DNA from: Pascua guehoae
Taxonomy: Eukaryota; Basidiomycota; Tremellomycetes; Trichosporonales; Trichosporonaceae
Assembly: GCA_001600415.1 (NCBI GenBank)
Contig: BCJX01000002.1
Location: 481,341 to 545,340 of the forward strand
Direction: 5' to 3'
DNA: 64,000 nucleotides
Shown in pieces: positions 1 to 64,000 of this stretch. The notes below the pieces were generated by a model. The model ran no database searches, was not told the DNA's origin, and saw only the letters and a list, made by a program, of their open reading frames with translations. Each line of letters opens with the position of its first letter. Position 1 is the stretch's first letter. The translations under genes and the position numbers were made by a program.

Positions 1-156
1 ATCCACAATTACTAAACGTACATACTCGTATGGCTACAACTAGCATGGAGGCAAAGAGGAAAGAGGACATGATGAGGGCACAAGTCTCGGCTCAAGCGCC
101 CCAGAGTCTGCCGTACCGCGTCTCTGGCGACCCGGGCTCGAGGTCGTCGACACCCA

Positions 157-1500
157 TCACGGTGTGGTAGTCGGGATCGCCTGTGTGTGAGTATATGTAC
201 AAGATGAGCACAGGGCCAGTGCCAGCACGACAACTGTGGCGCACCAATGATCCCAGCTGGCACGTCCCATCCCGAACTCACAATCACAAGCATCACACAC
301 GCCCGCGCGCTCATAGTGTATCCTGTCAAACACCTCTGCGACGACATCGGCATCCACGCCGCGCGCGGCGAGGTCGCGCTCGAGGCCCACGCGGAGACTC
401 TCCTTGACCATGCCCTCGACTTCGGCGTACCAGACGCCGGTCGAGTCGTCGTCATCGCGCGCCTCCTTTGTGAGGAGTCCGCCCTGGATACCGCAAAACG
501 TCCAGTGTGTGCCGCGGATGGCCTCGCTGGGGTCGGTCCCGCGCGGAAAGTGGTCCTTGATAGCGACGCTCATCTGCCACGGGCGCTGGTTCCACTCTGG
601 GCCCGGGACGCGCGCGGCGTCGGCGCGCGTGGGGAAGCGGAAGCGGCCTGGAAACCACGGGTGGGCCACGACGTGGGGCGCAAAGTGGTACACGTTGCGG
701 GTCTGGAGGTCGGGGAGGATCTGGTGCGTCACGTCGTGTACTGTGAGGGAGTGCAGTGTCCACGGACTCGCGAGGAGGGCCAGGCGGCGCACAAACTGGT
801 ACTGGCCGCGCTGGGTGCGGTCCCGGTGTTCCTCCCAGTTGACGCTCGGCACCAGGCGGAACCGGATACACAGCGCGCGCGGCGAGGCTGCCGCGCCGAG
901 CGCCTCGAGCAGCGTCGGGTTGCGGGGGCGTGTGTAGTCGTCCGGCGTCCAGGTGCGCCATTGCCCCACCGCGTGCGGGAGGAGACACACAGAGTGGACC
1001 CCGGGAAGCAGGCGCACGCCCCTCTCCGAGGCCGAGGCGGCCGCCGCGGCGAACGCGGCGTATGTCGGGTCCGGAGACAGGGCGCGCACGACTACGCGGC
1101 GCACCCACGACAGACAGCGCAGGCGGCGCACGACACACGCCGAGGCGTGTGTCCACCACTCTGCTGGATCTACATCCGCATCCGCATCGGCGTTGACCTC
1201 CCCGTCAACATCCGCCGCCCCATGCGCCCCCGCCCGATCAACCCCGACCTCGAACCCCCTACCCTTCGCCCCCTTCCCATCATCAAACCCCGGGAACCCG
1301 CGCACATCCTCGACCGAGAGCTCGAGCACGCCCGCGCCCCGCGCGCCAACCTCAAACTCGGCGTAGAGCACCGGTGCAGCCGCCGCGTACGCCTCGCTTC
1401 CCACCGCAGACAGGGCGGCGAGCGTGCCCCCCGCCCCCACCGCGGCGAGCTCTTCGGCGACGCGCCGGAGTATGTCGGCTGGGATCACGGGCTGGGACAT
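157..1500 (-). CDS. F-box-like protein, 447 aa (paralogue of the 23.3-kb gene)
   Basis: Single-exon gene of 447 codons starting at the ATG whose complement is 1498-1500. The N-terminus (IPADILRRVAEELA followed by an Ala/Leu-rich segment and a VLYAEFEV strand) resembles the degenerate F-box/helix start of fungal F-box-like proteins, which act as substrate receptors or unknown scaffolds; that role is inferred only. An Asp/Ala-rich acidic stretch lies near residues 95-110. The C-terminal third (RRLALLASPW, ILPDLQTRNVYHFAP) aligns clearly with the protein at 23317-25176, so the two are paralogues. Near the C-terminus is a CDACDC cysteine cluster matching the CLAC of the paralogue. The last ~30 residues after that cluster are hydrophobic and have no counterpart in the paralogue, so the true end could be earlier through an unrecognised intron. 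No transmembrane or enzyme motif is convincing elsewhere. Confidence 0.7.
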   Translation of the reverse strand: MSQPVIPADILRRVAEELAAVGAGGTLAALSAVGSEAYAAAAPVLYAEFEVGARGAGVLELSVEDVRGFPGFDDGKGAKGRGFEVGVDRAGAHGAADVDGEVNADADADVDPAEWWTHASACVVRRLRCLSWVRRVVVRALSPDPTYAAFAAAAASASERGVRLLPGVHSVCLLPHAVGQWRTWTPDDYTRPRNPTLLEALGAAASPRALCIRFRLVPSVNWEEHRDRTQRGQYQFVRRLALLASPWTLHSLTVHDVTHQILPDLQTRNVYHFAPHVVAHPWFPGRFRFPTRADAARVPGPEWNQRPWQMSVAIKDHFPRGTDPSEAIRGTHWTFCGIQGGLLTKEARDDDDSTGVWYAEVEGMVKESLRVGLERDLAARGVDADVVAEVFDRIHYERAGVCDACDCEFGMGRASWDHWCATVVVLALALCSSCTYTHTQAIPTTTP

Positions 1501-2348
1501 GGTCGTCTTGTGTAATGGGAGGAAGGTGAGATGGAGGATGTTTCTCCAGAAAGAGGTTGATGGGACGACGACGTGTGGCGAGATGCGAGGGGCAGGTGAC
1601 CTGTGTCAGATGATGCACCGTTGCATTTGGCTTCAGGGTCCGTGTTTTTTTATCAGATTAGCGCCCGGTCGGCCGATATCCCGCCCACCGTCCACTTATC
1701 GTCCTCACCTGCATGCGTTGTCGGCTAGCTCTGGCCGCAGGGCAATGTGGGACGATGAGGGCCGTACAGACGAGTACGTAGTAGTGCATGTTGTGCATGG
1801 TGGAGCGGCTTGTTGGCCGCATACACCAAGCTCTGTGGAGTGTTCACAAACGAGCTTGTTGGCGGCCATGAAATGACTCTGGCAGGAGTGTCCCCCATTG
1901 TCCGTACACTGCCCTACAGTCCGCTGAAAGCCGTGCCCAGTGACACTCTGTGTGATGGCTTCTCCACTCTTGGCGCATTGGCGCAGAGCAAGAGCCTAGA
2001 CCATGGAGCGTCGTCTTCAGAGCCGAATGGGCATGTACTACATTCAGATCCAAACTCGGCCGTACAGGCCCGCACACGCACTTCCACATATCCGCTGGCC
2101 ATTCACTAGTACATATGCTCCTTTCCTAGGTCCGTTGCCAGTCCGCCGTTGGGCCATGACTGGAGGGAAGGGCAGTACAGACCTGTGCCAATGCGCCGCT
2201 CTGACGCAGGAAGCTGCGTCAGAAGAGGGGAAACATGAGAGCTCCATCAACGGAGAGAAAATACTAACACAGGGTAAACACTAAATGGGGTGGAGGAACT
2301 CGACTTCACTTGTGCCAAGGTGAACACCGACTGAGGCTCGCCGTGGCC
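1501..2348. other. Intergenic, promoter of the 157-1500 gene
   Basis: About 850 bp between two minus-strand genes. It should hold the promoter and 5' UTR of the gene at 157-1500 and the 3' end of the gene at 2349. I see no open frame with family signal, no repeat and no clear TATA box. Confidence 0.6.
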
Positions 2349-3815
2349 CTAGAAATAAACCTCCTCCTCGCAAAGCCCCCGCCGGTTGCGCACCCTGCCC
2401 TCGCCCCTCCCACACGCCTCACACTTGGACGTCTTTGGACCGTGGAAAAAGTCAAACATCTCCACGCGCTGCTGGTACTCGCGCACGGCGTCCTCGTTCT
2501 CCGGGTCGGACCCGCCGTCGCCGTAAAGGTTGTTGGTGCGGGAAAGCTCGTACTCATAATACCCGTTCGAGTCGTCGTCGTCGTCGTCGTTGTCGTCGCC
2601 AGAGGACGGGTCGGACGTGTGCACGGGCTCAATAAGAACCTGGTCGTGGCCGTCAAACTCATCACGTACGACCGTGACAAACTTTTGCTCGAGGGCTCGG
2701 ACTTGTGCATTGCTCAGCCCAGAGTAGACCATGTTGCGCCGCCGCGGCTTGTCACCGTACGCGACGCTCTCAAGTGTCTCAGCCGCGACCGTGTACACGT
2801 CCTCGGCGAGGTCCCAGAGAAGTTCGTTGGAGACTGCCACGTACGCCTTCCCATCCGGCTCGTCGTCACCGTCGTCGTCGTCGCCGTCGTACCCGTCTTC
2901 ATGATCTTCGACCCCCTCGCGGCGCGTCTTCGCGTTCTCAGGCTTGATGTAAGAGGAGGGATACGGTCCGCTCGCGGGGCCCGTCTCGACGTCGATAAAA
3001 TGCCGCCAGCTGCAGCGGATGCGCGTCCACGGCGCCAAGTGTGTGCGCGGGAACGTCGAGTGTGTGTTGAGACAGTACACAAAGCCCCATGTGTCATCGT
3101 TGATCAGGGCAGTGAGTAGAGCGTGCTGGAGCTTCCCACACATGCCTGGGGGCATGTCATCGAGGTCCCAGCACTCCGGAACGGACCTAGGATAGAACAT
3201 TTTAACAAACTTGCGAATGCCCTTCAGGTTCACACCGTACCAGTCGCGCTCGATCCACTGCGTGTCCGGGACGGCGTGTTCGACGTTATTGCACGGGGTG
3301 GGATGGTCGGGAGCAATATGCTGGAGGAGGGCGGCCATGAAGCCACGCCCAAGTGCGATGCCCTGGACGCGGGGGAAGATCGTGAAGACAGGCTTTAGCT
3401 CGCCGTTGGCGTCGGCGTACATGGCCCACGTCTTGTAGCGATCGTACGACACGGCATCCGCGCTGGGAACGTAGTGCAATGAGACGTAGCGCGTGTGGAG
3501 AAATTGGGCCAGCTTGCGCGGCGCCCGGCCCTTGCGAGTCTCGCGACGGTGCACGGGGATGTCGGTGAGGGTGGGACATGGGAGCGCTTTCCCATCTGGG
3601 CCCTCTTCGAGCGAGATGTCTGTGAACAGCCGCACCATCTGGAGGTCCGAGTAGAGATGAATGTGCGAGTAGAGGAGGGGGATTATGCGCTCGTGCCACG
3701 CGTGTGAGCAGCGCGCCCACCGCGCGAGGAGGGCTCCGTCGTGTTCGGGATCGCAGTAGCTGAAAACGATATCGACGAGCTCGGGCGGGAGCGGGATGGT
3801 GCCCAAGGGCTTCAT
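2349..3815 (-). CDS. F-box-like protein with acidic region and C-terminal Cys pair, 488 aa
   Basis: Single-exon gene, 488 codons. I chose the ATG at 3815 because it is followed at once by IPLPPELVDIVFSYCDPEHD, the typical opening of an F-box-like domain; an in-frame ATG at 3989 would add 58 residues of Pro/Ser-rich low complexity that look like translated 5' UTR. F-box proteins link substrates to SCF ubiquitin ligases; here that role is only inferred from the short N-terminal motif. The middle (about residues 70-270) has no family I recognise. Acidic tracts (DGDDDDGDDE and a run of eight Asp) lie in the C-terminal half, encoded by GAC/GAT repeats. The protein ends with CEAC and a further Cys, echoing the cysteine pairs at the ends of the other two F-box-like proteins of this window, though overall sequence similarity to them is weak. 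Confidence 0.7.
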   Translation of the reverse strand: MKPLGTIPLPPELVDIVFSYCDPEHDGALLARWARCSHAWHERIIPLLYSHIHLYSDLQMVRLFTDISLEEGPDGKALPCPTLTDIPVHRRETRKGRAPRKLAQFLHTRYVSLHYVPSADAVSYDRYKTWAMYADANGELKPVFTIFPRVQGIALGRGFMAALLQHIAPDHPTPCNNVEHAVPDTQWIERDWYGVNLKGIRKFVKMFYPRSVPECWDLDDMPPGMCGKLQHALLTALINDDTWGFVYCLNTHSTFPRTHLAPWTRIRCSWRHFIDVETGPASGPYPSSYIKPENAKTRREGVEDHEDGYDGDDDDGDDEPDGKAYVAVSNELLWDLAEDVYTVAAETLESVAYGDKPRRRNMVYSGLSNAQVRALEQKFVTVVRDEFDGHDQVLIEPVHTSDPSSGDDNDDDDDDSNGYYEYELSRTNNLYGDGGSDPENEDAVREYQQRVEMFDFFHGPKTSKCEACGRGEGRVRNRRGLCEEEVYF

Positions 3816-5827
3816 GGTTGTGAGTGGGAGGTGAGTGGGAGAATGAGAAAATGGAGGGGAAGAAAACGACGGGAGGGGAAGAAAAGGAGGGCACGGTAGG
3901 ATGACCTCCACCAGCCGAATCCGGCTAAGATGAATGACGCACCGCATGGTCGCATCACCTCCAGAGCTCCAGTCGACTAACCCAGTCATGCATGTCTGAC
4001 CAGATGCGCCAAAGACGACTACTGTAACGTTTAGTCGAATGCAAGGCGCGTAAAACTAATACTGTACTATTGTACAGTACACGACTGTACAACTACAGTA
4101 CATGCTGCAGCTTGCTGGACCAGCGAGCAATGAGGGCATGGTAGATACGTGTAGCCACTCTCCACTCTGCAAGCTGTATTCAAAACCCTCGTGTTGGCAT
4201 ACACGCCTCCAGCGGCTAGGCCTCATCCATGTCCTTTCACTCACGCTCAATTCCAACAACTCCTCTTTGGGAAACGGCTCTTTACGGATTGCTGCTTCTG
4301 GTTTCCAAGCAATATCTGAACCCTTGTTCACCAGACCAGACCTGCCGTAAGCACCTAGGACACACCATAAGAACGCCGCCACACAATGGTGATCTCCATC
4401 CTGTAGTGTGTGTTCGCACTTCATCTACATCGCCCAACCTGCTCCTACTCCAGCCGCACGTCGAGAGGGGTGTTACCATGTCTCTCAGCTACCTGGCAAG
4501 CAGAGTTCATAAGGAACCCCGAGATCAGTTGTCGTGTTGTCTGCGGTAACGCTCTCCCCAAATACGGGACGGCAAAAGGGCCGAATAGTCTCTGCGTTCT
4601 CTCGGTGTCGTCCCTTCGTTCTCTTGCTTCGACCCTTTGTTATCTTCCCTCTACCACTCTTTCTATCGCGCTCGTCGTATTCGGTCAATTGCTCGGTTCA
4701 CCAGGTACGCCAACGACAGCGACGTGGGGTCGCCTCACGCTCACCGCCAGCGTAAACTCCACGCGCACTGTACCCAAACATCCCAGCCTGGCGTGCCCCT
4801 GCGCGGGCACAGAGAGAAGACCCACACCATGGACGGCGGCGTTCGTTCGCTCGCTGCCTACACGTACAATGACGCGTCGAGCTTGGCGCCCGCCGAGAGG
4901 CTGACGTAGTCGTGTTTGAAGATTGCTTGTGGAGACACAATGCGACTCGGCGCACACCAGTGGGTTGTGCCCCTCAACGTCCGCAATGCGTGTGCTGTCG
5001 GGCGCTGGAAACTCTCCAGTATGGCACGCTGGGTCCCCGCGGGGTCTCCCTGCAGGACAAAAACAGGACGCCAGTGCTTTGGGTCAGTTTGATGAGCGGC
5101 AAAGCGTCAGCGTTCGTGCAGGTCTAGGAGCGTCTTGACAGAGAGTCGCCAGGTGAATGCAGGTGGGCCGTGTGGTCGGTTTATCGTGCCGCGTGGTATG
5201 TGTAGCTTGGATTCCAGCATGCCAGGGACACCAACGCCACATGCGCCACTGGTCCTGCGCCGGCTTACGGATGTGAGATGACCGCTACCGCAGCTTTGGG
5301 GATCGGGTACTCCGGTCCGGCGGTTTGGGTGTGGGCAATGGAGGGGCGGCCGGGACGGCGACGGGGCTGCGGAGAATGGAGAGTATGCGGAGACGACAGA
5401 TCTGGGTACCATGCTGTACTCCTCGGGACACGTGCGCAGCAGCGAGAGATGCAGAGATGACCAACAGAGCAAAGATGGCAAGATGGCAGATGGGAAAAGG
5501 GAGAGTGCGCAGGTGGATGGGCATGGATTAGTGAGATTTGAATTCGCCGCCCACTGCCCTGCCGACTTTTAATATTGCCACAAACTGAACTCTTTACAAC
5601 TCGCACCCCACACCGCTCGGCTCAAAAAGACACCGCTCGCCGCCATTCCCCGCGCTCCACTCTTCTTCTAGCTCGCCGCCCTCGTCGTCTTGGCCGCACC
5701 GCACGTCCCGCACTCCGCACCCGCGTCGGCGTCTTAACCCAACGCATCCGTCCTTGTCTTATCTCTCGACAACGCCGCGTTGTTATCGGGCAGTCCAGAC
5801 GCACGCGCGCACGCCGTAGTGTCCCCA
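3816..5827. other. Divergent intergenic region, no gene seen
   Basis: Two kilobases between divergently transcribed genes, so it should carry both promoters. Open frames here are short, compositionally random and overlapping on both strands. Around 4060-4105 there are several overlapping ACTGTAC/GTACAGT inverted repeats. I see nothing else to annotate. Confidence 0.6.
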
Positions 5828-8429
5828 ATGAACCAAAGTAGCGCACACGATGGGTCGAGCACATCGGCCTCGCCGCCAGTGGCCATCACCACCGGACAGG
5901 CCTCTGGGCCCAAACCCCCAGCGTGAGTGTGACCACCACCTTTCCCTGCCGAGTGGAACACTTCTTGCTGCTCAGTGTCGAGCCCCTTGGGGCCGCCAAG
6001 TCGACATCTATGTTACCGCCGGGTCCCACCTGGGGTCCCACAGTGCGGTACACACCCATCTGCTCACTAGCCACTCACACCCCAGCAAGATCAGCTGCCT
6101 CGCCTGCCGCGCCGCCAAGGTACGTGTGCCTCACCGACTGCCCTACCCGTGCTCATGCCCAGCGCAAATGCCTGACGCCCAACGCGCTCACGCGGTGCAA
6201 GCGCTGCGTCGACCAGAAGATCGAGTGCGAGTACCAGAAACACCGGCGGGGGCGGCGCAAAAAGGTCGTCGAGGACGGCGGGGCTGCCTCTGCTCCAACG
6301 GCGGCCCCGGGCCCGGCTGACCCGGGGAGCGTAGCGAGCAGCAGCGCCCTCAGTGGCCTTGGGAGTGGGGGACGGCCCTATGCCCGCCACCGGAGCCGGA
6401 GCACGTCGCGCGGCCGTTCGCGCTCGCCCGACCACCACCGCCGCGGAGGCATGCTCGCGCACGACGTTAGCGACCTACGCAGCCGCGACGACCGGTTCCG
6501 GCAGCCCGAGGCGCCGAGACCGAGGACGGATATTAGCTTTTCCCACGTCGTACCGTTTGAGGGCGACTCATCGCGTGAGTCCAAGTCGAAACGGGGGTGC
6601 CCCACCGTCTACCGTGAGAGTGCGCCGCTGACACCTCAGCGTATATTGACAAGGATCGCAAGCCCGTAGCGGCCGAGCCCTCACTCGCACTCCGTACCGA
6701 CTGTCCCGACCCCGTGCTGAGTGGCTTCCTCAGCGAGTCGGACGCCTACGAGCTGTTTGACTTGTACGTGAACCACATACCCGCTTCAAACTGCTGGCCA
6801 CTGGCTGACGTCATAGCTACTTCCACCACCTCAACGTGACAGTCGCCATCCTCGACCCGGTCCTGCACACGGTCTCCTACTGCCGCGACAAGAGCCCTCT
6901 GCTCTTCAGCGCCGTCCTGGCCGTGACCGCACGTATCGCAAAGCCCAAGGCGTATGAGGCGTGCCTGGCCATTGCCAACAAGCTTGTCGGCCAGGCGGTC
7001 GAGTACGGCCTGTGCAGCATCGAGGTTGTCCAAGCCTTGTTGCTGCTTATTCACTGGAAGAAGGCAGATGATGGGACGGCGTGGCGCAAGGCGGGGTACG
7101 CGATCCGCATGGCGCAGGAGTTGCGGCTTCACCACCGCGCACCCCGGCCCCTCCCGGACGACGAGCGGCAGGCGAGGGAGCTGCTGAACCGCGAACGGTG
7201 CTGGCTTAGTACGTCTAATGCAGCGTGCAAGTACTGACTTGTCTCCCAGACCTCATCCTTGTCGACTACCAGTACGCACCCGAAAACCATACCAGCTACT
7301 AGCTAGAGTTTACTGACGCGCCCAGTCTCGCAATGCACCACGCGCTCCCGCGCATGATCAGCGAGGACGACGTCGACGACCCGATCACATGGATTGCCGA
7401 ACACCCCAACCTCGCGTGTCCGGGTGAGGCGGTGATCCCGCCGTGGATCTCGTTTTCGCGCATGTGCCGCTTGTTTGCCGACATGCTCGCGAGTATGAAT
7501 GGGAGCCACTCCAACCTCCGGTCGCTGCAGTGGCTCGAGATGGAGTTTAAGCGCTGGCACAAGCGCTGGATCGAGCGGAGTAGTGCGTATGCGGCCGCGC
7601 CACGCGCGAGGGAGAAGACTAACGCCGCAGATGAGCACGGGTTTATGCGGCACCAGATTGCCATGCTACGGATGCAGCACGCGCTCCTGGGATTCCACAT
7701 TACCGAGTACCGCCTTCTGTTTACCGCGCGCTACCGCTCCGACGACGAAGTGCTCGACACGTCTGAGCCGTCGCCGCTGAGCTATGCGTTTGGCGAGTGT
7801 GTCGACGCCGCACTTGGCCTCTTTGACATTTTCCAAAACGAAATGGTCAAGAACGGCTGGCTGCCCGTCACGTTTGGCATCACCTGGGTCGGCGTGGCCA
7901 TTACATCCGTGTGGCTCATAAAGGTGAGCCAACCGCAACTCTCCCGTGCTGACTTTAGAACTTTGGCCCGATGGACGCGACAGACCGCGGCCGCGTGGTG
8001 CGCACGCTCGCCGAGGCCGCCGACTCGATGGCGGACGCGTCCCAGACCTCGGATGACATGCCCGCCTACACCCACCGGCTGCTCAAGCACCTCCTCGGCT
8101 CGGTCATGTCGACGATGCAGCAGAGCCACGGCGCAAACCCAGGCAACAGCAGCAGTACCGCCGTGACGTCGCAGGCGCCTACTGTGGGTCCCCCAACACC
8201 GCCCCAATGGACGACCATGAGCGCCCAGCAACTGTCTAGTGCACAGCAGATTATCCAGGACCACCTGTGGCATCCAAACATCTTTGACCCAATACAGCCC
8301 CAGATCCAGCCCCAGGCTCAGCAGCCATTGCACGTCGGCACGGGGGTAGGACTGGGGCCCGCGGCCCTGCCCGATACCGTGCTCAGTAGCGAGGTGCTCT
8401 TCCCTGCCGCCGACGATGATATTTGGTGA
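5828..8429 (+). CDS. Zn2Cys6 fungal-specific transcription factor, 715 aa, 8 exons
   Basis: Exons I read: 5828-5922, 6086-6119, 6163-6574, 6640-6763, 6817-7208, 7250-7271, 7326-7923, 7959-8429; the sum is 2148 nt, an exact 716 codons. After splicing exons 2 and 3 the protein reads CLACRAAKRKC then CKRCVDQKIEC: spacing C-x2-C-x6-C-x8-C-x2-C-x6-C, a complete zinc binuclear cluster, followed by a basic HRRGRRKK linker. An intron cuts the cluster just before its third Cys codon region. Further on is the fungal transcription factor regulatory domain (LFDFYFHHLN, ILDPVLHTV, LLLLIHWKKAD, GYAIRMAQELRLHH, CWLNLILVDY). The N-terminus is Ser/Thr-rich and the C-terminus Gln-rich, like an activation domain. 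It should be a nuclear DNA-binding regulator of unknown target genes; CGG-type sites are expected for the family. Small exon 6 (22 nt) is supported by frame and by the conserved CWLNLI block. Confidence 0.85.
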
Positions 8430-8466
8430 GTACGAGTGGGGCGGGGCGAGGGAGGCGCGCGGCGCG

Positions 8467-8523
<57 letters not shown>

Positions 8524-9105
8524 GGGAAGCGGAGGAGGAGCGAGGGAGAGCGGCAGAGACGGGGGAGAGGCGGAGGCAGAGGGAGGGCAACACTGATGCC
8601 AGGAAATTGATCTTCCCCCTATGATGGAGCGAGGCGCGCGTTTGCATAGACTAGTTTGTTATTTGTTTGTCATGTACGACGTTGCTTGTCTTGTCCTTTG
8701 TGCAGTGACGTGCTCGTCGCAGCAAAATGCGCAGTAGCACCAGTTATGCCTATGTGGCAACTTTCGACCTGTGAAGATCAACATCCACACTGCGCTCGGC
8801 CATCCCCGCCCTGCGCCCTTCGCATTACGTCGGCACGCCCTACCTAAGCACGGACGAGCACGACGGACTTGATGAATTATAGTCAGCAAGCGTCGGAAGT
8901 TGTCCCCGCGCACCTCGGCCCACCGGCCCGCCCCGCGCTCCCATTGGGTGCCCGGCCCCGGATGTCCGGCATTCGGCCCCGCCCGACTAGCCGAGCCCTC
9001 CTCGGCCATCCTCCCCTCCCCCACCCCACCACCCCACCAGCCCAAACTCGTCCACCACTGCATACCACACTTTCTGCGCTCTTTACCCCGGCCCCGCTCA
9101 TCCCA
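8430..9105. other. Intergenic region with long poly-G
   Basis: Holds the 3' UTR of the upstream regulator, an uninterrupted G run (listed separately) and the promoter of the YCII gene. No coding frame is convincing. Confidence 0.6.
8468..8522. repeat. 55-bp uninterrupted G homopolymer
   Basis: Fifty-five consecutive G on the + strand, 39 bp after the stop codon of the upstream regulator, so in its transcribed 3' region. Such a tract can form G-quadruplexes and is hard to sequence, so its exact length may be an assembly estimate. Confidence 0.9.
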
Positions 9106-10315
9106 ATGTCGACTCTTAACCTCGCCCGCTCGCACTCCCGCTCTCTCAGCTCGCTCCGCTCGCTTCGTTTGCTCCACACGACCCCCCCCGCCGCCATGCC
9201 GCTGTTTGTCGCCTACTGCCCCGACTACCCCAACAACCTCGAGACGCGCAAGGCGAATCGTGCGCAGCACCTCGCGGCTGCTGGCGAGGACAAGAAGACG
9301 GGCGCGAGCGGTGAGTTTGGGTTTGGGCGCGGTGGGGCGGGGCCGGGCATTTGGTCCTGGCCGACGGAGTGACACGGCAGGGAGGAGGGATGTTTGGGAT
9401 GGGGGGATGTAAGATGGAAGGCGTTGGTGAATAGCTTGGGCGGGGAATACGAGCGGCATCGAGATACCAGAATGCGGCGATCGCACTGTACAGTGTGTAC
9501 AACAAGGGCGTGCGAATACGCCCACTGAGCGTGATGTACGCGTGTGCTCCTCAGGTCGGGTACACTGGGGATCCAGTGCTCAGTGCCGCACTGCAGCTCA
9601 CAGTGCTGGTGCTTTATGACCTGAACTGTCATCGCCGACTCTGCCAAGCTAAAGTCGAGATGGTTGCTGAGAGCTGTTGTTCGGGAAGGGCATAACGGCC
9701 GAGCAGAGATTGTGTGGTCGTCTCGGGCTGAGGCAGCTGGTTGGTTCTGGCTGCGAGGAATAGCAAAGGTGGGAGACTGTGACATGTGGGCTGTAGGGCA
9801 ATCGGCTCGATGCGTACCCTTGGTGCGCATCCTGCCGTCGGTCAAGTGGAATCCAAACCCGTTGCGCGTTGCGAATACGTGCCGACTCGCGAGGGACGAT
9901 CTCGAGGTCTCGAACTACTGCAGCTTTCGAGTCTATTCCACCCCGTCGCATATTCTAGCCCCTATGGCACCCCGCGCCAATCCCCAACTTTCCCAACCCC
10001 ATGTTCACACCCCAACCCCAACCCCACGTCCCCNCCCTCCCAATTTGGCATCCCCAAACTAACCCCCCAGTCTTCGGCCGCGCCTTCCTCACCGACGCCG
10101 TGTCGACACACGAAGCGGGCAAGCCCAGCGCCGACCAGCTGACCGGCATGGACGGCTCGGTCATGATCCTCCGCTTCCCCACGATCGAGGATGCGTGGGC
10201 GCGCGTAAAGGCCGACCAGTACTGGATCGGCGGCGTGTGGGACAAGGACGCGGTGCGCGTCAGCGAGCTCATTGCCAATGACGTCGATGAGACGCTCAAG
10301 GTTGTTGACAAGTAG
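9106..10315 (+). CDS. YCII-domain protein with probable mitochondrial presequence, 149 aa
   Basis: Two exons, 9106-9310 and 10071-10315 (450 nt, 149 residues). The protein has MPLFVAYCPDYPNN, then GRAFLTDAV, a GMDGSVMILRFPT strand and ADQYWIGGVWDKDAV, the pattern of the small YCII/DUF1428-like ferredoxin-fold domain. YCII proteins are related to muconolactone isomerase-like folds; the reaction of fungal members is mostly unknown. The first 30 residues (MSTLNLARSHSRSLSSLRSL, then LLHTTPP) are rich in Arg, Ser and Leu with no acidic residue, which suggests a mitochondrial targeting peptide; the internal Met at residue 31 could give a cytosolic form. The 760-bp intron is unusually long for this locus, ends in ...CCCCCCAG and carries one ambiguous base at 10034. 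A copy of this gene's last 58 bp lies at 13351-13408. Confidence 0.8.
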
Positions 10316-10505
10316 TGGGGCCATTGGGGGTATGAATCGGATTATATGGCAACATAGCCGCGAAGGCTGTCCAGTGGTGGACCCGCGGTTCCGAGGTGGT
10401 CAGCTTGGCCTCATGGACGACCATTGACAGTCAACGCAGCCGAGGATTATGACAAAACGGAGTATTGCCCATGGGAGAAGCAGAAACCCAGCTGGGCCCA
10501 ACCAA

Positions 10506-10533
10506 CCCCCCCCCCCCCCCCCCCCCCCCCCCC
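10506..10533. repeat. 28-bp poly-C tract
   Basis: Uninterrupted run of 28 C on the + strand, intergenic. Confidence 0.9.
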
Positions 10534-10689
10534 AGCCCCCTCCCCCAACCTACTCACCAGTCTCTGCCGCCCCACTCCGGGGATTAAACACCCCTCTAGA
10601 TGCGTGAGAGGTGTGGTTCACGCATCCTGCACACTCACTGCGCGCGTCTCACAAGCCCCACAACGAGTGAGTGGAGCAGGGTACTTCAC

Positions 10690-10896
10690 CGGCACTCTCT
10701 ACACGATCACTGGCGCAACGTGGAGCCGGCAATTGCAGCTCAGCATATCGGCTGGTACCGTCGCGTGTGCGGGCGGAACGTGTCCCTTGGCGACATTGTC
10801 AAGCAGCACGGCCTGCACGAGGGATGGGATGACGAGTGGCAGAGCTATACTGGCGACGAGGGCCGGTTGCTGGATTATCTCGAGGATAAGTCATGA
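10690..10896 (+). pseudogene. Possible gene remnant or small ORF
   Basis: The last ~65 codons of an open frame ending at the TGA at 10894-10896 read like real protein (HIGWYRRVCGRN, LGDIVKQHGLHEGWDDEW, LLDYLEDKS), with GC-rich third positions, while the upstream part of the frame looks random. I recognise no family. It may be the last exon of an unresolved gene or the tail of a decayed one. No start codon or splice acceptor is clearly supported. Confidence 0.3.
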
Positions 10897-11214
10897 GACG
10901 TGTGCCACTTTCAACCACCCATCGCATTGTACACTTGCACCCCGAGGAAATACTTCCCAACATCCATGACAGTTAAAGAGATGAAATGTTGCATGCATGG
11001 TCCAAAGATATAGAGCTATATACGACAAGGAGAATGAATGCATAGCTCAAGGTTTAATGTGCACACAACACCAGTACAACTCTTTGATTATGCCTTCATT
11101 GAACCCACATATGAGACTACCACGCTCAGCTGGGGCCATATGAAGATGCGCGCCCTTTACGACCAAACGATGGCACGGCAGGTGACCACATTGATGTTCG
11201 CTACGCGCGCGCTA

Positions 11215-11302
11215 CCGTTGTACCCTGCATTTCCTGCATGTGCGTGCAGCCAACACCCAAGCTGAATGTGGCAGTCTCACGACTTTCGGGATACACCTGT
11301 AC
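11215..11302 (-). mobile_element. Partial copy of the inverted-repeat element at 29.4 kb
   Basis: The segment GCTGAATGTGGCAGTCTCAC through CACCTGTA is closely similar to the reverse complement of one end of the 29432-29652 element, including internal sequence (GTACCCTGC.TTTCCTGCA versus GTATCCTGC.GTTCCTGCA). I find only this end, so the copy is truncated or its other end is too diverged to see. Confidence 0.55.
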
Positions 11303-11780
11303 CTGTCTATCTCTTCCTGTCCATTCCTTCCTCATTAACTTGGACAGTGTTCCCAAGCTGTTCCGCCAAGCTTGGGTCCCCAATGTGCGAGAAATTGACT
11401 TGTTTGGGAAGAGTTGCAGGGATGTTCAATGTGTTGTAGAAACTAGAGGACGGAGTAACATGAAGAACAGTGCTCCAGAGATCTACCCGTAAGAGTACCG
11501 GCGCGCCAGGCCGCGCATGTGGCACAGCCACAGGCACTGTCTCTATTACACCATCATGGCATTGAGGTACTGACACTCAGATACTCAATTTCCATCCTTT
11601 AATCCAAACTTCCTTTCTCATTGACCACCACATGTTAGTAATTTTAATTCATCTGGTATGGCACAAGCCATCCCGACGGCGGCCTCTAGATTGTCCGCAC
11701 CCCTAGTACTTAAATAGCCTCGCTCGTGCCCATATCTCTGTCACGCAACGTCGTCTACAACATTCCCGACCCCGTTCCCC

Positions 11781-11910
11781 CACCTCCTCTTTCAATTCCA
11801 CCCACCTTCTCTTTCAATTCCACCCACCTTCTCTTTCAATTCCACCCACCTTCTCTTTCAATTCCACCCACCTTCTCTTTCAATTCCAGCCACCTTCTCT
11901 TTCAACCCAC
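11781..11910 (+). repeat. 22-bp pyrimidine-rich tandem repeat in 5' leader
   Basis: About six units of TTCTCTTTCAATTCCACCCA plus CC, nearly identical, ending only about 13 bp before the ATG at 11923. The array is almost purely pyrimidine on one strand. It lies where the promoter or 5' UTR of the following gene must be, so it may influence initiation. Confidence 0.85.
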
Positions 11911-11922
11911 TCCCACCACGTC

Positions 11923-13373
11923 ATGTCTGGCACTTCCAGCGAGCTTAGCAACCTGGCGCATGGCATGGCGAATTTCTTGAGATCGCTCAACCTCGACTCT
12001 GGGATTCCAAACGGCACCTGTCGGTATGGCACCAAGCGTCGCTACGACGAAGCTTTTTCCGTTGGCGAACTGGAGGCCGAGTGTCGCGACGATGACTCGG
12101 GGTCGGACGAAGACAACGTCCCCGACACGGCGGGAGACATACCGACAACCGACCACGAAGCCATGCTCGTCCGGTACAATCAGGACCTCGCCAACTTCCT
12201 CCAGGCGTTGGCGCCATACATCCCTGACGCGACCATAAAAGCTGTAAGTGAAGGCGTTGTTGTTTCTAGCTGACAATAGGCTTGGTCGCTGGAGCCATGG
12301 ATCACCAAGATGTTCCTTAAGCACAGTAAATACACGTGTGAGCTCCCTCCTGAGTATACGAGTATCATAGCTGACCTGGAGGCTTCGCGGGGGTGAGCTG
12401 CCGTGGGTCAACCCCAAAAGGGTGTGCTCGCTGGCTACCATCGTGCTACGGGACGACGTTGTTGTGCGTGGCGCGCACATCCCGCACCTGGTCCTCGTGG
12501 TAGCAGCTCTGCTCCTCTGCGACGGCCCGCTCCCGACTGTGCTAGTCGACATGGTCAACGAGGCAGGGGTCCGCAATAGGTATGCGGGAGTGCCTGTGAG
12601 TCGCTGACAACAGGACCGAACCTCTCGAGGCAAGACACATTTCCGCCAAATTTGTCGACGCCACCAAAATGCAGTCGGCGGGGATTTACGGGTTGAACCC
12701 GTTCCCAGTACGTCTCCCGAACCCCATTCCAAGATATTGATTGACCCATAAGAGCATCTTCTACATCGGTACCACCTTCTCGCAGGGCTTCGCAAACCGG
12801 CTCAGCGCCTATGACGTTAAAGCCAAGCCCCACAACAACAAGTTGGTGGCCGTGCAAGGTTGGTTTTGTCTTTGAACGTAGCAGCCCCAAACTGACGCTC
12901 CCAGAATATCATGGGTAATCATTATTCTGGACACAAGTTCGCCCTGGCGTGGTTGTCTGATCCAGCCTTCGCTGTTCTGCCGACACACCCGCTGCCAGGG
13001 TCGCTCTGGTACGCGTTTGAGACCGTGACGATCATCATGACCCAGTCTACATGGGCGCGAGCCGCGAGGTAAGGGCGGCTGCCCTCAAAGGAGGCGTGAC
13101 AGTAAGTGGCGCCCTGGTGCTGAATAACATCTGACACTGCTAGAGGGACCACCTCGGTCTCAACATCAACGATGCAGACCGCACCTCCAACATCTTCCTT
13201 CGGGTGCCCATGGTGTCCGTCATTGGTGCTCGACAGATCGTAGAGACTCTCGCAGTCCTTGCCGATCGCCGGCAACCCCTCCCCATGCTGATCAGGCGCG
13301 GGAACCGCACGACGGCCAACAAATGTAGTTTGATGTCGTTTGAGTGGCGTCGTCAGCGAGCTCATTGCCAGTG
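11923..13373 (+). CDS. Unrecognised multi-exon protein, about 400 aa
   Basis: I recognise no family. Exon 1 (11923-12243) encodes an acidic N-terminus (CRDDDSGSDEDNVPD). Likely further exons: 12280-12335, 12382-12579, 12614-12707, from 12753 to about 12857, then a frame from about 12906 with a break near 13070-13143. Protein-like blocks across them include GGELPWVNPKRVCSL, HIPHLVLVVAALLLCDGPLP, SIFYIGTTFSQGFANRL, GNHYSGHKFALAWLSD, RDHLGLNINDADRTSNIFLR and VIGARQIVETLAVLADRRQ. The acceptor at 12381 is a non-standard GAG right behind a CTGAC branch site, and the junction near 12857-12906 cannot be placed without a phase conflict, so an undetected error or decay is possible. The frame runs into a YCII-derived fragment, out of frame with it, and stops at 13373. 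A start at 11923 is favoured by its position right after a pyrimidine-rich leader. Confidence 0.45.
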
Positions 13374-13408
13374 ACGCGAATGAGACGATCAAGGTTGTGG
13401 CCAAGTAG
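13351..13408 (+). pseudogene. Duplicated 3'-end fragment of the YCII gene
   Basis: CGTCAGCGAGCTCATTGCCA through AAGGTTGTGGCCAAGTAG matches the end of the YCII gene (10258-10315) with few differences, including the stop codon. The match stops abruptly on the 5' side. Reading frame relative to the upstream exons is different, so it is a duplicated scrap, not a second functional domain. Confidence 0.75.
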
Positions 13409-15356
13409 TCTGTCCTTTAGGGGGTAGGGATATGACTTGGTTGAGCTGACGGCTCTGTTGGGGGGGCCTTGTTTTTTTTTTACCTCGCCGACGTTGAGAC
13501 GATGGCCGTTCGCCCGCCTACTGGCTCGACGAGTCGGTGGGGAGGTCATCGGTGAGGGACGGGACCACAATGATACGACCCTAGGCGACGTCGCGGCCTG
13601 GACTGCTGCCGGGTTGTGCAAGTGTGGGCACGCAGACTGACATGGATGGACTGACAACGCGCCGTTCGTCAGTACGACAGACAGCGGTAGAGTCCGCCTA
13701 ACAGACAATGAAGAGGCTTGAGATTCAGAAATAGTCCTTTCAACGCACCCATCAGGAGTGGGAGACTAACAAGAATGGAACGGAGATAACCTCAGAGCAC
13801 GTACAATGACTTGGGAGCACTGGTGGCTGATCGCCCAGGCTTTACCTTCAAGTGGAAGCAGGTCATGGATGAACAGGTCATGGCCGAACAAGTCTTGGGC
13901 ACTGGTTTCCAGATGTGTCACACCCAACGCGTCTCGTGGCCAGTATAAACGGGCAGCCTAAGCAGACTAGATCGCTGTAATGGTATCCGCCACAGACGGC
14001 GTGCGGACCTGACGCGACGCCATATCACGTGACTGACCCATTACGTCACTCCCACAAACGGACATCCATAGCGCACTGGTGTTTACAGTCCTCGCGTCCT
14101 CTGTCCTCTATCGAATGCATTGTCTACACCCACCGTACTATCCTTTACACCACGCGTACCGACCTCGGCCAGCGGCTGCGATCGCTATCCGCCGCCAGCG
14201 TATGCATGGCATTACAATCTCCCTTCAGTGCCCAATCCTGGCCAAAGGAAGACCAAGCCGAATGCAAGCCCGGTCCATTCTACACCACAGCTCGTGGTAG
14301 AGTTTGGCAAGGTGGCGAGTAGCCTGCTCCTGTGGTGTCTGCTCATATCAAGCTACAACAATCATTGATATTCAGGTGTCCTGGAGACACGCCAGGCTCG
14401 CACCTGCACACATCACTGCTGGGCACACGCAGCAATGCAAGGGGGCCGTACCGACTTCTAATGAGGCGGGTGAGAGGAAATGCCAAAACAAAACAAAGTG
14501 AAACAGTCTGGTCCCACCCCCAACGGCCAACGGGTAACGGGGTGACTCCAGCCTGTGCCCAAGATCTGCAAACAGGATTCGGTTGTGATTGATCGGCGGC
14601 AACGACTCCCCGCAACGTCGTGCACTTGGTACATGGACTTGTTCGCGCTGTCAAGACGCACATGACCTTGACCTGCCCACCTCCTACCGCGTACGGGGTC
14701 CATGGCGGGTGGACAAGGGGGTGACATAATGTGCAGCCTTGGAGACGCGGTTTGGGCTTGCTTGCCTGTGTGTCACTCGGCCGTCAATCCCCAAGGCGTT
14801 GTCCTCGTCGCCACGCTCACGGCGTACAGTGCGTACAGTGTACACTGTACGCGGTACACACGCCGCCTCGTCTCTGCGTCCAGGGACTAGAGTACATGTA
14901 TCCACCATGCATCCTCCACCTGTCTTGGGTATTGAGAGACTATCAAACTGCTCCCATCCGTGCACTAGTATTTGCTATCCCTGCCTGTGCTGCCAGAGTG
15001 TTTGCCCGCGAGAGACGATCTGCAGCGGGTGCGTCGCACTCCGAGGTGCTAGAACCAGGGCCTCGAGTACTATGATGGGCCCATGGACTTCGATGGCAGT
15101 TAGCGCAGCCACTGACGCATTGTGGTCATTTGGTGTGTGTGAGCACCAAACAAAACCGGACCTGATCTGCACCACTAGTCTGATCGACGGTGGTGGCGGT
15201 GCCACTCTACACTGGCGGAACCAAACACTTTGCATCTGATCTGCGACTACTTTTCCACACCCAACCTAGCATACACTACTGCTTTTCCCTTGTACATCTC
15301 CTGTCGGCACTCCTTGATAAAACCTAGAACCTGATGTCGTACGCGTTGATGTTTGC
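13409..15356. other. Gene-free interval
   Basis: Almost 2 kb after the YCII fragment and before the 3' end of the amine oxidase gene. Frames on both strands are short and random in composition. It contains a perfect 22-bp palindrome at 14831-14852. I see no RNA gene. Confidence 0.6.
14831..14852. repeat. Perfect 22-bp palindrome
   Basis: GCGTACAGTGTACACTGTAC followed by GC reads the same on both strands. Related ACTGTAC/GTACAGT cores occur near 4060-4105, 9487-9500 and 57015-57027. Confidence 0.85.
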
Positions 15357-17624
15357 TTAGAGCTGGGCGCAGCACGAGCTCTTGCTTGTCTCGGCGGGCT
15401 TGTGGAGACGCGACTGGTTGAACTTTTGGGTGCTCGGGGCAACGTCAAAGGCCGGGCTCTTGGTGAAGAAGTCGTTGGGCTTGAGCGAGATCATGTGCGT
15501 CTCGCACGGCATTAAAGGGAAATCCTCTACGCGGGCGACGTGAGTCAGTCCGAACGTGTGCCAGACGACAATGTCGGTGTTGTCGGTGTTGTCCTTGCGG
15601 CCGATAAAGGTGCGCATACCGGCTGCCTGGCCGAACGACTGGTTGGTGTACTTGCCGCCACCGTAGAGCTCGCCGTCCTTGTAGGACGTGACGTAGATGT
15701 GGTGGTCGCCAAACTCTGCGCGGGCGCGCTGGACCGAGTCGGGGTGGGCGAGCATGAGCTGCGAGGGCATGGGCGCGAGCTTGTACCCGACGGGACGGCC
15801 CGAGACGGGGTTGATGACGTTGGGGTTTGTGAGCTTGAAGACGCGGTTCTTTTCGGGGGCCGCGTCGGCGCCGCCGGCAACCGAGAGGACGCGCTTGTGG
15901 ACCGTGTAGCCGACACCCCACTTGTTGTCGTCGGGCGGGTTGTGCTTGTCGTAGGCCATGGGGACGACGTCTTCCTCGACGACCGTGTTGTTGTGGCCGT
16001 CAATGCTGGGGTCGATGCGGACGCAGAACAGGTGCTGGTGGTTGGTACCGAGGACACCGGGCGAGACAATCGTGCCGTACGGCGACTTTTCGCCGGGGAG
16101 AATCGCAGCCGTCGACAGAATACCCGTCGCGCGCGTCTCGAGGTGGATGGCGGCGGCCTGGTCGAGGCGCCACGCGAAAATGTACTCGTAGTTTGCGACC
16201 GTCAGGATCGTCTGGATGACGAGCACGCGCGAGCGCGCGACACTAGGGTTCTGCGTGCGGTAGTTTGTGTGCTTCCACGCAAGGCCGTCGTCCTCTTCGT
16301 GGATGCACACGACGCTCTTGCCCTTGGTCGGGTTGCCAGTCACATCAAAGTGGTTCCAGTCGAGGTAGGCAATCTCGCCGAGGCAGTCGCAGCCGAGCTG
16401 GAGCTCGTTGGCAGTCAGACCAGCTCCCAAGTCACCCAGGTCAAAGGCCTGCTTGCGGTGGAACGGAGCGCGCGGGTCGCCGTACGGCACAGTCATGTCC
16501 GAGACGGACAGGCGGTAAAAGACCTTGCGGCCGTCGTAGCGCACGTCGTTGAGCACAAGGCCCTCGCGGAAGTTGAAGCCAATGTGCAGCTCCCACTTTT
16601 GCCAGCGGATCGTGTTGCCCTCGAGGATGAACTGGGGGCGTGAGCACGAGAGGAATAATAAAGGTTACAGCGCGCAACTACTCACGCTAGCGCCCTCGGG
16701 CTGGATGACGCGGTACGGCTTGAGGTCGTCACGGAGCTTGACGCCGTTCTTGACGAGGATGCGCGGGTCGTACTCGTTGGACACGTACTGGTCCCAGGGG
16801 AAGGGCCCGTCGAGGTCGAGAATCGTGCGGTCGCCCGTGCCAAAGATGGGCGTGTAGTCGATACGGACCAACGAAAAGTCCTCAGAGTCCATGACGGGCA
16901 CGAGGGGCAGGGGCGCGGCGTAGAAGCACGAGTCCGGGTCGTCGGTAAAGTTGAGGTAGCACATGAATGGCGTGTGGCGCTTGTTGAGCTCAAACGAGTC
17001 GGCGCCGTAGATCCAGCCGTCGGCGACAATCTTGGCGTTGGGTGGCAGGCCGAGCTTGGCGACTGCCGCCTTGAACTCGGGGTGCGCCAGGAGCGCCTTT
17101 TCGGCCTCCATCATCTCGGTCATGTCGGGTGGGACGTGCAGGTCGGACGGCGCCTTCATCATGTCGATCACCTTGGCCGTGCCGTTGAGCGACAGGAGGA
17201 ATTCTGCTTGTCAGTGTGTGTGCGTTGGGGGGGATCGTAGCTTGCGCGGGCTTGCCGACACCGATCTCGGCGCAACAACAACAGCCGCCCAAAGTGACTC
17301 ACCATACCAAGTCGTGCCCTCGCTCGACTTGACACCCGCAAGACACTCTGCACGGCGCACTGGCGCAGGCGGGGGGTTTGTGCCGTTTGCCCTTGCGGCG
17401 TGGTATGCGTCGAGCCATGGCGCGAGCTCCTTCTTGGGGGGGTCGATGGGCTGGATGCTCTTGAACCAGAAACGGTAGTCCTTGTGCTTCTTGGACTGGG
17501 CAATGTGCGCCTTGATGGCGGCGACAGAGGCGACAATCTCGGCAGACGAGAGGGGGTCGAGTGGGTGCGTCACCGTGTTGCCCTTGATGGACAGCGCCTC
17601 GGTCGAGGTGGCGAGGTCGGCCAT
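15357..17624 (-). CDS. Copper amine oxidase, 704 aa, 3 exons
   Basis: Exons 17303-17624, 16686-17203 and 15357-16631 sum to 2115 nt (704 residues). The enzyme oxidatively deaminates primary amines to aldehyde, ammonia and H2O2. Family signs: TTWYEFLLSLNGTAKV in the N-terminal region, the catalytic-domain block YGDPRAPFHRKQAFDLGD with the base Asp, and TVANYEYIFAW, where the first Tyr of NYEY is the precursor of the topaquinone cofactor. Copper ligands are supplied by NHQH and probably the His of MPCETHMISLKP. Length fits fungal, peroxisome-type amine oxidases (about 650-720). The C-terminus is SSCCAQL: AQL could be a weak PTS1-like signal, or CAQL a CaaX-like box; neither is certain. A TATATAT sits about 150 bp upstream of the ATG. 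The gene probably serves amine nitrogen use; the next gene upstream is a Zn2Cys6 regulator on the same strand, but a regulatory link is only a guess. Confidence 0.93.
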
Positions 17625-19117
17625 TGTGTCGTCAGATGTGGGGGTGGGGGTTGGAGTCGAGGTGGGGTGGTCGGTTCTGGGTAGTTGGGAGAGGGTGTGG
17701 GGTGGTGGTGAGTTGGGGGTAGGTTGTGCGTGTGTCTGGGAAAAGAATGCTGCTATCGACGGGCGACGGCTGCTTCTATATATGTTGCCCGACGTGGGAG
17801 ATGGGCAAGACTTTGTCTCTCTACGATGCCCGCGTATGAGCGATCGCGGGGTACCAGAGGTACAACCAGCTCGCGAAGCAAAGCCAGCAGCCAACTGGGG
17901 CAAGCATGACGGTTCTCCCGAGGCTCAATCTACACGCGCCACCTGATCCACATTGCACCCCTCGACGCTCGTTCACCCAATACATGCAGGGCTCCGCACT
18001 CGTTCCTTGGCCGGATGCCGTACGCCGCACGGCGTATTATGTATATTGGCAGTCTTTACCGAGGCCGACGGCACGGTTATCGCCACATGACTCTTGCGTG
18101 CTCTTGCGCTCTTGCCCGCCTGGCAAATGGCCTGGATCAATGCCTGGGTTTGTGGCGCGGGTCCTGGGCATCCTGGGCCATTTGTGGCGGGGCGTGCCTG
18201 CGTGTGCCAAATCTGTGGGATCTGTGGCCTACAAGCAGCCACCAAGTTGACCAGGTTGAGGCAGCCCCCCTCACCCAGGGTAATCGTCCGGAACATCTTT
18301 TGGCTCAACCTGCACAAACGTTATCGCCCAGGCTCAAACGCGACCATTTGCATGAAAAGGGGACAGTTGTTCCGACCTATGCTATATCCGACGCCGTGAC
18401 TGGCTCACTGCTCAACAGGTTGATCCACTGGGTCCAATGGTGAAACTTGGCCACTGTTCCGTAGATCGGTATCTTTACACGCTATCGTTGCTTCTCGGCC
18501 TTTCGTCGCGGTCTCCGTCTCGGACTAGACTAGTTGGCCGAAAACCCACATGCTCGCCAACGGGCATCCGCACACTACTCCGTCGCACGCACACCCGGAT
18601 TGCGCTTTGTCGGACGGATGAACCAACATGGCGAGGACGAGCGTCTGAATGCGTACCGTGCGCATGCGAGGACGAGCACGCGAATGCACGCAAGACGGCA
18701 ACGTTGAAAGGAGGCTCGTGCGCGCGCAGAGGTGGGCAGCAGTAACCACTCAACGTATGTGCCCAACGGAATAACATGTCGCCAGTGTCTAAAACAGGAC
18801 AAGGTTGATTGATAAACTGGATAATCCTTGGAACGCCAGAATGTCGCACGACTGTCTTTGGGTGCTCACCAGAGCTCAATGCAGCAAGCAAGTCGGCCTC
18901 GCCAAACGGTAAGGTTGCCCTTGGTGCCTGCATATACTACAGGACCGGGTTCCGTCTGAAACAATGTATGCATTGTTGCCCAGAGCACACTACTCCAAGT
19001 CACTCGACTGCTATCGATATTATCCTCCCTTGCTCCCCATTGCCTACACAGCTACTTTTACTACAGCTACGATACTCCAAACATGCCAATCGCCTGTCGC
19101 GCGACACTCCCCACGCC
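17625..19117. other. Intergenic: amine oxidase promoter, then 1.3 kb without gene
   Basis: The part next to 17624 contains a purine-rich/GT-rich leader and a TATA-like site. The rest shows no coding frame with family signal. A 14-bp match to the start of U2 snRNA at about 18490 is not extended (see rejected items). Confidence 0.6.
17777..17783 (-). promoter_or_regulatory. TATA-like box of the amine oxidase gene
   Basis: TATATAT about 153 bp upstream of the amine oxidase ATG, in a GC-rich setting. A TATA box would agree with a strongly regulated catabolic gene; the transcription start is not known. Confidence 0.4.
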
Positions 19118-21220
19118 CTAGCCAATAAGCACCGGCCGCCCAATCTCAATCGCCACTTCGCGCCAGTTGGACGCCTCGTCGTCGCGCCCTTCGTCCATGC
19201 GGCGCCACATTTCCTCGATGATTTCTCGCGCCGCCTCGAGCTCGTGGCAGCACTGGTAGGCAAAGGTACGAATGACGCCGCGGGCAGAGTTGCGCTTATC
19301 GGGGTCAATGAGGACGGATGCCGAGATGATGAGCGACCAGTTGAGAAACTCGACCTTGTCGCCGACCTCGATGCAGAGCTCGAGAATCGCCGACGCGCTC
19401 GATTGGACGTCGGCATCGTCGCGCCCACGCTTTTGCATATCGCGCAGCATGAGGATCTGCAGGCCGTGCCACATGGTCATGCTGCCAATCATGGTGCGCG
19501 GGGCCATGTATCGTGCTGGTGCCTCGGCGCGCCATGTCGACAGGTCAATCTGCACATCGGACAGGCGCCGGCTCAGCGCCATCCGCTCCATGGCGGCGGG
19601 GCTGTGGAGAGATACTGCCGGGTCCAGCTCGGCCAGCGGGCGGTAGTGCGCCTCGAATTGGCGCCAGTCATAGTAGAGCGCCAGGAGAGTGCCGCAGATT
19701 CGCAGCAGTGGCCTGTCAAAGCCGACCAGAGATTCGACTGATTCCCACTGGGCAGGTTAGCAACAGGGTAATGTACGATCTTGGCTTGGATCCTGCAGAT
19801 CCTGGGCGGGTCACACACGTGACCCCAGACGCTTCTCATGAATATCAACACCCACCTCGCGGTCTGTTGAGCCCGTCGTGCCCAGTGCCTCCCACCACGG
19901 CGAGTCGAGGTCGAGGACGGTCGGCTTTGAGCCGGTGGTGAACGATGCTGCACGGTGAGCGACTGCAGAAAAAGTGTCGGGGGTGCCAACTACTCACAGA
20001 GAATGTCGTGCATGACGGCGTGCTCGATGAGGTACCTGCGCGTCGACAGCGGTGGGGGCAGTTCTGCGCCGATGCGGCCCTGGAGCGCATTCCGCCAGTC
20101 GACACCAAACAGGACATTGCCCGCGCCGCCGCGGTGCGCAATCGCAGCCTTTGCGTACCGCAGAGGTTCGCGCCAAGAGACGGACGCGGCGAGAATGTCA
20201 TTGTCGACAATCATGAGCGACGCGGCCAAAAAGGCGTCGTGCATCACTTCACCGGGGACACGGCGCGCCTGGCGCAAGAGGCTGAGTGCGTTGTGGCGAT
20301 ACTGGCGCGAGAGTGCGAGTGTGCGGTCGGCACCTGCCACGCGCCGCGTGGCTTCGAGGTACGACAGGTGTGTGGCGCCGATAGCAAGCATGCTGTACTT
20401 GAGCGCGCTGACCGACAGTTGTGCGTCGCCGGTGGGGAAGAGGAACATGGGGGCAATGTGCTCCACCCAGGGGTTGTGCTCTTCGTCAATGACAATGATG
20501 GAGAGCGAGTACGTCAGGCAGTGGTGGAACTGGGGTGGGTGTCAGGACGGGGTAAACACGGCACAATGCAAAGTGAGTGCTACATACACAACGCAGGTCC
20601 TCGGGATGTGGAAACGCGACCGAGAGAAATTCTGGCGGGTCGACGGGGTTGTTGAAGAACGAGCCCATCTTGGTCTTGCGGAAGAGCGCGTGCACCATTT
20701 CGAGAGGCGGCACCGAGTCGATGACGGCACGCTCGTCGGCGCGCGGCATCGGGTGCGGCGGGGGTGGGGAGATTGTATCTGGGCGCGGCGTCTCCTGGAA
20801 TGCCGCGGCGGCGTGCGCGACCATGCTCGGCCGGTTGTGCCTGCTCCCCAGCGCCGCATCAATGGCCGCAGGGTCAAACGGCTTCTTGACGGGGTAGACG
20901 CACTCGGCGCCATAGTTTACGCAGCGTTTGCATTCTGGCTTCTCTGGGGGGAAAGAGTTAGTCGTTGCAGGTTCAAGACAAGTCGCATGGTGGGACACCA
21001 CTTACCGAGGTCGCACTTGACCCGGCGCGAGCGGCAGATCAGGCTGGTGGTGGTCAGTCGTGGTCGTGTCGTGGTCTGACACAAGGTGGGTGACATACCA
21101 TCCGTTACGCGAGCGTGTGCGCTTGGCCGTGGTGGGCTGCGACGACGATGACCCATGCAAAGGTTGTTTTTGTTTCGACGACGACCCCGCCTGAGAAGAT
21201 GTCCCAGAGGACGATGGCAT
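19118..21220 (-). CDS. Zn2Cys6 fungal-specific transcription factor, 589 aa, 6 exons
   Basis: Exons 21099-21220, 21006-21043, 20588-20943, 19998-20529, 19856-19947 and 19118-19747 sum to 1770 nt. The 38-nt second exon encodes the first half of the zinc cluster, CLICRSRRVKCDL, and exon 3 continues EKPECKRCVNYGAEC: spacing C-x2-C-x6-C-x6-C-x2-C-x6-C, complete. A Ser/Gln-rich, basic start (KRTRSRNG) precedes it. The body has the pattern of the Fungal_trans_2-type domain: PPPHPMPRADE linker, FLSVAFPHPEDLRC, FHHCLTYSLSIIV, MFLFPTGDAQLSVSALKYSM, ATHLSYLEATR, then SPWWEALGTTG and a long helical C-terminus. It should be a nuclear regulator of unknown targets. It lies upstream of, and on the same strand as, the copper amine oxidase, which makes that gene one candidate target by position only. 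Confidence 0.85.
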
Positions 21221-23316
21221 GGTATCGGGTTGGCGAGGGGGGGTCACAATACAATTCAGTCGGCCTAGGCGCACGTAGGCGAGGTGGCGGTGGTGGTGTT
21301 GCTACACCCGGCGGATAGATACCGTCGTGGGGGGGCGAGGGTCGGTTGGCGTGATTGTAGAGACCCAGTTGTGGGATATCAAGAAGGAATGGCGAGAAAA
21401 GCGAGGTGTGGACAACGACGACGCCCAAATTGTTGATCGCAGGATGAAAGGGAGGGAGGGGGGCAGAAGTGCGCTCGCTGTATCGTTTCTCACTGCCCGT
21501 CCTTCCTTTGGTGGCGAAGCTGAAGGTGGGGCACAACTACTGGTGGCTCACATTCTATTCGCCAAACTCGCCTATTGGAAATTGCGCTCCTCCTTGCCTC
21601 CACCCTCGACCCTCCCTCCCCCTCCGGGTAGCCGGGTGGAATGGCAAGATCCGGATTTGCATCGGGCAACAGTGCGGGGCAATGCCACCAAGTGGAAAAC
21701 AATTAATGGGAACAACTATATTTACGTCATGGGTCCCGTCGTATCGAGAACGACTGGCTTGCTTTGGAGCACCGGGCGCGGATAAAGGAAGGGCGGATAA
21801 AGGAATGACTACTATTAATGAATTACACCTTCTCCTGTGCCGAGTCTGTTGTTTTTTGTTTGTGATAGAGAGTCATCATTGGCGAGCGTATCGAGGCTGT
21901 CGAATCGATACTCGCTCCCGTCATGCATGACGGGACCCGTTCTAACACCCTCATGAATGAATGCATGGACACGGTGGGGCATGGCCTGCAGCTGGAGCAT
22001 GGTGCATGCATGGTGGCGGTCGGGATGCATGCATTTTGGATGTATGCATGGTCGCAGTCGTGGGTGGCCGAAAAGTCATGGTGTATAGTGAGGTGCATGA
22101 ATAGTGGCGGTGGACTAATGCATGATAGGTGGTAACGGAGGCATAAATGGTGATGGCGATGGAGGTTGTGGCGGTAGCAGAGGGCAATTTGTCCATGGTG
22201 GGCTGTGGGTGGCGGATGGCCCGTGAGCTGGGGGGATGGCCAAAGTGGAGGTGGAGGTTGGGTGGTAGTGACGACGGCTGGTTTGATGGCGCCGACCACA
22301 ATATCGCTTTCGGAGCAACTTTGCACACAGCGAGGCCTCCTTTTGGCTTTGATGGCCATGATACACCCGTACGGTGATGACAATTGTGGCACTCACCATA
22401 ATTTTGGCGTCGACTACCCTCATTTCATGGGGGGCTAAGGTGATATGACTTTTCGATATTGACAGTGGAGTACAAAACTTTCGGTCACAACTGGGCTAAA
22501 CACACTTTGCTACGTTTGCAGAAGCACTCTCTGAACCCCCCTGCAAGTTGTATCTATCGCCAAGCTCTCGAGAGCCCAACCGCCGCCAGGTGGACCGCCT
22601 CCGCTGTCCCATTGGGACCCATGGAATGGGATGCTTACGGTATCCCGCACTGTTTGTTTGGCTCCCGAACTGCGGTCCCGGGAGCCACACAACTATTAAC
22701 TGTGCACGGTTTACGTACGCTTTATGCAACAAGGGTTGAGGCAAGAGTGTAAGACAGTTCCAACACGCACAAGGCACCGGGGGTAAGTAAGACCAGACGA
22801 GGCCTCGACTGCGAGGGCGGGCAGACGGGGTGGGACGGGGCAGACGGGGTCGACGGGGCAGTTGCGGGGACGCGACACAACAACACAAAATGCCGTACAG
22901 ACATACATACATTTGAATTGCTGCATTCCGCCAAGTCGTCATGGGATCAACGCAGCCATCGCAGCAACGCCATCACATCACCGCCGTCGCCATACTACTC
23001 TACCACTCGTCGCCGTCATCGTCCTGGGCTCATGATCCACGTTTTGCGCCAACACTTTTTGCCTCTGTAGTCATCTCTTCTTCAGCGAGCGTCTCTTCAT
23101 CTACAGCACCATCCTAGCACGTTCATCTATACCACTTTACGACGCTACGTCGGTGCGGCTTCACACAACCTCCACCTCTGGCCTCCATCGCCACCTGTTG
23201 CCCAACCTCCCAAGCCTCTCATTCCCTTTCCCACTACCTTGCGCCGATGAACATCTGACCTCGACCACGCCCGCCGACATCGACGCCCCTCTTCCCCACA
23301 CCCCTTCGGCCCCACG
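21221..23316. other. Divergent intergenic region with TGCATG cluster
   Basis: Two kilobases between the minus-strand regulator and the plus-strand F-box-like gene. It should hold both promoters. No coding frame is convincing. A dense cluster of TGCATG hexamers is listed separately. Confidence 0.6.
21924..22124. promoter_or_regulatory. Cluster of eight TGCATG hexamers
   Basis: TGCATG occurs at 21924, 21962, 22003, 22007, 22026, 22045, 22094 and 22119, with further CATG and GCATGG words between them. The hexamer is nearly its own reverse complement (CATGCA), so sites read similarly on both strands. Possible binding-site cluster in a divergent promoter; no factor is implied. Confidence 0.45.
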
Positions 23317-25176
23317 ATGGGCGGCTCGCCCAGCAAGCCGCCTGCGACGCAGCTCATCAGCGCCGAGCTGCCCGGGTGGACCTTCCGGACCGATGCACAA
23401 CGCGCCGCCGTCCTCCCGCCCGAGCTCGTGCACAGCATCGCCCTCTCGCTCGCATGGTCTGGTGATCCGCGGGCACGGGCGACGCTGGCGGCACTGCAGG
23501 CGACCTGCCAAGAGTACTATGACCTAGTCAATCCCATCCTGTACACTACGCTACGCGTCTCGCCGAAAGCGGGCCCGCTGCTCTCGCTCGACGTCTCGCG
23601 CTTCCCCGCGTCCGTGTCGCCAGTGACATCTCCGCGCGGCACCAGCACGGGACTGAGCGGCGCATGGTCCCCGTCGCGCACCGTCCTCCGCATCCTCGTC
23701 TCCCTGTCGCATGTCGAGACACTCGTCATCACGGCCCTCCCTGCCGACACGGACGGGGCGCACTTTCTAACCGCAGCCCGCACCCTCGCGTCGGCGGGCC
23801 TCGCCATCTTCCCCCGCGTCAAGACCGTATCGCTCCTCGCACCCGCGACTGACCAGCTGCGTACTTGGCAACCCGAGTTTTACGCACGCCCCGTCCTCCC
23901 ACCATTCCTCGAGGCCGTGTCCATCTCATGTCGGCCACGGCACTTGTGCTTTGCCTTTCCCCTCGTCGCGGACCGCGACTATGGTCAGGCTGCGCAGGTC
24001 ACGTCCCCGGGCGCGTATGCGTTTGCGCGGCGTGTGCAGCTCTTGGCCTCGAGATGGATCCCGGCGACATCTGGGTCTCCTACGCGGGCTGGGTCTGAGG
24101 CCGTCTCCCGGCAGACGACCACGAAGTCCGTGCCCCAAAGCCCCATAGACAGCACCACAGTGAACGCCGCGGAGACCGCACTGGGGACGACCACCATGGA
24201 GAGCAACACGGAGAGCGCTGTGGAGAGCACCAAGAGCAACTCGAGCAACATGGGGACAACGTTGGAGACCACCAAGGAGACAACACTAGAGGCATCAGAC
24301 ACACCCCCACCCACACCGTCGCGGGGAACCCCCAAGCTGGCAGTTGTGACAACCTTGCCCGCGGCACCCATGACCCCACACCGGCCCACCTCTGAGTCTA
24401 CGACGAATGCGACCCCCGAGAAGTCTGCCGCGACTCTGCAAGATCCCACCTCGACCAACCAGATTCTACCAGAGATCACCACCGAGCCCACGCCCATGGG
24501 CGGCCCCAGCCCTCACCGATCTCCCATTTCCCGCGGCCTGCAGTCCGTCGCCTTCCACAACATCACCTCCCAGGTCCTTCCCGCCCTCCGCACCATCAAC
24601 CACTACCACTTTGCCCCCGCCCACCCCTCTCTCACGGGCAAGTACGCATCCCGCACACCCGGTCCCGTCCCCATGACGCACCGCGCATGGCAGCTGGTCC
24701 CTGCCGTCGAAGCGCTATTGCGCTCCTGGGACGCGCCGGTCGACCACGACGCCGTGCTCGAGCGCACCCGCTGGGTGATGCACGGCGTCGAGCGGGGCGT
24801 GTGCGTGAGTAGGCCCTCGGTTCCTGCGTCGCCCACGCCAACGCCCATGCCGACGCCCCCGCCGCGTGCGTCTCGGCCCGCCCTCCGGTCCGTATCCTCG
24901 TCTCCGCGGACCGTGTCCTCGTCCTCATCGTCCACTCTGGCGTCGACCTCAACGCCCTGCTCGGTCCCCAAGGGCGGGACAACGACAAGGGACAACATTA
25001 TCACCCTCGCCGAGAACGATGTTCGCCGCGCGCTGCGGGGGATCCAGAACGACGTGCCCGATCCGGGCGCGTTTGTCGAGCGCGTCCTCGGTCACATTGT
25101 GTATGCCGGCGAGGAGGCGTGTTTGGCGTGTGCGAGTGAGTACTGGGGAGGAGACGGCCCCCTGCTTGAGTGGTAG
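23317..25176 (+). CDS. F-box-like protein with Ser/Thr-rich insert, 619 aa
   Basis: Single-exon gene. The N-terminus has AAVLPPELVHSIALSLAW, a degenerate F-box-like start, then ATCQEYYDLVNPILYTTL. It is a paralogue of the protein at 157-1500: compare LLAPATDQLRTWQPEFYARP with LLPHAVGQWRTWTPDDYTRP, and VLPALRTINHYHFAP with ILPDLQTRNVYHFAP. Relative to that paralogue it carries an insert of roughly 150 residues, mostly Thr, Ser, Glu and Pro (ALGTTTMESNTESAVESTK and similar), between VQLLASRWIP and LQSVAFHNITSQ. A second Ser/Pro-rich tract (about residues 505-560) lies before the C-terminal FVERVLGHIVYAGEEACLAC, whose Cys pair matches the paralogue. Function is unknown; substrate-adaptor activity is only inferred from the F-box-like start. 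It borders the large gene-free repeat region. Confidence 0.75.
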   Translation: MGGSPSKPPATQLISAELPGWTFRTDAQRAAVLPPELVHSIALSLAWSGDPRARATLAALQATCQEYYDLVNPILYTTLRVSPKAGPLLSLDVSRFPASVSPVTSPRGTSTGLSGAWSPSRTVLRILVSLSHVETLVITALPADTDGAHFLTAARTLASAGLAIFPRVKTVSLLAPATDQLRTWQPEFYARPVLPPFLEAVSISCRPRHLCFAFPLVADRDYGQAAQVTSPGAYAFARRVQLLASRWIPATSGSPTRAGSEAVSRQTTTKSVPQSPIDSTTVNAAETALGTTTMESNTESAVESTKSNSSNMGTTLETTKETTLEASDTPPPTPSRGTPKLAVVTTLPAAPMTPHRPTSESTTNATPEKSAATLQDPTSTNQILPEITTEPTPMGGPSPHRSPISRGLQSVAFHNITSQVLPALRTINHYHFAPAHPSLTGKYASRTPGPVPMTHRAWQLVPAVEALLRSWDAPVDHDAVLERTRWVMHGVERGVCVSRPSVPASPTPTPMPTPPPRASRPALRSVSSSPRTVSSSSSSTLASTSTPCSVPKGGTTTRDNIITLAENDVRRALRGIQNDVPDPGAFVERVLGHIVYAGEEACLACASEYWGGDGPLLEW

Positions 25177-25984
25177 AGAATGGGAATGGCAAGAGGCGAG
25201 GCAAGTGGGGTTTGGTAAAAGAGACAGCGGCCATGACTCGATTCCCCACCAAAGGCTGGCGTATCCTGCCAAGACCCACGCGGTCGCACAGAAGCAGACA
25301 AACATCGGATCATGCCCAAGAATGAAAGCCGTTCAACCCCTGCCAAGAAGCACAACCCTTGCGGCCGTGCCAGACAAGTCTCCGCACTCCTAGCCCCATC
25401 ACCCAGCGCGCTCGCCAACGCTGCACCCAGCATCCCCAAGACACTCCCTCCCACCCACTCCCGACGCGCTGACATTCCAGAAGGCTCACACGACCACGAG
25501 ACGATGACGCTCGACGACCTGCGCACCCTCCAGCGCCAGCCGCAGCACCTACTCCCCTCGCAGTGTGTCTGCGCAGCGTGCTTGGTGCGCGCCTCGAGCG
25601 TGTCCGCGCGCTCCATATCCCGGCCGATAACAGTGGCGAGGTCCATGTCGGCGTAGGTGGGAAGCATCGTGCGCACGCAGGGTGTCTCGCAGCTCGGGTA
25701 GCTGTGAGCACCACAGCCACGTTCCACAGAACTGCGGCGCTCGGAGTGTTGGATTTGTGCGGACCGCGTTGTGGATTGTAACGGCTAGTCGCGGGCGACG
25801 ACCGTAGAGAATAGGACAGTGGCCGCCGACGTCGTGGTGGTGTCGTTCGCCATGGAATAATTGTATATCTGTAAAAACTAGATTGTAGTATGGACCTCGA
25901 GAGTGGCCGTGTAGCTTGGACCAGAAGATGTCGACCACAACGCTGCCCGTCAAGTCGCTGACAAATGACCAGGTTTGTGCTTGA

Positions 25985-26440
25985 ACTCGGTGCGGCGCAG
26001 TCAGGGCTGGAATGCGGATATCCAAAGAGTGATTCTGACGTCTCTCTTGGCAGTGAACTGACGCTTGGGGACTGGTGCCACTGCGTCGTCCCCCTCGCTA
26101 GCCTCGCTGCTTTCGGTGACCGTGGTGACCTCGCCGAGCCACTAACCAAGTCCTCGCTATCCAACCCGCTATCCAACCCTCGCTGCCCGCTATCCAGCTC
26201 TCGCTGAAGCAAATCCCGTGGGATCGAGCAGAGATCTGTGCTATTCCTGCCAGGAATCAGTAGTTCCGGCACTCGAACGCACCAAGGTACAAACAGGCCT
26301 GGAATGCGGATATCCAAACGGCGATTCAGAGGCGCCAACCGATATCCTTGGCGTTGAACTAGCGCCTTGGCACTGGCTCGCACAGACTCCTCTCACTCGC
26401 TAGCCTCGCTGTTGTCGGCGACGTCGCCGAACCACACTGA
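25985..26440 (+). repeat. Diverged tandem duplication, about 310-bp period
   Basis: Two blocks share GGAATGCGGATATCCAAA followed by G.G.GATTC, then CTTGGCA..GAACT, a GCACTGG or GTGCCACTG word and TCGCTAGCCTCGCTG ending near CGCCGA.CCAC. The first copy begins near 26010 and the second near 26305. Confidence 0.65.
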
Positions 26441-26700
26441 CCACCAAGTCGTCGCTGTCCCCTCTCCAGCCTCAACATTCCTCGCTATCCCCTCGCTGCC
26501 TCGTCAGGCATCCTCGACGTGCAGACCTCGCTACCTAATCATCGCCATGCCCTAGCCATGCAACCCTCGCTAACCATTCCTCGCTATTCAACCCTGGCTA
26601 TTCAATCCTCGCTATCCAACCCTTACTGCACTCGCAAACTCGCCAACTCGCCCTCGCGCAACTCGCCCTCGCTCAACTCGCTACCTCCCTCACCCTCCCT
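26140..26700 (+). repeat. Degenerate CTCGCTATCCAACC satellite
   Basis: Many variants of a roughly 13-16 bp unit (CCTCGCTATCCAACC, CTCGCTATTCAACC, CCTCGCTAACCATT) interspersed with shorter ACTCGCCAACTCGCC units. The repeat is decayed and irregular. Confidence 0.6.
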
Positions 26701-26769
26701 GGGCGAATTGACCCCGAAAACCAATACCAAAGCAGTCCCACCGCCCCACTGACCTCCCTCCCATGCCCT

Positions 26770-26850
26770 ATTGGCCATGACTACTGGACACGATCCCACT
26801 GGCCCAGACACTACACGTCGGGCCCGAACGAAACACAAGATTAGATACCC
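26770..26850 (-). repeat. Composite element copy a (minus, partial)
   Basis: In element orientation: GGGTATCTAATC (26850-26839), TCGGGCCCGA near 26818-26827 in place of TCGGCCG, and GGCCAAT (26776-26770). The GATTCA part is not recognisable at the expected position. Confidence 0.5.
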
Positions 26851-27104
26851 CCAAAGCCAACCGCACGCAGGGATGTGGTCAAGACGGCCGCTGGAGGAGG
26901 GCAGGGCGAGCGAGCAGGCCCCGCCAAGCCTGTCGAGGACGTTCGAAGCTGAGCACTTCGCCGCAAGTGACCGCAGCTCACTGCGCCTCACCGAACCCAC
27001 CGCGGCTCACTGCACCTCACTGCACCTCACCGCAGCTCCCCGCAGCTCACCCCCTATCGGCCGTCAAAGCCAAGGACGTGGCAACCTCTGAATGGAGAGT
27101 ATGG

Positions 27105-27164
27105 TGAATCAGCGTGCATCCCATTGACTTGGGTCGCGGCCGACGAGACGAGATTAGATATCCC
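27105..27164 (-). repeat. Composite element copy b (minus, complete)
   Basis: In element orientation: GGGATATCTAATC (27164-27152), TCGGCCG (27143-27137), GTCAATGG (27128-27121), GATTCA (27110-27105). All four parts occur within 60 bp; the CCAAT-to-GATTCA offset is 17. Confidence 0.75.
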
Positions 27165-27880
27165 AATGCCCCAGCCTGCGGCCGAGAGCACACCCTCTCG
27201 TCGGCCCAGTAGCCGTCTCAGTAGCCTCGCTCCGCAGCCCGCGTAGTGGCCCGCAGAATAGTTGTCGTCTCGGCACCTCCTGGTCTTCACATTTGCTGCA
27301 CGGTGGTGGTTTTGAGCAGGTGGACTCGTCGGACGGGATAGGTTCCCCATGTTCCCCATGCGTCGGACAACCTCTTCCTAACGTGTTTCTCGCGTCGCCA
27401 CGACTATTCTGCGGGCACCTGTTTCATGTGGTGCGATTGTGATGGTGTAATGTGTGCGGTGGTGCGTGCCGTTTGCAGTCGTGTGCGGTGACTGTGTCGT
27501 GTCCCTGTGCGTGTGGCTGCACGCCACGAGCCACGATCGGACGTGTCCAACACGTCGTTGCTGGAATAGAACATGTGGCTAAACGCATGACGGACCCTGT
27601 ATGAGGACCAGCATACGCGTGAATGAACGATGTGTATACGAATGCCCGATGTAAATCAGTAGCGTCGTTGGTCGTCTTATCGGCCCCGCGACAGCGACGA
27701 CACGCGTCTGTAATAGGACACGCTCTCAGCCGCGTCCCCAGCGACATGTTCATGAAGCGAATCCGCCGAGATGCCCTCTCGACGGTATTTAGGATACCTT
27801 TTGGGTATATGGATAGCGCGGCTTCGTGGTGCTATTACAGCGTCCGTCAGACTGGCGAGGCCGGCCTAGTCGCGAGCAGG

Positions 27881-27946
27881 TGAATCGGCGCGGACGGTAT
27901 TGGTCCCCCTCTCGCGCCTGAAGACGACAGATGTCCACCCGGCCGA
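27881..27946 (-). repeat. Composite element copy c (minus, three parts)
   Basis: TCGGCCG (27946-27940), ACCAATA (27904-27898) and CGATTCA (27887-27881) in element orientation, with the CCAAT-to-GATTCA offset again 17. No clear TATCTAATC upstream. Confidence 0.6.
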
Positions 27947-28360
27947 AGTGAGGCATGACAAATGCGCAGGTTGGGATAGGGCACGACGTCGCCCCGCGCA
28001 GCGAGCACAGAGCACGCTCTGATGCCGCCTCAGCGCCGTGAGCGTGTGATTTACCGGCTGCCAAGCTCGCCTGCCTAGCTTGGTAGCCTGGCCAGTGTCA
28101 ACAGACGCGTACTGTGCGGCCGAAGTGCACCCTCGAACGCGTGATGGACCGCTGGGGTCGATTTGGAAACGTGCCTACCCATCCGCGAGACGTCATAAAC
28201 CAGACGGAACGCACAGGGCGGTACGGCGCCGGTGCACTGTCAGCACGCGTTGGTCTGCAAACGACCACGGCGGAGGGCACAGCCCCCTGCCGGGTGCTCG
28301 TTCGGCCCCGGCCACATTGGCCAAGCTGGCTCGGACACGCTAGCTATCCCGCGGTGAGGG

Positions 28361-28414
28361 GGATATCTAATCTGTCGGCCGCAGGACGGGACCAACGGCG
28401 TCCCCACCAATTCA
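28361..28414 (+). repeat. Composite element copy d (complete)
   Basis: GGATATCTAATCTG (28361-28374) abuts TCGGCCG (28375-28381), then ACCAACGGCGTC (28391-28402) and CAATTCA (28408-28414). Offset between the CCAAT-like box and the GATTCA part is 17. Confidence 0.75.
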
Positions 28415-28645
28415 GCATGGGCTTGGCGTGACCCGTCCCCATGCCCACAATACGCCTGTGTGCCGTCGACGTCCGTTTGGCATCTGGCCCCACGCGATCA
28501 GGCGTGGGATATTGACTCGTGTCCGATTGACGTTGCTCGCTAAGACACAGATCTCACGTTGGTTATCTTGGCATTCCATCTCGCTCGTATCCAATGCTGA
28601 CACGCACGTTTAACGTCGCATTTCGGCCGCTGGAACAGTGGTGCG

Positions 28646-28707
28646 GGTTATCTAATCTGTCTCGTCGGCCGGGGAAGTGCTGCGCCAATGGCGTCCAGGC
28701 CGATTCA
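28646..28707 (+). repeat. Composite element copy e (complete)
   Basis: GGTTATCTAATCTG, TCGGCCG (28665-28671), GCCAATGGCGTC (28684-28695), CGATTCA (28701-28707). The cleanest copy; offsets are 19 from TCGGCCG to the CCAAT box and 17 from there to GATTCA. Confidence 0.8.
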
Positions 28708-28879
28708 GCAGGGCGGTGCACATTGATGCAGTCAACTGGGGTCATGTTGTGAGCTACCGAGTGCCCCCCCGCACTCAGGTCCATCGATCGTGTCTCGGGA
28801 CGTGGAGGATGCAAATTATCCAATACCAGGACCCAAGGCCGGTCGCGTTGGACGCGCCGGGCTCCCGTCTGCATTCTAG

Positions 28880-28969
28880 GGATATCTAATCTGTGGCTAC
28901 TGTACGTGTTCTGGGTCGTGTGTGTTCGGCCCCGGAGATGTATGGCCAATGGTGCCGTTGCCGATTCAC
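28880..28969 (+). repeat. Composite element copy f (complete)
   Basis: GGATATCTAATCTG from 28880, TCGGCCC (28926-28932), GCCAATGG (28945-28952), CGATTCAC (28962-28969). Offsets 19 and 17, as in copy e. Confidence 0.75.
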
Positions 28970-29337
28970 AGTTGGGACGCGGCTTGGCTCTGGGGCTCGG
29001 TGTGGACTGCGTTGACCAGCTGGCACGTTGATGATCACCCTGGAGCCCGTGACGGCCGAGTTAGAGGGGCCGGACGCAGAGGGTGCCCTGTTGCGCGGCT
29101 TGGCGACCACCGTGGGGGCGGGTACGTCGACCATGGCCACTGCTCACACGTCGTGTCCTATCCCGAACACGCGCCTCATGTCCAATGTATGTGAAAATGG
29201 AATGCGAGGGGCAGGGATGCCATGGCATGCTGCTCTGACGTGCTGCTGAGATGAGCGTTCCGCAGCGCAAGACAAGTAGCACCCTGCGCCCCTCAGGTCC
29301 CTTTGACACAGACTGTAGACTCCAGTTGGCGTCGTTG

Positions 29338-29378
29338 GGTATCTAATCTCCGTCGGCCGCATGGGTGCCACCAATACC
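29338..29378 (+). repeat. Composite element copy g (three parts)
   Basis: GGTATCTAATC (29338-29348), TCGGCCG (29353-29359), CCACCAATACC (29368-29378). The GATTCA part is not recognisable. Confidence 0.6.
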
Positions 29379-29431
29379 GTCACCCTCACCGCTCAGACGT
29401 CGCAACCAGACCACCCTGACAGACGCCGACA

Positions 29432-29652
29432 CGTACAGGTGTGTCCGGAAAGCCATGAGACTGTCACATTCAGCTCGCGTACGCACACGGCGCGTATACG
29501 GGGAGGCGTGCAGGAACAGCAGGATACAAGCAAGCAGGAAACATCAGTGTGTACACTTGCTGTGCATTGTATTGGTCTAGAGAGTGTCCCTGCGCAACTT
29601 GGACTAGACCGTCAAAGTGACAGTCTCAAGACTTTTCGGACGCACCTGTACG
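29432..29652. mobile_element. 221-bp MITE-like element with 36-bp terminal inverted repeats
   Basis: The left end 29432-29467 (CGTACAGGTGTGTCCGGAAA ... GAGACTGTCAC) and the right end 29617-29652 (GTGACAGTCTC ... CGGACGCACCTGTACG) are inverted repeats of each other over 36 bp with a few mismatches. The inside (about 150 bp) has no coding capacity. If the true ends are CAGGTG/CACCTG, the element is flanked by TA on both sides, as in Tc1/mariner-type insertions; that class is an inference. A truncated relative lies at 11215-11302. Confidence 0.7.
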
Positions 29653-29918
29653 GCGTTCAGTGCCATCTTCGGCCGCAGCGCTGCCCAACCACGCAGCCGC
29701 GGACTGTCATTATGCGACGGGTGAGCGCTTGGATGTGGTACGCGTCGCTCGTCGTTCATTGACGGGTATTTTGGGTGCGAATGCAGGGCTGCCTCGCCAG
29801 CCATGACTTTGCCAGAAAATAGCACTCAACATGTGCGTGTTCTATTTCGACGTGTTCGATGGTGGCTGGTGGCGTGGTGGCTTGGCACCGTTCGGCCGCG
29901 TGCTTCCGGTGCACTTCT

Positions 29919-29993
29919 GTATCTAATCTCGCCACCAAGTTGACATTGTCGGCCGTGAGACACCGTGGGCAATAAGCTGCGCGCCGATTCACC
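29919..29993 (+). repeat. Composite element copy h (complete)
   Basis: GTATCTAATC (29919-29928), TCGGCCG (29949-29955), GGCAATAAGC at the CCAAT position (from 29968), CGATTCACC (29985-29993). Offsets 19 and 17. Confidence 0.75.
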
Positions 29994-30353
29994 TGGGCCT
30001 GCGCCATCGTGTCCTGCGCCATTCAGAGCCTGCCACGTTGGAGACTGCGCCGTGCGGCCGACAGAGGGTGGGCGGTGGGGAGGGCGTAGTTTCGACCTCG
30101 CCGACAGACTTGGCAGCGAGTGCTTGTTCCCCTGCTAGTGGCGCTTTCCTCGTTAACGCGTCTTGGCCGTGCGAAATGCACATACGTCCACCTCGGCTCT
30201 TGGACTCGGATCGAGCAGCAACAGGGACAGGGTAGCGGCCCGTGCCAGCCTGTCGGTGCGCGTCGAGGTCGGAATGCGCGCCGAGTTCGAATGCGCGTCC
30301 ATGTCATGGCCGACCAACGTGTAAGCGAGGACCCGCGTGTCAGCAGCGCCTTC

Positions 30354-30407
30354 ATTGGCCTCGCTCTGCGGCCGAACGACACCAGAGGCACAGACCAGAT
30401 TAGATAC
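30354..30407 (-). repeat. Composite element copy i (minus, three parts)
   Basis: GTATCTAATC (30407-30398), TCGGCCG (30375-30369) and GCCAATG (30360-30354) in element orientation. The GATTCA part is missing. Confidence 0.65.
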
Positions 30408-30532
30408 TGCACCCCGCCCGCTTCCGACTGCTCTTGCTTCGCGGCTGGGCGCTTGTCTGCACTGAGGTCCACGGCATTCGGGGGAGCGACGCAGGCGACT
30501 CCGGTGATCCCTGCGCGTGTTGGCGGCCGCAA

Positions 30533-30590
30533 TGAATTAGTCACAGTACTATTGGCCCAACATGGAGCATGCGCAAGTGATTAGATACCC
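30533..30590 (-). repeat. Composite element copy j (minus, three parts)
   Basis: GGGTATCTAATC (30590-30579), GGCCAAT (30557-30551) and TAATTCA (30539-30533) in element orientation, with the CCAAT-to-ATTCA offset 17. No TCGGCCG between. Confidence 0.6.
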
Positions 30591-30675
30591 TCTGACGAAC
30601 ACGAGCGCGCCACGTCCACCATCGTCCACCACGGCCGGACCGTCTTGGCCCACCACACCTCGCTTCGCTGGCGAC

Positions 30676-30700
30676 TGAATCAGCCCAGACGCCATTGGTG
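30676..30700 (-). repeat. Composite element copy k (minus, two parts)
   Basis: CACCAATGGC (30700-30691) and GATTCA (30681-30676) in element orientation with offset 17. Confidence 0.5.
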
Positions 30701-31101
30701 CGTCCCTCGTACCCACCCGCCGCCACAGACCGCCGCCACAGACCACCGCCCACCGCCCACGGCCCGCCGGCCACCGCCACCGCCCACCAAGCACGCGTCC
30801 ACGCGTCCACTTCGGGTCGATCAGACACGGCCAGGATCCGTGTGGCGCCGTCCACGTCGACACACTGATCGGCGCCCGGCCGAGGCGGTGACTACCGATC
30901 CGCACCGTGCTTGGCACTGTGGCCCCCGAGGCAATGCCGTGCCAAGCTTCCTGCCGGGGTCACGGCGTGGCGGCCGGCGGCTGCGCCAACTTGGGGGCAT
31001 GTAGGCTACGCCAACGAGAGCTGGGAAGCGGCGGGCCCGAACGTAGAGTTGCGGGGGCGGGGTGCGTGTTCTGCGGTGACTTTTGTGGACCCGTGCGGGG
31101 T

Positions 31102-31121
31102 GGGGGGGGGGGGGGGGGGGG
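31102..31121. repeat. 20-bp poly-G tract
   Basis: Twenty consecutive G, preceded by GGGGT. Confidence 0.9.
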
Positions 31122-31224
31122 CAGTACGTCAGTGGGTGTGCAGGTGCAGAGGGCGCAGAGGGTGCAGAAAGTGCACACGAGTGTGCGTTGCGGTGCATGC
31201 GGTGAGGTGTGGCAGCGTGTAGCG

Positions 31225-31375
31225 TCGAGCAGGCGTACTGTAGCAGCATGATGCAGCGTGTACCGTAGCAGTGGGGAGCCGCGCGCAGCAGCGTGCAGCA
31301 GAGCGTAGCAGTGTGTAGCAGCGTGTAGCCGCGTGCAACAGAGTGCAGCGGCGCGCGACAGAGTGGTGCAAGGAC
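31225..31375 (+). repeat. Degenerate GCGTGTAGCA satellite
   Basis: Short units of about 9-11 bp (GCGTGTAGCA, GCGTGCAGCA, GAGCGTAGCA) repeated irregularly. Confidence 0.6.
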
Positions 31376-31793
31376 GAGCTGGATTGCACGAGGGGCACGT
31401 ATATCCTCACCGCAACGCGCAAGGCATGAGCAAAGGAGGAAAGGAGCACTCGTGACGTACGCGTAGCCAGTGGTGGCGGCATGGTCGCCGTCGACGCGTC
31501 ACGACGCGTCACGTCGATGAACTCGCTCGCCAAGAGCCGCGCACACGAACCCGAACGACGAACAGCGAGCAAGCTCGAACGACCTAGCGAGCACCACGGC
31601 CGACGCCCGCCCATATCCCGCCCTTCAGAGCACGAGCGTCAACACCCCGGACCCCCCCACCAAGATCCGTTCCAAGACACCAAGACCAAGACATCCAAGA
31701 CACCCAAGACACCCATCCCCATCCCAAGACCACGCTTGGCCCGAAACACCCCCCGGGGACGGCCAACCACACGGCCCATATTCCACACCACGT

Positions 31794-31850
31794 CGAGAAA
31801 CACACCACACGGCCCATTCCCCTCGGCCGATAATCACAGTGTGTTTCTCG
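31794..31850. repeat. Perfect 12-bp inverted repeat with 33-bp loop
   Basis: CGAGAAACACAC (31794-31805) and GTGTGTTTCTCG (31839-31850) are exact inverted repeats. The loop contains TCGGCCGATAAT, a word that recurs at about 32178-32189. Confidence 0.8.
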
Positions 31851-32002
31851 CGAGTCGACCAGTGGCGTGGCGCGAATAACACACGTTGGAACGGTCGGGC
31901 TCGGCCCTGATCTATTGATAGCTCGGTCGGGCGAAGCACACATCTAGACTACATAACGGACGGGTGGATGGGACAGCTGGGTGGCGGGGGCGGGCGGGGC
32001 GG

Positions 32003-32140
32003 NNNNNNNNNNNNNNNNNNNNNNNNNNNNNNNNNNNNNNNNNNNNNNNNNNNNNNNNNNNNNNNNNNNNNNNNNNNNNNNNNNNNNNNNNNNNNNNNNN
32101 NNNNNNNNNNNNNNNNNNNNNNNNNNNNNNNNNNNNNNNN
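32003..32140. other. Assembly gap (138 N)
   Basis: Run of N flanked by G-rich sequence (GGGCGGGGCGG and GGGGCTGGGG), consistent with a collapsed poly-G or GC-rich tract. Confidence 0.95.
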
Positions 32141-32394
32141 GGGGCTGGGGCTCGGCGCGCGTCCGCCCGACGAACGGTTCGGCCGATAATGTGCCAAGCC
32201 GCAAAACGATAAACGAGACCCGAAAGAAGAGTCACACGACGTAGACCGACTGCGGATGCGCAGAGGTCAGTGGGCCAATGGGAGGCGGTGCATTACTACG
32301 GCGCAGCTGGGTGGCGAATCAAGGCACGGACGCGTCGCGTCGCGTGTGCTTTTCGCGCGGCCGTATGGGTGGCTGTGGCTGTGGCTGCGGGGGT

Positions 32395-32478
32395 CTGCAG
32401 CGCACACACCGGTCTGCAGCGCACGCAGCGCGCAGCACAGCACGCAGCACGCAGCACGCAGCACGCAGCGCAGTTGGA
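32395..32478 (+). repeat. Degenerate GCACGCA satellite
   Basis: Seven- to ten-bp units GCACGCA/GCAGCAC repeated with a few variants. Confidence 0.65.
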
Positions 32479-32849
32479 GACGGGGCTGTGCATGCATCTG
32501 GCCATCTAGCGAGGTGTCGGCCGACAGCTCGCAGGAGCGTGACCCCAGCATTGGGCATTCGTCCACGTCCGAGTCCACGCCCGAGTCCCAGGTCGCCATC
32601 CACAACACGCCCGACGCCATCCATCCACACCCCACACCGCACACTGCACACTGCACACCCCTCGCCCCACACTCACCAATTACAGCCAGTGTATGTGTGG
32701 CCCTTCGGCCGGGGACGCGGGGACACATGGGGCCATGTGGGGCATCGGGCACACTGGCCCACTAGCGTACTGCAGCACTGGGGAATCTGGAGCACTGGAG
32801 CACTGGAGAACCGGGGGAGGTTCCGGTCCGCAGCCACGTTTGGACGGGG

Positions 32850-32875
32850 GCCAATGGCGGAGACCCCAATTCACC
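32850..32875 (+). repeat. Composite element copy l (two parts)
   Basis: GCCAATGGCGG (32850-32860) and CAATTCACC (32867-32875), offset 17; the TATCTAATC and TCGGCCG parts are not close by. Confidence 0.55.
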
Positions 32876-32928
32876 GTCTCGGTACGTTGCACAACCTCGC
32901 CCGATGATGGCAGCAGGGTGCGCAGCGG

Positions 32929-32993
32929 TCGGCCGTGGGACGCTTGGCATCGCCGACGCGTCGCCAGTGCCATGGCGTCGGGGCGGATTCACC
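32929..32993 (+). repeat. Composite element copy m (three parts, CCAAT box damaged)
   Basis: TCGGCCG (32929-32935), GCCATGGCGTC (from 32969, one A short of GCCAATGGCGTC) and GGATTCACC (32985-32993). The spacing from the box to GATTCA is shorter by that one base. Confidence 0.55.
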
Positions 32994-33071
32994 TCGTTAG
33001 CACGCGCGTCCCTGGGGGACAACGATCTGTGCGTCGTGTCGGCCGTGGGCTGGGTTTGGGTGGCTCGTGTG

Positions 33072-33199
33072 GGTATCTAATCTGCATGCTGCCGATGGGC
33101 TCGCTGCTGGCAGTAGGTTTGGGCGAGCGACATGGGCATTGTGGGTGGGCCTGCTCGGCCGTGGTGATTGCGAGCCAATGACGTAAGCCCCTATTCACC
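33072..33199 (+). repeat. Composite element copy n (complete, long first spacer)
   Basis: GGTATCTAATCTG from 33072, TCGGCCG (33155-33161), GCCAATGACG (33174-33183), CTATTCACC (33191-33199). Offsets are 19 and 17; only the first spacer is long. Confidence 0.7.
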
Positions 33200-33733
33200 G
33201 CAACGCCCGGCGTTTACACCTGGCGCGGGTCCAGTCTGGCGGGGCGGTCGAGCAGGGCGAGCATCGTTGCGCTGGTCGGACCCGGAGGGTGGGGAGTGTG
33301 CTCGCGTGCTCACTAGTTGGTGTGTCTGTTTGCTCGTGGCTCGTGAGCATATACAATTGAACCGCCTCAAGCTCCACGAGGCCCGAGAGCTTGCCACAGA
33401 TGGACTGAACGGATCTGCTATATACAATGATGCTCGTGCTGATTCATGGTCATGGCGGCCAAAACCACCAGAGTGGTGAGCATGAGTGCCTATTAGCTTG
33501 GCCACGACCACTGGCCTCGACTTTTTGCCCATGTTGTCACACAAAGTCTTCCAGTGCAATCTCTCACGACCCGAGCTGTGCATCGCACATTATCGTCCAC
33601 GTCTACTCTACTGTTCTACAGAATTCCACTTGACTTGATCATCTCCGACCATTCTGTCATGGCCCTCTTGTCCCATCCTCTTCACACCTTACTCCATCCC
33701 TAGGTGCCACCATGAGCTATCCCCCAAGAGGCA

Positions 33734-36700
33734 CTACCCACGGCCAGGATAATAATTCCCGCGCGTGGGCACACTCTCTCCCGGCCGTAGGACCGGCACA
33801 CTGACGCCGGGAACTGGCACGGGCCGCCTCGAGCCGAGTGGAGGCATGATCGGCAGCGCGAGGGGGAGACCGAGGCCACCAGTTCCATATCCGAGGCCCA
33901 TGGACCGTCCGGGGGCGTACGAGCGGTATTGCATAGGACTGGATGTCAGCGCTGGCAAATAGAGTTGGGGATGTGGGAGTGGCAGTGGAGGTGTATTGGG
34001 AAGGGTGTTCGCAGGGCATCAAAAGCAATTTCGAGCAAACGTCACGAGGGACGCCTGTCCGACATGTACAAGATGGAAGCAGGCCAGGGCGACCCACGCA
34101 CACTGGATGCGGTGCCCTTGGCATGTACGCGGGCACAAGTGGCACTTGATATGCGGGCACAAGTGGTGCTTGATACGCGGGCACAACGGGAGCTTGGTAC
34201 GCTGGCACATACGGAGCTTGGTACACTTGGGGTTGCGGATAGTACCCCGCTCCGGGCACGGGCATTGGTCGCACAACAGGCGCGGTTGGGACAAGGTATG
34301 GATGGGGTGGGACAGAGACGGGAGGCATCGGAACAGGGGGCGCTACGTACCGCCATGCCGGAGGGGGCCCTGCGACGGGGGCAACGGGAGCCGCCACGGG
34401 AACGGGCGCAAAGCCTGGGGCCGGAGGTGCGCAGTAGTAGTCGTCAATGTCGGACGGGAGGCGGTGATGCCTGTCGCTGTGGGTTAGGTCGAGGTTTATG
34501 AGATAGGTGAACATCAACTCACCGGTGCGAGGACTTCCGGGGCGACGAGTCGCGGTCATCCTTCTTTGACCTGCGAGACTCCTTGTCGTCATCCTTGTCC
34601 TTGTTGTCCTCACTCGTGTCCGACTTGGACTTGTTCTTGGGCTCCTTGACCATGATGTAGCCATCGTCGGACGAGGCGGATGACGACGAAGGAGCCGTGA
34701 CAACAGTAGCCGCCTTTTCACTCTTGCTGTCGTGTTTCGAGTGCTTGGACTTTGTCGACTTGGACGACTTGGCCGACTTGATCGAGGCGCGGTCGTCGTC
34801 CTTGGAGACGATCGAACGGCGATCGGCGTCCTTGTCGCCCTTTGTGGACTTGTCGTCCTTGTGGTCCTTTTCAGATTGGGCCTTCTTGTCCTCCTTCTTG
34901 GCCTTCTCTCCCTCCTTGGCCTCGGCCTTCTCCTTCTCGGCCTTCTTCGCATCCTCCTTCTTGTCCTCTTCCTTCTTCTTCTCCTTCTTCTCCTCCTCCT
35001 TCTTCTTCTCCTCCTTCTCCTTCTTGTCGTCCTCCTTCTTCTTCTCCTTCTTCTCCTCCTTCTTGTCCTTGTCGTCCTCCTTCTTCTCCTCCTTCTTTTC
35101 CTCCTCCTTCTCCTTCTTCTCCTCCTTCACCGGCTCCTTCTTTCCCTTTAACGACACATGCACCTCGTCGCCATGCACCGAAATGTCAACCGTCGAATCC
35201 TCGAGCGCGGACGTAGCCTTGACAGGCGACTTGACGCTCTTGACAGACTCAGCCTTGACGCTCTTGACCGACTCGGCCTTGACCGACGCGGGGGCCTTCT
35301 TGGGCGACTCCTTGGGGCTGGGAGCCCGAGGTGCCTCCTCAGTGCTGACCTTGACGGTCGTGCCAGCATTCGTAATGACAATTTCCTGCTGGGAAGGCGG
35401 TGGCACGGCTGCAATCGAAGTACGCTTCGACACTGGCGAGTCCTTGACGGACGGAGCCTTGGGTGTCACCCTCTCCGTCCTTGCCTCGTCGGGCTTGCCA
35501 ATCTGAACAGTGGCACCATTGACCGTGACAGTCACGTCCTGCCTGGGGACTGTGGGGGGCGGCGTCAAGGGCTTGGACGGTGCCTTGACGGGCGACTGGG
35601 GACGTGAGGGCGCAGGGGACGCCAGTGGGGAAGGGTGGGTGCGGATCGCAATGCTCGTCGTGCCCCGAAGAGCGGCTGCCGTCGCAGAGGACGCGCTAAC
35701 GGAGGGCGACTGGGTATACTTTGCCGGAGAGCGAGCGGGAGACATCGGTGGGGGCGAGTTTGAGCCACGCAGGGCAGCAGCCGTTGCAGCTGAGGCAGAG
35801 ATGGTGATTGCTGATGCTCCAGTGGTGATGCGCACCGGCTTGGGGGAGAAGGGCATCGCGGCCTTGTGTGGGTCGCGGGGAGATTCATGCTCTTCTGGCA
35901 CAGGGGCGGGTGCGACCGGGGCAGGCGTCGCCGGGGCTGGTGGCACAGGGGCGGGTGCGACGGGGACGGGAGCCACGGGGGAGGCGACCTTCGAGGGTGA
36001 CCTTGGCGCAGGTGCCGCCTTTGGCTGTGGGGGCGGTGTCTGCGGCTTGGTGGCCGACGGCACCCTCTGGTGCCGCTTGGAGCTTGAAGACTTGCGCTGC
36101 GTAACCGAGGGGATAAACGCCTTGTAGTCAACTGCATGTCAGCTATACGACCCAGTGCTGGTGAACATACCCATCTTGATCGGCTTGAGACCACCGCGCG
36201 TGCCCGCGGGCGGAGTAGCGGGCTTGGGCGGAGGCGTGGGAGCCTTGGTCGGCGACGATGGCCGCCTCATGGGCAGGGTCGGTGACTTGAGAGGAGGAGT
36301 TGGCGCTTTAGGAGGAACCTTTGGCGGCGGCGTCGGCGCCTTGACGGACGGAGGACGCACAGACTTGGCGGGGCTGGCCGGCCGGGGAGACGGAGACGAG
36401 CGCGGAGACGAGCGTGCTTCCGCATGGGTGGCAACATTCGCCAGTGCGCTCTGCACTGCCGCCTGCGCTTCGGCGAGCGGCACCATTGACTCTCGCTTCG
36501 AGCGAATGGATGATGTGCGCTTGGAAGGTGTCTGGATCGACCGCTGTGCTGGAGCAGGTGATGCCACGACCGGTGCAGGCGCTGGTGCGGGCGCGGGTGT
36601 CGGCGCTGGTGCAGGTACTGGGGTGGGTGCTGGCGCAGGTGCTGACGCAGACACTGACACAGGTACAACAACCTGCTGCACATACTGTACAGGGGCGTTG

Positions 36701-39486
36701 TGGACGTACTGCGACTGAGACCGGGCTGATGGTGCCGGCGTGACGATCGGCACAGCAGGAGGGGGCGGTGCCGGCGTGACGACTGCCACAGCAGAAGGCA
36801 GCGGGGCCTGTGCAGCTGCGGGCGTTGGCAGCGTCACATACGGCCCGCGCGCGGGTGTTGGGGCGGGCGACAGGCCGAGCATGGGCGTCTCGGGCAGCGG
36901 GATGCGACGCGGCGACGGTGCCTCGTTGGGGAGAGGGGGGAGAGAGCGGTGTGACATCTTGGACTCGTTGTCGGCGCCTTCAGGGGTAGTGGGGGCGGTG
37001 TCGATAGGAACGGGCTCGAAGGGGGGTTCTTCAGGCTGAGCGTCTGTAATAGGGACGAGTGCGACGGTACCAGTAACGGCTGGTTCGGACTCGGGTTCAG
37101 TAACTGGAGCAAGAGTGACCAGTTCTGGAGAGCAAGGTTCAGTCTCGGGAACAGACACTTCTCCGATTTGCGCGCCGATGACTGGGGCAAGGATTGCGGG
37201 CTCGGCGGGGAGTTCGGACTCGGGATCAGTGGCCGGTGCAAGAGCGATCGCCGTAAACACAACGGGTTCGAGCGCGGGCTCTTCCTCGGGCTGAGAGACA
37301 GAAACTGGTTCGACAGCAGCAACTGGCTCAAAGGCAGAAACTGGTTCGACAGAAGCAACAGCTGACTCAGAGGGTTCTTCCTCGTCGGGGTTCGTGTCGG
37401 TGACAGGAGCGAGCAGGATCTCGGGGAAGACGATGACGGGCTCGACCTCGGACTCTACCTCAGACTCTACCTCGGGAGTCTCGGTGGAGGAAATGAGCGT
37501 ATGAGAAGCACTGGGTTCAAGGGCGACAGGCTCAGGGTCAAAGTCCTCGGTCGCAGGGGCGAGTGTGACAGAGGTGGTGGGTTCTGGTTCGACCGCGTCT
37601 GTGGCTGGCGCAAGAGCGATGGATTCACGCGACTGATCAACGACCTCGGTACAAGGCGCTAGAGTGACAGGCTCCACCTGCGGCTTATCACCAACGGCAA
37701 TAGATTCTTCGGTCAAAGGCGACGAGTCAATCGAGTTGGTAGAAACCGTATGGCTGTCGTCGACACCAAAGTCGCTCACAAAGGCTGGAAGCTCCGGCGC
37801 CTCGAGGAGGGAATAGTGGTGGTTTGACGGAGGCTGATAGTCAGACTCGGGGCCGATATTGACGAGAGCCGCGAGAAGTTCGATGGGCTCGGCGGGGAGG
37901 GGTTTCTCCTCGCGTTCGTACCGTGCGGGCGAGGGTATTGGCGCAGGGATGCGGTCAACTGCCCGGGGTGGCGCGTAGTCGATGGCGGTGATCGGGGGAC
38001 GTGAAGCGCGCGAGCGACTAGACGCGAGAGAAGCAGCGGGCGACGATGTGGTCGAGCCAAATTGGTTGATAATACTGCTCGACTTGATTGAGGGCGTCGG
38101 TGACGGGACAGTCGTGGCAGGAGCCGACTTTGTCTTGCTAAAGATCTTGGGCAGGGGGAGTTTGCTCAGACGCTTCTGCTTCTTGGGGCCGAGGGACTCT
38201 TTGATGGTGGGAAGGCTGAAGACGTCGTCTGGAGCCTCAGAGGGGGCTTCTTCCACAAGGGGAAGACTGGGAGAAGGAGGAGAGTGACGCGAGGGCGAGT
38301 GGATGAATGAACCGCCAGGCGAAGAACCTGGTGAGTGGCCGGGGAAGGGCTCTCCTAAGTGGCCCGGGGTGCGATGGTTGTCGTTGTGGTGGGTGTTTTG
38401 CGAGTTCTTGCGAGTGCGGAGAGAACGGAGACTCTTAAAGCTCGCAAGGGACCCGATACTATTTGCACGCTTGGGAGCAGACTCGTGGACTGCGGGTGGA
38501 CCCGAAGAAGTCACAGAAGGGAGACCCTGTGGGGCACCGGTGTACGAGTAATGTGAATGGAACGAGGCCGGGCGCGCCAGAGAAAGTGAGGCAAGCGGCT
38601 CGTTGGACGAGTTGTGCGACCTCGAGCGGGGCAAGGAAGGACGCGAGTTGAGCCTCGTGCGGACCGACTGCGGTGGTGTCTTTGGCGGTGAGTGGTGGTG
38701 CTCGGTTGGGTCGGTCTTGCTCTTCCTCGGTGAGAAGCGCGAGGAGGACGTTGAACGGCGCGAGGTAGATACAGGCAGTGACTGCGAAGTGAAGGGCAAC
38801 GAAGACTTTTGTGCGGGTGCTGGCTCGTTTAGCAGGAAGTCGCGCCAGTGCTCGCTGCTCTTGTTACCGATCTCGTCTTCCTCGTCGTCGGCGTCGTCAA
38901 ACTCGTCAAACTTGCGGTTGCGTTCGGGCTCGGGTGGCGGGTTGCGCACAAAGACGGGCTTAAACTTGGCGGTGAGCGGCGTGTCCTCGCTGAGGTTTGG
39001 AGGGATCTCGAGTGTCTCGCCAATGTCCTCAATTTCTTCGGCGAGGCTGCGTGTGCGGCTGTGACGCGACGTATCGCTGTCACTGGGTGCGCGGCGGTAG
39101 GAGAGTGCGCTCGAAGCAGCAGAACCTGGACCGGCGCTTTTGGGTGCCTGGGGAGACTCTTCCGGCTCAGCCGACAGAGGTGTGTAGGGCGAGTGGGGGT
39201 GGGAGCTGCGTGGCTTGAGAGAAACCTCGACGACCTTGTCACCGTCGTCGTCCAGAACGGTGATGATAGGCTTGCTCTTGTCGTCGTCGGACGAAAGGTT
39301 GAGGAAGAGGCTTGCCTTGGGGCTTGCCCGTGGGCTTACTGGACTGGCTGCCCTGAGCTGGGCGGTGGCGGGGTACACGGGGGTGTTACCGGTCACGAGG
39401 CCGAGGGTGGATTGGGATGCCGGTGGGTTGGTGGGCAGTGGGTGGGAGAGGCTGGTGGAGCGTGCTGGTGGTGGGAGGAGTGACAT
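33734..39486 (-). CDS. Large disordered Pro/Ser/Lys/Glu-rich protein, 1834 aa, 4 exons
   Basis: Exons 36171-39486, 34523-36131, 34102-34476 and 33734-33938 sum to 5505 nt, an exact 1835 codons, which supports joining three frames into one gene. I recognise no domain. N-terminal half: Ser/Pro-rich with basic and acidic patches and an acidic segment (FDEFDDADDEEDEIGNKSSE). A middle region repeats a [VI]xLAP[AV]T[DE] motif about eight times in a Glu/Pro/Val background. Then Pro/Ala-rich tracts, SxxK/PSKAPTPP repeats and a strongly charged Lys/Glu tract (KKEEKKEKEEKKEEKKEDD and similar) near residues 1390-1500. Exon 3 has a VPAYQAP repeat (four units) and exon 4 ends YYPGRG. The last intron is 163 nt. 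Role unknown; scaffolding, cell-cortex or nuclear roles are all possible. Codon use of the charged region creates long antisense open frames that are not genes. Confidence 0.75.
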
Positions 39487-41040
39487 TGTGAAAGAATTGA
39501 TGATGAGTGTTGAGAGGGAGGGCAGTGGGGGGCGGACAGGCTCTGGGGGTACGGTGGGGGCGAGGGGGCCAAGGGCGCGGCGGTGGGTACTGGGTGGTAG
39601 TTGCTTTGTGGTTGGGGCAGGCCTTTACGGGTGTCCGTATGGGTGGGGGGGGTTTGGGGGGTGGATAATGTGGGGATGCGAGAGGGCACCGAGGGACGCG
39701 AGAGACGCTTGGACCGCCTTTACCTTATTGTCCGTTGTGATTCGAGGTGCACACTTGTGGGACAGGACACAATACAGACTGGTCGGATGAACATGGGCGC
39801 CCGACAAGTCCGTTCTGTGTACTCTGCTTGGTTTGCGTGTGTAACGGTCGAAGACGCGTTTGTGGGTTGGGGATCGCAGACAGGATGGACAGGGCGGCAA
39901 GCAAGCTAGTGGAGTGGAGACGAGATGCAGAGGTGAGGTGGTGCGTGTACAAAAGTTCGAGAATGGGGCGGCTGTCGTTGGGTTGATCTGGCGTTTGCGT
40001 TTCAGTCGTCGGTCGTGTTGATGGGTGGTGCTATTGTCGTTGTGCTGGGGAAGGAGGGGAAGGGTTCCGAGGTTTGGGTTCTGTTTAAGCTGTTGTCTCG
40101 TGATGGTGGGTCGATGCGGACAAGACGTGTAGGGTTGTCAGTGAAGAGGGGAGCAACAGCACGACAGGACGGCAGTCTCCGCAAAACACCCTCTGTACCT
40201 CCGAACTTTGCTATCGGCACAGGTCCTGTCCCACCTCTCTGTTCCCGGTCCACACGTCAGAGACCACAGGCCACAGGTCACAGGTCACAGGTCACAGGTC
40301 ACAGGCCGTAGGCGACAGGCGACAGGGCCGCGGCGTCGCCCGGCCCCGGACCCCGGTGCGTGTATTTGCGCGTTGGGTATTCGCCCGCCAGATCATGGGT
40401 GAAGGGAATGCACCAGTGTCGGCCTGTCGGAGGAGCATGGGAGCAGGGGGGTAGGATGTGGAGGGGAGGGGTTGATTGTGGTTGCCGATGTGCTTTTGCG
40501 GTCGGACCTCTGTGGGAGGTTTGGTTTGGACTGTGTGCACTATTGTTGGTCATCGGGAGCGGGAGGGATCGGCGTCGGCGCTGCGGAGGTCATGGGCTGG
40601 CCAAGGCAAACCAAGGCAAAAACAGCCAGGTTCCAGCCGCAAGCCTCCTGTCAGGGGATTCGTGTCGACCTGTCGAGACATCGCGAGACATCCACTCGCC
40701 AACCCAGCCGTACTGGACGCTTTTGACCGCCAGCGAGGCTGATTCCGAGCACGACAAGCCACGGCGGTGCGGGAGAAACATATTCAAGGAAGAGGAGGAG
40801 GAGGAAGAGGATGATGGAAGATTCCAACCCGAGTTCATCCAGTCAGAAATATGACCATGCCCACAAGCCACGAGCAACGCTTGTTTCAAGTTTCGACCCC
40901 GCACAAAGCTCGTCCATGACGTCACCCAGCAACCGCCTTTCCATCACTCTCAAGACTGTTCTACATGACATGGACATATGGACATGCTTACAACATGATA
41001 CTACTATACTGCGGGGGCATCTCAGTCTCTAACATACGCT
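39487..41040. other. Intergenic region with 7-bp microsatellite
   Basis: Promoter side of the disordered protein gene and 3' side of SLX4. Contains the short AGGTCAC array listed separately and a GGA-rich stretch near 40790. No gene seen. Confidence 0.6.
40265..40305 (+). repeat. AGGTCAC heptamer array
   Basis: Five to six tandem copies of the heptamer CACAGGT with one variant at each end. Confidence 0.85.
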
Positions 41041-43691
41041 CTAGCCGTACCGCCTCCGCTGAGCCGTCGGGTCAGACGTATAATATGTCACTCCCTGTTA
41101 CCGTCAGCCAGCGCCACTTACATCTGTTAATCCGTTCCTTCCCCTTCCGGACTCACCCGCAAGTCGAGGAACCGTTTTAGACGCGGCTTCCAGCTACGTC
41201 CCGTTACCCCGGCGGTAATGGCACGGCTCACGAGCTCATCGAATGCTATGGGCTCGTAACGAAGGACGCGAAGGTAGAACGATTCGTCATCCGTGATCAT
41301 GGCATAGAACTGCTCGTCCAGCGTTGTCGTGTTCGCGACATCTGACTCAGAGGCCGTGCCCTGATCTGCAGTCTCGCTGCTCTTGGTCTTGCCTTTTGCC
41401 TTGGAGGCAGTTTTGGAGGCAGTTTTGGAGGCAGTTTTGGAGGCAGTTTTGGAGGCAGTATTCGATGCACGGCCCGATGCGCGCCCTTTGCCCTTGCGTT
41501 TCCTGGGGGAGACAGTCGGGACGGGGTGAAGCGCCGACCAGCAGCTTGTTGCAATGTGCACAAGCGCTGCGTGGTCGGACGATGGTCGATACCCATACTT
41601 CTTGGTAAGGCGCTGGCGTGTCAGCTCCGCTCCATGATTACGCAGGGGTTACACACTCACCTGAAGCTTGGGGACATCCCAAGATGCATAATCTGGCATG
41701 CTGCGCGCGGTCTTGACGGGTGTGATCGGGTCGGGCTCCTCGCCGCCCTCGCTTTCGCTTGACATATCCTCAAAGTCGTCCTCGTCCTCTCTCTCGCTCC
41801 CACTCGCGTCCATGTCGTTCTTACTCCGAATGGCCGCCATATCCTCGTCGCCAAGAGCATCCACACCCTCACCATCCCACACCAGGCACGCATCGTTGCC
41901 CCAGCCGTCCTCGGGCTCGCCATCCGCAGCGCTCGACGTGTCCGATAGTATGGATAAGCGCGCGGCACCACCATCACCTCTGTCGCTTGACGAATCCGAC
42001 AACATGGACAGGCGCGACGCAGTAATACCGCCCCCGTCCCACGTCAACACCGCATCGTTCCCCCATTCGTGGTCGCTGGGATAAGCGTCGATGTCAATGA
42101 CCTCGTATCTCGACATAGGCTGCGGTGTCGGCGATTCGCGCTCATAAAAGCGTGTTTCAGCCGTCGGCGTGACAGCTTCGCGCTCGCTCCAGGCGTGATC
42201 GCGCCGCACGGGACTCGAAAGGGACAGACTACCCAGCTCGCTGGACGGCGGGTCGACCGCCGTCTCGTTGGGCCAGTCCCACGGCGATGGCGCGGAGCAT
42301 GCGTCCGCGGTCCATGACTCTGGGCTTTTTCTCGGGGGGGCACGATGAGTCGCGCGTACCACCCCTCCCCTGAAAGGGCTGCGAGAGGCTGTCTTGTAAT
42401 GGCTGGCCATTGCCGGGAATTTGAGAAGAGGGCATGTGGTAGCCGGCCCCGTGGTCTTCGTCACCTTCGAGGATCGCCTGGCTTGCTGCCACTGCTGCCT
42501 GGCGTTCGCGGGCGGCAGTCTCGCGCCGGAACCCGTCGCGGACAGCCTGCGATAGCCCAAGTGCCGGAGGAGCCTGGAGCAGTAGACTACTCGGCGCGAG
42601 ATCCGGTGACGGTGAGCGCGGAGGACGGGCGTATTCCGAGGCGAGCTGGGACATGCCCAATGGCTGCGTAGACGGAAGGGGTTCGTCCGGAGAGAGGGAT
42701 CGCGTAGGGGAGCGCGACCGCGAGGGCGAGCGAGACCGAGAGGCAGATGGTGAACGCGAGGTCGACGAGCGTCGCGACAGACTCCGCCTGATCGGTGTAG
42801 CTCCCACAATACCGCACACGCGGTCATCCACGTCGTCGCAATATGCGGCTCGGCGAGAATGGGTGGCAGTTACTGTTGTGAGGTTCAGGGTGTTGCCACG
42901 CCGATGCGAGTTGCCCGGCGCTTCCGTATGTGGGTCGTTGAGAAGATCCCGCGCTGCCGCCGCACTCGCTCGCCGGCCGAGGAGCGTCAGATCAAGTTCT
43001 GGTTCCAGAACGGCAGCGATGAGCATTTGGAGGTCAGGGGCCGGGTTTGGAGGGCGGTAGAGCGGAGGCAAGCAGTTGGCCATGTGTCGCTGGACAATGT
43101 TAGCGTGGAGACAGACTGGTACGATGCCAGCACAATGCCTACCCAGCGAGCTGCCCCGCTCTCCTTGGGCTTGAAGTGTTGATGGCATACAACGCACGCC
43201 GGGAGATGTAGCAGCACGGCCGTCTTGCCGAGCCATTTTGGAACGGGAACGGTGCGTTTGTCTACTGGTGGGACCAGTGGGAGTGCGCTGGACGACGACT
43301 CTAATACAGTCGAGTCGATCTTGACACTCGATGTAGATGTACTTCTTGTCGTGACCGACGAGATGGTTGTCGATGTGGTCGCTCGAAGCGCACTTGACGA
43401 CCCTGAGTCTTGGCTGAACGTAAAGCGGGTTGTGAGCTCTTGCACTTTGGTTTCGCGCAGGAAGACAATTTCGTCGTCTTCTTCATCTTCTTGGGGTGGT
43501 GTCGGCACACGCTTGGGCGGCCGTCCTCGCTTGCGCCGTTGTGGGGGTGCGGTGATGGCCGGTGCTTCATCTGGTTCTTTGGGTTGGACTGACGCTGAGC
43601 GTGATCGTGTGGACCGAGACTGCAAGGTTGGAGGGGGGTCAATGGCGATAGGAACGTCCGAGTCTGAGTCGGACGTGTGTGTCCTTGCCAT
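41041..43691 (-). CDS. SLX4: SLX4 structure-specific endonuclease scaffold, 815 aa, 5 exons
   Basis: Exons 43143-43691, 42360-43089, 41661-42319, 41157-41612 and 41041-41094 sum to 2448 nt. SLX4 is the nuclear scaffold that activates the SLX1 nuclease on branched DNA during repair and recombination. After the first splice the sequence CVVCHQHFKPKESGAARWRH then MANC gives C-x2-C...H-x3-C, a UBZ4-like finger. The C-terminal SLX4 domain is clear: LTKKYGYRPSSD, then AMITDDESFYLRVLRYEPIA, LKRFLDLRGVTYYTSDPT and a basic end QRRRYG; the short fifth exon supplies the last 17 residues and was chosen because it restores the conserved GVTYYTSDPT block. In between lies an RS-rich stretch (about residues 270-310), acidic patches and a (TASK)n tandem repeat. 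The N-terminus has an AT-hook-like KRGRPPKR. The intron between exons 2 and 3 is inferred from phase and consensus. Confidence 0.88.
41400..41462 (-). repeat. 12-bp coding repeat in SLX4 (TASK units)
   Basis: Five near-identical copies of TTTTGGAGGCAG encode consecutive TASK units within SLX4 exon 4, in frame, so repeat-number change would keep the reading frame. Confidence 0.85.
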
Positions 43692-44281
43692 TGTCAAATT
43701 TGAGTCAATGCTGGTAAAGATATGTTTGGGCGAGTTGTTGCTGAAAGGAGGAGGGTGTGGTGTAGATGGGGGGTGACATTATGACAGGCGGCCGTGCCCA
43801 ACATAACAATGCAACACGGCGCGCACGGTCCAGTCAGTCGGTCAACAACAAATCCACCGACGGAACCAATTCCACGTGCTCACAAAATGAAACCAACGTT
43901 GGAGCCCCGTGTTGTCTTGGCTTTGCGGGGCTACTCAGCGCACCTGATACATTCATGCATTTCTCGTTTGTTTTGTTACGCAATAGGATAATGACAAGCA
44001 TACAAATGAAATGAGCATAAAGATCTTTCTCTCTGTCCAGAAGCATGCTGATCAGGAGTGCTCGTACCCCGTTACTTTGTTGGATGGGAATGTGGCGGAG
44101 AAGGGCGATGGTGGGTGGGGTGGGTGGGTGTTTGCGCTATGACGCACTGATCCATTCGCCGCATGCAGAAGCCCGGGCTGGCTGTCCGGATGAATGTCTC
44201 GTCTCGTCTCATCTCGTCGCGCCACCACTTTCCGTGTTGCCATTTCTCCACCTTCTTTATCATCCACAATCTAACCATACA
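43692..44281. other. Divergent promoter region SLX4 / MATH-BTB
   Basis: About 590 bp between the divergent starts. Nothing beyond promoter sequence is visible; TCTCGTCTCGTCTCATCTCG near 44190-44218 is a short pyrimidine-rich repeat in the leader of the plus-strand gene. Confidence 0.6.
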
Positions 44282-47043
44282 ATGGCAAACACTAATGCTG
44301 CCGCGCCGCATCCCGCGCGCGAGCATTCCCAAGGTGAGCAGTAATCTGTTTCCAAGGCCAGGCCATCACCGCTGACCCGTTCAGTAACGACCTCGACGTC
44401 CGGCTCGTCGCCGGCATCTTCCCTCGAGTTTGCCGAGACAACCACCATTACACTCGAGTGGACGCTGAGCGGCCTGCGACAGATGTATGACAATAGCAAG
44501 GGGGAAGCAAAGTCGTGAGTATCGCGGCGGGTGAAGAGTTGGGCCCGTGGCTGAAGGAACCCTCACAGCAAGTGCGTCAAGTCGGCTGTTTTTGGCGATC
44601 CCGACAACCTGTGGGAGGTACTGTGGTACCCCAACTCGGGTGTCACTGGTGGCGAGTTCTCGAGTCTGTACCTGTCGTGCCTTGTGAGTATGGGTCTAGA
44701 ACCGCCCCTTGGGGGGAACTTTGGGGACGGCTTGGCTCGGCTTCGCCGCTGACAGTTCCAGCCGACAAACCAGGAAAAGGAGCAAGCGATCGGAGGCAAG
44801 TGGGCTCGCAAGGGCTCGTGGCAGTTCCGGTTCGAAGTCAAAGTTCAAGAGGAGCGCTCAAAGAACTTTACCCTGATCGCAAGCAAGGAGGCGTCGGACC
44901 ACTCATTTGCGTTCAAGACGGCCAACTGGGGATGGCAGCAGTTTGCCAAACGCGACACGCTCTTTCTCGACCGCAACGTGGTTGCCCAAGACTGGTTTGT
45001 GGTCGTGTGCACCATCACTGCGCAACCCCAGCCCCCTGCGGGATTCTGGCTGGGAATCAACGCGCCCTCTATACGCGGAACTGCAAGCGACCCCGCTGGG
45101 GCGATCGGTCCAGCGTGGGCAGGTGGCGATGGGGCGTGCATTGGCATTGCCGGTGGGACACGCGCTGCGGGCGGTCCGAAGCGTCTTGTGCCCCGCGACC
45201 TCATCAGCTCAGTGGGAGAGATGCTCGATGATCCTTGTGAGTGGCGAAAGAGTGGCGTCGAGTGGGAAGCTGTGCTTGCCTTCGGTTACGGCTGTACCGG
45301 GCAGCCAGGCCGAGGCGAGGCAGGGCACAGCGGGGCAGACACCCCTTGTGTGGCATGTTTTACACAACAGACATTCTAACGCCCCAGTGTACTCGGATAT
45401 CGAGTTTGTTATTCCCTCACCACCCCTGGGCGACCTTTTCAGCGAGCGTCCACCTGCGCGACTGATCTATGCAAACAAAAAGCTGCTCAACCGATGCGAT
45501 TACTTTGAGGCCATGTTCAACGGCGGCTTCAGCGAAGTGGCAGGTATTTCTGCAGATGTGAGCGCCGCTGGGAGGAGTGTGAGACAATGCTGACAATCCA
45601 GGAGCCAATGGACGAAGACGAAGAAACCACACTCGACATGCTCTCCGACTCGGACGAAGAGGACGAGGCCGAGGATCTCCGCGACGGGGGACTTTTGCAC
45701 ACCCGTTCACCACCTCACAGTGACCCGGTGACGCGGCGCACCGACAGCACTGCCGACCTTTTGCACAAGGCCGAGCACAGCGATGACGAAGATGAGAAGA
45801 TGATCCCGGACACGACCGACGGCGCCGAGCGTGACGCCGAGGGACACGCGAACGGCGAGGAGGTCGCGGCAGCAGAGAGTGTCCAGCCAGTCGCGCTTCG
45901 CACGCGTGCGCGGTCGGTGGGGTATCCAGCACTGGGACCGAAGCGGACGCGCGTGATCGTCCGTGACGCGGCGTGGAGCACGTGGTGGGCCATTCTGTAC
46001 TGGGTGAGCCTTGAACCAGATAGACACCCAGACACCTGCTAACCTTCCAGATGTACACCGACACAATCTATTTTGCACCCCTGCGTTCGTCGTTTGGGAC
46101 GCGTCCCACCCACACGCGCCAGGGGAGCACTGCGAGCAGCATTGGCGTGTCGGACCCCAAGAACCGGCGCGAGTGGATCGCCCAGTGGCTCACTGAACGC
46201 GGCATGGGGAGCGGCGCAGAAGACATCATCCTCGGCCCTGGTGCACCCGCAGTCACTAGCCAGCCCGCCGTGGGGCCGCGTCCCGTGTCGGCCAAGTCGG
46301 TCTACCGCCTCGCGGACAAGCTCGATCTGCCCGCGCTCAAGCTCCGCGCGTACCAGCATATTTGTGGCCAATTGACGAGCCAAAATATCCCTGCAGAGGT
46401 GTTTAGTCGCTTTAGCTCGACGTTTGAGGATGTGCGCAAGGTGCGTGGGTGTGGGATTTCGGGACTGCAGTTGGCGTTGCAATTGGAGTGGACTGTTGAG
46501 TATGGACTTCATGAGCTGTCCAGGGCGGACTATCGCGGGCTGTTGGCCAGGACTGTTGTCGAGGGCCTTTGGCGCGGAGTGTGGCGGTATTGGCATCACC
46601 TTCCGCTGTCTCATGTAGCTCACCTCCAGGTTCAAGTCGCATTCTTCCTCAAACACTGGAGCGACATCAAAAAGTCGGACACGATGCAAAACATCTGGAA
46701 GCAAATTCGCGATGGCAAGCATGTTGGGTTTGAGGAGGGTGAGTTTGAGAGAGCGTTTTCGTCGCGGGTCCTGTGGGCGTGCATCCCCTGCGATTCAAGC
46801 GTGCTTGCACGACTTGAATCGACTAGCGCCCCCACCCAGCACCACAGAGAACCCAGTGCCACACAACCTCAAGAGGCACCGTGCTGTAGAGCCCCCCATT
46901 GCCACTTCTGCCCAGGCCAAACACACCGGCTAAACATTTATTGCTCACATTCACTGTGGTTCACGTCGTGGTCCACTCTGCCGCATCGCTGACACGCAGT
47001 CTGGCCGCTCATCGTCAGCCAGCTCGACTTCCGCCCATCCTAG
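44282..47043 (+). CDS. MATH-BTB domain protein, 628 aa, 9 exons
   Basis: Exons 44282-44333, 44385-44514, 44569-44683, 44762-45236, 45388-45557, 45602-46003, 46051-46440, 46630-46738 and 47000-47043 sum to 1887 nt. The N-terminal half resembles a MATH/TRAF-like fold (TITLEWTLSGLRQMYDNSKG, GEFSSLYLSCL, KWARKGSWQFRFEVKV, TLFLDRNVVAQDWFVVVCTI). A BTB/POZ domain follows: YSDIEFVIP, ARLIYANKKLLNRCDYFEAM and FNGGFSE, then after a long acidic insert VIVRDAAWSTWWAILYWMYT. The C-terminal block VYRLADKLDLPALKLRAYQH, VRKVQVAFFLKHWSDI and GFEEVWPLIVSQLDFRPS is typical of fungal MATH-BTB proteins. Such proteins often act as Cullin-3 adaptors; that role is inferred. The last two introns (189 and 261 nt) are longer than the rest but are required to restore VRKVQ and GFEEVWPLI. 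The gene converges with NTH1 210 bp downstream. Confidence 0.88.
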
Positions 47044-47253
47044 TACCTGTGCATTATTATATTCTGACCTTGTTTCTGTTGTTTCCTTGTATGCATGAAC
47101 GTTTGGGCCAAGTGGACCTAGAATCATGCGTCCGTAGACTGTGCGTTTGGTTCGCCTATACCCAAGTCCCGTTGGTCGCACAGCCTGGAGTAGGTGATAC
47201 ATGATCTTGAATGGTGTACAGCAGAAGACAACAACCCAGCTCGAGCCATGTCA

Positions 47254-49449
47254 CTACGCCTCGGGCTTGACGTCCACCTCGGCCTCCGCGCTCCCTACGC
47301 CATCTTGCTCCGCCTTCACCTCCGCGCTCACCACCGCATCGACCGCGACCAACCCCTCGGCCTCAGCCTTGACACCCTCCACGTCCACACCATCCACATC
47401 CTCATACCCAATCTCAACCTTGGCGCCCCCAAAATCGTACCCCAACGCCCTCCGCCCCTCCTTGACCTTGACGCGGCTGGGACACAGCCCCGCCTCGGCC
47501 ACGAGACACACATCACACCGCGGCCCGACGGGCAGGCATATCGTCTGGCCAAACCCCACGAGCAGCGGGTTGATGGGCCGGTGCAGCGGCGGCGGCAGCC
47601 ACGACTCGAGGTTTATGCGTGTCTCCTCTGGTGTTTTCGTGGGCGGCTTGTGCCAGCGTAGGCGGTTTGTGATGCGGTGCACGTGCACGTCGACGCCGAT
47701 GCCCGCGTTTCTGCTGTTAGTTCGGAGTGCGGGGGCGGTGGGAGGGTGGGGGGTTGAGGGTGGGGGGTGAGGTGGGGCGGTTGCGGATGGGGGCTGCGAG
47801 GGAAGGGGAGCTGATGGGAAAGAGTAAGAGTTTGGAAGGATTCAAGACAGGCGGTGCCTCGTTGCGCGCGACTGGTACGACACCAGCGACAAGGTATCAA
47901 GCTTGGTATTCCTGTGGTCACGCCAAAGCGGCGCAGCAACTCGACATGATCGGAGCGGTTGGGTGCCCTCAGCCTCAGGTGGGGTACGGGGTGTAGGCAA
48001 CTAAGAGAGGCAAGACATGAACGCCCGTCTTGTCCAGATCGGACGGGCACAAGCAACGACCCGACGTCTGCGAACTGGGACTAGGACGAGACCCGTCGGC
48101 CTGCCAAGCTCCCACAAGACACCAAGCGTCCCCCCGCCGTCCGCTTGCACGACCAACGCCCACTAGCGCCCACTTCCACCAGCTGAAAATACCCAGGCCC
48201 ACCACTCCACGCCCGACGCCGTATCCCACCTCAACCCCCTGCTGCACGTCACGTTCCCCCNNNNNNNNNNNNNNNNNNNNNNNNNNCCCCACACACACAC
48301 ACGCCCGCGCGGCCAACTCACATATTCCAAGCCGCCTGCAACGCCAAAAACCCCATCTTGGGCCCGACGCCCTTGAGCGCACACAACCCCTCAATCGTCG
48401 TCGGCACGTCGCCCCGCGCCTCCCCCGGCTGCTCGAGCAGGTCCCGTGCCGCCGCCTGGATGTATCCCGTCTTGCGCCGCCAGAAGCCGACCTTGTTGAT
48501 CGCGTCCGCCACGATGCTTTCGGGCGCGGCGGCGAGCGACTCGGCGGTCAGGCCGCCGGGGAGCGCGGCGTGGAGGTTGAGCACGGCCTGGGACGTGACG
48601 GCGTCCTTTGTTTGGGAGGAGAGCATGAGGGAGATGAGAATGTGGAAGCGGAGGGTCTGGGGTTAGTGTGCGTGCGTGGCTAGTCAGGGTTTGTTGGTTT
48701 CGAGCAGGCAGTGGTTCTCGCAGTGGTAACGAGGTCGAGTAAAGTATCCCTCATTGATAAGGCTAGGTCGAGACGTGACCACTCCCACGACCACAAGTGT
48801 AGTGAGTGGGGCACATACCTTGGCATCAAGCCCTTCCATCGTTCGAGGCCGCTCACACCCCCTGGTTGTCAGTTCCACTCCCGCACTCGCACTCGCACCC
48901 CATCCTCGCCCTCGGCCTCTGCCAAAACTGCAGCAGACCCGGCGCCCCCCCCCCCAGTCGCAATCACTCGCACCGGCGACACCAGCCGACTCACATAGTA
49001 TCCACCGGCGCCTCGATCCCCGCGCGCATCCGCTCAATCAAATCGTATTGCTCCCGCCACCGCGCCGGCGCCGGGTGCGCCCTTTCCCGCGCCCCAAGCC
49101 GCCGCGTCTCGGTCTTGGCCTTCGCCTTAGTCCCAGAGAGGGGCTTGATGTCGGCGATGCTGACGAGCGCCTCCGTCTCGGCCTCAGACTTGATTTCGGG
49201 CTTTACCTCGCACTCTTCAGGCTTTACCTCGCGCCCGGGCTTGGTCTCCGCCTCGGGCTCGCGCTTGACGCGTTTCCGCGCCGGCGGGGTATACGCAAAA
49301 CTCGCGAGGTTGAGCTTCGACCCCAGCCCCAACCCCGACCCCGACGCGTCCACTTCCGTGTCCCCGTCGCCGAGCGCACGCGTCGTGGAGCGCGTGGCGC
49401 GCCGGAGGGACGTGAATGCGGCAGTGTGTGCGCGCTTGGCGCCGACCAT
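47254..49449 (-). CDS. NTH1: Endonuclease III homologue (NTH1), 429 aa, 4 exons
   Basis: Exons 48995-49449, 48819-48861, 48322-48656 and 47254-47710 sum to 1290 nt. Bifunctional DNA glycosylase/AP lyase of base excision repair, removing oxidised pyrimidines in nucleus and/or mitochondria. Conserved blocks: APVDTMGCER (joined by the 43-nt second exon), [17 protein letters not shown] with the catalytic Lys, the helix-hairpin-helix [27 protein letters not shown] with the catalytic Asp, and an iron-sulphur loop [19 protein letters not shown]. The spacing C-x6-C-x2-C-x7-C is slightly longer at the end than in bacterial Nth (x5). The N-terminus is basic with a likely nuclear signal (ARKRVKRE). The C-terminus has an extra Val/Glu/Ala-rich tail of about 60 residues. 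Intron 3 (611 nt) contains a 26-bp N gap and a CA/C-rich tract, so its length is uncertain. Confidence 0.93.
48261..48286. other. Assembly gap (26 N) inside NTH1 intron 3
   Basis: N run between TTCCCCC and CCCCACACACACAC, so it again interrupts a C homopolymer followed by a CA repeat. Confidence 0.95.
48945..48955. repeat. 11-bp poly-C in NTH1 intron 1
   Basis: Eleven C in the intron between the first two NTH1 exons. Confidence 0.85.
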
Positions 49450-50116
49450 CGTGAGTGTGCGGAGGAGTACCGTGCAGGTGGTAGGCGATATGTTGGCGGT
49501 TGGCGGTTGTTGTTATGTTGTTGGTGAGGGATGGCCAAAGGGAGAGGTGGAATCAGTCAGCATTGCGCGTCGTTCGTCTTGCCACACGCCAGGGTGTGAG
49601 AGAGGAGATGGATGGACGCGGGTTCGATTCTTTGGCGAGTCGGGCAAAAAGTTTCTGGGTCCCTATGGAGGTGGCAGCTGCTGAGAGATTTGGGATCCTC
49701 AGAGCGGACAAGATCACCTTCCGAGCCATCCCCTTTATCAACTGCAAGGCGCTCGAAACCGTCTACGCCCCAACACCCGCGGACGGCACTGGCGTTCGCG
49801 TCGTACGGCCTCTTGACGGGCGGGATGGCACATGCGACATCGTACATTCCCGAGATCTGCCCACTGCACAAGACCCTGTCGTTGCAGGCGCGCCTGGCCC
49901 TCGAGGACGAATATCGCCAGCCGCGGCTGCGCACACTGCAGCTCGCGCTTCTGGTGCTCATGTGTGTGTAGACGATCTTCTCACACTGCCTGGCAGTTCA
50001 CCTGCTGGGCGAGTTCACACTCTCAAGTTGTTGGAATACGACTCGGCCTCCTCAACAGCATCGAAACCCTTTCGCTGGACGGTAAAAATTCCAACAGACT
50101 CTCACCAACCGTGGCC
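49450..50116. other. NTH1 promoter side and pseudogene interval
   Basis: Between the NTH1 start and tRNA-Asp. Apart from the remnant listed separately, nothing is evident. Confidence 0.5.
49620..49972 (+). pseudogene. Remnant of a fungal-specific transcription factor gene
   Basis: A frame ending at about 49971 reads ALAFASYGLLTGG, TSYIPEICPLHKTLSLQARL and ALEDEYRQPRLRTLQLALLV, which resembles the part of the Zn2Cys6-family regulatory domain where a helix with an EFxRPRLxTxQAL pattern occurs. The flanks show no zinc cluster and no continuation in frame; the region is bounded by NTH1 and a tRNA gene. I read it as a decayed duplicate fragment. It could instead be a chance frame; only the short helix pattern supports the family. 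Confidence 0.35.
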
Positions 50117-50198
50117 TCTCTGTTCGAATATCGGTTTAGTATGCTCGCTTGTCACTATGTGATCGCGGGAGAGCGGAGTTCGACTCTCCGACAGAGAG
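50117..50198 (+). tRNA. tRNA-Asp(GTC) with 9-nt intron
   Basis: Acceptor stem TCTCTGT (50117-50123) pairs with ACAGAGA (50191-50197), discriminator G at 50198 as expected for tRNA-Asp. Anticodon stem CTCGC pairs with GCGGG; the loop TTGTCA-C carries anticodon GTC at 50051+100 (50151-50153). Between A37 and C38 there is a 9-nt insert (50155-50163), the canonical intron position. T arm CGGAG-TTCGACT-CTCCG is perfect and doubles as B box. The D arm (GAAT...GTAT) is weak, as in other Asp tRNAs. Mature length 73. A T5 run at 50211-50215 gives a Pol III terminator. Confidence 0.85.
50155..50163 (+). other. Intron of tRNA-Asp
   Basis: CTATGTGAT lies between position 37 and 38; removing it restores a 7-nt anticodon loop. 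Very short for a tRNA intron. Confidence 0.7.
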
Positions 50199-50934
50199 AA
50201 CAGTATTTCCTTTTTGGATGGCCCCGAGGAGGACAATGATGGCGGTACAGACCTCGAGCGGTCGGGGTGGTGCCCTCGTGCTGCGGTTACCCTGGGTTTG
50301 ATTACCTGGCAGTCACAGCAGTCGTAGCAGTCGTGGCCGTCGTACCATGGTTGGCAGTCGTTGACAGGCTGCCGGGCGGACGAGCATGCCCTGGACTGAA
50401 TCAGAGCCGGTAACGCCTCCACGCGACACCCTCGGCGAGCTCGTCACCTGGAGCTGTGATCTCGATACGACTTCAAAACAAGAACAAGTTCCGAGCACTG
50501 TAGTTCTCGGAGTTCAGGGTTCACACCACCGGACAGAGTGCGTCCTCACGGGTGGGCGTCACGCCCCACACCAACACTTCGGTTCCAACTTTTTCAGCTT
50601 ACGTTTCTGACAATCCATTGCTTCAAGTGTCCAAAATAACACCATAGGTGAGCAGGCACGCCTCAGATGCATCGACCTGTCCTTTCTGAGGACATGTACC
50701 ATTTATATCGCCTAGAACACCTCAGCAAAAGTAGACCTCCTCATGGACGCGACTTACATTCTTTTACGTTCATATTCCACATCGCCTCGGTCAAGAAGCT
50801 CATGCGCGTAGCGCTGGATCTGAAGGTGTTGAGCGGGCTTGTTATTTTTCAATGCTCAGACTCGACACAATATTCGACTTGCGCGGAACACTTGTTCCTT
50901 CCACAACTCGCAGCATTGGGCCATGCCTTCTATG
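50199..50934. other. Spacer between two tRNA genes
   Basis: Contains the tRNA-Asp terminator and no convincing gene; a frame at about 50667-50935 reads plausibly in places but has no family signal and runs into the tRNA-Cys gene. Confidence 0.5.
50211..50215 (+). terminator. Pol III T-run after tRNA-Asp
   Basis: TTTTT 13 bp after the tRNA end. Confidence 0.7.
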
Positions 50935-51031
50935 GTGGGTTTAGCACAGTGGTAGTTGCATCAGATTGCAAATACGGGATCCGTCTCGAGCAAGCATCTG
51001 AGGGTCCCCAGTTCAATCCTGGGAATTCACT
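50935..51031 (+). tRNA. tRNA-Cys(GCA) with 24-nt intron
   Basis: Acceptor stem GTGGGTT (50935-50941) pairs with AATTCAC (51024-51030), with two G-U pairs; discriminator U at 51031 is the tRNA-Cys identity base. TAGCACAGTGG forms the A box/D arm. Anticodon stem TCAGA/TCTGA encloses TTGCAAA with anticodon GCA (50968-50970), and a 24-nt intron (50972-50995) lies between positions 37 and 38. T arm CCCAG-TTCAATC-CTGGG is perfect and serves as B box. Mature length is 73. No run of four or more T follows closely; TTT at 51037 is the nearest, so termination is atypical. Confidence 0.88.
50972..50995 (+). other. Intron of tRNA-Cys
   Basis: 24 nt (ATACGGGATCCG...CAAGC) at the canonical 37/38 position; its removal restores the seven-base anticodon loop. 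Confidence 0.8.
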
Positions 51032-51938
51032 CTCTCTTTCCTTGTAGACCGCCGGAGGCACTCGCCAATCCGATATTCTACCAACGAGTAGAAGCACGGA
51101 GAGATGGCTCCCTGTCGTTCAATCCATGTGACATTTGACTGTCCTTACGAAACGTCGCGATGACCACTATCCTTTAGACCCCAATTGTGCAAACGACGGC
51201 CAACGGAGGATAGGAATGCTTGCGCTCAGACTGCCAGCGAGGGCACTTCAGGATACTCGGCATCGACAAAACCAAGGTACAGTAGATGGGAGCGAGACAT
51301 GGCACTGTATTTTCCAACGCAAGCAGGCCGGGAGGTTTGGTGTGTTGGCACTCGGAAGGCACAGAGGCTGTTCAAAGGGAGGGAGAGTCCAAAGGGTGAG
51401 AGAGTCCAAGTGGGGGGAGGGTATTGGTGGTGCTGGTCGTTTGGTTCTATTGTGCGCCACATAGCCACTTTGGGGTGGGCCGTACTCAAGGGCTGTGTCC
51501 ACCATTGACGGTCTCGGGCTGCCCGTTTGTCTCTTTTTGATATTCGGTCGTTGTGCTTGGTAGGCACTTGGTGTCTCGTCTCCAGGCGAGCTTGTACGCA
51601 TGTGCGCTGGTGCTGCTCCTCGCCTCGCCGTGTTCCTGTGACCTAAGTGACAGTCGCAGGCTGTCGCAATGGCGTGGTCCATTCTACCTTCTGGTTGCTA
51701 TTGTTCTCACCGAGGTGTAAATGTCGTTTTAGTGAGATCCATCCTGGTTCCGCTAGTTGTGACGGTTGGTGCCGGGGTTCCCTTGGCCGTGACAGCCAAA
51801 GCTGTTTCGGTACGTTGCTGTGTCTTTGGTGGAAACATCCCGCCACATGCGAGACAGGAAACGAGGGCGGGCGGTGAAACAATAGACATCTACGACCAGA
51901 AGCACGGCTTAAGAGCGACTGTAGTTGAACACGAGCAG

Positions 51939-51952
51939 CCCCCCCCCCCCCC
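51939..51952. repeat. 14-bp poly-C tract
   Basis: Fourteen consecutive C, intergenic. Confidence 0.9.
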
Positions 51953-52606
51953 ACAGAACGGAGACGACGCCGAAAGGACGCGCGTTGGTCACATCACAAA
52001 TGAGCATGACTCCATTCTCCCGTTTGAGCGTGCGGCGGCAGCCGCCACTTGTCGCCCTTGCAGCTCGTCGCTCACTTACCTCGATCACCAACGTGCCGAT
52101 GTGTCGTCTTCGAAACGAGCAACTAGGCACCCGTCTCTATGACCCGAGGCACTTTAGGTCGGGGCCGCCGGCCCGGTGCCATGCCGCCAGAACGTCACTA
52201 CAGCGGTCTTACGGGCACTTGACCGCTCGTGAACAACTAGGGTTTGCATTCCCAAATGTTGACGCCGGCTTATAGTCGGTGAGTCCGTTTGTTGGCACGG
52301 CGTGGTCACCCTGATATCTTGGAGTGGAGAGTCAGCTGTAGGAGCCGTGGTGTTATGGAGGCAGTGGAAAGACGCCCACTGCACAGGGTGAGACTTCTGG
52401 CGAGTACTATAGTACGGTACATGCTCACAACACTCAGTTGGCGGTTGGTGATGCGACACTCCCGTTTGGTACGGTTGGGTTCCGCGGACCTTTTTGCCAC
52501 CAACTCTGAGTGGCGATCCACCTCCTATCGTACCTTCCACGTAGATATCTCTTGGCATTCCGCACGCCGTCGCGACGCTCCAACCCAACTCCAACGAGAG
52601 GCAAGG

Positions 52607-52614
52607 TATATATA
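52607..52614 (+). promoter_or_regulatory. TATA box of the opsin-like gene
   Basis: TATATATA 83 bp upstream of the ATG at 52698. A strong TATA box suits the stress-inducible expression known for Hsp30/Yro2-type genes, if this gene behaves likewise. Confidence 0.6.
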
Positions 52615-52697
52615 CTTGCCCACATCCCCTTCGTACCCGCTCGCACCTCGTTGCACCCCAATAATCAGATCCATCTTACACGTACAATATTATCACA

Positions 52698-54189
52698 ATG
52701 GACCCAGCCCAGCTTGCTGTCGACGCTGCCGCGCATCTCGTCCCCTCTACCGTGCCCAACCAGTCTGGGACGGGGTCGGGGCATATGGTGAGTACAGTAG
52801 TACGGTGTACAATATGTAGGATCCCACTGTTATGGCACATCACGAGGACGGATCTGTGTAGACAACACAACAGGCCAAGAATATTGCCCAATGGAGGGTC
52901 GCTTCATGAACTGGCGTGGATCGGAACCAAAGAACTTGATAGCTATCATAATATTACTCCATCCATGTCCGCTCCCTCCCTTCTCAGTGTCTGGCGAATC
53001 CCAGTGTCCCCGATGCTCGGCGTATACTGCTCTTGCCCTTCCACTGCCCCACCCTTCGTTCGCCCTTCCCTTCGTTAATTTGCCCTTGACAGGATTGACA
53101 GGTAATGCAGGCCTCATCTTCCAATGCAGCCCCGCCCTCACTTGCGGACTCTCTCGAAGGCGTCCATGTCGCCATCTGGTTCTACTTTGCAATCTTTGCC
53201 ACGGCATCTGTCGGTGTCTGCGCGTACGCCAAGACCATCGACCCGCGCAAGACTGTCTTTACGACGTGGGTATCTTAGCTTGCTGTCTTGCCTCTACCCT
53301 TCTTCGGTGACATCCTTTATCCCCTACAATTTCCCATCAGCACCCTCCTGTAATACTGTCACGCGCTCACACTTAGTCTCTCCACCGTCATGCTAGCATC
53401 CACCACCATGGCCTACTTCACCGTCGCCTCGGGCCTCACTCTTCCGCACGGCTGGACGCGCCCCGGTCCCGACCCGCGCCTCCCCTTCCAGCCCCTCCAC
53501 TGGGTCCGTGTCGTCGTCGACCCGCTTCTCATAGCCCAACTCACCCTCATGTCGGGCATGGCCCCTCTTCGTGGCTTTGGCGCCGGGTTCGCGGCAGTCA
53601 TGGCCGCCATCTGCCGCGCGGTCGTATCGGGCCTCCCCGCCAAGACTGGTATCGAGCACAACTTGACCACCTTCGTCGCGTGGGTTGCCGTAGGGGACGT
53701 GTGGATGCTGGCTGTACTTACCTACCTCTTTGTTCCCGGGATGCGTGCGGTCAATAAGCGCGACCTGGCAATTCAGAAGGGCTACAGAGTCCTCCTCGCT
53801 GCCGCTATTGTGTAAGCATCAAGTTGTCACTGGGTAGCCTGACGCACAGTTGCTTTGTCGACTCGGTGATCGTGTTCCTTGTTGGTCGCCTGGGCGGAAT
53901 TGGCCTCCAGACCGAGATTATCTGCTGGGGAATCGTCGATGTGTAAGTGCAGACCTGGGCTTCCTCTCTTCCTCCTTCACTCGCCAGAGCTCCTCCATTA
54001 CGCTTTTCCAAACCCAACCTCCGTTTTACCCACAAGCTGACGTGCAGCATCGCCCAGATCGGGTTCGTCGTCATCATCCTCATCCTCACTGCGGCGAACG
54101 ACACTGTCACCTGGCCTGAGTGGTTCGCAGTGTCGGCGGATGGTCATGCCCCGTACGAGCCCATTCCCACCCAGGCGGATAATGAGTGA
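52698..54189 (+). CDS. Opsin-related seven-helix membrane protein (Hsp30/Yro2-like), 304 aa
   Basis: Exons 52698-52787, 53111-53265, 53377-53811, 53850-53942 and 54048-54189 sum to 915 nt (exon 2 could start at 53102, adding three residues). The protein has about seven hydrophobic segments, beginning with VAIWFYFAIFATASVGVCAY, and the bacteriorhodopsin-family layout of opsin-related proteins. Helix C reads WVRVVVDPLLIAQL where opsins have RYxDWxxTTPLL. Helix G reads GIVDVIAQIGFVVIILIL: the position of the retinal-binding Lys (DVxAKxGF in opsins) is Gln, so it cannot bind retinal by the normal Schiff base. It therefore belongs with the opsin-related Hsp30/Yro2/Mrh1 type, which sit in the plasma membrane and are induced by stress in yeast. 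The 323-nt first intron could hide a further small exon. Confidence 0.85.
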
Positions 54190-54931
54190 TTGGCTAATTG
54201 CTGGCCGACTTACTTGAGCGCCGTACCGGTCGGGATGGCGGTCGGCTGTTAGTGGTGGCTGCCCAGAATCAGGGTAGCCACCGTTGAAGCAGGCGAAAAT
54301 TGAGCAACAGCAGCAGACGAAGAGGTCGGAGGACAGAGATGAGCAAAGAAGAAACGATGCGACTAATGCAGCTGGGTGGCTGGCGAAGAGCATACGAGAA
54401 AATCAGAACATAAAGAAAAGTGACAGAAACACGAGCCATTTGTACTGTATTGGAGATGAAAACACTTCTCAAATGCAGCAAGGTTTTGAAAGCTGATACA
54501 TTGGGTGCCATTATCCTTAGAATCACCTTCCTGTTGACGGGCGACATGATGAGCCTTGCAGCATCTCGAAGTGACGTTGACCTCGCAAAGTCGTTCGGAA
54601 GTTGCTTGCTTGGCCCTTCGTTTTGAAAGTGATGGTGCCTCGAAGAATATCTCTAGTGTACTGTATCAGCCTTAAATGCGTCCCCAGCGCTTTGTCTCGC
54701 ATGCATTCTGATACATAGTACCCTCCCAGCAACAATTGCGCAAAGAATGGTGCCACACTGGACGTCTTGCCACCAAGTGGCAACTTTCCCACGGATGTCT
54801 ATGAAAAGTTGGCGGCAATCCTGTCTCCTGCCGTCACTCGCAATGTTGACGATCAACCACCACGGATCACTACCTCATTCATCCATCTCTCTTGTTGACA
54901 GCAATCCTCTCCCACCTCTACGACGTCGACC
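54190..54931. other. Intergenic, no gene seen
   Basis: About 740 bp between the opsin-like gene and ROK1, lower in GC than its surroundings. It should contain the ROK1 promoter. Nothing else is visible. Confidence 0.6.
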
Positions 54932-56943
54932 ATGGCGTCCACTTTCAACCTCCTCACTGCGGGTGCGCAGTTTGACCGCTCCCGATTCCAAAAGGACCTC
55001 GAGCTGTTCACGGTGAGGTCTTTCAAGCCGCGGTGATATAGCTGACCTCTCAGAAGAAGGAGACCAAGTCGAAGGGCAAAGGCAAGGCAAAGGCAAAAGA
55101 CGTTTCCCTCCCATCATCGCTCAACTTTTTCGGCGACGCATCCACATCCACGTCCAAGCCCGCCCCAGCATCCGAGTCCGAGTCCGAGTCTGACTCTGAG
55201 GACTCTGACGCCGCCCAGTCGTCGCGTCCCGCACCCCCACAGCAGAAGATTACGCTCACGGGTCCCGACCCGCTGCCGACGTCGCTCTCTACAGAGCTCG
55301 ACTCGCTGTTCGCCGAGTCACCCAAGGCGTCTCTGCGACGCCCGCTCCTCCGCGCACTAGCCGCGGCCAACATCCACTCGTTGTGGGGCGTGCAGTGCGC
55401 GGTCGGCGGGTCCCTGCTTGCTGGGAACGACACGATGTGTGTCGCCCCCACGGGCTCGGGAAAGACACTCTCCTACCTCCTCCCCACGCTCGTGTCGCTG
55501 GCCAAGCCAGCACGAAAGCTCGCCGCAGCCGAGACTGAGGAAGGTGCGCGCGACGCAAAGGGAATCCGCGCCCTGGTTGTTGTGCCCACACACGACCTGG
55601 CGGTGCAGATCCACGGCGTGCTCAAGGCCATCACCCAGGGGAGCAAGTGGCGCTGCATGGTGCTCAGCAAGGCGACACAAAAGGCCGCGTGTGATAGCGC
55701 CCCGGGCCATGCGCGGGAGAGCGACGACGAGGATGAGGGAGAAGGAAGTGATGCCGAGTCGACCGGGAGCGTCAACGAGTTTACTCAGACCGAGGGGGGC
55801 GGCCTGGGGATTGACGTCCTCGTCGCCACGCCAGAACGGTTGCACCACCTCCTCGATGCAGGAAGGGTATCGTTGGCAAAGTGAGCTGAAGACTCGTCGG
55901 TTATGTCTGAATCAGCTGACATGCAGTACCCGCCACCTGATTCTCGACGAGTCTGATCGCCTCCTTGGCCCCGACTTTCTCGAGCAGGTTGAGCCCATCG
56001 TCGAGGCGTGCACGCACCCAGAGGTGCAGAAGTGCCTCCTCTCGGCGACCATGCCCGCCGGTGCCGAGCAGCTCGCGCGCCGGTGGCTGCGTGACGAGGG
56101 TGTCCGTGTTGTTGTGGGCGTAAAGTGGGTTCCACTGTTCGACCTGCAGCTAACCCACCAGAGACTCTGCAGTGACAACGGTCGACCAGTCGCTCCTCTT
56201 CACTGGCTCGGAAGACGGCAAGCTCCTCGCGCTCCGCAACATGATCGCTGAGGGCGGCTTGCCCTACCCATCGCTCGTGTTTGTGCAGTCGATTGAGCGC
56301 GCCGACGAGCTCTCAAAGCAGCTCGTCCTCGACGGCGTGCGTGCCGAGACCGTCCACTCGGGCCGCGGCAAGATGCGGCGTGACGCTGCCATTGCCGCGT
56401 TCCGCAAGGGCGACGTGTGGGTGCTCGTCGTCACCGACGTCCTGGCGCGTGGTATGGACTTCCGCGGCGTCAAGGTTGTGGTCAACTACGGTGCGTCGAT
56501 CGTGGCGACCAGAGTGTCACAGCGAGGTGCTTTTGCCTTCGCTTCACCTCGCACACTGCACACTCTGACATCGAACACCCCCATGCTGACGCCCAGACTT
56601 CCCCCAAACGGTCCAGAGCTACATCCACCGCATCGGTCGTACCGGCCGTGCGGGCCGCCCAGGCAAGGCTGTCACCTTCTTCTCGCGCGAAGACGGCCCG
56701 TACCTGCGTACAATCGCCAACGTGCTCCGCGCGAGCGGCTGCCCCGTGCCAGAGTACATGCTTGCGCTGCCCAAGCCGAGCAAGAACCTCAAGCGCCAGC
56801 TCGCCAAGGCGCCCGTCAAGCGCAAGGCTGTGGGTGGCGGCGGCCGCGATGTCGCGCGCGAGCAGGCACGCAAGCGCAAGCAGATGATTGAGGGGAGCAA
56901 GCGGAGGAAGACGCAGGCCAAGGAGGTCGATATGGACGAGTAG
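54932..56943 (+). CDS. ROK1: ROK1/DDX52-type DEAD-box RNA helicase, 593 aa, 5 exons
   Basis: Exons 54932-55012, 55054-55880, 55927-56124, 56162-56490 and 56597-56943 sum to 1782 nt. ROK1 is a nucleolar ATP-dependent helicase needed for 18S rRNA maturation and release of snR30. Motifs in order: [10 protein letters not shown] at the N-terminus, motif I APTGSGKT, Ia VVPTHDLA, Ib [24 protein letters not shown], then [51 protein letters not shown], and the family C-terminus [20 protein letters not shown] with a basic tail. Motif II is DESD, not DEAD, an Ala-to-Ser change that keeps the catalytic acidic pair. An acidic/Ser insert ([14 protein letters not shown]) lies between motifs Ia and Ib. The junctions at 56124/56162 and 56490/56597 were chosen because they restore KDSAVTT and [10 protein letters not shown]. 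Confidence 0.93.
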
Positions 56944-57245
56944 AGTGTAGTTTGTGCATGGCATCTTGTTGGCGTGGCTGGTCGGTGATGTTCGTTTTGG
57001 TCTTTGCGACCACAGCGTACACTGTACGTTTGGGCAACCTGGTGATCTACGCAGTACGTTGGCCCGAAGCCGCGCACCACCACGTCGGCTACGTTTGGTT
57101 GACTGTCAACTACAAGACGAATTGGCCCTCATCGACGAGACCAGCACACTCGTGCGCAGTTCTGCTCCCATGACCCCACCACAACCTCTGACCAAATAAA
57201 ACATTAACCATCATAGACCATCTATAGCAGTATACCACTCTACAC
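56944..57245. other. Convergent 3' spacer
   Basis: Short spacer between the ends of ROK1 and the GT8 gene; contains GTACACTGTAC at about 57017. Nothing else is seen. Confidence 0.6.
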
Positions 57246-58909
57246 CTAGTGTGCGACCCACTTGTCCACCTCTTCCCACGCGAATCCCTCGGCCTTGAGC
57301 TCGGCCAGCATGTCGTCGTACACTGCCCACCACCACGAGTGGACAATGTCATAATCGGTCAGGCTCGTCTGGGGGCCTGCGGTGCGCACGGCCTCGACCA
57401 GGGCGGCGGGGAGGGGGCGTGCGCCGGCGACTTGAGGGAGAGAGGCGTCGGAGCGCTGTGTTGGGGAGCGTTGGGGTTTTTGGGCAAGTGGGGGCCGCTT
57501 GGACCATGGCTTTTCGAGGCTGGTGTGGTTAGTCGCTTCCTGTGCTGCCGGGCACTTTGTTCAATGCCACCAGTGGCCAGTGGCCGCCTCCAAACATCAC
57601 AGCACATCCCAGACACCCGTCCCTGGACACCCACTCGGGCAATGGTGTCCGACACCACCCAGGTAGTCATCTTCTGACGGCACCGGGACAATGCTCAGAT
57701 TGCGGGCTCTCTCTCCTCGACATCCACATACTGCCTGCTCCTGCAGACATGCCTCGCCGCGCTCTCTCCTCCCCATGCCAGTCCTCCCTCACCCGCTTCG
57801 GCGCGCACGCAACCCCACTCCCGACTCACATGTAATGCAACAACCGCACCTCGCCATCCTCCCACACATTCTTGTGCACGGCGCGTTCCGTCTTGAGCGC
57901 ATTGGCCCACCAGGGCAGCACGCGCCATTTCCCCTTGAAGACCTCGGCGAGCACGTCCTGGTCTGGAAACTGGACGTCGGCAATGGTGGGCGACGTCTCG
58001 AGGTGGTGGACGAGGCGGCCCATGAGGTCGGCCGAGGGCCGGAGGACGACGACGCCCGAGTTGAGCAGGTGGGCCGTGCGCGGCGCGTCGGGGGCGGGTT
58101 GGGGCGTGTTGGCCAGGGTGGTGTGCGGGGGCTGGTGGGAGAGGGAGCAGTTTGCGGGTATCCTGGGTGTTAGCTGGTGTCGACCGAGTGGGGAGTTTGA
58201 TAAGGCGCGGTGAGTTGTTGGAACGGAAGGGGGGGAGGGTGTCTCGGCTCGATGGTGATGGCGATGGCGCCAGATCTCGGTCTGTGCGTATCGCGCCACC
58301 ACAGACCAATCCCCAACAACAGCCCAACCCAATCCACATCGCATCTCTGTCGACCATCCCCACTCTGCCGCACCAAGTACTGCACTTACCAATCAGCCGG
58401 GTAGTGCGCAAACTTGAACGGGTTACACGTGCACGCCGGCGCGGCCGCGATCCAATCCGCCCCCAACTCCATGTCAAACAGCTCGTCCATCCCGCGCAGA
58501 AAGATGGTATCGGCATCAATCAGAATCAAGCGGTCAAACTGCTCGAGGCCAAACACCTGCAGCTTGGTCCAGGTATCGTGGAACCGCGCAAACTTGTCGT
58601 CAAACCCGGCGTGCGCGCCCGCCTTGGGCTTGAGGTGGTCGATGGCCAGCACGTCCATGCCCCGCTGCCGGATGAGGGCGCGGTGGTGCTCGTCCAAAGT
58701 GTCCGTCACCAGCACGACGAGCGGGTACGTCGATACCGATGTGAGTGTCCGGTGCAGCGCGAACAGGCCTGGCAAGAGTAAGTCGCCGCCGCCGATAAGG
58801 TTCGTCTGCTCCACCTGCTCCTCCCCCTTGTCATGTCGAGATCCTGTTACTCACCAGGCACATAGCTCGGGCGCGTCACGAGCGCCGCCCACGCCTGTTT
58901 CGGAGCCAT
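57246..58909 (-). CDS. Family 8 glycosyltransferase (glycogenin/galactinol synthase-like), 346 aa
   Basis: Exons 58855-58909, 58390-58768, 57830-58162 and 57246-57519 sum to 1041 nt. The start AWAALVTRPSYVPGLFALHR, restored by splicing exon 1 to 58768, is the typical GT8 opening; then YPLVVLVTD, DRLILIDADTIFLRGMDELF with the DAD (DxD) metal/nucleotide-sugar motif, LNSGVVVLRPS, FPDQDVLAEVF and LLHYILEKPW, the HxxxxKPW motif of the family. It should transfer a sugar from a UDP-sugar; whether to a polyol, protein or glycan cannot be told from sequence. No signal peptide or membrane segment, so probably cytosolic. The last exon ends with a Trp-rich helix (IVHSWWWAVYDDML). A shorter 28-nt first intron is also possible by phase but fits the family less well. 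Confidence 0.9.
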
Positions 58910-59574
58910 GTTTCGATCTGTGGTATATGGGTATGGGTAGTTGCAAGAAGAACGGTGATTATGCCCTTTGGTCCTTGTTGTGGTCGTCTCGACTTTTTCT
59001 TGTCCGTATCGGACTTCGACATCAAGGGCTGCTTGCCAAGCCACCATCATTCACCTCACGTCATCCCGCGTGATGCTGGGCCCCGGATGGGTTACGTAAC
59101 CTGACCGGGCGACGGTGAATTCTCGGCTTCTTTGTTATCGGAGACCAGAAAGGACACAGTTGCAAAGAATGTGGCACTCAACATCTGCCGCCTTCTCGAG
59201 GATGTGAACGCATCCCACCCGCTTTCCAACACCGTGGTGATGTCAACATTCGGCTCTGACCGAACAACAAGTGCCTTGCGCCTAGGCAAGCTCAATGCTC
59301 ACTCTCAGCACATTCGTTACGAGTGTAGCATCGGATGTCTGGTCAGGGCGGAAAAGCGCCGAGAATGACCCGCTCCCCAGTCCGGCGGGGACCGGCGCCG
59401 GTGGGCGGGGAACTGTGCGGGGTAGGACAACGCGTGTGGATGACAGCGCCCATTACACCGAGGCCGCGTGCAGGAACAGACTTGTGAGATATAACGTCGG
59501 GGCATAGAAGCAAGGACTCGCCAACGTCTCCTTTCCCCATCTCTCTTCACTCTGCAAGCTCAACTCAACTGACA
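58910..59574. other. Divergent promoter region GT8 / GH5
   Basis: About 660 bp, promoter sequence for both neighbours. No other feature is visible. Confidence 0.6.
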
Positions 59575-62277
59575 ATGACTCGGGCGTTCCTCAAGCAGGA
59601 GGGCGAGAACATCACCCTCAATGGCCAGCCCATTATTCTCAAGGGCGCCGGTCTTGGTGGATGGAGTGAGTGCGACGAGCAACCTGGAGCAACGGGACGG
59701 ACACGTTCCTCCGACGCTGTGGGTGCCGAGGTCTAACAAGCGGCATGGACCCCAACATGCCCTCGCGGCTCGCCACGCAGGCCGGGCTAACAGCAGTGAA
59801 CATGGAGAACTTTATCACGGGCTATCCCGGTCATGAGTACCAGGTTCGCGCGGCGCTCAAGAAGGTGCTGGGCGAGGACAAGTACGAGTTCTTCTTCGAC
59901 AAGGTGTGTAGCGCCGCAAGGGGACGCACTCGGGTGCGCGGTAGGTCTACAGCTGACGCCAGTTCCTCGAGTACTTTTTCACCGAAGAGGATGCAAAGTT
60001 CTTTGCGTCCCTGGGCCTCAACTGCATTCGCTTGCCGGTGAGTGGGACTTCGAGACGAGCATGTCGTACGTTTGGGCTTTGGCGGGGTTGGGTCCTACGA
60101 CATGCGGCGGTCGCTACGGCGTGGGAGAAGTCAAGGCACTACCGTCCAAGTCGACGTGCTTCCTGGGCCATCACGCCCTCGGCATACAGCTCAATCGCAC
60201 GGGTTTCTTGGGCGGGTGCCCTGTGCCGGAGGTTGTCGGAAAGATGTGCAGCGTAAGAGGGATACACCGACGCTCTCCATGTCGGCCACAGCCGCAGACA
60301 CCTGGGTGCTCTCCCTTGGCCAAGACAAGCCCAGCTGCGACAACACGGCCGACTTTTCAACGCTCGGACTCACCGCTGACACACAGGTCAACTACCGCCA
60401 CTTTGAGGATGACATGAACCCCCGCGTCTTCAAGCGCGAGGGCCTCAAGCACCTCGACCGCGTCATCGACCTCTGTGCCAAGCACGGCATCTACACCGTG
60501 ATCGACCTGCACGCGGCGCCCGGCGGCCAGAATGTAGACTGGCACTCGGACGCGGGAACCAACAAGGCGTGGTGTGAGTCACTTCTCCCGCGCTGGTCGC
60601 GCGTCACATTTCATCCACTTCTAGCCCCCTTCTGACAACCAGTCTGGGAGCACAAGGACTTCCAAGACCGCACGATCCTCATTTGGGAAGAGCTCGCACG
60701 GCACTACAAGGACAATACGTGGGTGGCGGGCTACAACCCGCTCAACGAGCCGACCGACTCGGAGCACGTCCGCCTGCTGGCCTTTTACGCCCGCGTCGAA
60801 AAGGCCATCCGGGCCATTGACCCAGAACATATTCTCTTCCTTGACGGTAACACGTTTGGCGCCGACTTTTCCCGCTTTGACCAGGTCGAGCCCCTCCCCA
60901 ACGCCGTGTATGCGTGCCACGACTATTCAAACTATGGCTTTCCCAGCGCGCCCGAGCCGTTCACGGGTACGCCCGAGCAGGTCAAGTACCATGAACGCCA
61001 GTTTGCGCGCAAGGTCGAGTATATGAAGAAGATTGGGGGACCTATTTGGAGTGAGTCTGGCGATGGGGGTCCGACGATAGTGGGCCGGGGGGTTGGGGGT
61101 CGGAAGGGAATGAATGAGAGCAAGTTTGCAGCGAGAGGGGGACATAAAGGGCGAAAGGTTGGGATGCAGTGGCGGGATGATGGTCACAGAGGTTTCGATC
61201 AAATCTATGGAGACCAGAAGCCTGGCTAGGAGGGGGGCATAGTCGCGGCCTGCGCCAAAGAGACCGCTCCACTGCAGTTTTGTTTCCAAATCTTTGTGTG
61301 GGAGGAGGCACGGCGTAGAAGTCGCTAGAGTCATGACCGCTCGACTGTTGAGCCAACAGAACCAGCCATACGCCCTCATCTCCAACGTTGGCGACACACT
61401 AACTCCCAGACGGCGAATTTGGTCCCGTCTACCAACAAGCCTCCGACGGCCTCCCGAACTGGAAGGAGATCAACGAGCAGCGCTATGCAGTCCTCGAGAC
61501 GCAGCTCGAAATCTATGCGCGGTCCAACGCCTCGTGGTCGATCTGGCTGTACAAGGATATCGGTTTCGTGAGTCTGAGTCTTGGTCGGAGCTCCCTGCGG
61601 TGTCGGATGCAGATGGGCCTCTCTGAAGAGATGGAGGAAAGCTGACGCGTCACAGCAAGGCATGGTGTACGTCGGCGAGGACACGCCGTACATGAAGCTC
61701 CTCGAGCCGTGGCTCAAGAAGAAGAAGGTGAGTCGGTTTGAGAACTGGGTGTAGGTGAGGAGGGAGGCTGAGCAGGATGTGAACGGCGCGAACAGGTGTG
61801 CATGCCCTCGTCTGGTCTCTCTCCCGTCGTCTGGTCTTTCCCAGAGTCTCCCCTCGCCTCCCGTCGTCTCGTCACCATTTCGCCCCCCCCACCCCCCGGG
61901 GGGGTCATTCACACCCCCACACCCTACCCATCCCCACTCCCCCACGCTAACCCCAGTCCCTCGCCCTCGATGCCTGGGGCTGCGACAGCACCCCCGTCCA
62001 GCCCATCTTTGCGCCCCTCGTCGACTGGATCCGGGACGCGACCACCACGCTCGACAAGGGCTACCCGCCCATCTGGAAGACGGAGAGGCACCTCTCGCGC
62101 GCCGTCCGCGAGTGCCTGCTTTCCGAGTTCCTGTGCGACGAGTTTGCAGCCTACTTTGAGGGCAAGAGCGAGGGCGAGCTCGACGAGCTGGCGCGCAGCT
62201 TTGCGTTTGACAACTGTCGGCTGAGGACGCGGTTGAATGAAATTCTCCGCGAGGATGGCAAGCGGGCTGTGCAGTAG
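59575..62277 (+). CDS. Glycoside hydrolase family 5 protein, 472 aa, 8 exons
   Basis: Exons 59575-59665, 59797-59903, 59963-60037, 60387-60573, 60643-61050, 61410-61567, 61656-61727 and 61957-62277 sum to 1419 nt. It has the GH5 TIM-barrel marks: GGWMNMENFITGYPG (joined by splicing), GLNCIRLPVNYRHFE (joined across the 349-nt intron 3), IDLHAAPGGQN, the acid/base Glu in AGYNPLNEPTD, HDYSNYGFP and the nucleophile Glu in NGEFGPVY. It lacks a signal peptide (start MTRAFLKQEGENITLNGQPI), so an intracellular enzyme is likely. The subfamily and substrate are not clear from sequence; beta-glucan- or glycolipid-type substrates are possibilities only. C-terminal to the barrel is a helical extension of about 60 residues. 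Introns 3 and 5 (349 and 359 nt) are much longer than the others, but the catalytic blocks require them. Confidence 0.9.
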
Positions 62278-62781
62278 TAGATCGTAGATGAAGGGGATGG
62301 GAGTAGATAGAGGAAATGTGTAGGGTTAGAAAGTAACGAGTACGGTGCGATGGACATGTTGTGGTCGGCTCTGTGCGTGCGTTCGTTCAAGTGAGAGCTG
62401 GTACATGGGTTAGGCTTGGCGCCGTGATCGCTCACCCCGCTGCTTGGCGCCGCGATCGCTCATCCCGCTACCCGCCGTGGTATCGTCGGCATGCGCATGC
62501 CTCTATCTGACTCAAATGTCCTTCATGTCTATATCGCCGAGATGGTAGAACGCGAAACGCTGACAAGCGCGCCACTCGCCTACGGCCTGCGATGGGCTAC
62601 TTTCCGGCCGGTCCGAATGTCCGGTCGGCGCCGGCCGACCGACCCACCAAGGGCCGGCCGGCTACCGGCAACTCACGGCTCCTTTACCCTGCGACAACCA
62701 CCCCCGTCTCACCTCACCTCGTCTGCTCACCCCACCTACCCAACAGTACAAAACACCACGTACCCAGTCTTGTACCCGCCA
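62278..62781. other. Intergenic, promoter of the reductase gene
   Basis: Contains a short direct repeat (CTTGGCGCCG.GATCGCTCA.CCCGCT, two copies at about 62415-62470) and a GGCCGGCCG-rich stretch at 62605-62665. No gene seen. Confidence 0.6.
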
Positions 62782-63951
62782 ATGCTCCCCACACTCCGCC
62801 ACCTGACCAGAATGACGACCACAAACGCTACCTCTCCGCGCCCGCAGGCGCTCCTCTTTGGCCTCGGCGCCATTGGGTCCGTGTACGCGACCATCCTGAA
62901 GCGGTCGGGCAAGTGCGACGTGTCGGTTGTCGCGAGGAGCAACTATGCGGCCGTCAAGGACAAGGGGCTGCGCTTGGAGAGTGAAAAGTTTGGCCTTGTG
63001 GAGAGCAAGTTTGACCATGGTGAGTTCTGGGGGAGGGAGGAGGGGAGGGGGAGGGGAGGGGGGAGGGAATGGGGAGGAGTTGGGGAGGATGTGGATGGTT
63101 GTCGCTATGGAGACAGGTGTCGATGGTGTAACCATCAGCACCGGGGTGGTGGTGTGAAAGCCCACTATCGAGGCTTGAGGACGACGATGCGTAGAGTGAA
63201 GGGAGTTTGGAAGGGGTAGGAGCTGTCGGAGACGGGGGCGGTAGATGGTGGGCAAAATCACTGGCAACAGCGATGCCAAGCAAGCGCGACGAGCTGGAAC
63301 GCAGGTCACAGTCGCGAGTGCGTGCGGGTGTGCAAACGAGTAGAGCGTAGTGGCAGACGTGTTGCAGGCAAGCTAAATCGATGCGCTTGATTCCCGCTGA
63401 CACCAGTCTTCCGCGACACCAAGGAAGCCGCCGCCAGCGGCCTTTCGTTTGACTATGGTGAGTTCACTTCCAGTCTGCGCCCCCTACCACACCAGCGGTA
63501 CCTAGCCAGTCACGTCGTCCTCTACCACACGCGACACATCTGCAACGATCACGCTGACATTCCCAGTCCTGTGCGCAAACAAGGCCCTTCTCGACGCCAA
63601 TCCCTCGCTCCCCGAGATCCTGGCACCGATCATCTCGCCCCAGACGTCGGTTGTCCTCCTCCAAAACGGCGTCGGCAACGAGGTGCCCCTCCACAAGGCC
63701 TTCCCCACCACGACCATCATTAGCGCCGTCGTGTGGACCGGCGCCAAGGCCCTGCCCGACACGGACGGCGTGACGACCATGGCGCAGTTTGCGCGCGAGT
63801 CGCTCACGATCGGTGTGGATTTCACCGAGGCCATCGAGCACAAGGACGAGGTCGCGCGGCTCGACGGGTTTGTCGACCTCCTCAAGGCTGGTGGGGGCGA
63901 GGCGGAGGTGGTCGAGGATATTCAGAGTGCGCGCTGGATCAAGGTTATTTG
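62782..63951 (+). CDS. Ketopantoate reductase-like (ApbA/PanE family) gene, 5' part
   Basis: Exons 62782-63019, 63407-63457 and 63567-63951 are in the window; the third ends with a GT donor in phase 2, so the gene continues past the right edge. The start could also be the next ATG at 62812. QALLFGLGAIGSVYATIL carries the GxGxxG nucleotide-binding motif for NADPH; VSVVARSNYAAVKDKGLRL and the family block VVLLQNGVGNEVPL follow, then SAVVWTGAKAL and ARWIKVIW. Members reduce 2-dehydropantoate to pantoate in pantothenate/CoA synthesis, but fungal genomes carry several divergent paralogues, so the exact reaction is uncertain. The first intron is 387 nt with a GGGAGG-rich start. Confidence 0.88.
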
Positions 63952-64000
63952 GTGAGTGGTGTGGGTGGGGTATGGCGTGCGGGGGAGCGGGGAGCGGGGG

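Follow-up and report, generated by a model that had tools for sequence, protein, structure and literature searches.

The NF-Y/ATF6 ERSE, CCAAT-N9-CCACG, sets a CCAAT box at a fixed distance from a partner site, and GATA factors recognise WGATAR. Homotypic clusters of transcription-factor sites, found in enhancers, gather many like sites in both orientations within a few kilobases, while the pairing centres of nematodes are formed by one cluster of short motifs on one chromosome. In fungal iron genes the CBC:HapX site is CSAATN12RWT, and the SreA-type GATA site ATCWGATA, in the available text of PMC10602907; the binding is bipartite, with CCAAT, a spacer and a submotif, in that of PMC4232046.

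Here we describe a composite motif array at 26.8-33.1 kb of a 64,000-nucleotide stretch of Pascua guehoae DNA (the window), with about 14 full and partial copies between two convergent genes. Like the CBC:HapX site, the array has, in 10 of its 11 modules, a submotif starting with RWT at N12 after a CCAAT box; however, its ATTCA is longer and invariant, CGGCCG and AGATTAGATA sites are added, and a dozen copies are packed into one stretch without recognisable genes. It shares with the ERSE a partner at fixed distance from CCAAT, but neither the spacing nor the partner word is the same. Unlike homotypic clusters, it repeats ordered multi-site modules of rigid internal spacing, and it belongs to a yeast and adjoins the 3' ends of the genes on either side. 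In contrast to nematode pairing centres, its sites are composite and promoter-like, and a meiotic or segregation role is without evidence.

Composition and spacing of the array

A copy comprises, in order, an A word (TATCTAATCT), a B word (CGGCCG), CCAAT and D, here taken as ATTCA; the count of 14 takes in partial copies. The last two words form the module.

26838..26847, minus strand: A word TATCTAATCT, partial copy; CCAAT 73 bp on, without CGGCCG between and without D
27103..27160, minus strand: A (27160), B (27142) and TCAAT-ATTCA module (27103-27128)
27879..27945, minus strand: B (27945) and module (27879-27904), without A
28361..28416, plus strand: A, B 12 bp on, and CCAAC-ATTCA module (28391-28416)
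28646..28709, plus strand: complete copy with A, B and the highest-scoring module (28684-28709)
28880..28970, plus strand: A, B variant TTCGGCCCC and module (28945-28970)
29337..29389, plus strand: A, B and CCAAT, without D
29920..29993, plus strand: A, B and GCAAT-ATTCA module (29968-29993)
30354..30406, minus strand: A, B and CCAAT, without D
30531..30587, minus strand: A variant TATCTAATCA and the module that scored lowest in the leave-one-out test (30531-30556)
30674..30699, minus strand: module alone, with neither A nor B just upstream
32850..32875, plus strand: module alone
32930..32993, plus strand: B (32930) and module (32968-32993), GCCAT replacing CCAAT
33071..33199, plus strand: complete copy with A, B (82 bp on) and module (33174-33199)
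33423..33448, plus strand: weak site resembling a module, a little beyond the array; its score of 14.4 equals that of the best background match

All four words are exact in only two copies (28649 and 33074); those at 27160, 28364, 28883 and 29920 contain every word, with a single letter changed, and D is absent from three copies with an A word (26847, 29340 and 30406). TATCTAATC occurs ten times at 26.8-33.1 kb and nowhere in the rest of the window, and when one mismatch is allowed TATCTAATCT has ten matches in the window (nine exact), all between 26838 and 33083. The 26-bp module RCCAATGGCGTCnnnGCCGATTCACC, with 18 bp from CCAAT to ATTCA, is present 11 times when one or two changed letters in CCAAT are permitted. 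Among the nine CCAAT-ATTCA pairs that lie on one strand within 100 bases of each other in the 6.5-kb region, seven have the offset of 18 and two an offset of 3, both of the latter being the word CCAATTCA. Leave-one-out scoring detected 11 of 11 modules within the window, and with 107 kb of background added ten of them still outscored every non-site in window and background.

The other distances are looser. From CGGCC to an exact CCAAT the distance is 19 in three pairs, 16 once and 17 once, the other seven pairs being spread from 26 to 95; where CCAAT is altered, and identified by its position, it is 19 for GCAAT, 16 for CCAAC and 15 for TCAAT. A and CGGCC lie 12-97 apart (11 pairs within 120). 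Seven of the ten A words are followed by a module on their own strand, no more than 130 bp downstream, and two have a module upstream; under random placement the mean number in this order was 1.12 and the maximum in 20,000 trials six, and with strands alone randomised P was 0.0076. The 14 units fall into four blocks of orientation (three minus, five plus, three minus, three plus), a modest effect by a run test (P 0.029).

In 500 Markov simulations for each of the orders 1-3, with the region as training sequence, the maximum was one for TATCTAATC and one for CCAAT-13-ATTCA, far below the ten and seven seen; for CGGCCG it was 20 against 29, and for ACGCGT, a less extreme case, 13 against 14. Alignment columns are conserved in the site words only, and the sequence between copies is about at the shuffled level of similarity; the best flank pair scores 58, against 43 and 51 for the best shuffled pairs, neighbouring flanks overlapping. 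The sites, their order and their fixed spacing are direct observations, as are the lack of clear flank similarity and, within the searches described below, of a second array. A first-pass annotation had described a repeated composite element of fixed internal spacing, in at least 14 copies with partial ones included, and the offset, the order and the simulations confirm it; its constant offset of 17, counted to the base before ATTCA, is the 18 of our 11 modules. The conserved protein-binding platform that it had proposed is well supported by the rigid spacing and order without clear flank similarity.

Two palindromes are also concentrated here, CGGCCG 8 fold and ACGCGT, the MluI cell-cycle box sequence, 7 fold, whereas 15 other palindromes are enriched at most 2.1 fold.

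26885..33161, unstranded: 29 CGGCCG sites, a density of 4.46 per kb, compared with 0.53 in the remainder of the window
27615..32961, unstranded: 14 ACGCGT sites, a density of 2.15 per kb, compared with 0.31 in the remainder of the window

Surroundings of the array

About 8.5 kb are without recognisable genes, and the convergent genes on both sides face the array with their 3' ends. Leftward of it, near 6.8-7.2 and 19.1-20.5 kb, are two genes with fungal transcription-factor domains. Repeats of several kinds occur in and beside the array, and each of the two tandem units (26002-26120 and 26294-26422) contains GGATATCC and GATTC.

26002..26422, plus strand: two diverged tandem units, 26002-26120 and 26294-26422, 73% identical, in the left part of the region
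27245..27422, unstranded: dispersed MITE-like repeat
27708..27840, unstranded: dispersed 133-bp MITE-like repeat with at least 31 other copies of 93-100% identity (40 of 353 candidates scored)
29186..29316, unstranded: dispersed repeat
29434..29651, unstranded: dispersed MITE-like repeat with 39-bp inverted ends

Pfam scans of 68 ORFs, out of 86 with at least 70 aa, found no domain, though small exons would escape them, and one ORF from each flank had no homologue at E 0.001 among the candidates scored. We also sought small ORFs rich in cysteines or with CaaX ends; a protein-coding family of small genes was rejected, there being no Pfam domain, no CaaX end flagged and no common peptide by eye. 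A structured RNA family was rejected likewise: Rfam gave no match at gathering level and one below threshold, and RNA structure downstream of the modules showed no excess over shuffles (z-scores near zero). No common start signal was found downstream of D. Three further candidates were set aside, namely a splice branch point (CTAAT in A), for which by eye the acceptor is missing in several copies, tRNA A and B boxes, whose invariant letters differ from those seen here, and a likeness of the A word to the rRNA word ATTAGATACCC, for which the surroundings do not fit.

Searches for further arrays

No second array was found in 33.6 Mb (28 contigs) with the A word, the CCAAT-ATTCA module or, among the matches listed, CGGCCG-CCAAT pairs; strongly diverged words would escape such searches. 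Exact TATCTAATCT occurs 33 times in the genome (nine in the array, 24 elsewhere) against 11 for the reversed pattern. Within about 1 kb on each side of the 24 outside sites there was no exact CCAAT and GATTCA at the module offset, and four of the 24 have CGGCCG within 130 bp. CCAATN12GATTCA occurs three times outside the array in 33.6 Mb, against none for the reversed control and about six expected from base composition by a hand estimate. TCGGCCGN5-25CCAAT is found 116 times, against 29 for the reversed pattern, with no other place holding more than two within 5 kb among the matches listed, and the CGGCCG-CCAAT pairing may be used singly elsewhere in the genome. Two such pairs lie a few kilobases apart at the end of contig C1 and again at 1.667 Mb of contig C3, and neither place has an A word or an array. 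As an ordinary promoter element the whole module was rejected, since in these searches it is not spread over promoters across the genome.

In other genomes, the pattern scans matched one stretch in viral contigs and nine in contigs of prokaryotic genomes, with one match each; their look suggests chance, and one of them, where the G+C is 0.31, contains the words only singly. The module pattern itself had no match in the viral contigs, from which records near the window's own genome were possibly excluded. A literature search found no such array, which is not proof of absence.

Comparison with CBC:HapX and GATA sites

RWT is placed at N12 in 10 of the 11 modules, and six of 11 carry the full CSAATN12RWT consensus. 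Of the 21 CCAAT boxes in the array eight belong to a CCAAT-N12-RWT, and of the 66 elsewhere in the window none; CSAAT separates array and remainder less sharply, with 8 of 29 and 6 of 118. The genome has a HapX-type gene (contig C3, 569164), a 595-aa open frame with a PF10297 score of 26.8 bits (cut-off 21.1), in which cysteine-rich stretches can be seen by eye. None of the five CSAAT in the 3 kb of this locus carries N12RWT, though that stretch may omit much of the promoter. The array's CCAAT-N12-RAT geometry matches the published CBC:HapX site, which makes this a candidate assignment.

The A word reads ATTAGATA in 10 of 10 copies, and in nine of the ten AGATA is followed by C or T instead of R, so that the suitability for GATA factors put forward by the first-pass annotation is not supported; an SreA-type site was rejected on both counts.

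Interpretation

These features point to a real control region. Our preferred reading, which is tentative (probability about 0.4), is an old array of CCAAT-based composite transcription-factor modules that was duplicated, then kept by selection, and most likely drives noncoding transcripts. The CCAAT box of each module would presumably be bound by the CCAAT-binding complex, N-ATTCA, which follows 12 bp later as a second site, probably by a bZIP partner which that complex recruits, and CGGCCG, about 19 bp before CCAAT, by a Zn2Cys6-type factor; AGATTAGATA would be a separate, flexible site further upstream. The copies may have arisen by duplication of small units, after which the sequence between sites would have drifted while selection, as we infer it from this one genome, retained the sites. 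Since the flanking genes converge on it, the array is not their ordinary promoter.

If the CCAAT-ATTCA modules were genuine HapX sites, the locus could be an iron-responsive platform or sponge that titrates the factor or switches local noncoding transcription with iron. The equal spacing, the RWT found in all modules but one (and the complete consensus in six of the 11) and the HapX-type gene above its PF10297 cut-off speak for this possible but unlikely reading; however, RWT is three loose positions that occur in about 4 in 100 by chance (a hand estimate), the full CSAAT contrast is the weaker one, ATTCA extends beyond the three letters of RWT, in all ten copies the A word has T where ATCWGATA has C, and the five CSAAT in the stretch taken from the HapX locus, which perhaps lacks much of the promoter, carry no N12RWT. 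We also think it unlikely that the array is a distal enhancer or locus-control region for surrounding genes, for which the dense clusters with several kinds of site and the two transcription-factor-domain genes to the left would argue, because regulation in yeasts is usually short-range and the array sits at the 3' ends of both neighbours. A decaying satellite or repeat of no present function is the least probable reading, and very improbable: it would agree with the diverged tandem pair at 26.0-26.4 kb and with the tolerated MITE-like inserts, but neutral decay is unlikely to spare a 9-letter word in ten copies and to keep the 18-bp offset constant through 11 modules whose flanks are near shuffled, even though copies were recognised by these same words and more decayed ones would escape. 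On these intact words and this fixed offset we rejected satellite decay.

A centromere or origin motif present on each chromosome, as the first-pass annotation had offered, was rejected when the word searches of the 28 contigs (33.6 Mb), for the CGGCCG-CCAAT pairs among the matches listed, gave no second cluster, let alone one per chromosome; the absence of a second array argues against any motif common to centromeres or origins. A role special to the array's own chromosome would be compatible with this result. The array might thus be a centromere, origin or pairing/segregation centre of this one chromosome, built on repeated protein platforms, which we consider improbable. About 8.5 kb without recognisable genes, flanked by convergent genes, and platforms on both strands would suit such an element. 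Integrase matches mark centromeric retroelements in Cryptococcus; here they occur on 13 of the 28 contigs and not on C2, the array's own, but they are lacking from C1 and others too, so that their absence says little. In the available text of PMC10568926, Cutaneotrichosporon genomes have no obvious centromeric repeats, which favours the structural element; that of PMC8855340 reports clear Hi-C centromere contacts on five of the six chromosomes of Apiotrichum mycotoxinivorans, beside which a motif on one chromosome would be odd. The lack of a second cluster on any contig and the promoter-type site content also stand against it. Somewhat less improbable, though still doubtful, is a single-locus, chromosome-specific nucleation platform, in which a dozen multi-protein modules would mark one place used in pairing or segregation, or for switching the whole locus by noncoding transcription; if true, this would be a kind of element that our literature search did not find for yeasts.

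In a yeast whose genome is compact, an array without a second copy or recognisable genes, apparently under selection, would imply that one kind of element has gone unrecognised, which in Tremellomycetes would be a locus-specific control element, a family of noncoding transcription units or a chromosome mark; in Cutaneotrichosporon, part of this class, even centromere DNA is unsettled in the available text of PMC10568926. Its rigidly spaced multi-site modules repeat one protein-DNA assembly a dozen times; with such natural replicates a single genome is enough to read the grammar of the assembly.

Promoters of noncoding RNAs are a possible function of the array we prefer to read as transcription-factor modules. 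Counting against that reading, the module seems unused elsewhere, D is missing in three copies, there is neither an Rfam or structure signal nor a common start signal after D, and the best flank pair scores exceed the best shuffled. We infer the output from the layout: as the modules are directed away from two centres, near 28.2 and 31.3 kb, unannotated, probably noncoding transcripts would run outward from these. The centres, chosen by eye, hold eight of the ACGCGT sites (14 in all), which lie at 28.1-28.25 or 30.79-31.51 kb.

Motif content and setting of the array

The word TATCTAATC, hereafter the A word, occurs 10 times at 26.8-33.1 kb and nowhere else in the window, in keeping with the first-pass annotation, which had confined the motif words to the gene-free region; dispersed nine-letter words reached at most six occurrences among 11 background loci and seven other window segments. 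A 26-bp gapless module that includes CCAAT and ATTCA is common to 11 places in the array, with the consensus RCCAATGGCGTCnnnGCCGATTCACC, in which CAAT, the C at -3 and ATTCA are near-invariant. When a matrix was built without each copy in turn and that copy was then scored, all 11 outscored every other non-site in the window, and 10 of 11 topped everything in a 107 kb background, the exception being the copy at 30537, which one background match equalled. For seven of the 10 A words, a same-strand module follows within 130 bp downstream. CGGCC precedes CCAAT, or a variant of it, by 15-19 bp in eight copies, four of which show the spacing of 19 previously noted for TCGGCCG and CCAAT in four copies. 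The 14 units run as three minus, five plus, three minus and three plus (run test P 0.029, a modest value). At 26002-26422, two diverged tandem units carry GGATATCC and GATTC words and are perhaps outlying relatives of the array.

The array is flanked by convergent genes, with a plus-strand ORF on the left and minus-strand ORFs on the right pointing inward, and is interspersed with repeats.

Features bordering and interrupting the array (window coordinates)
ends 25176, plus strand, left neighbour ORF
27245-27422, dispersed repeat between modules
27420-27516, dispersed repeat between modules
27708-27840, MITE-like repeat of 133 bp, at least 31 other copies genome-wide at 93-100% identity
29186-29316, dispersed repeat between modules
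29434-29651, dispersed repeat between modules
ends about 33.7-34.5 kb, minus strand, right neighbour ORFs, low-complexity

No Pfam match was obtained for the ORFs adjoining the array, nor for any of the 68 ORFs scanned in 25.2-33.7 kb (of 86 of at least 70 aa), and one ORF from each flank gave no homologue at E 0.001 among the candidates scored. Rfam gave zero matches at gathering level over the region and one sub-threshold match (15.4 bits vs 40). Within the window, part of a copper amine oxidase has its best hit in Vanrija pseudolonga (75% identity), with 73-76% identity to Trichosporon asahii and Cutaneotrichosporon oleaginosum and 72-75% to several Kwoniella; these values point to a yeast of the Tremellomycetes, perhaps of the Trichosporonales. 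A minus-strand frame of ~1,700 codons at 34519-39624, enriched for Pro, Ser, Glu and Lys and with one internal stop, perhaps encodes a disordered protein with an intron, and a run of 139 N with G-rich flanks at 32003-32141 is either an assembly gap or withheld sequence.

Search for a second array

The first-pass annotation had suggested testing for one cluster per chromosome; pattern searches of the whole genome (33.6 Mb in 28 contigs, the window being C2:481341-545340) gave no second array. The exact form TATCTAATCT occurs 33 times, nine of them in the array; the 24 elsewhere, slightly above a reversed control of 11, are all solitary and lack the module words at the correct offset. The long module pattern with up to three mismatches matched six times (five in the array), CCAATN12GATTCA seven times (four in the array; reversed control 0) and CGGCCG-CCAAT-ATTCA twice, both in the array. 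One of the three outside CCAATN12GATTCA sites, at C3:579150, lies about 10 kb from a HapX-type gene, probably by chance. TCGGCCGN5-25CCAAT occurs 116 times vs 29 for the reversed pattern, so other loci may use this pair of sites singly; among the matches listed, five fall inside 5 kb at the array and no more than two lie this close elsewhere. A DNA search with the whole region scored 40 of 353 candidates and was redone in pieces; three stretches of the region returned themselves and dispersed or simple repeats.

Candidate binding proteins and function

Judged by their sequence, the modules are likely anchored by the CCAAT-binding complex (CBC), and it is possible that they are sites for its bZIP-type partner HapX. 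The array's CCAAT followed by RWT at N12 matches the published CBC:HapX site CSAATN12RWT, given with the SreA site ATCWGATA in PMC10602907; according to PMC4232046, CBC binding would span the spacer, with HapX bound to the second part. The spacing fits, the genome encodes a HapX-type protein, and RWT is correctly placed in 10 of 11 modules, six of which satisfy the whole consensus. Within the array 8/21 CCAAT carry N12RWT vs 0/66 in the rest of the window (CSAAT, 8/29 vs 6/118). However, RWT is a loose motif, none of the five CSAAT of the 3-kb HapX locus has N12RWT, and the module is scarcely found elsewhere in the genome. By its sequence, the A word does not qualify as a GATA or SreA site.

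As to output, folding z-scores averaged 0.35 after ATTCA (13 places) and 0.15 before the A word (10 places) vs -0.19 in controls (40 draws), and thus give no indication of structured RNA around the modules. For CCAAT modules that point outward between convergent genes, the simplest output would be promoters of unstructured noncoding transcripts. The boldest remaining reading is a possible structural role for chromosome C2, which has zero integrase matches while 13 of 28 contigs have them; Cutaneotrichosporon is described in PMC10568926 as being without obvious centromeric repeats. However, contig C1 is also without an integrase match, and a structural role is disfavoured both by the failure of the genome searches to show a second array and by the clear Hi-C centromere contacts on five of six chromosomes in Apiotrichum mycotoxinivorans (PMC8855340).

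Two palindromes are enriched in the array, CGGCCG 8 fold (29 sites) and ACGCGT 7 fold (14 sites), whereas the corresponding values for 15 other six-base palindromes are 0 to 2.1 fold. In 90 kb sampled from other contigs, CGGCCG and ACGCGT occur at 0.53 and 0.36 per kb, respectively. The ACGCGT excess is the weaker, as region-trained simulations reached 13 for ACGCGT and 20 for CGGCCG. ACGCGT is identical in sequence to the cell-cycle box; by position, eight of its 14 sites fall between outward-facing unit blocks.

Origin of the copies

Beyond the A word and module, columns are conserved at chance level. Local alignment scores were 21.1 vs 10.0 shuffled for the module, 27.4 vs 25.2 for downstream flanks (maximum 58 vs 43) and 30.4 vs 25.1 for upstream flanks (maximum 58 vs 51), where some adjacent flanks overlap and the upstream stretch retains the A and CGGCC words; flank scores thus lie near those of shuffled sequence. 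Once repeat inserts are subtracted, the distance from one copy to the next is about 230-370 bp in the left pair of blocks and about 110-210 bp in the right pair. Together, site conservation, near-shuffled flanks and copy spacing suggest an old duplication followed by drift except at the sites, from which we infer selection on the sites within this one genome, where copies without the words would escape detection.

The MITE-like repeat is apparently young. At least one of the four dispersed repeats has inverted ends, and 11260-11307 partially matches one of them. Array repeats co-occur, or one family occurs twice, at C16:628136-629065, C6:538573-539039 and C2:394771-395311, as if inserted into shared islands. 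Integrase-domain clusters on C3, C4, C6, C11, C16 and C20, several near contig ends, are candidate centromeric retroelement islands.
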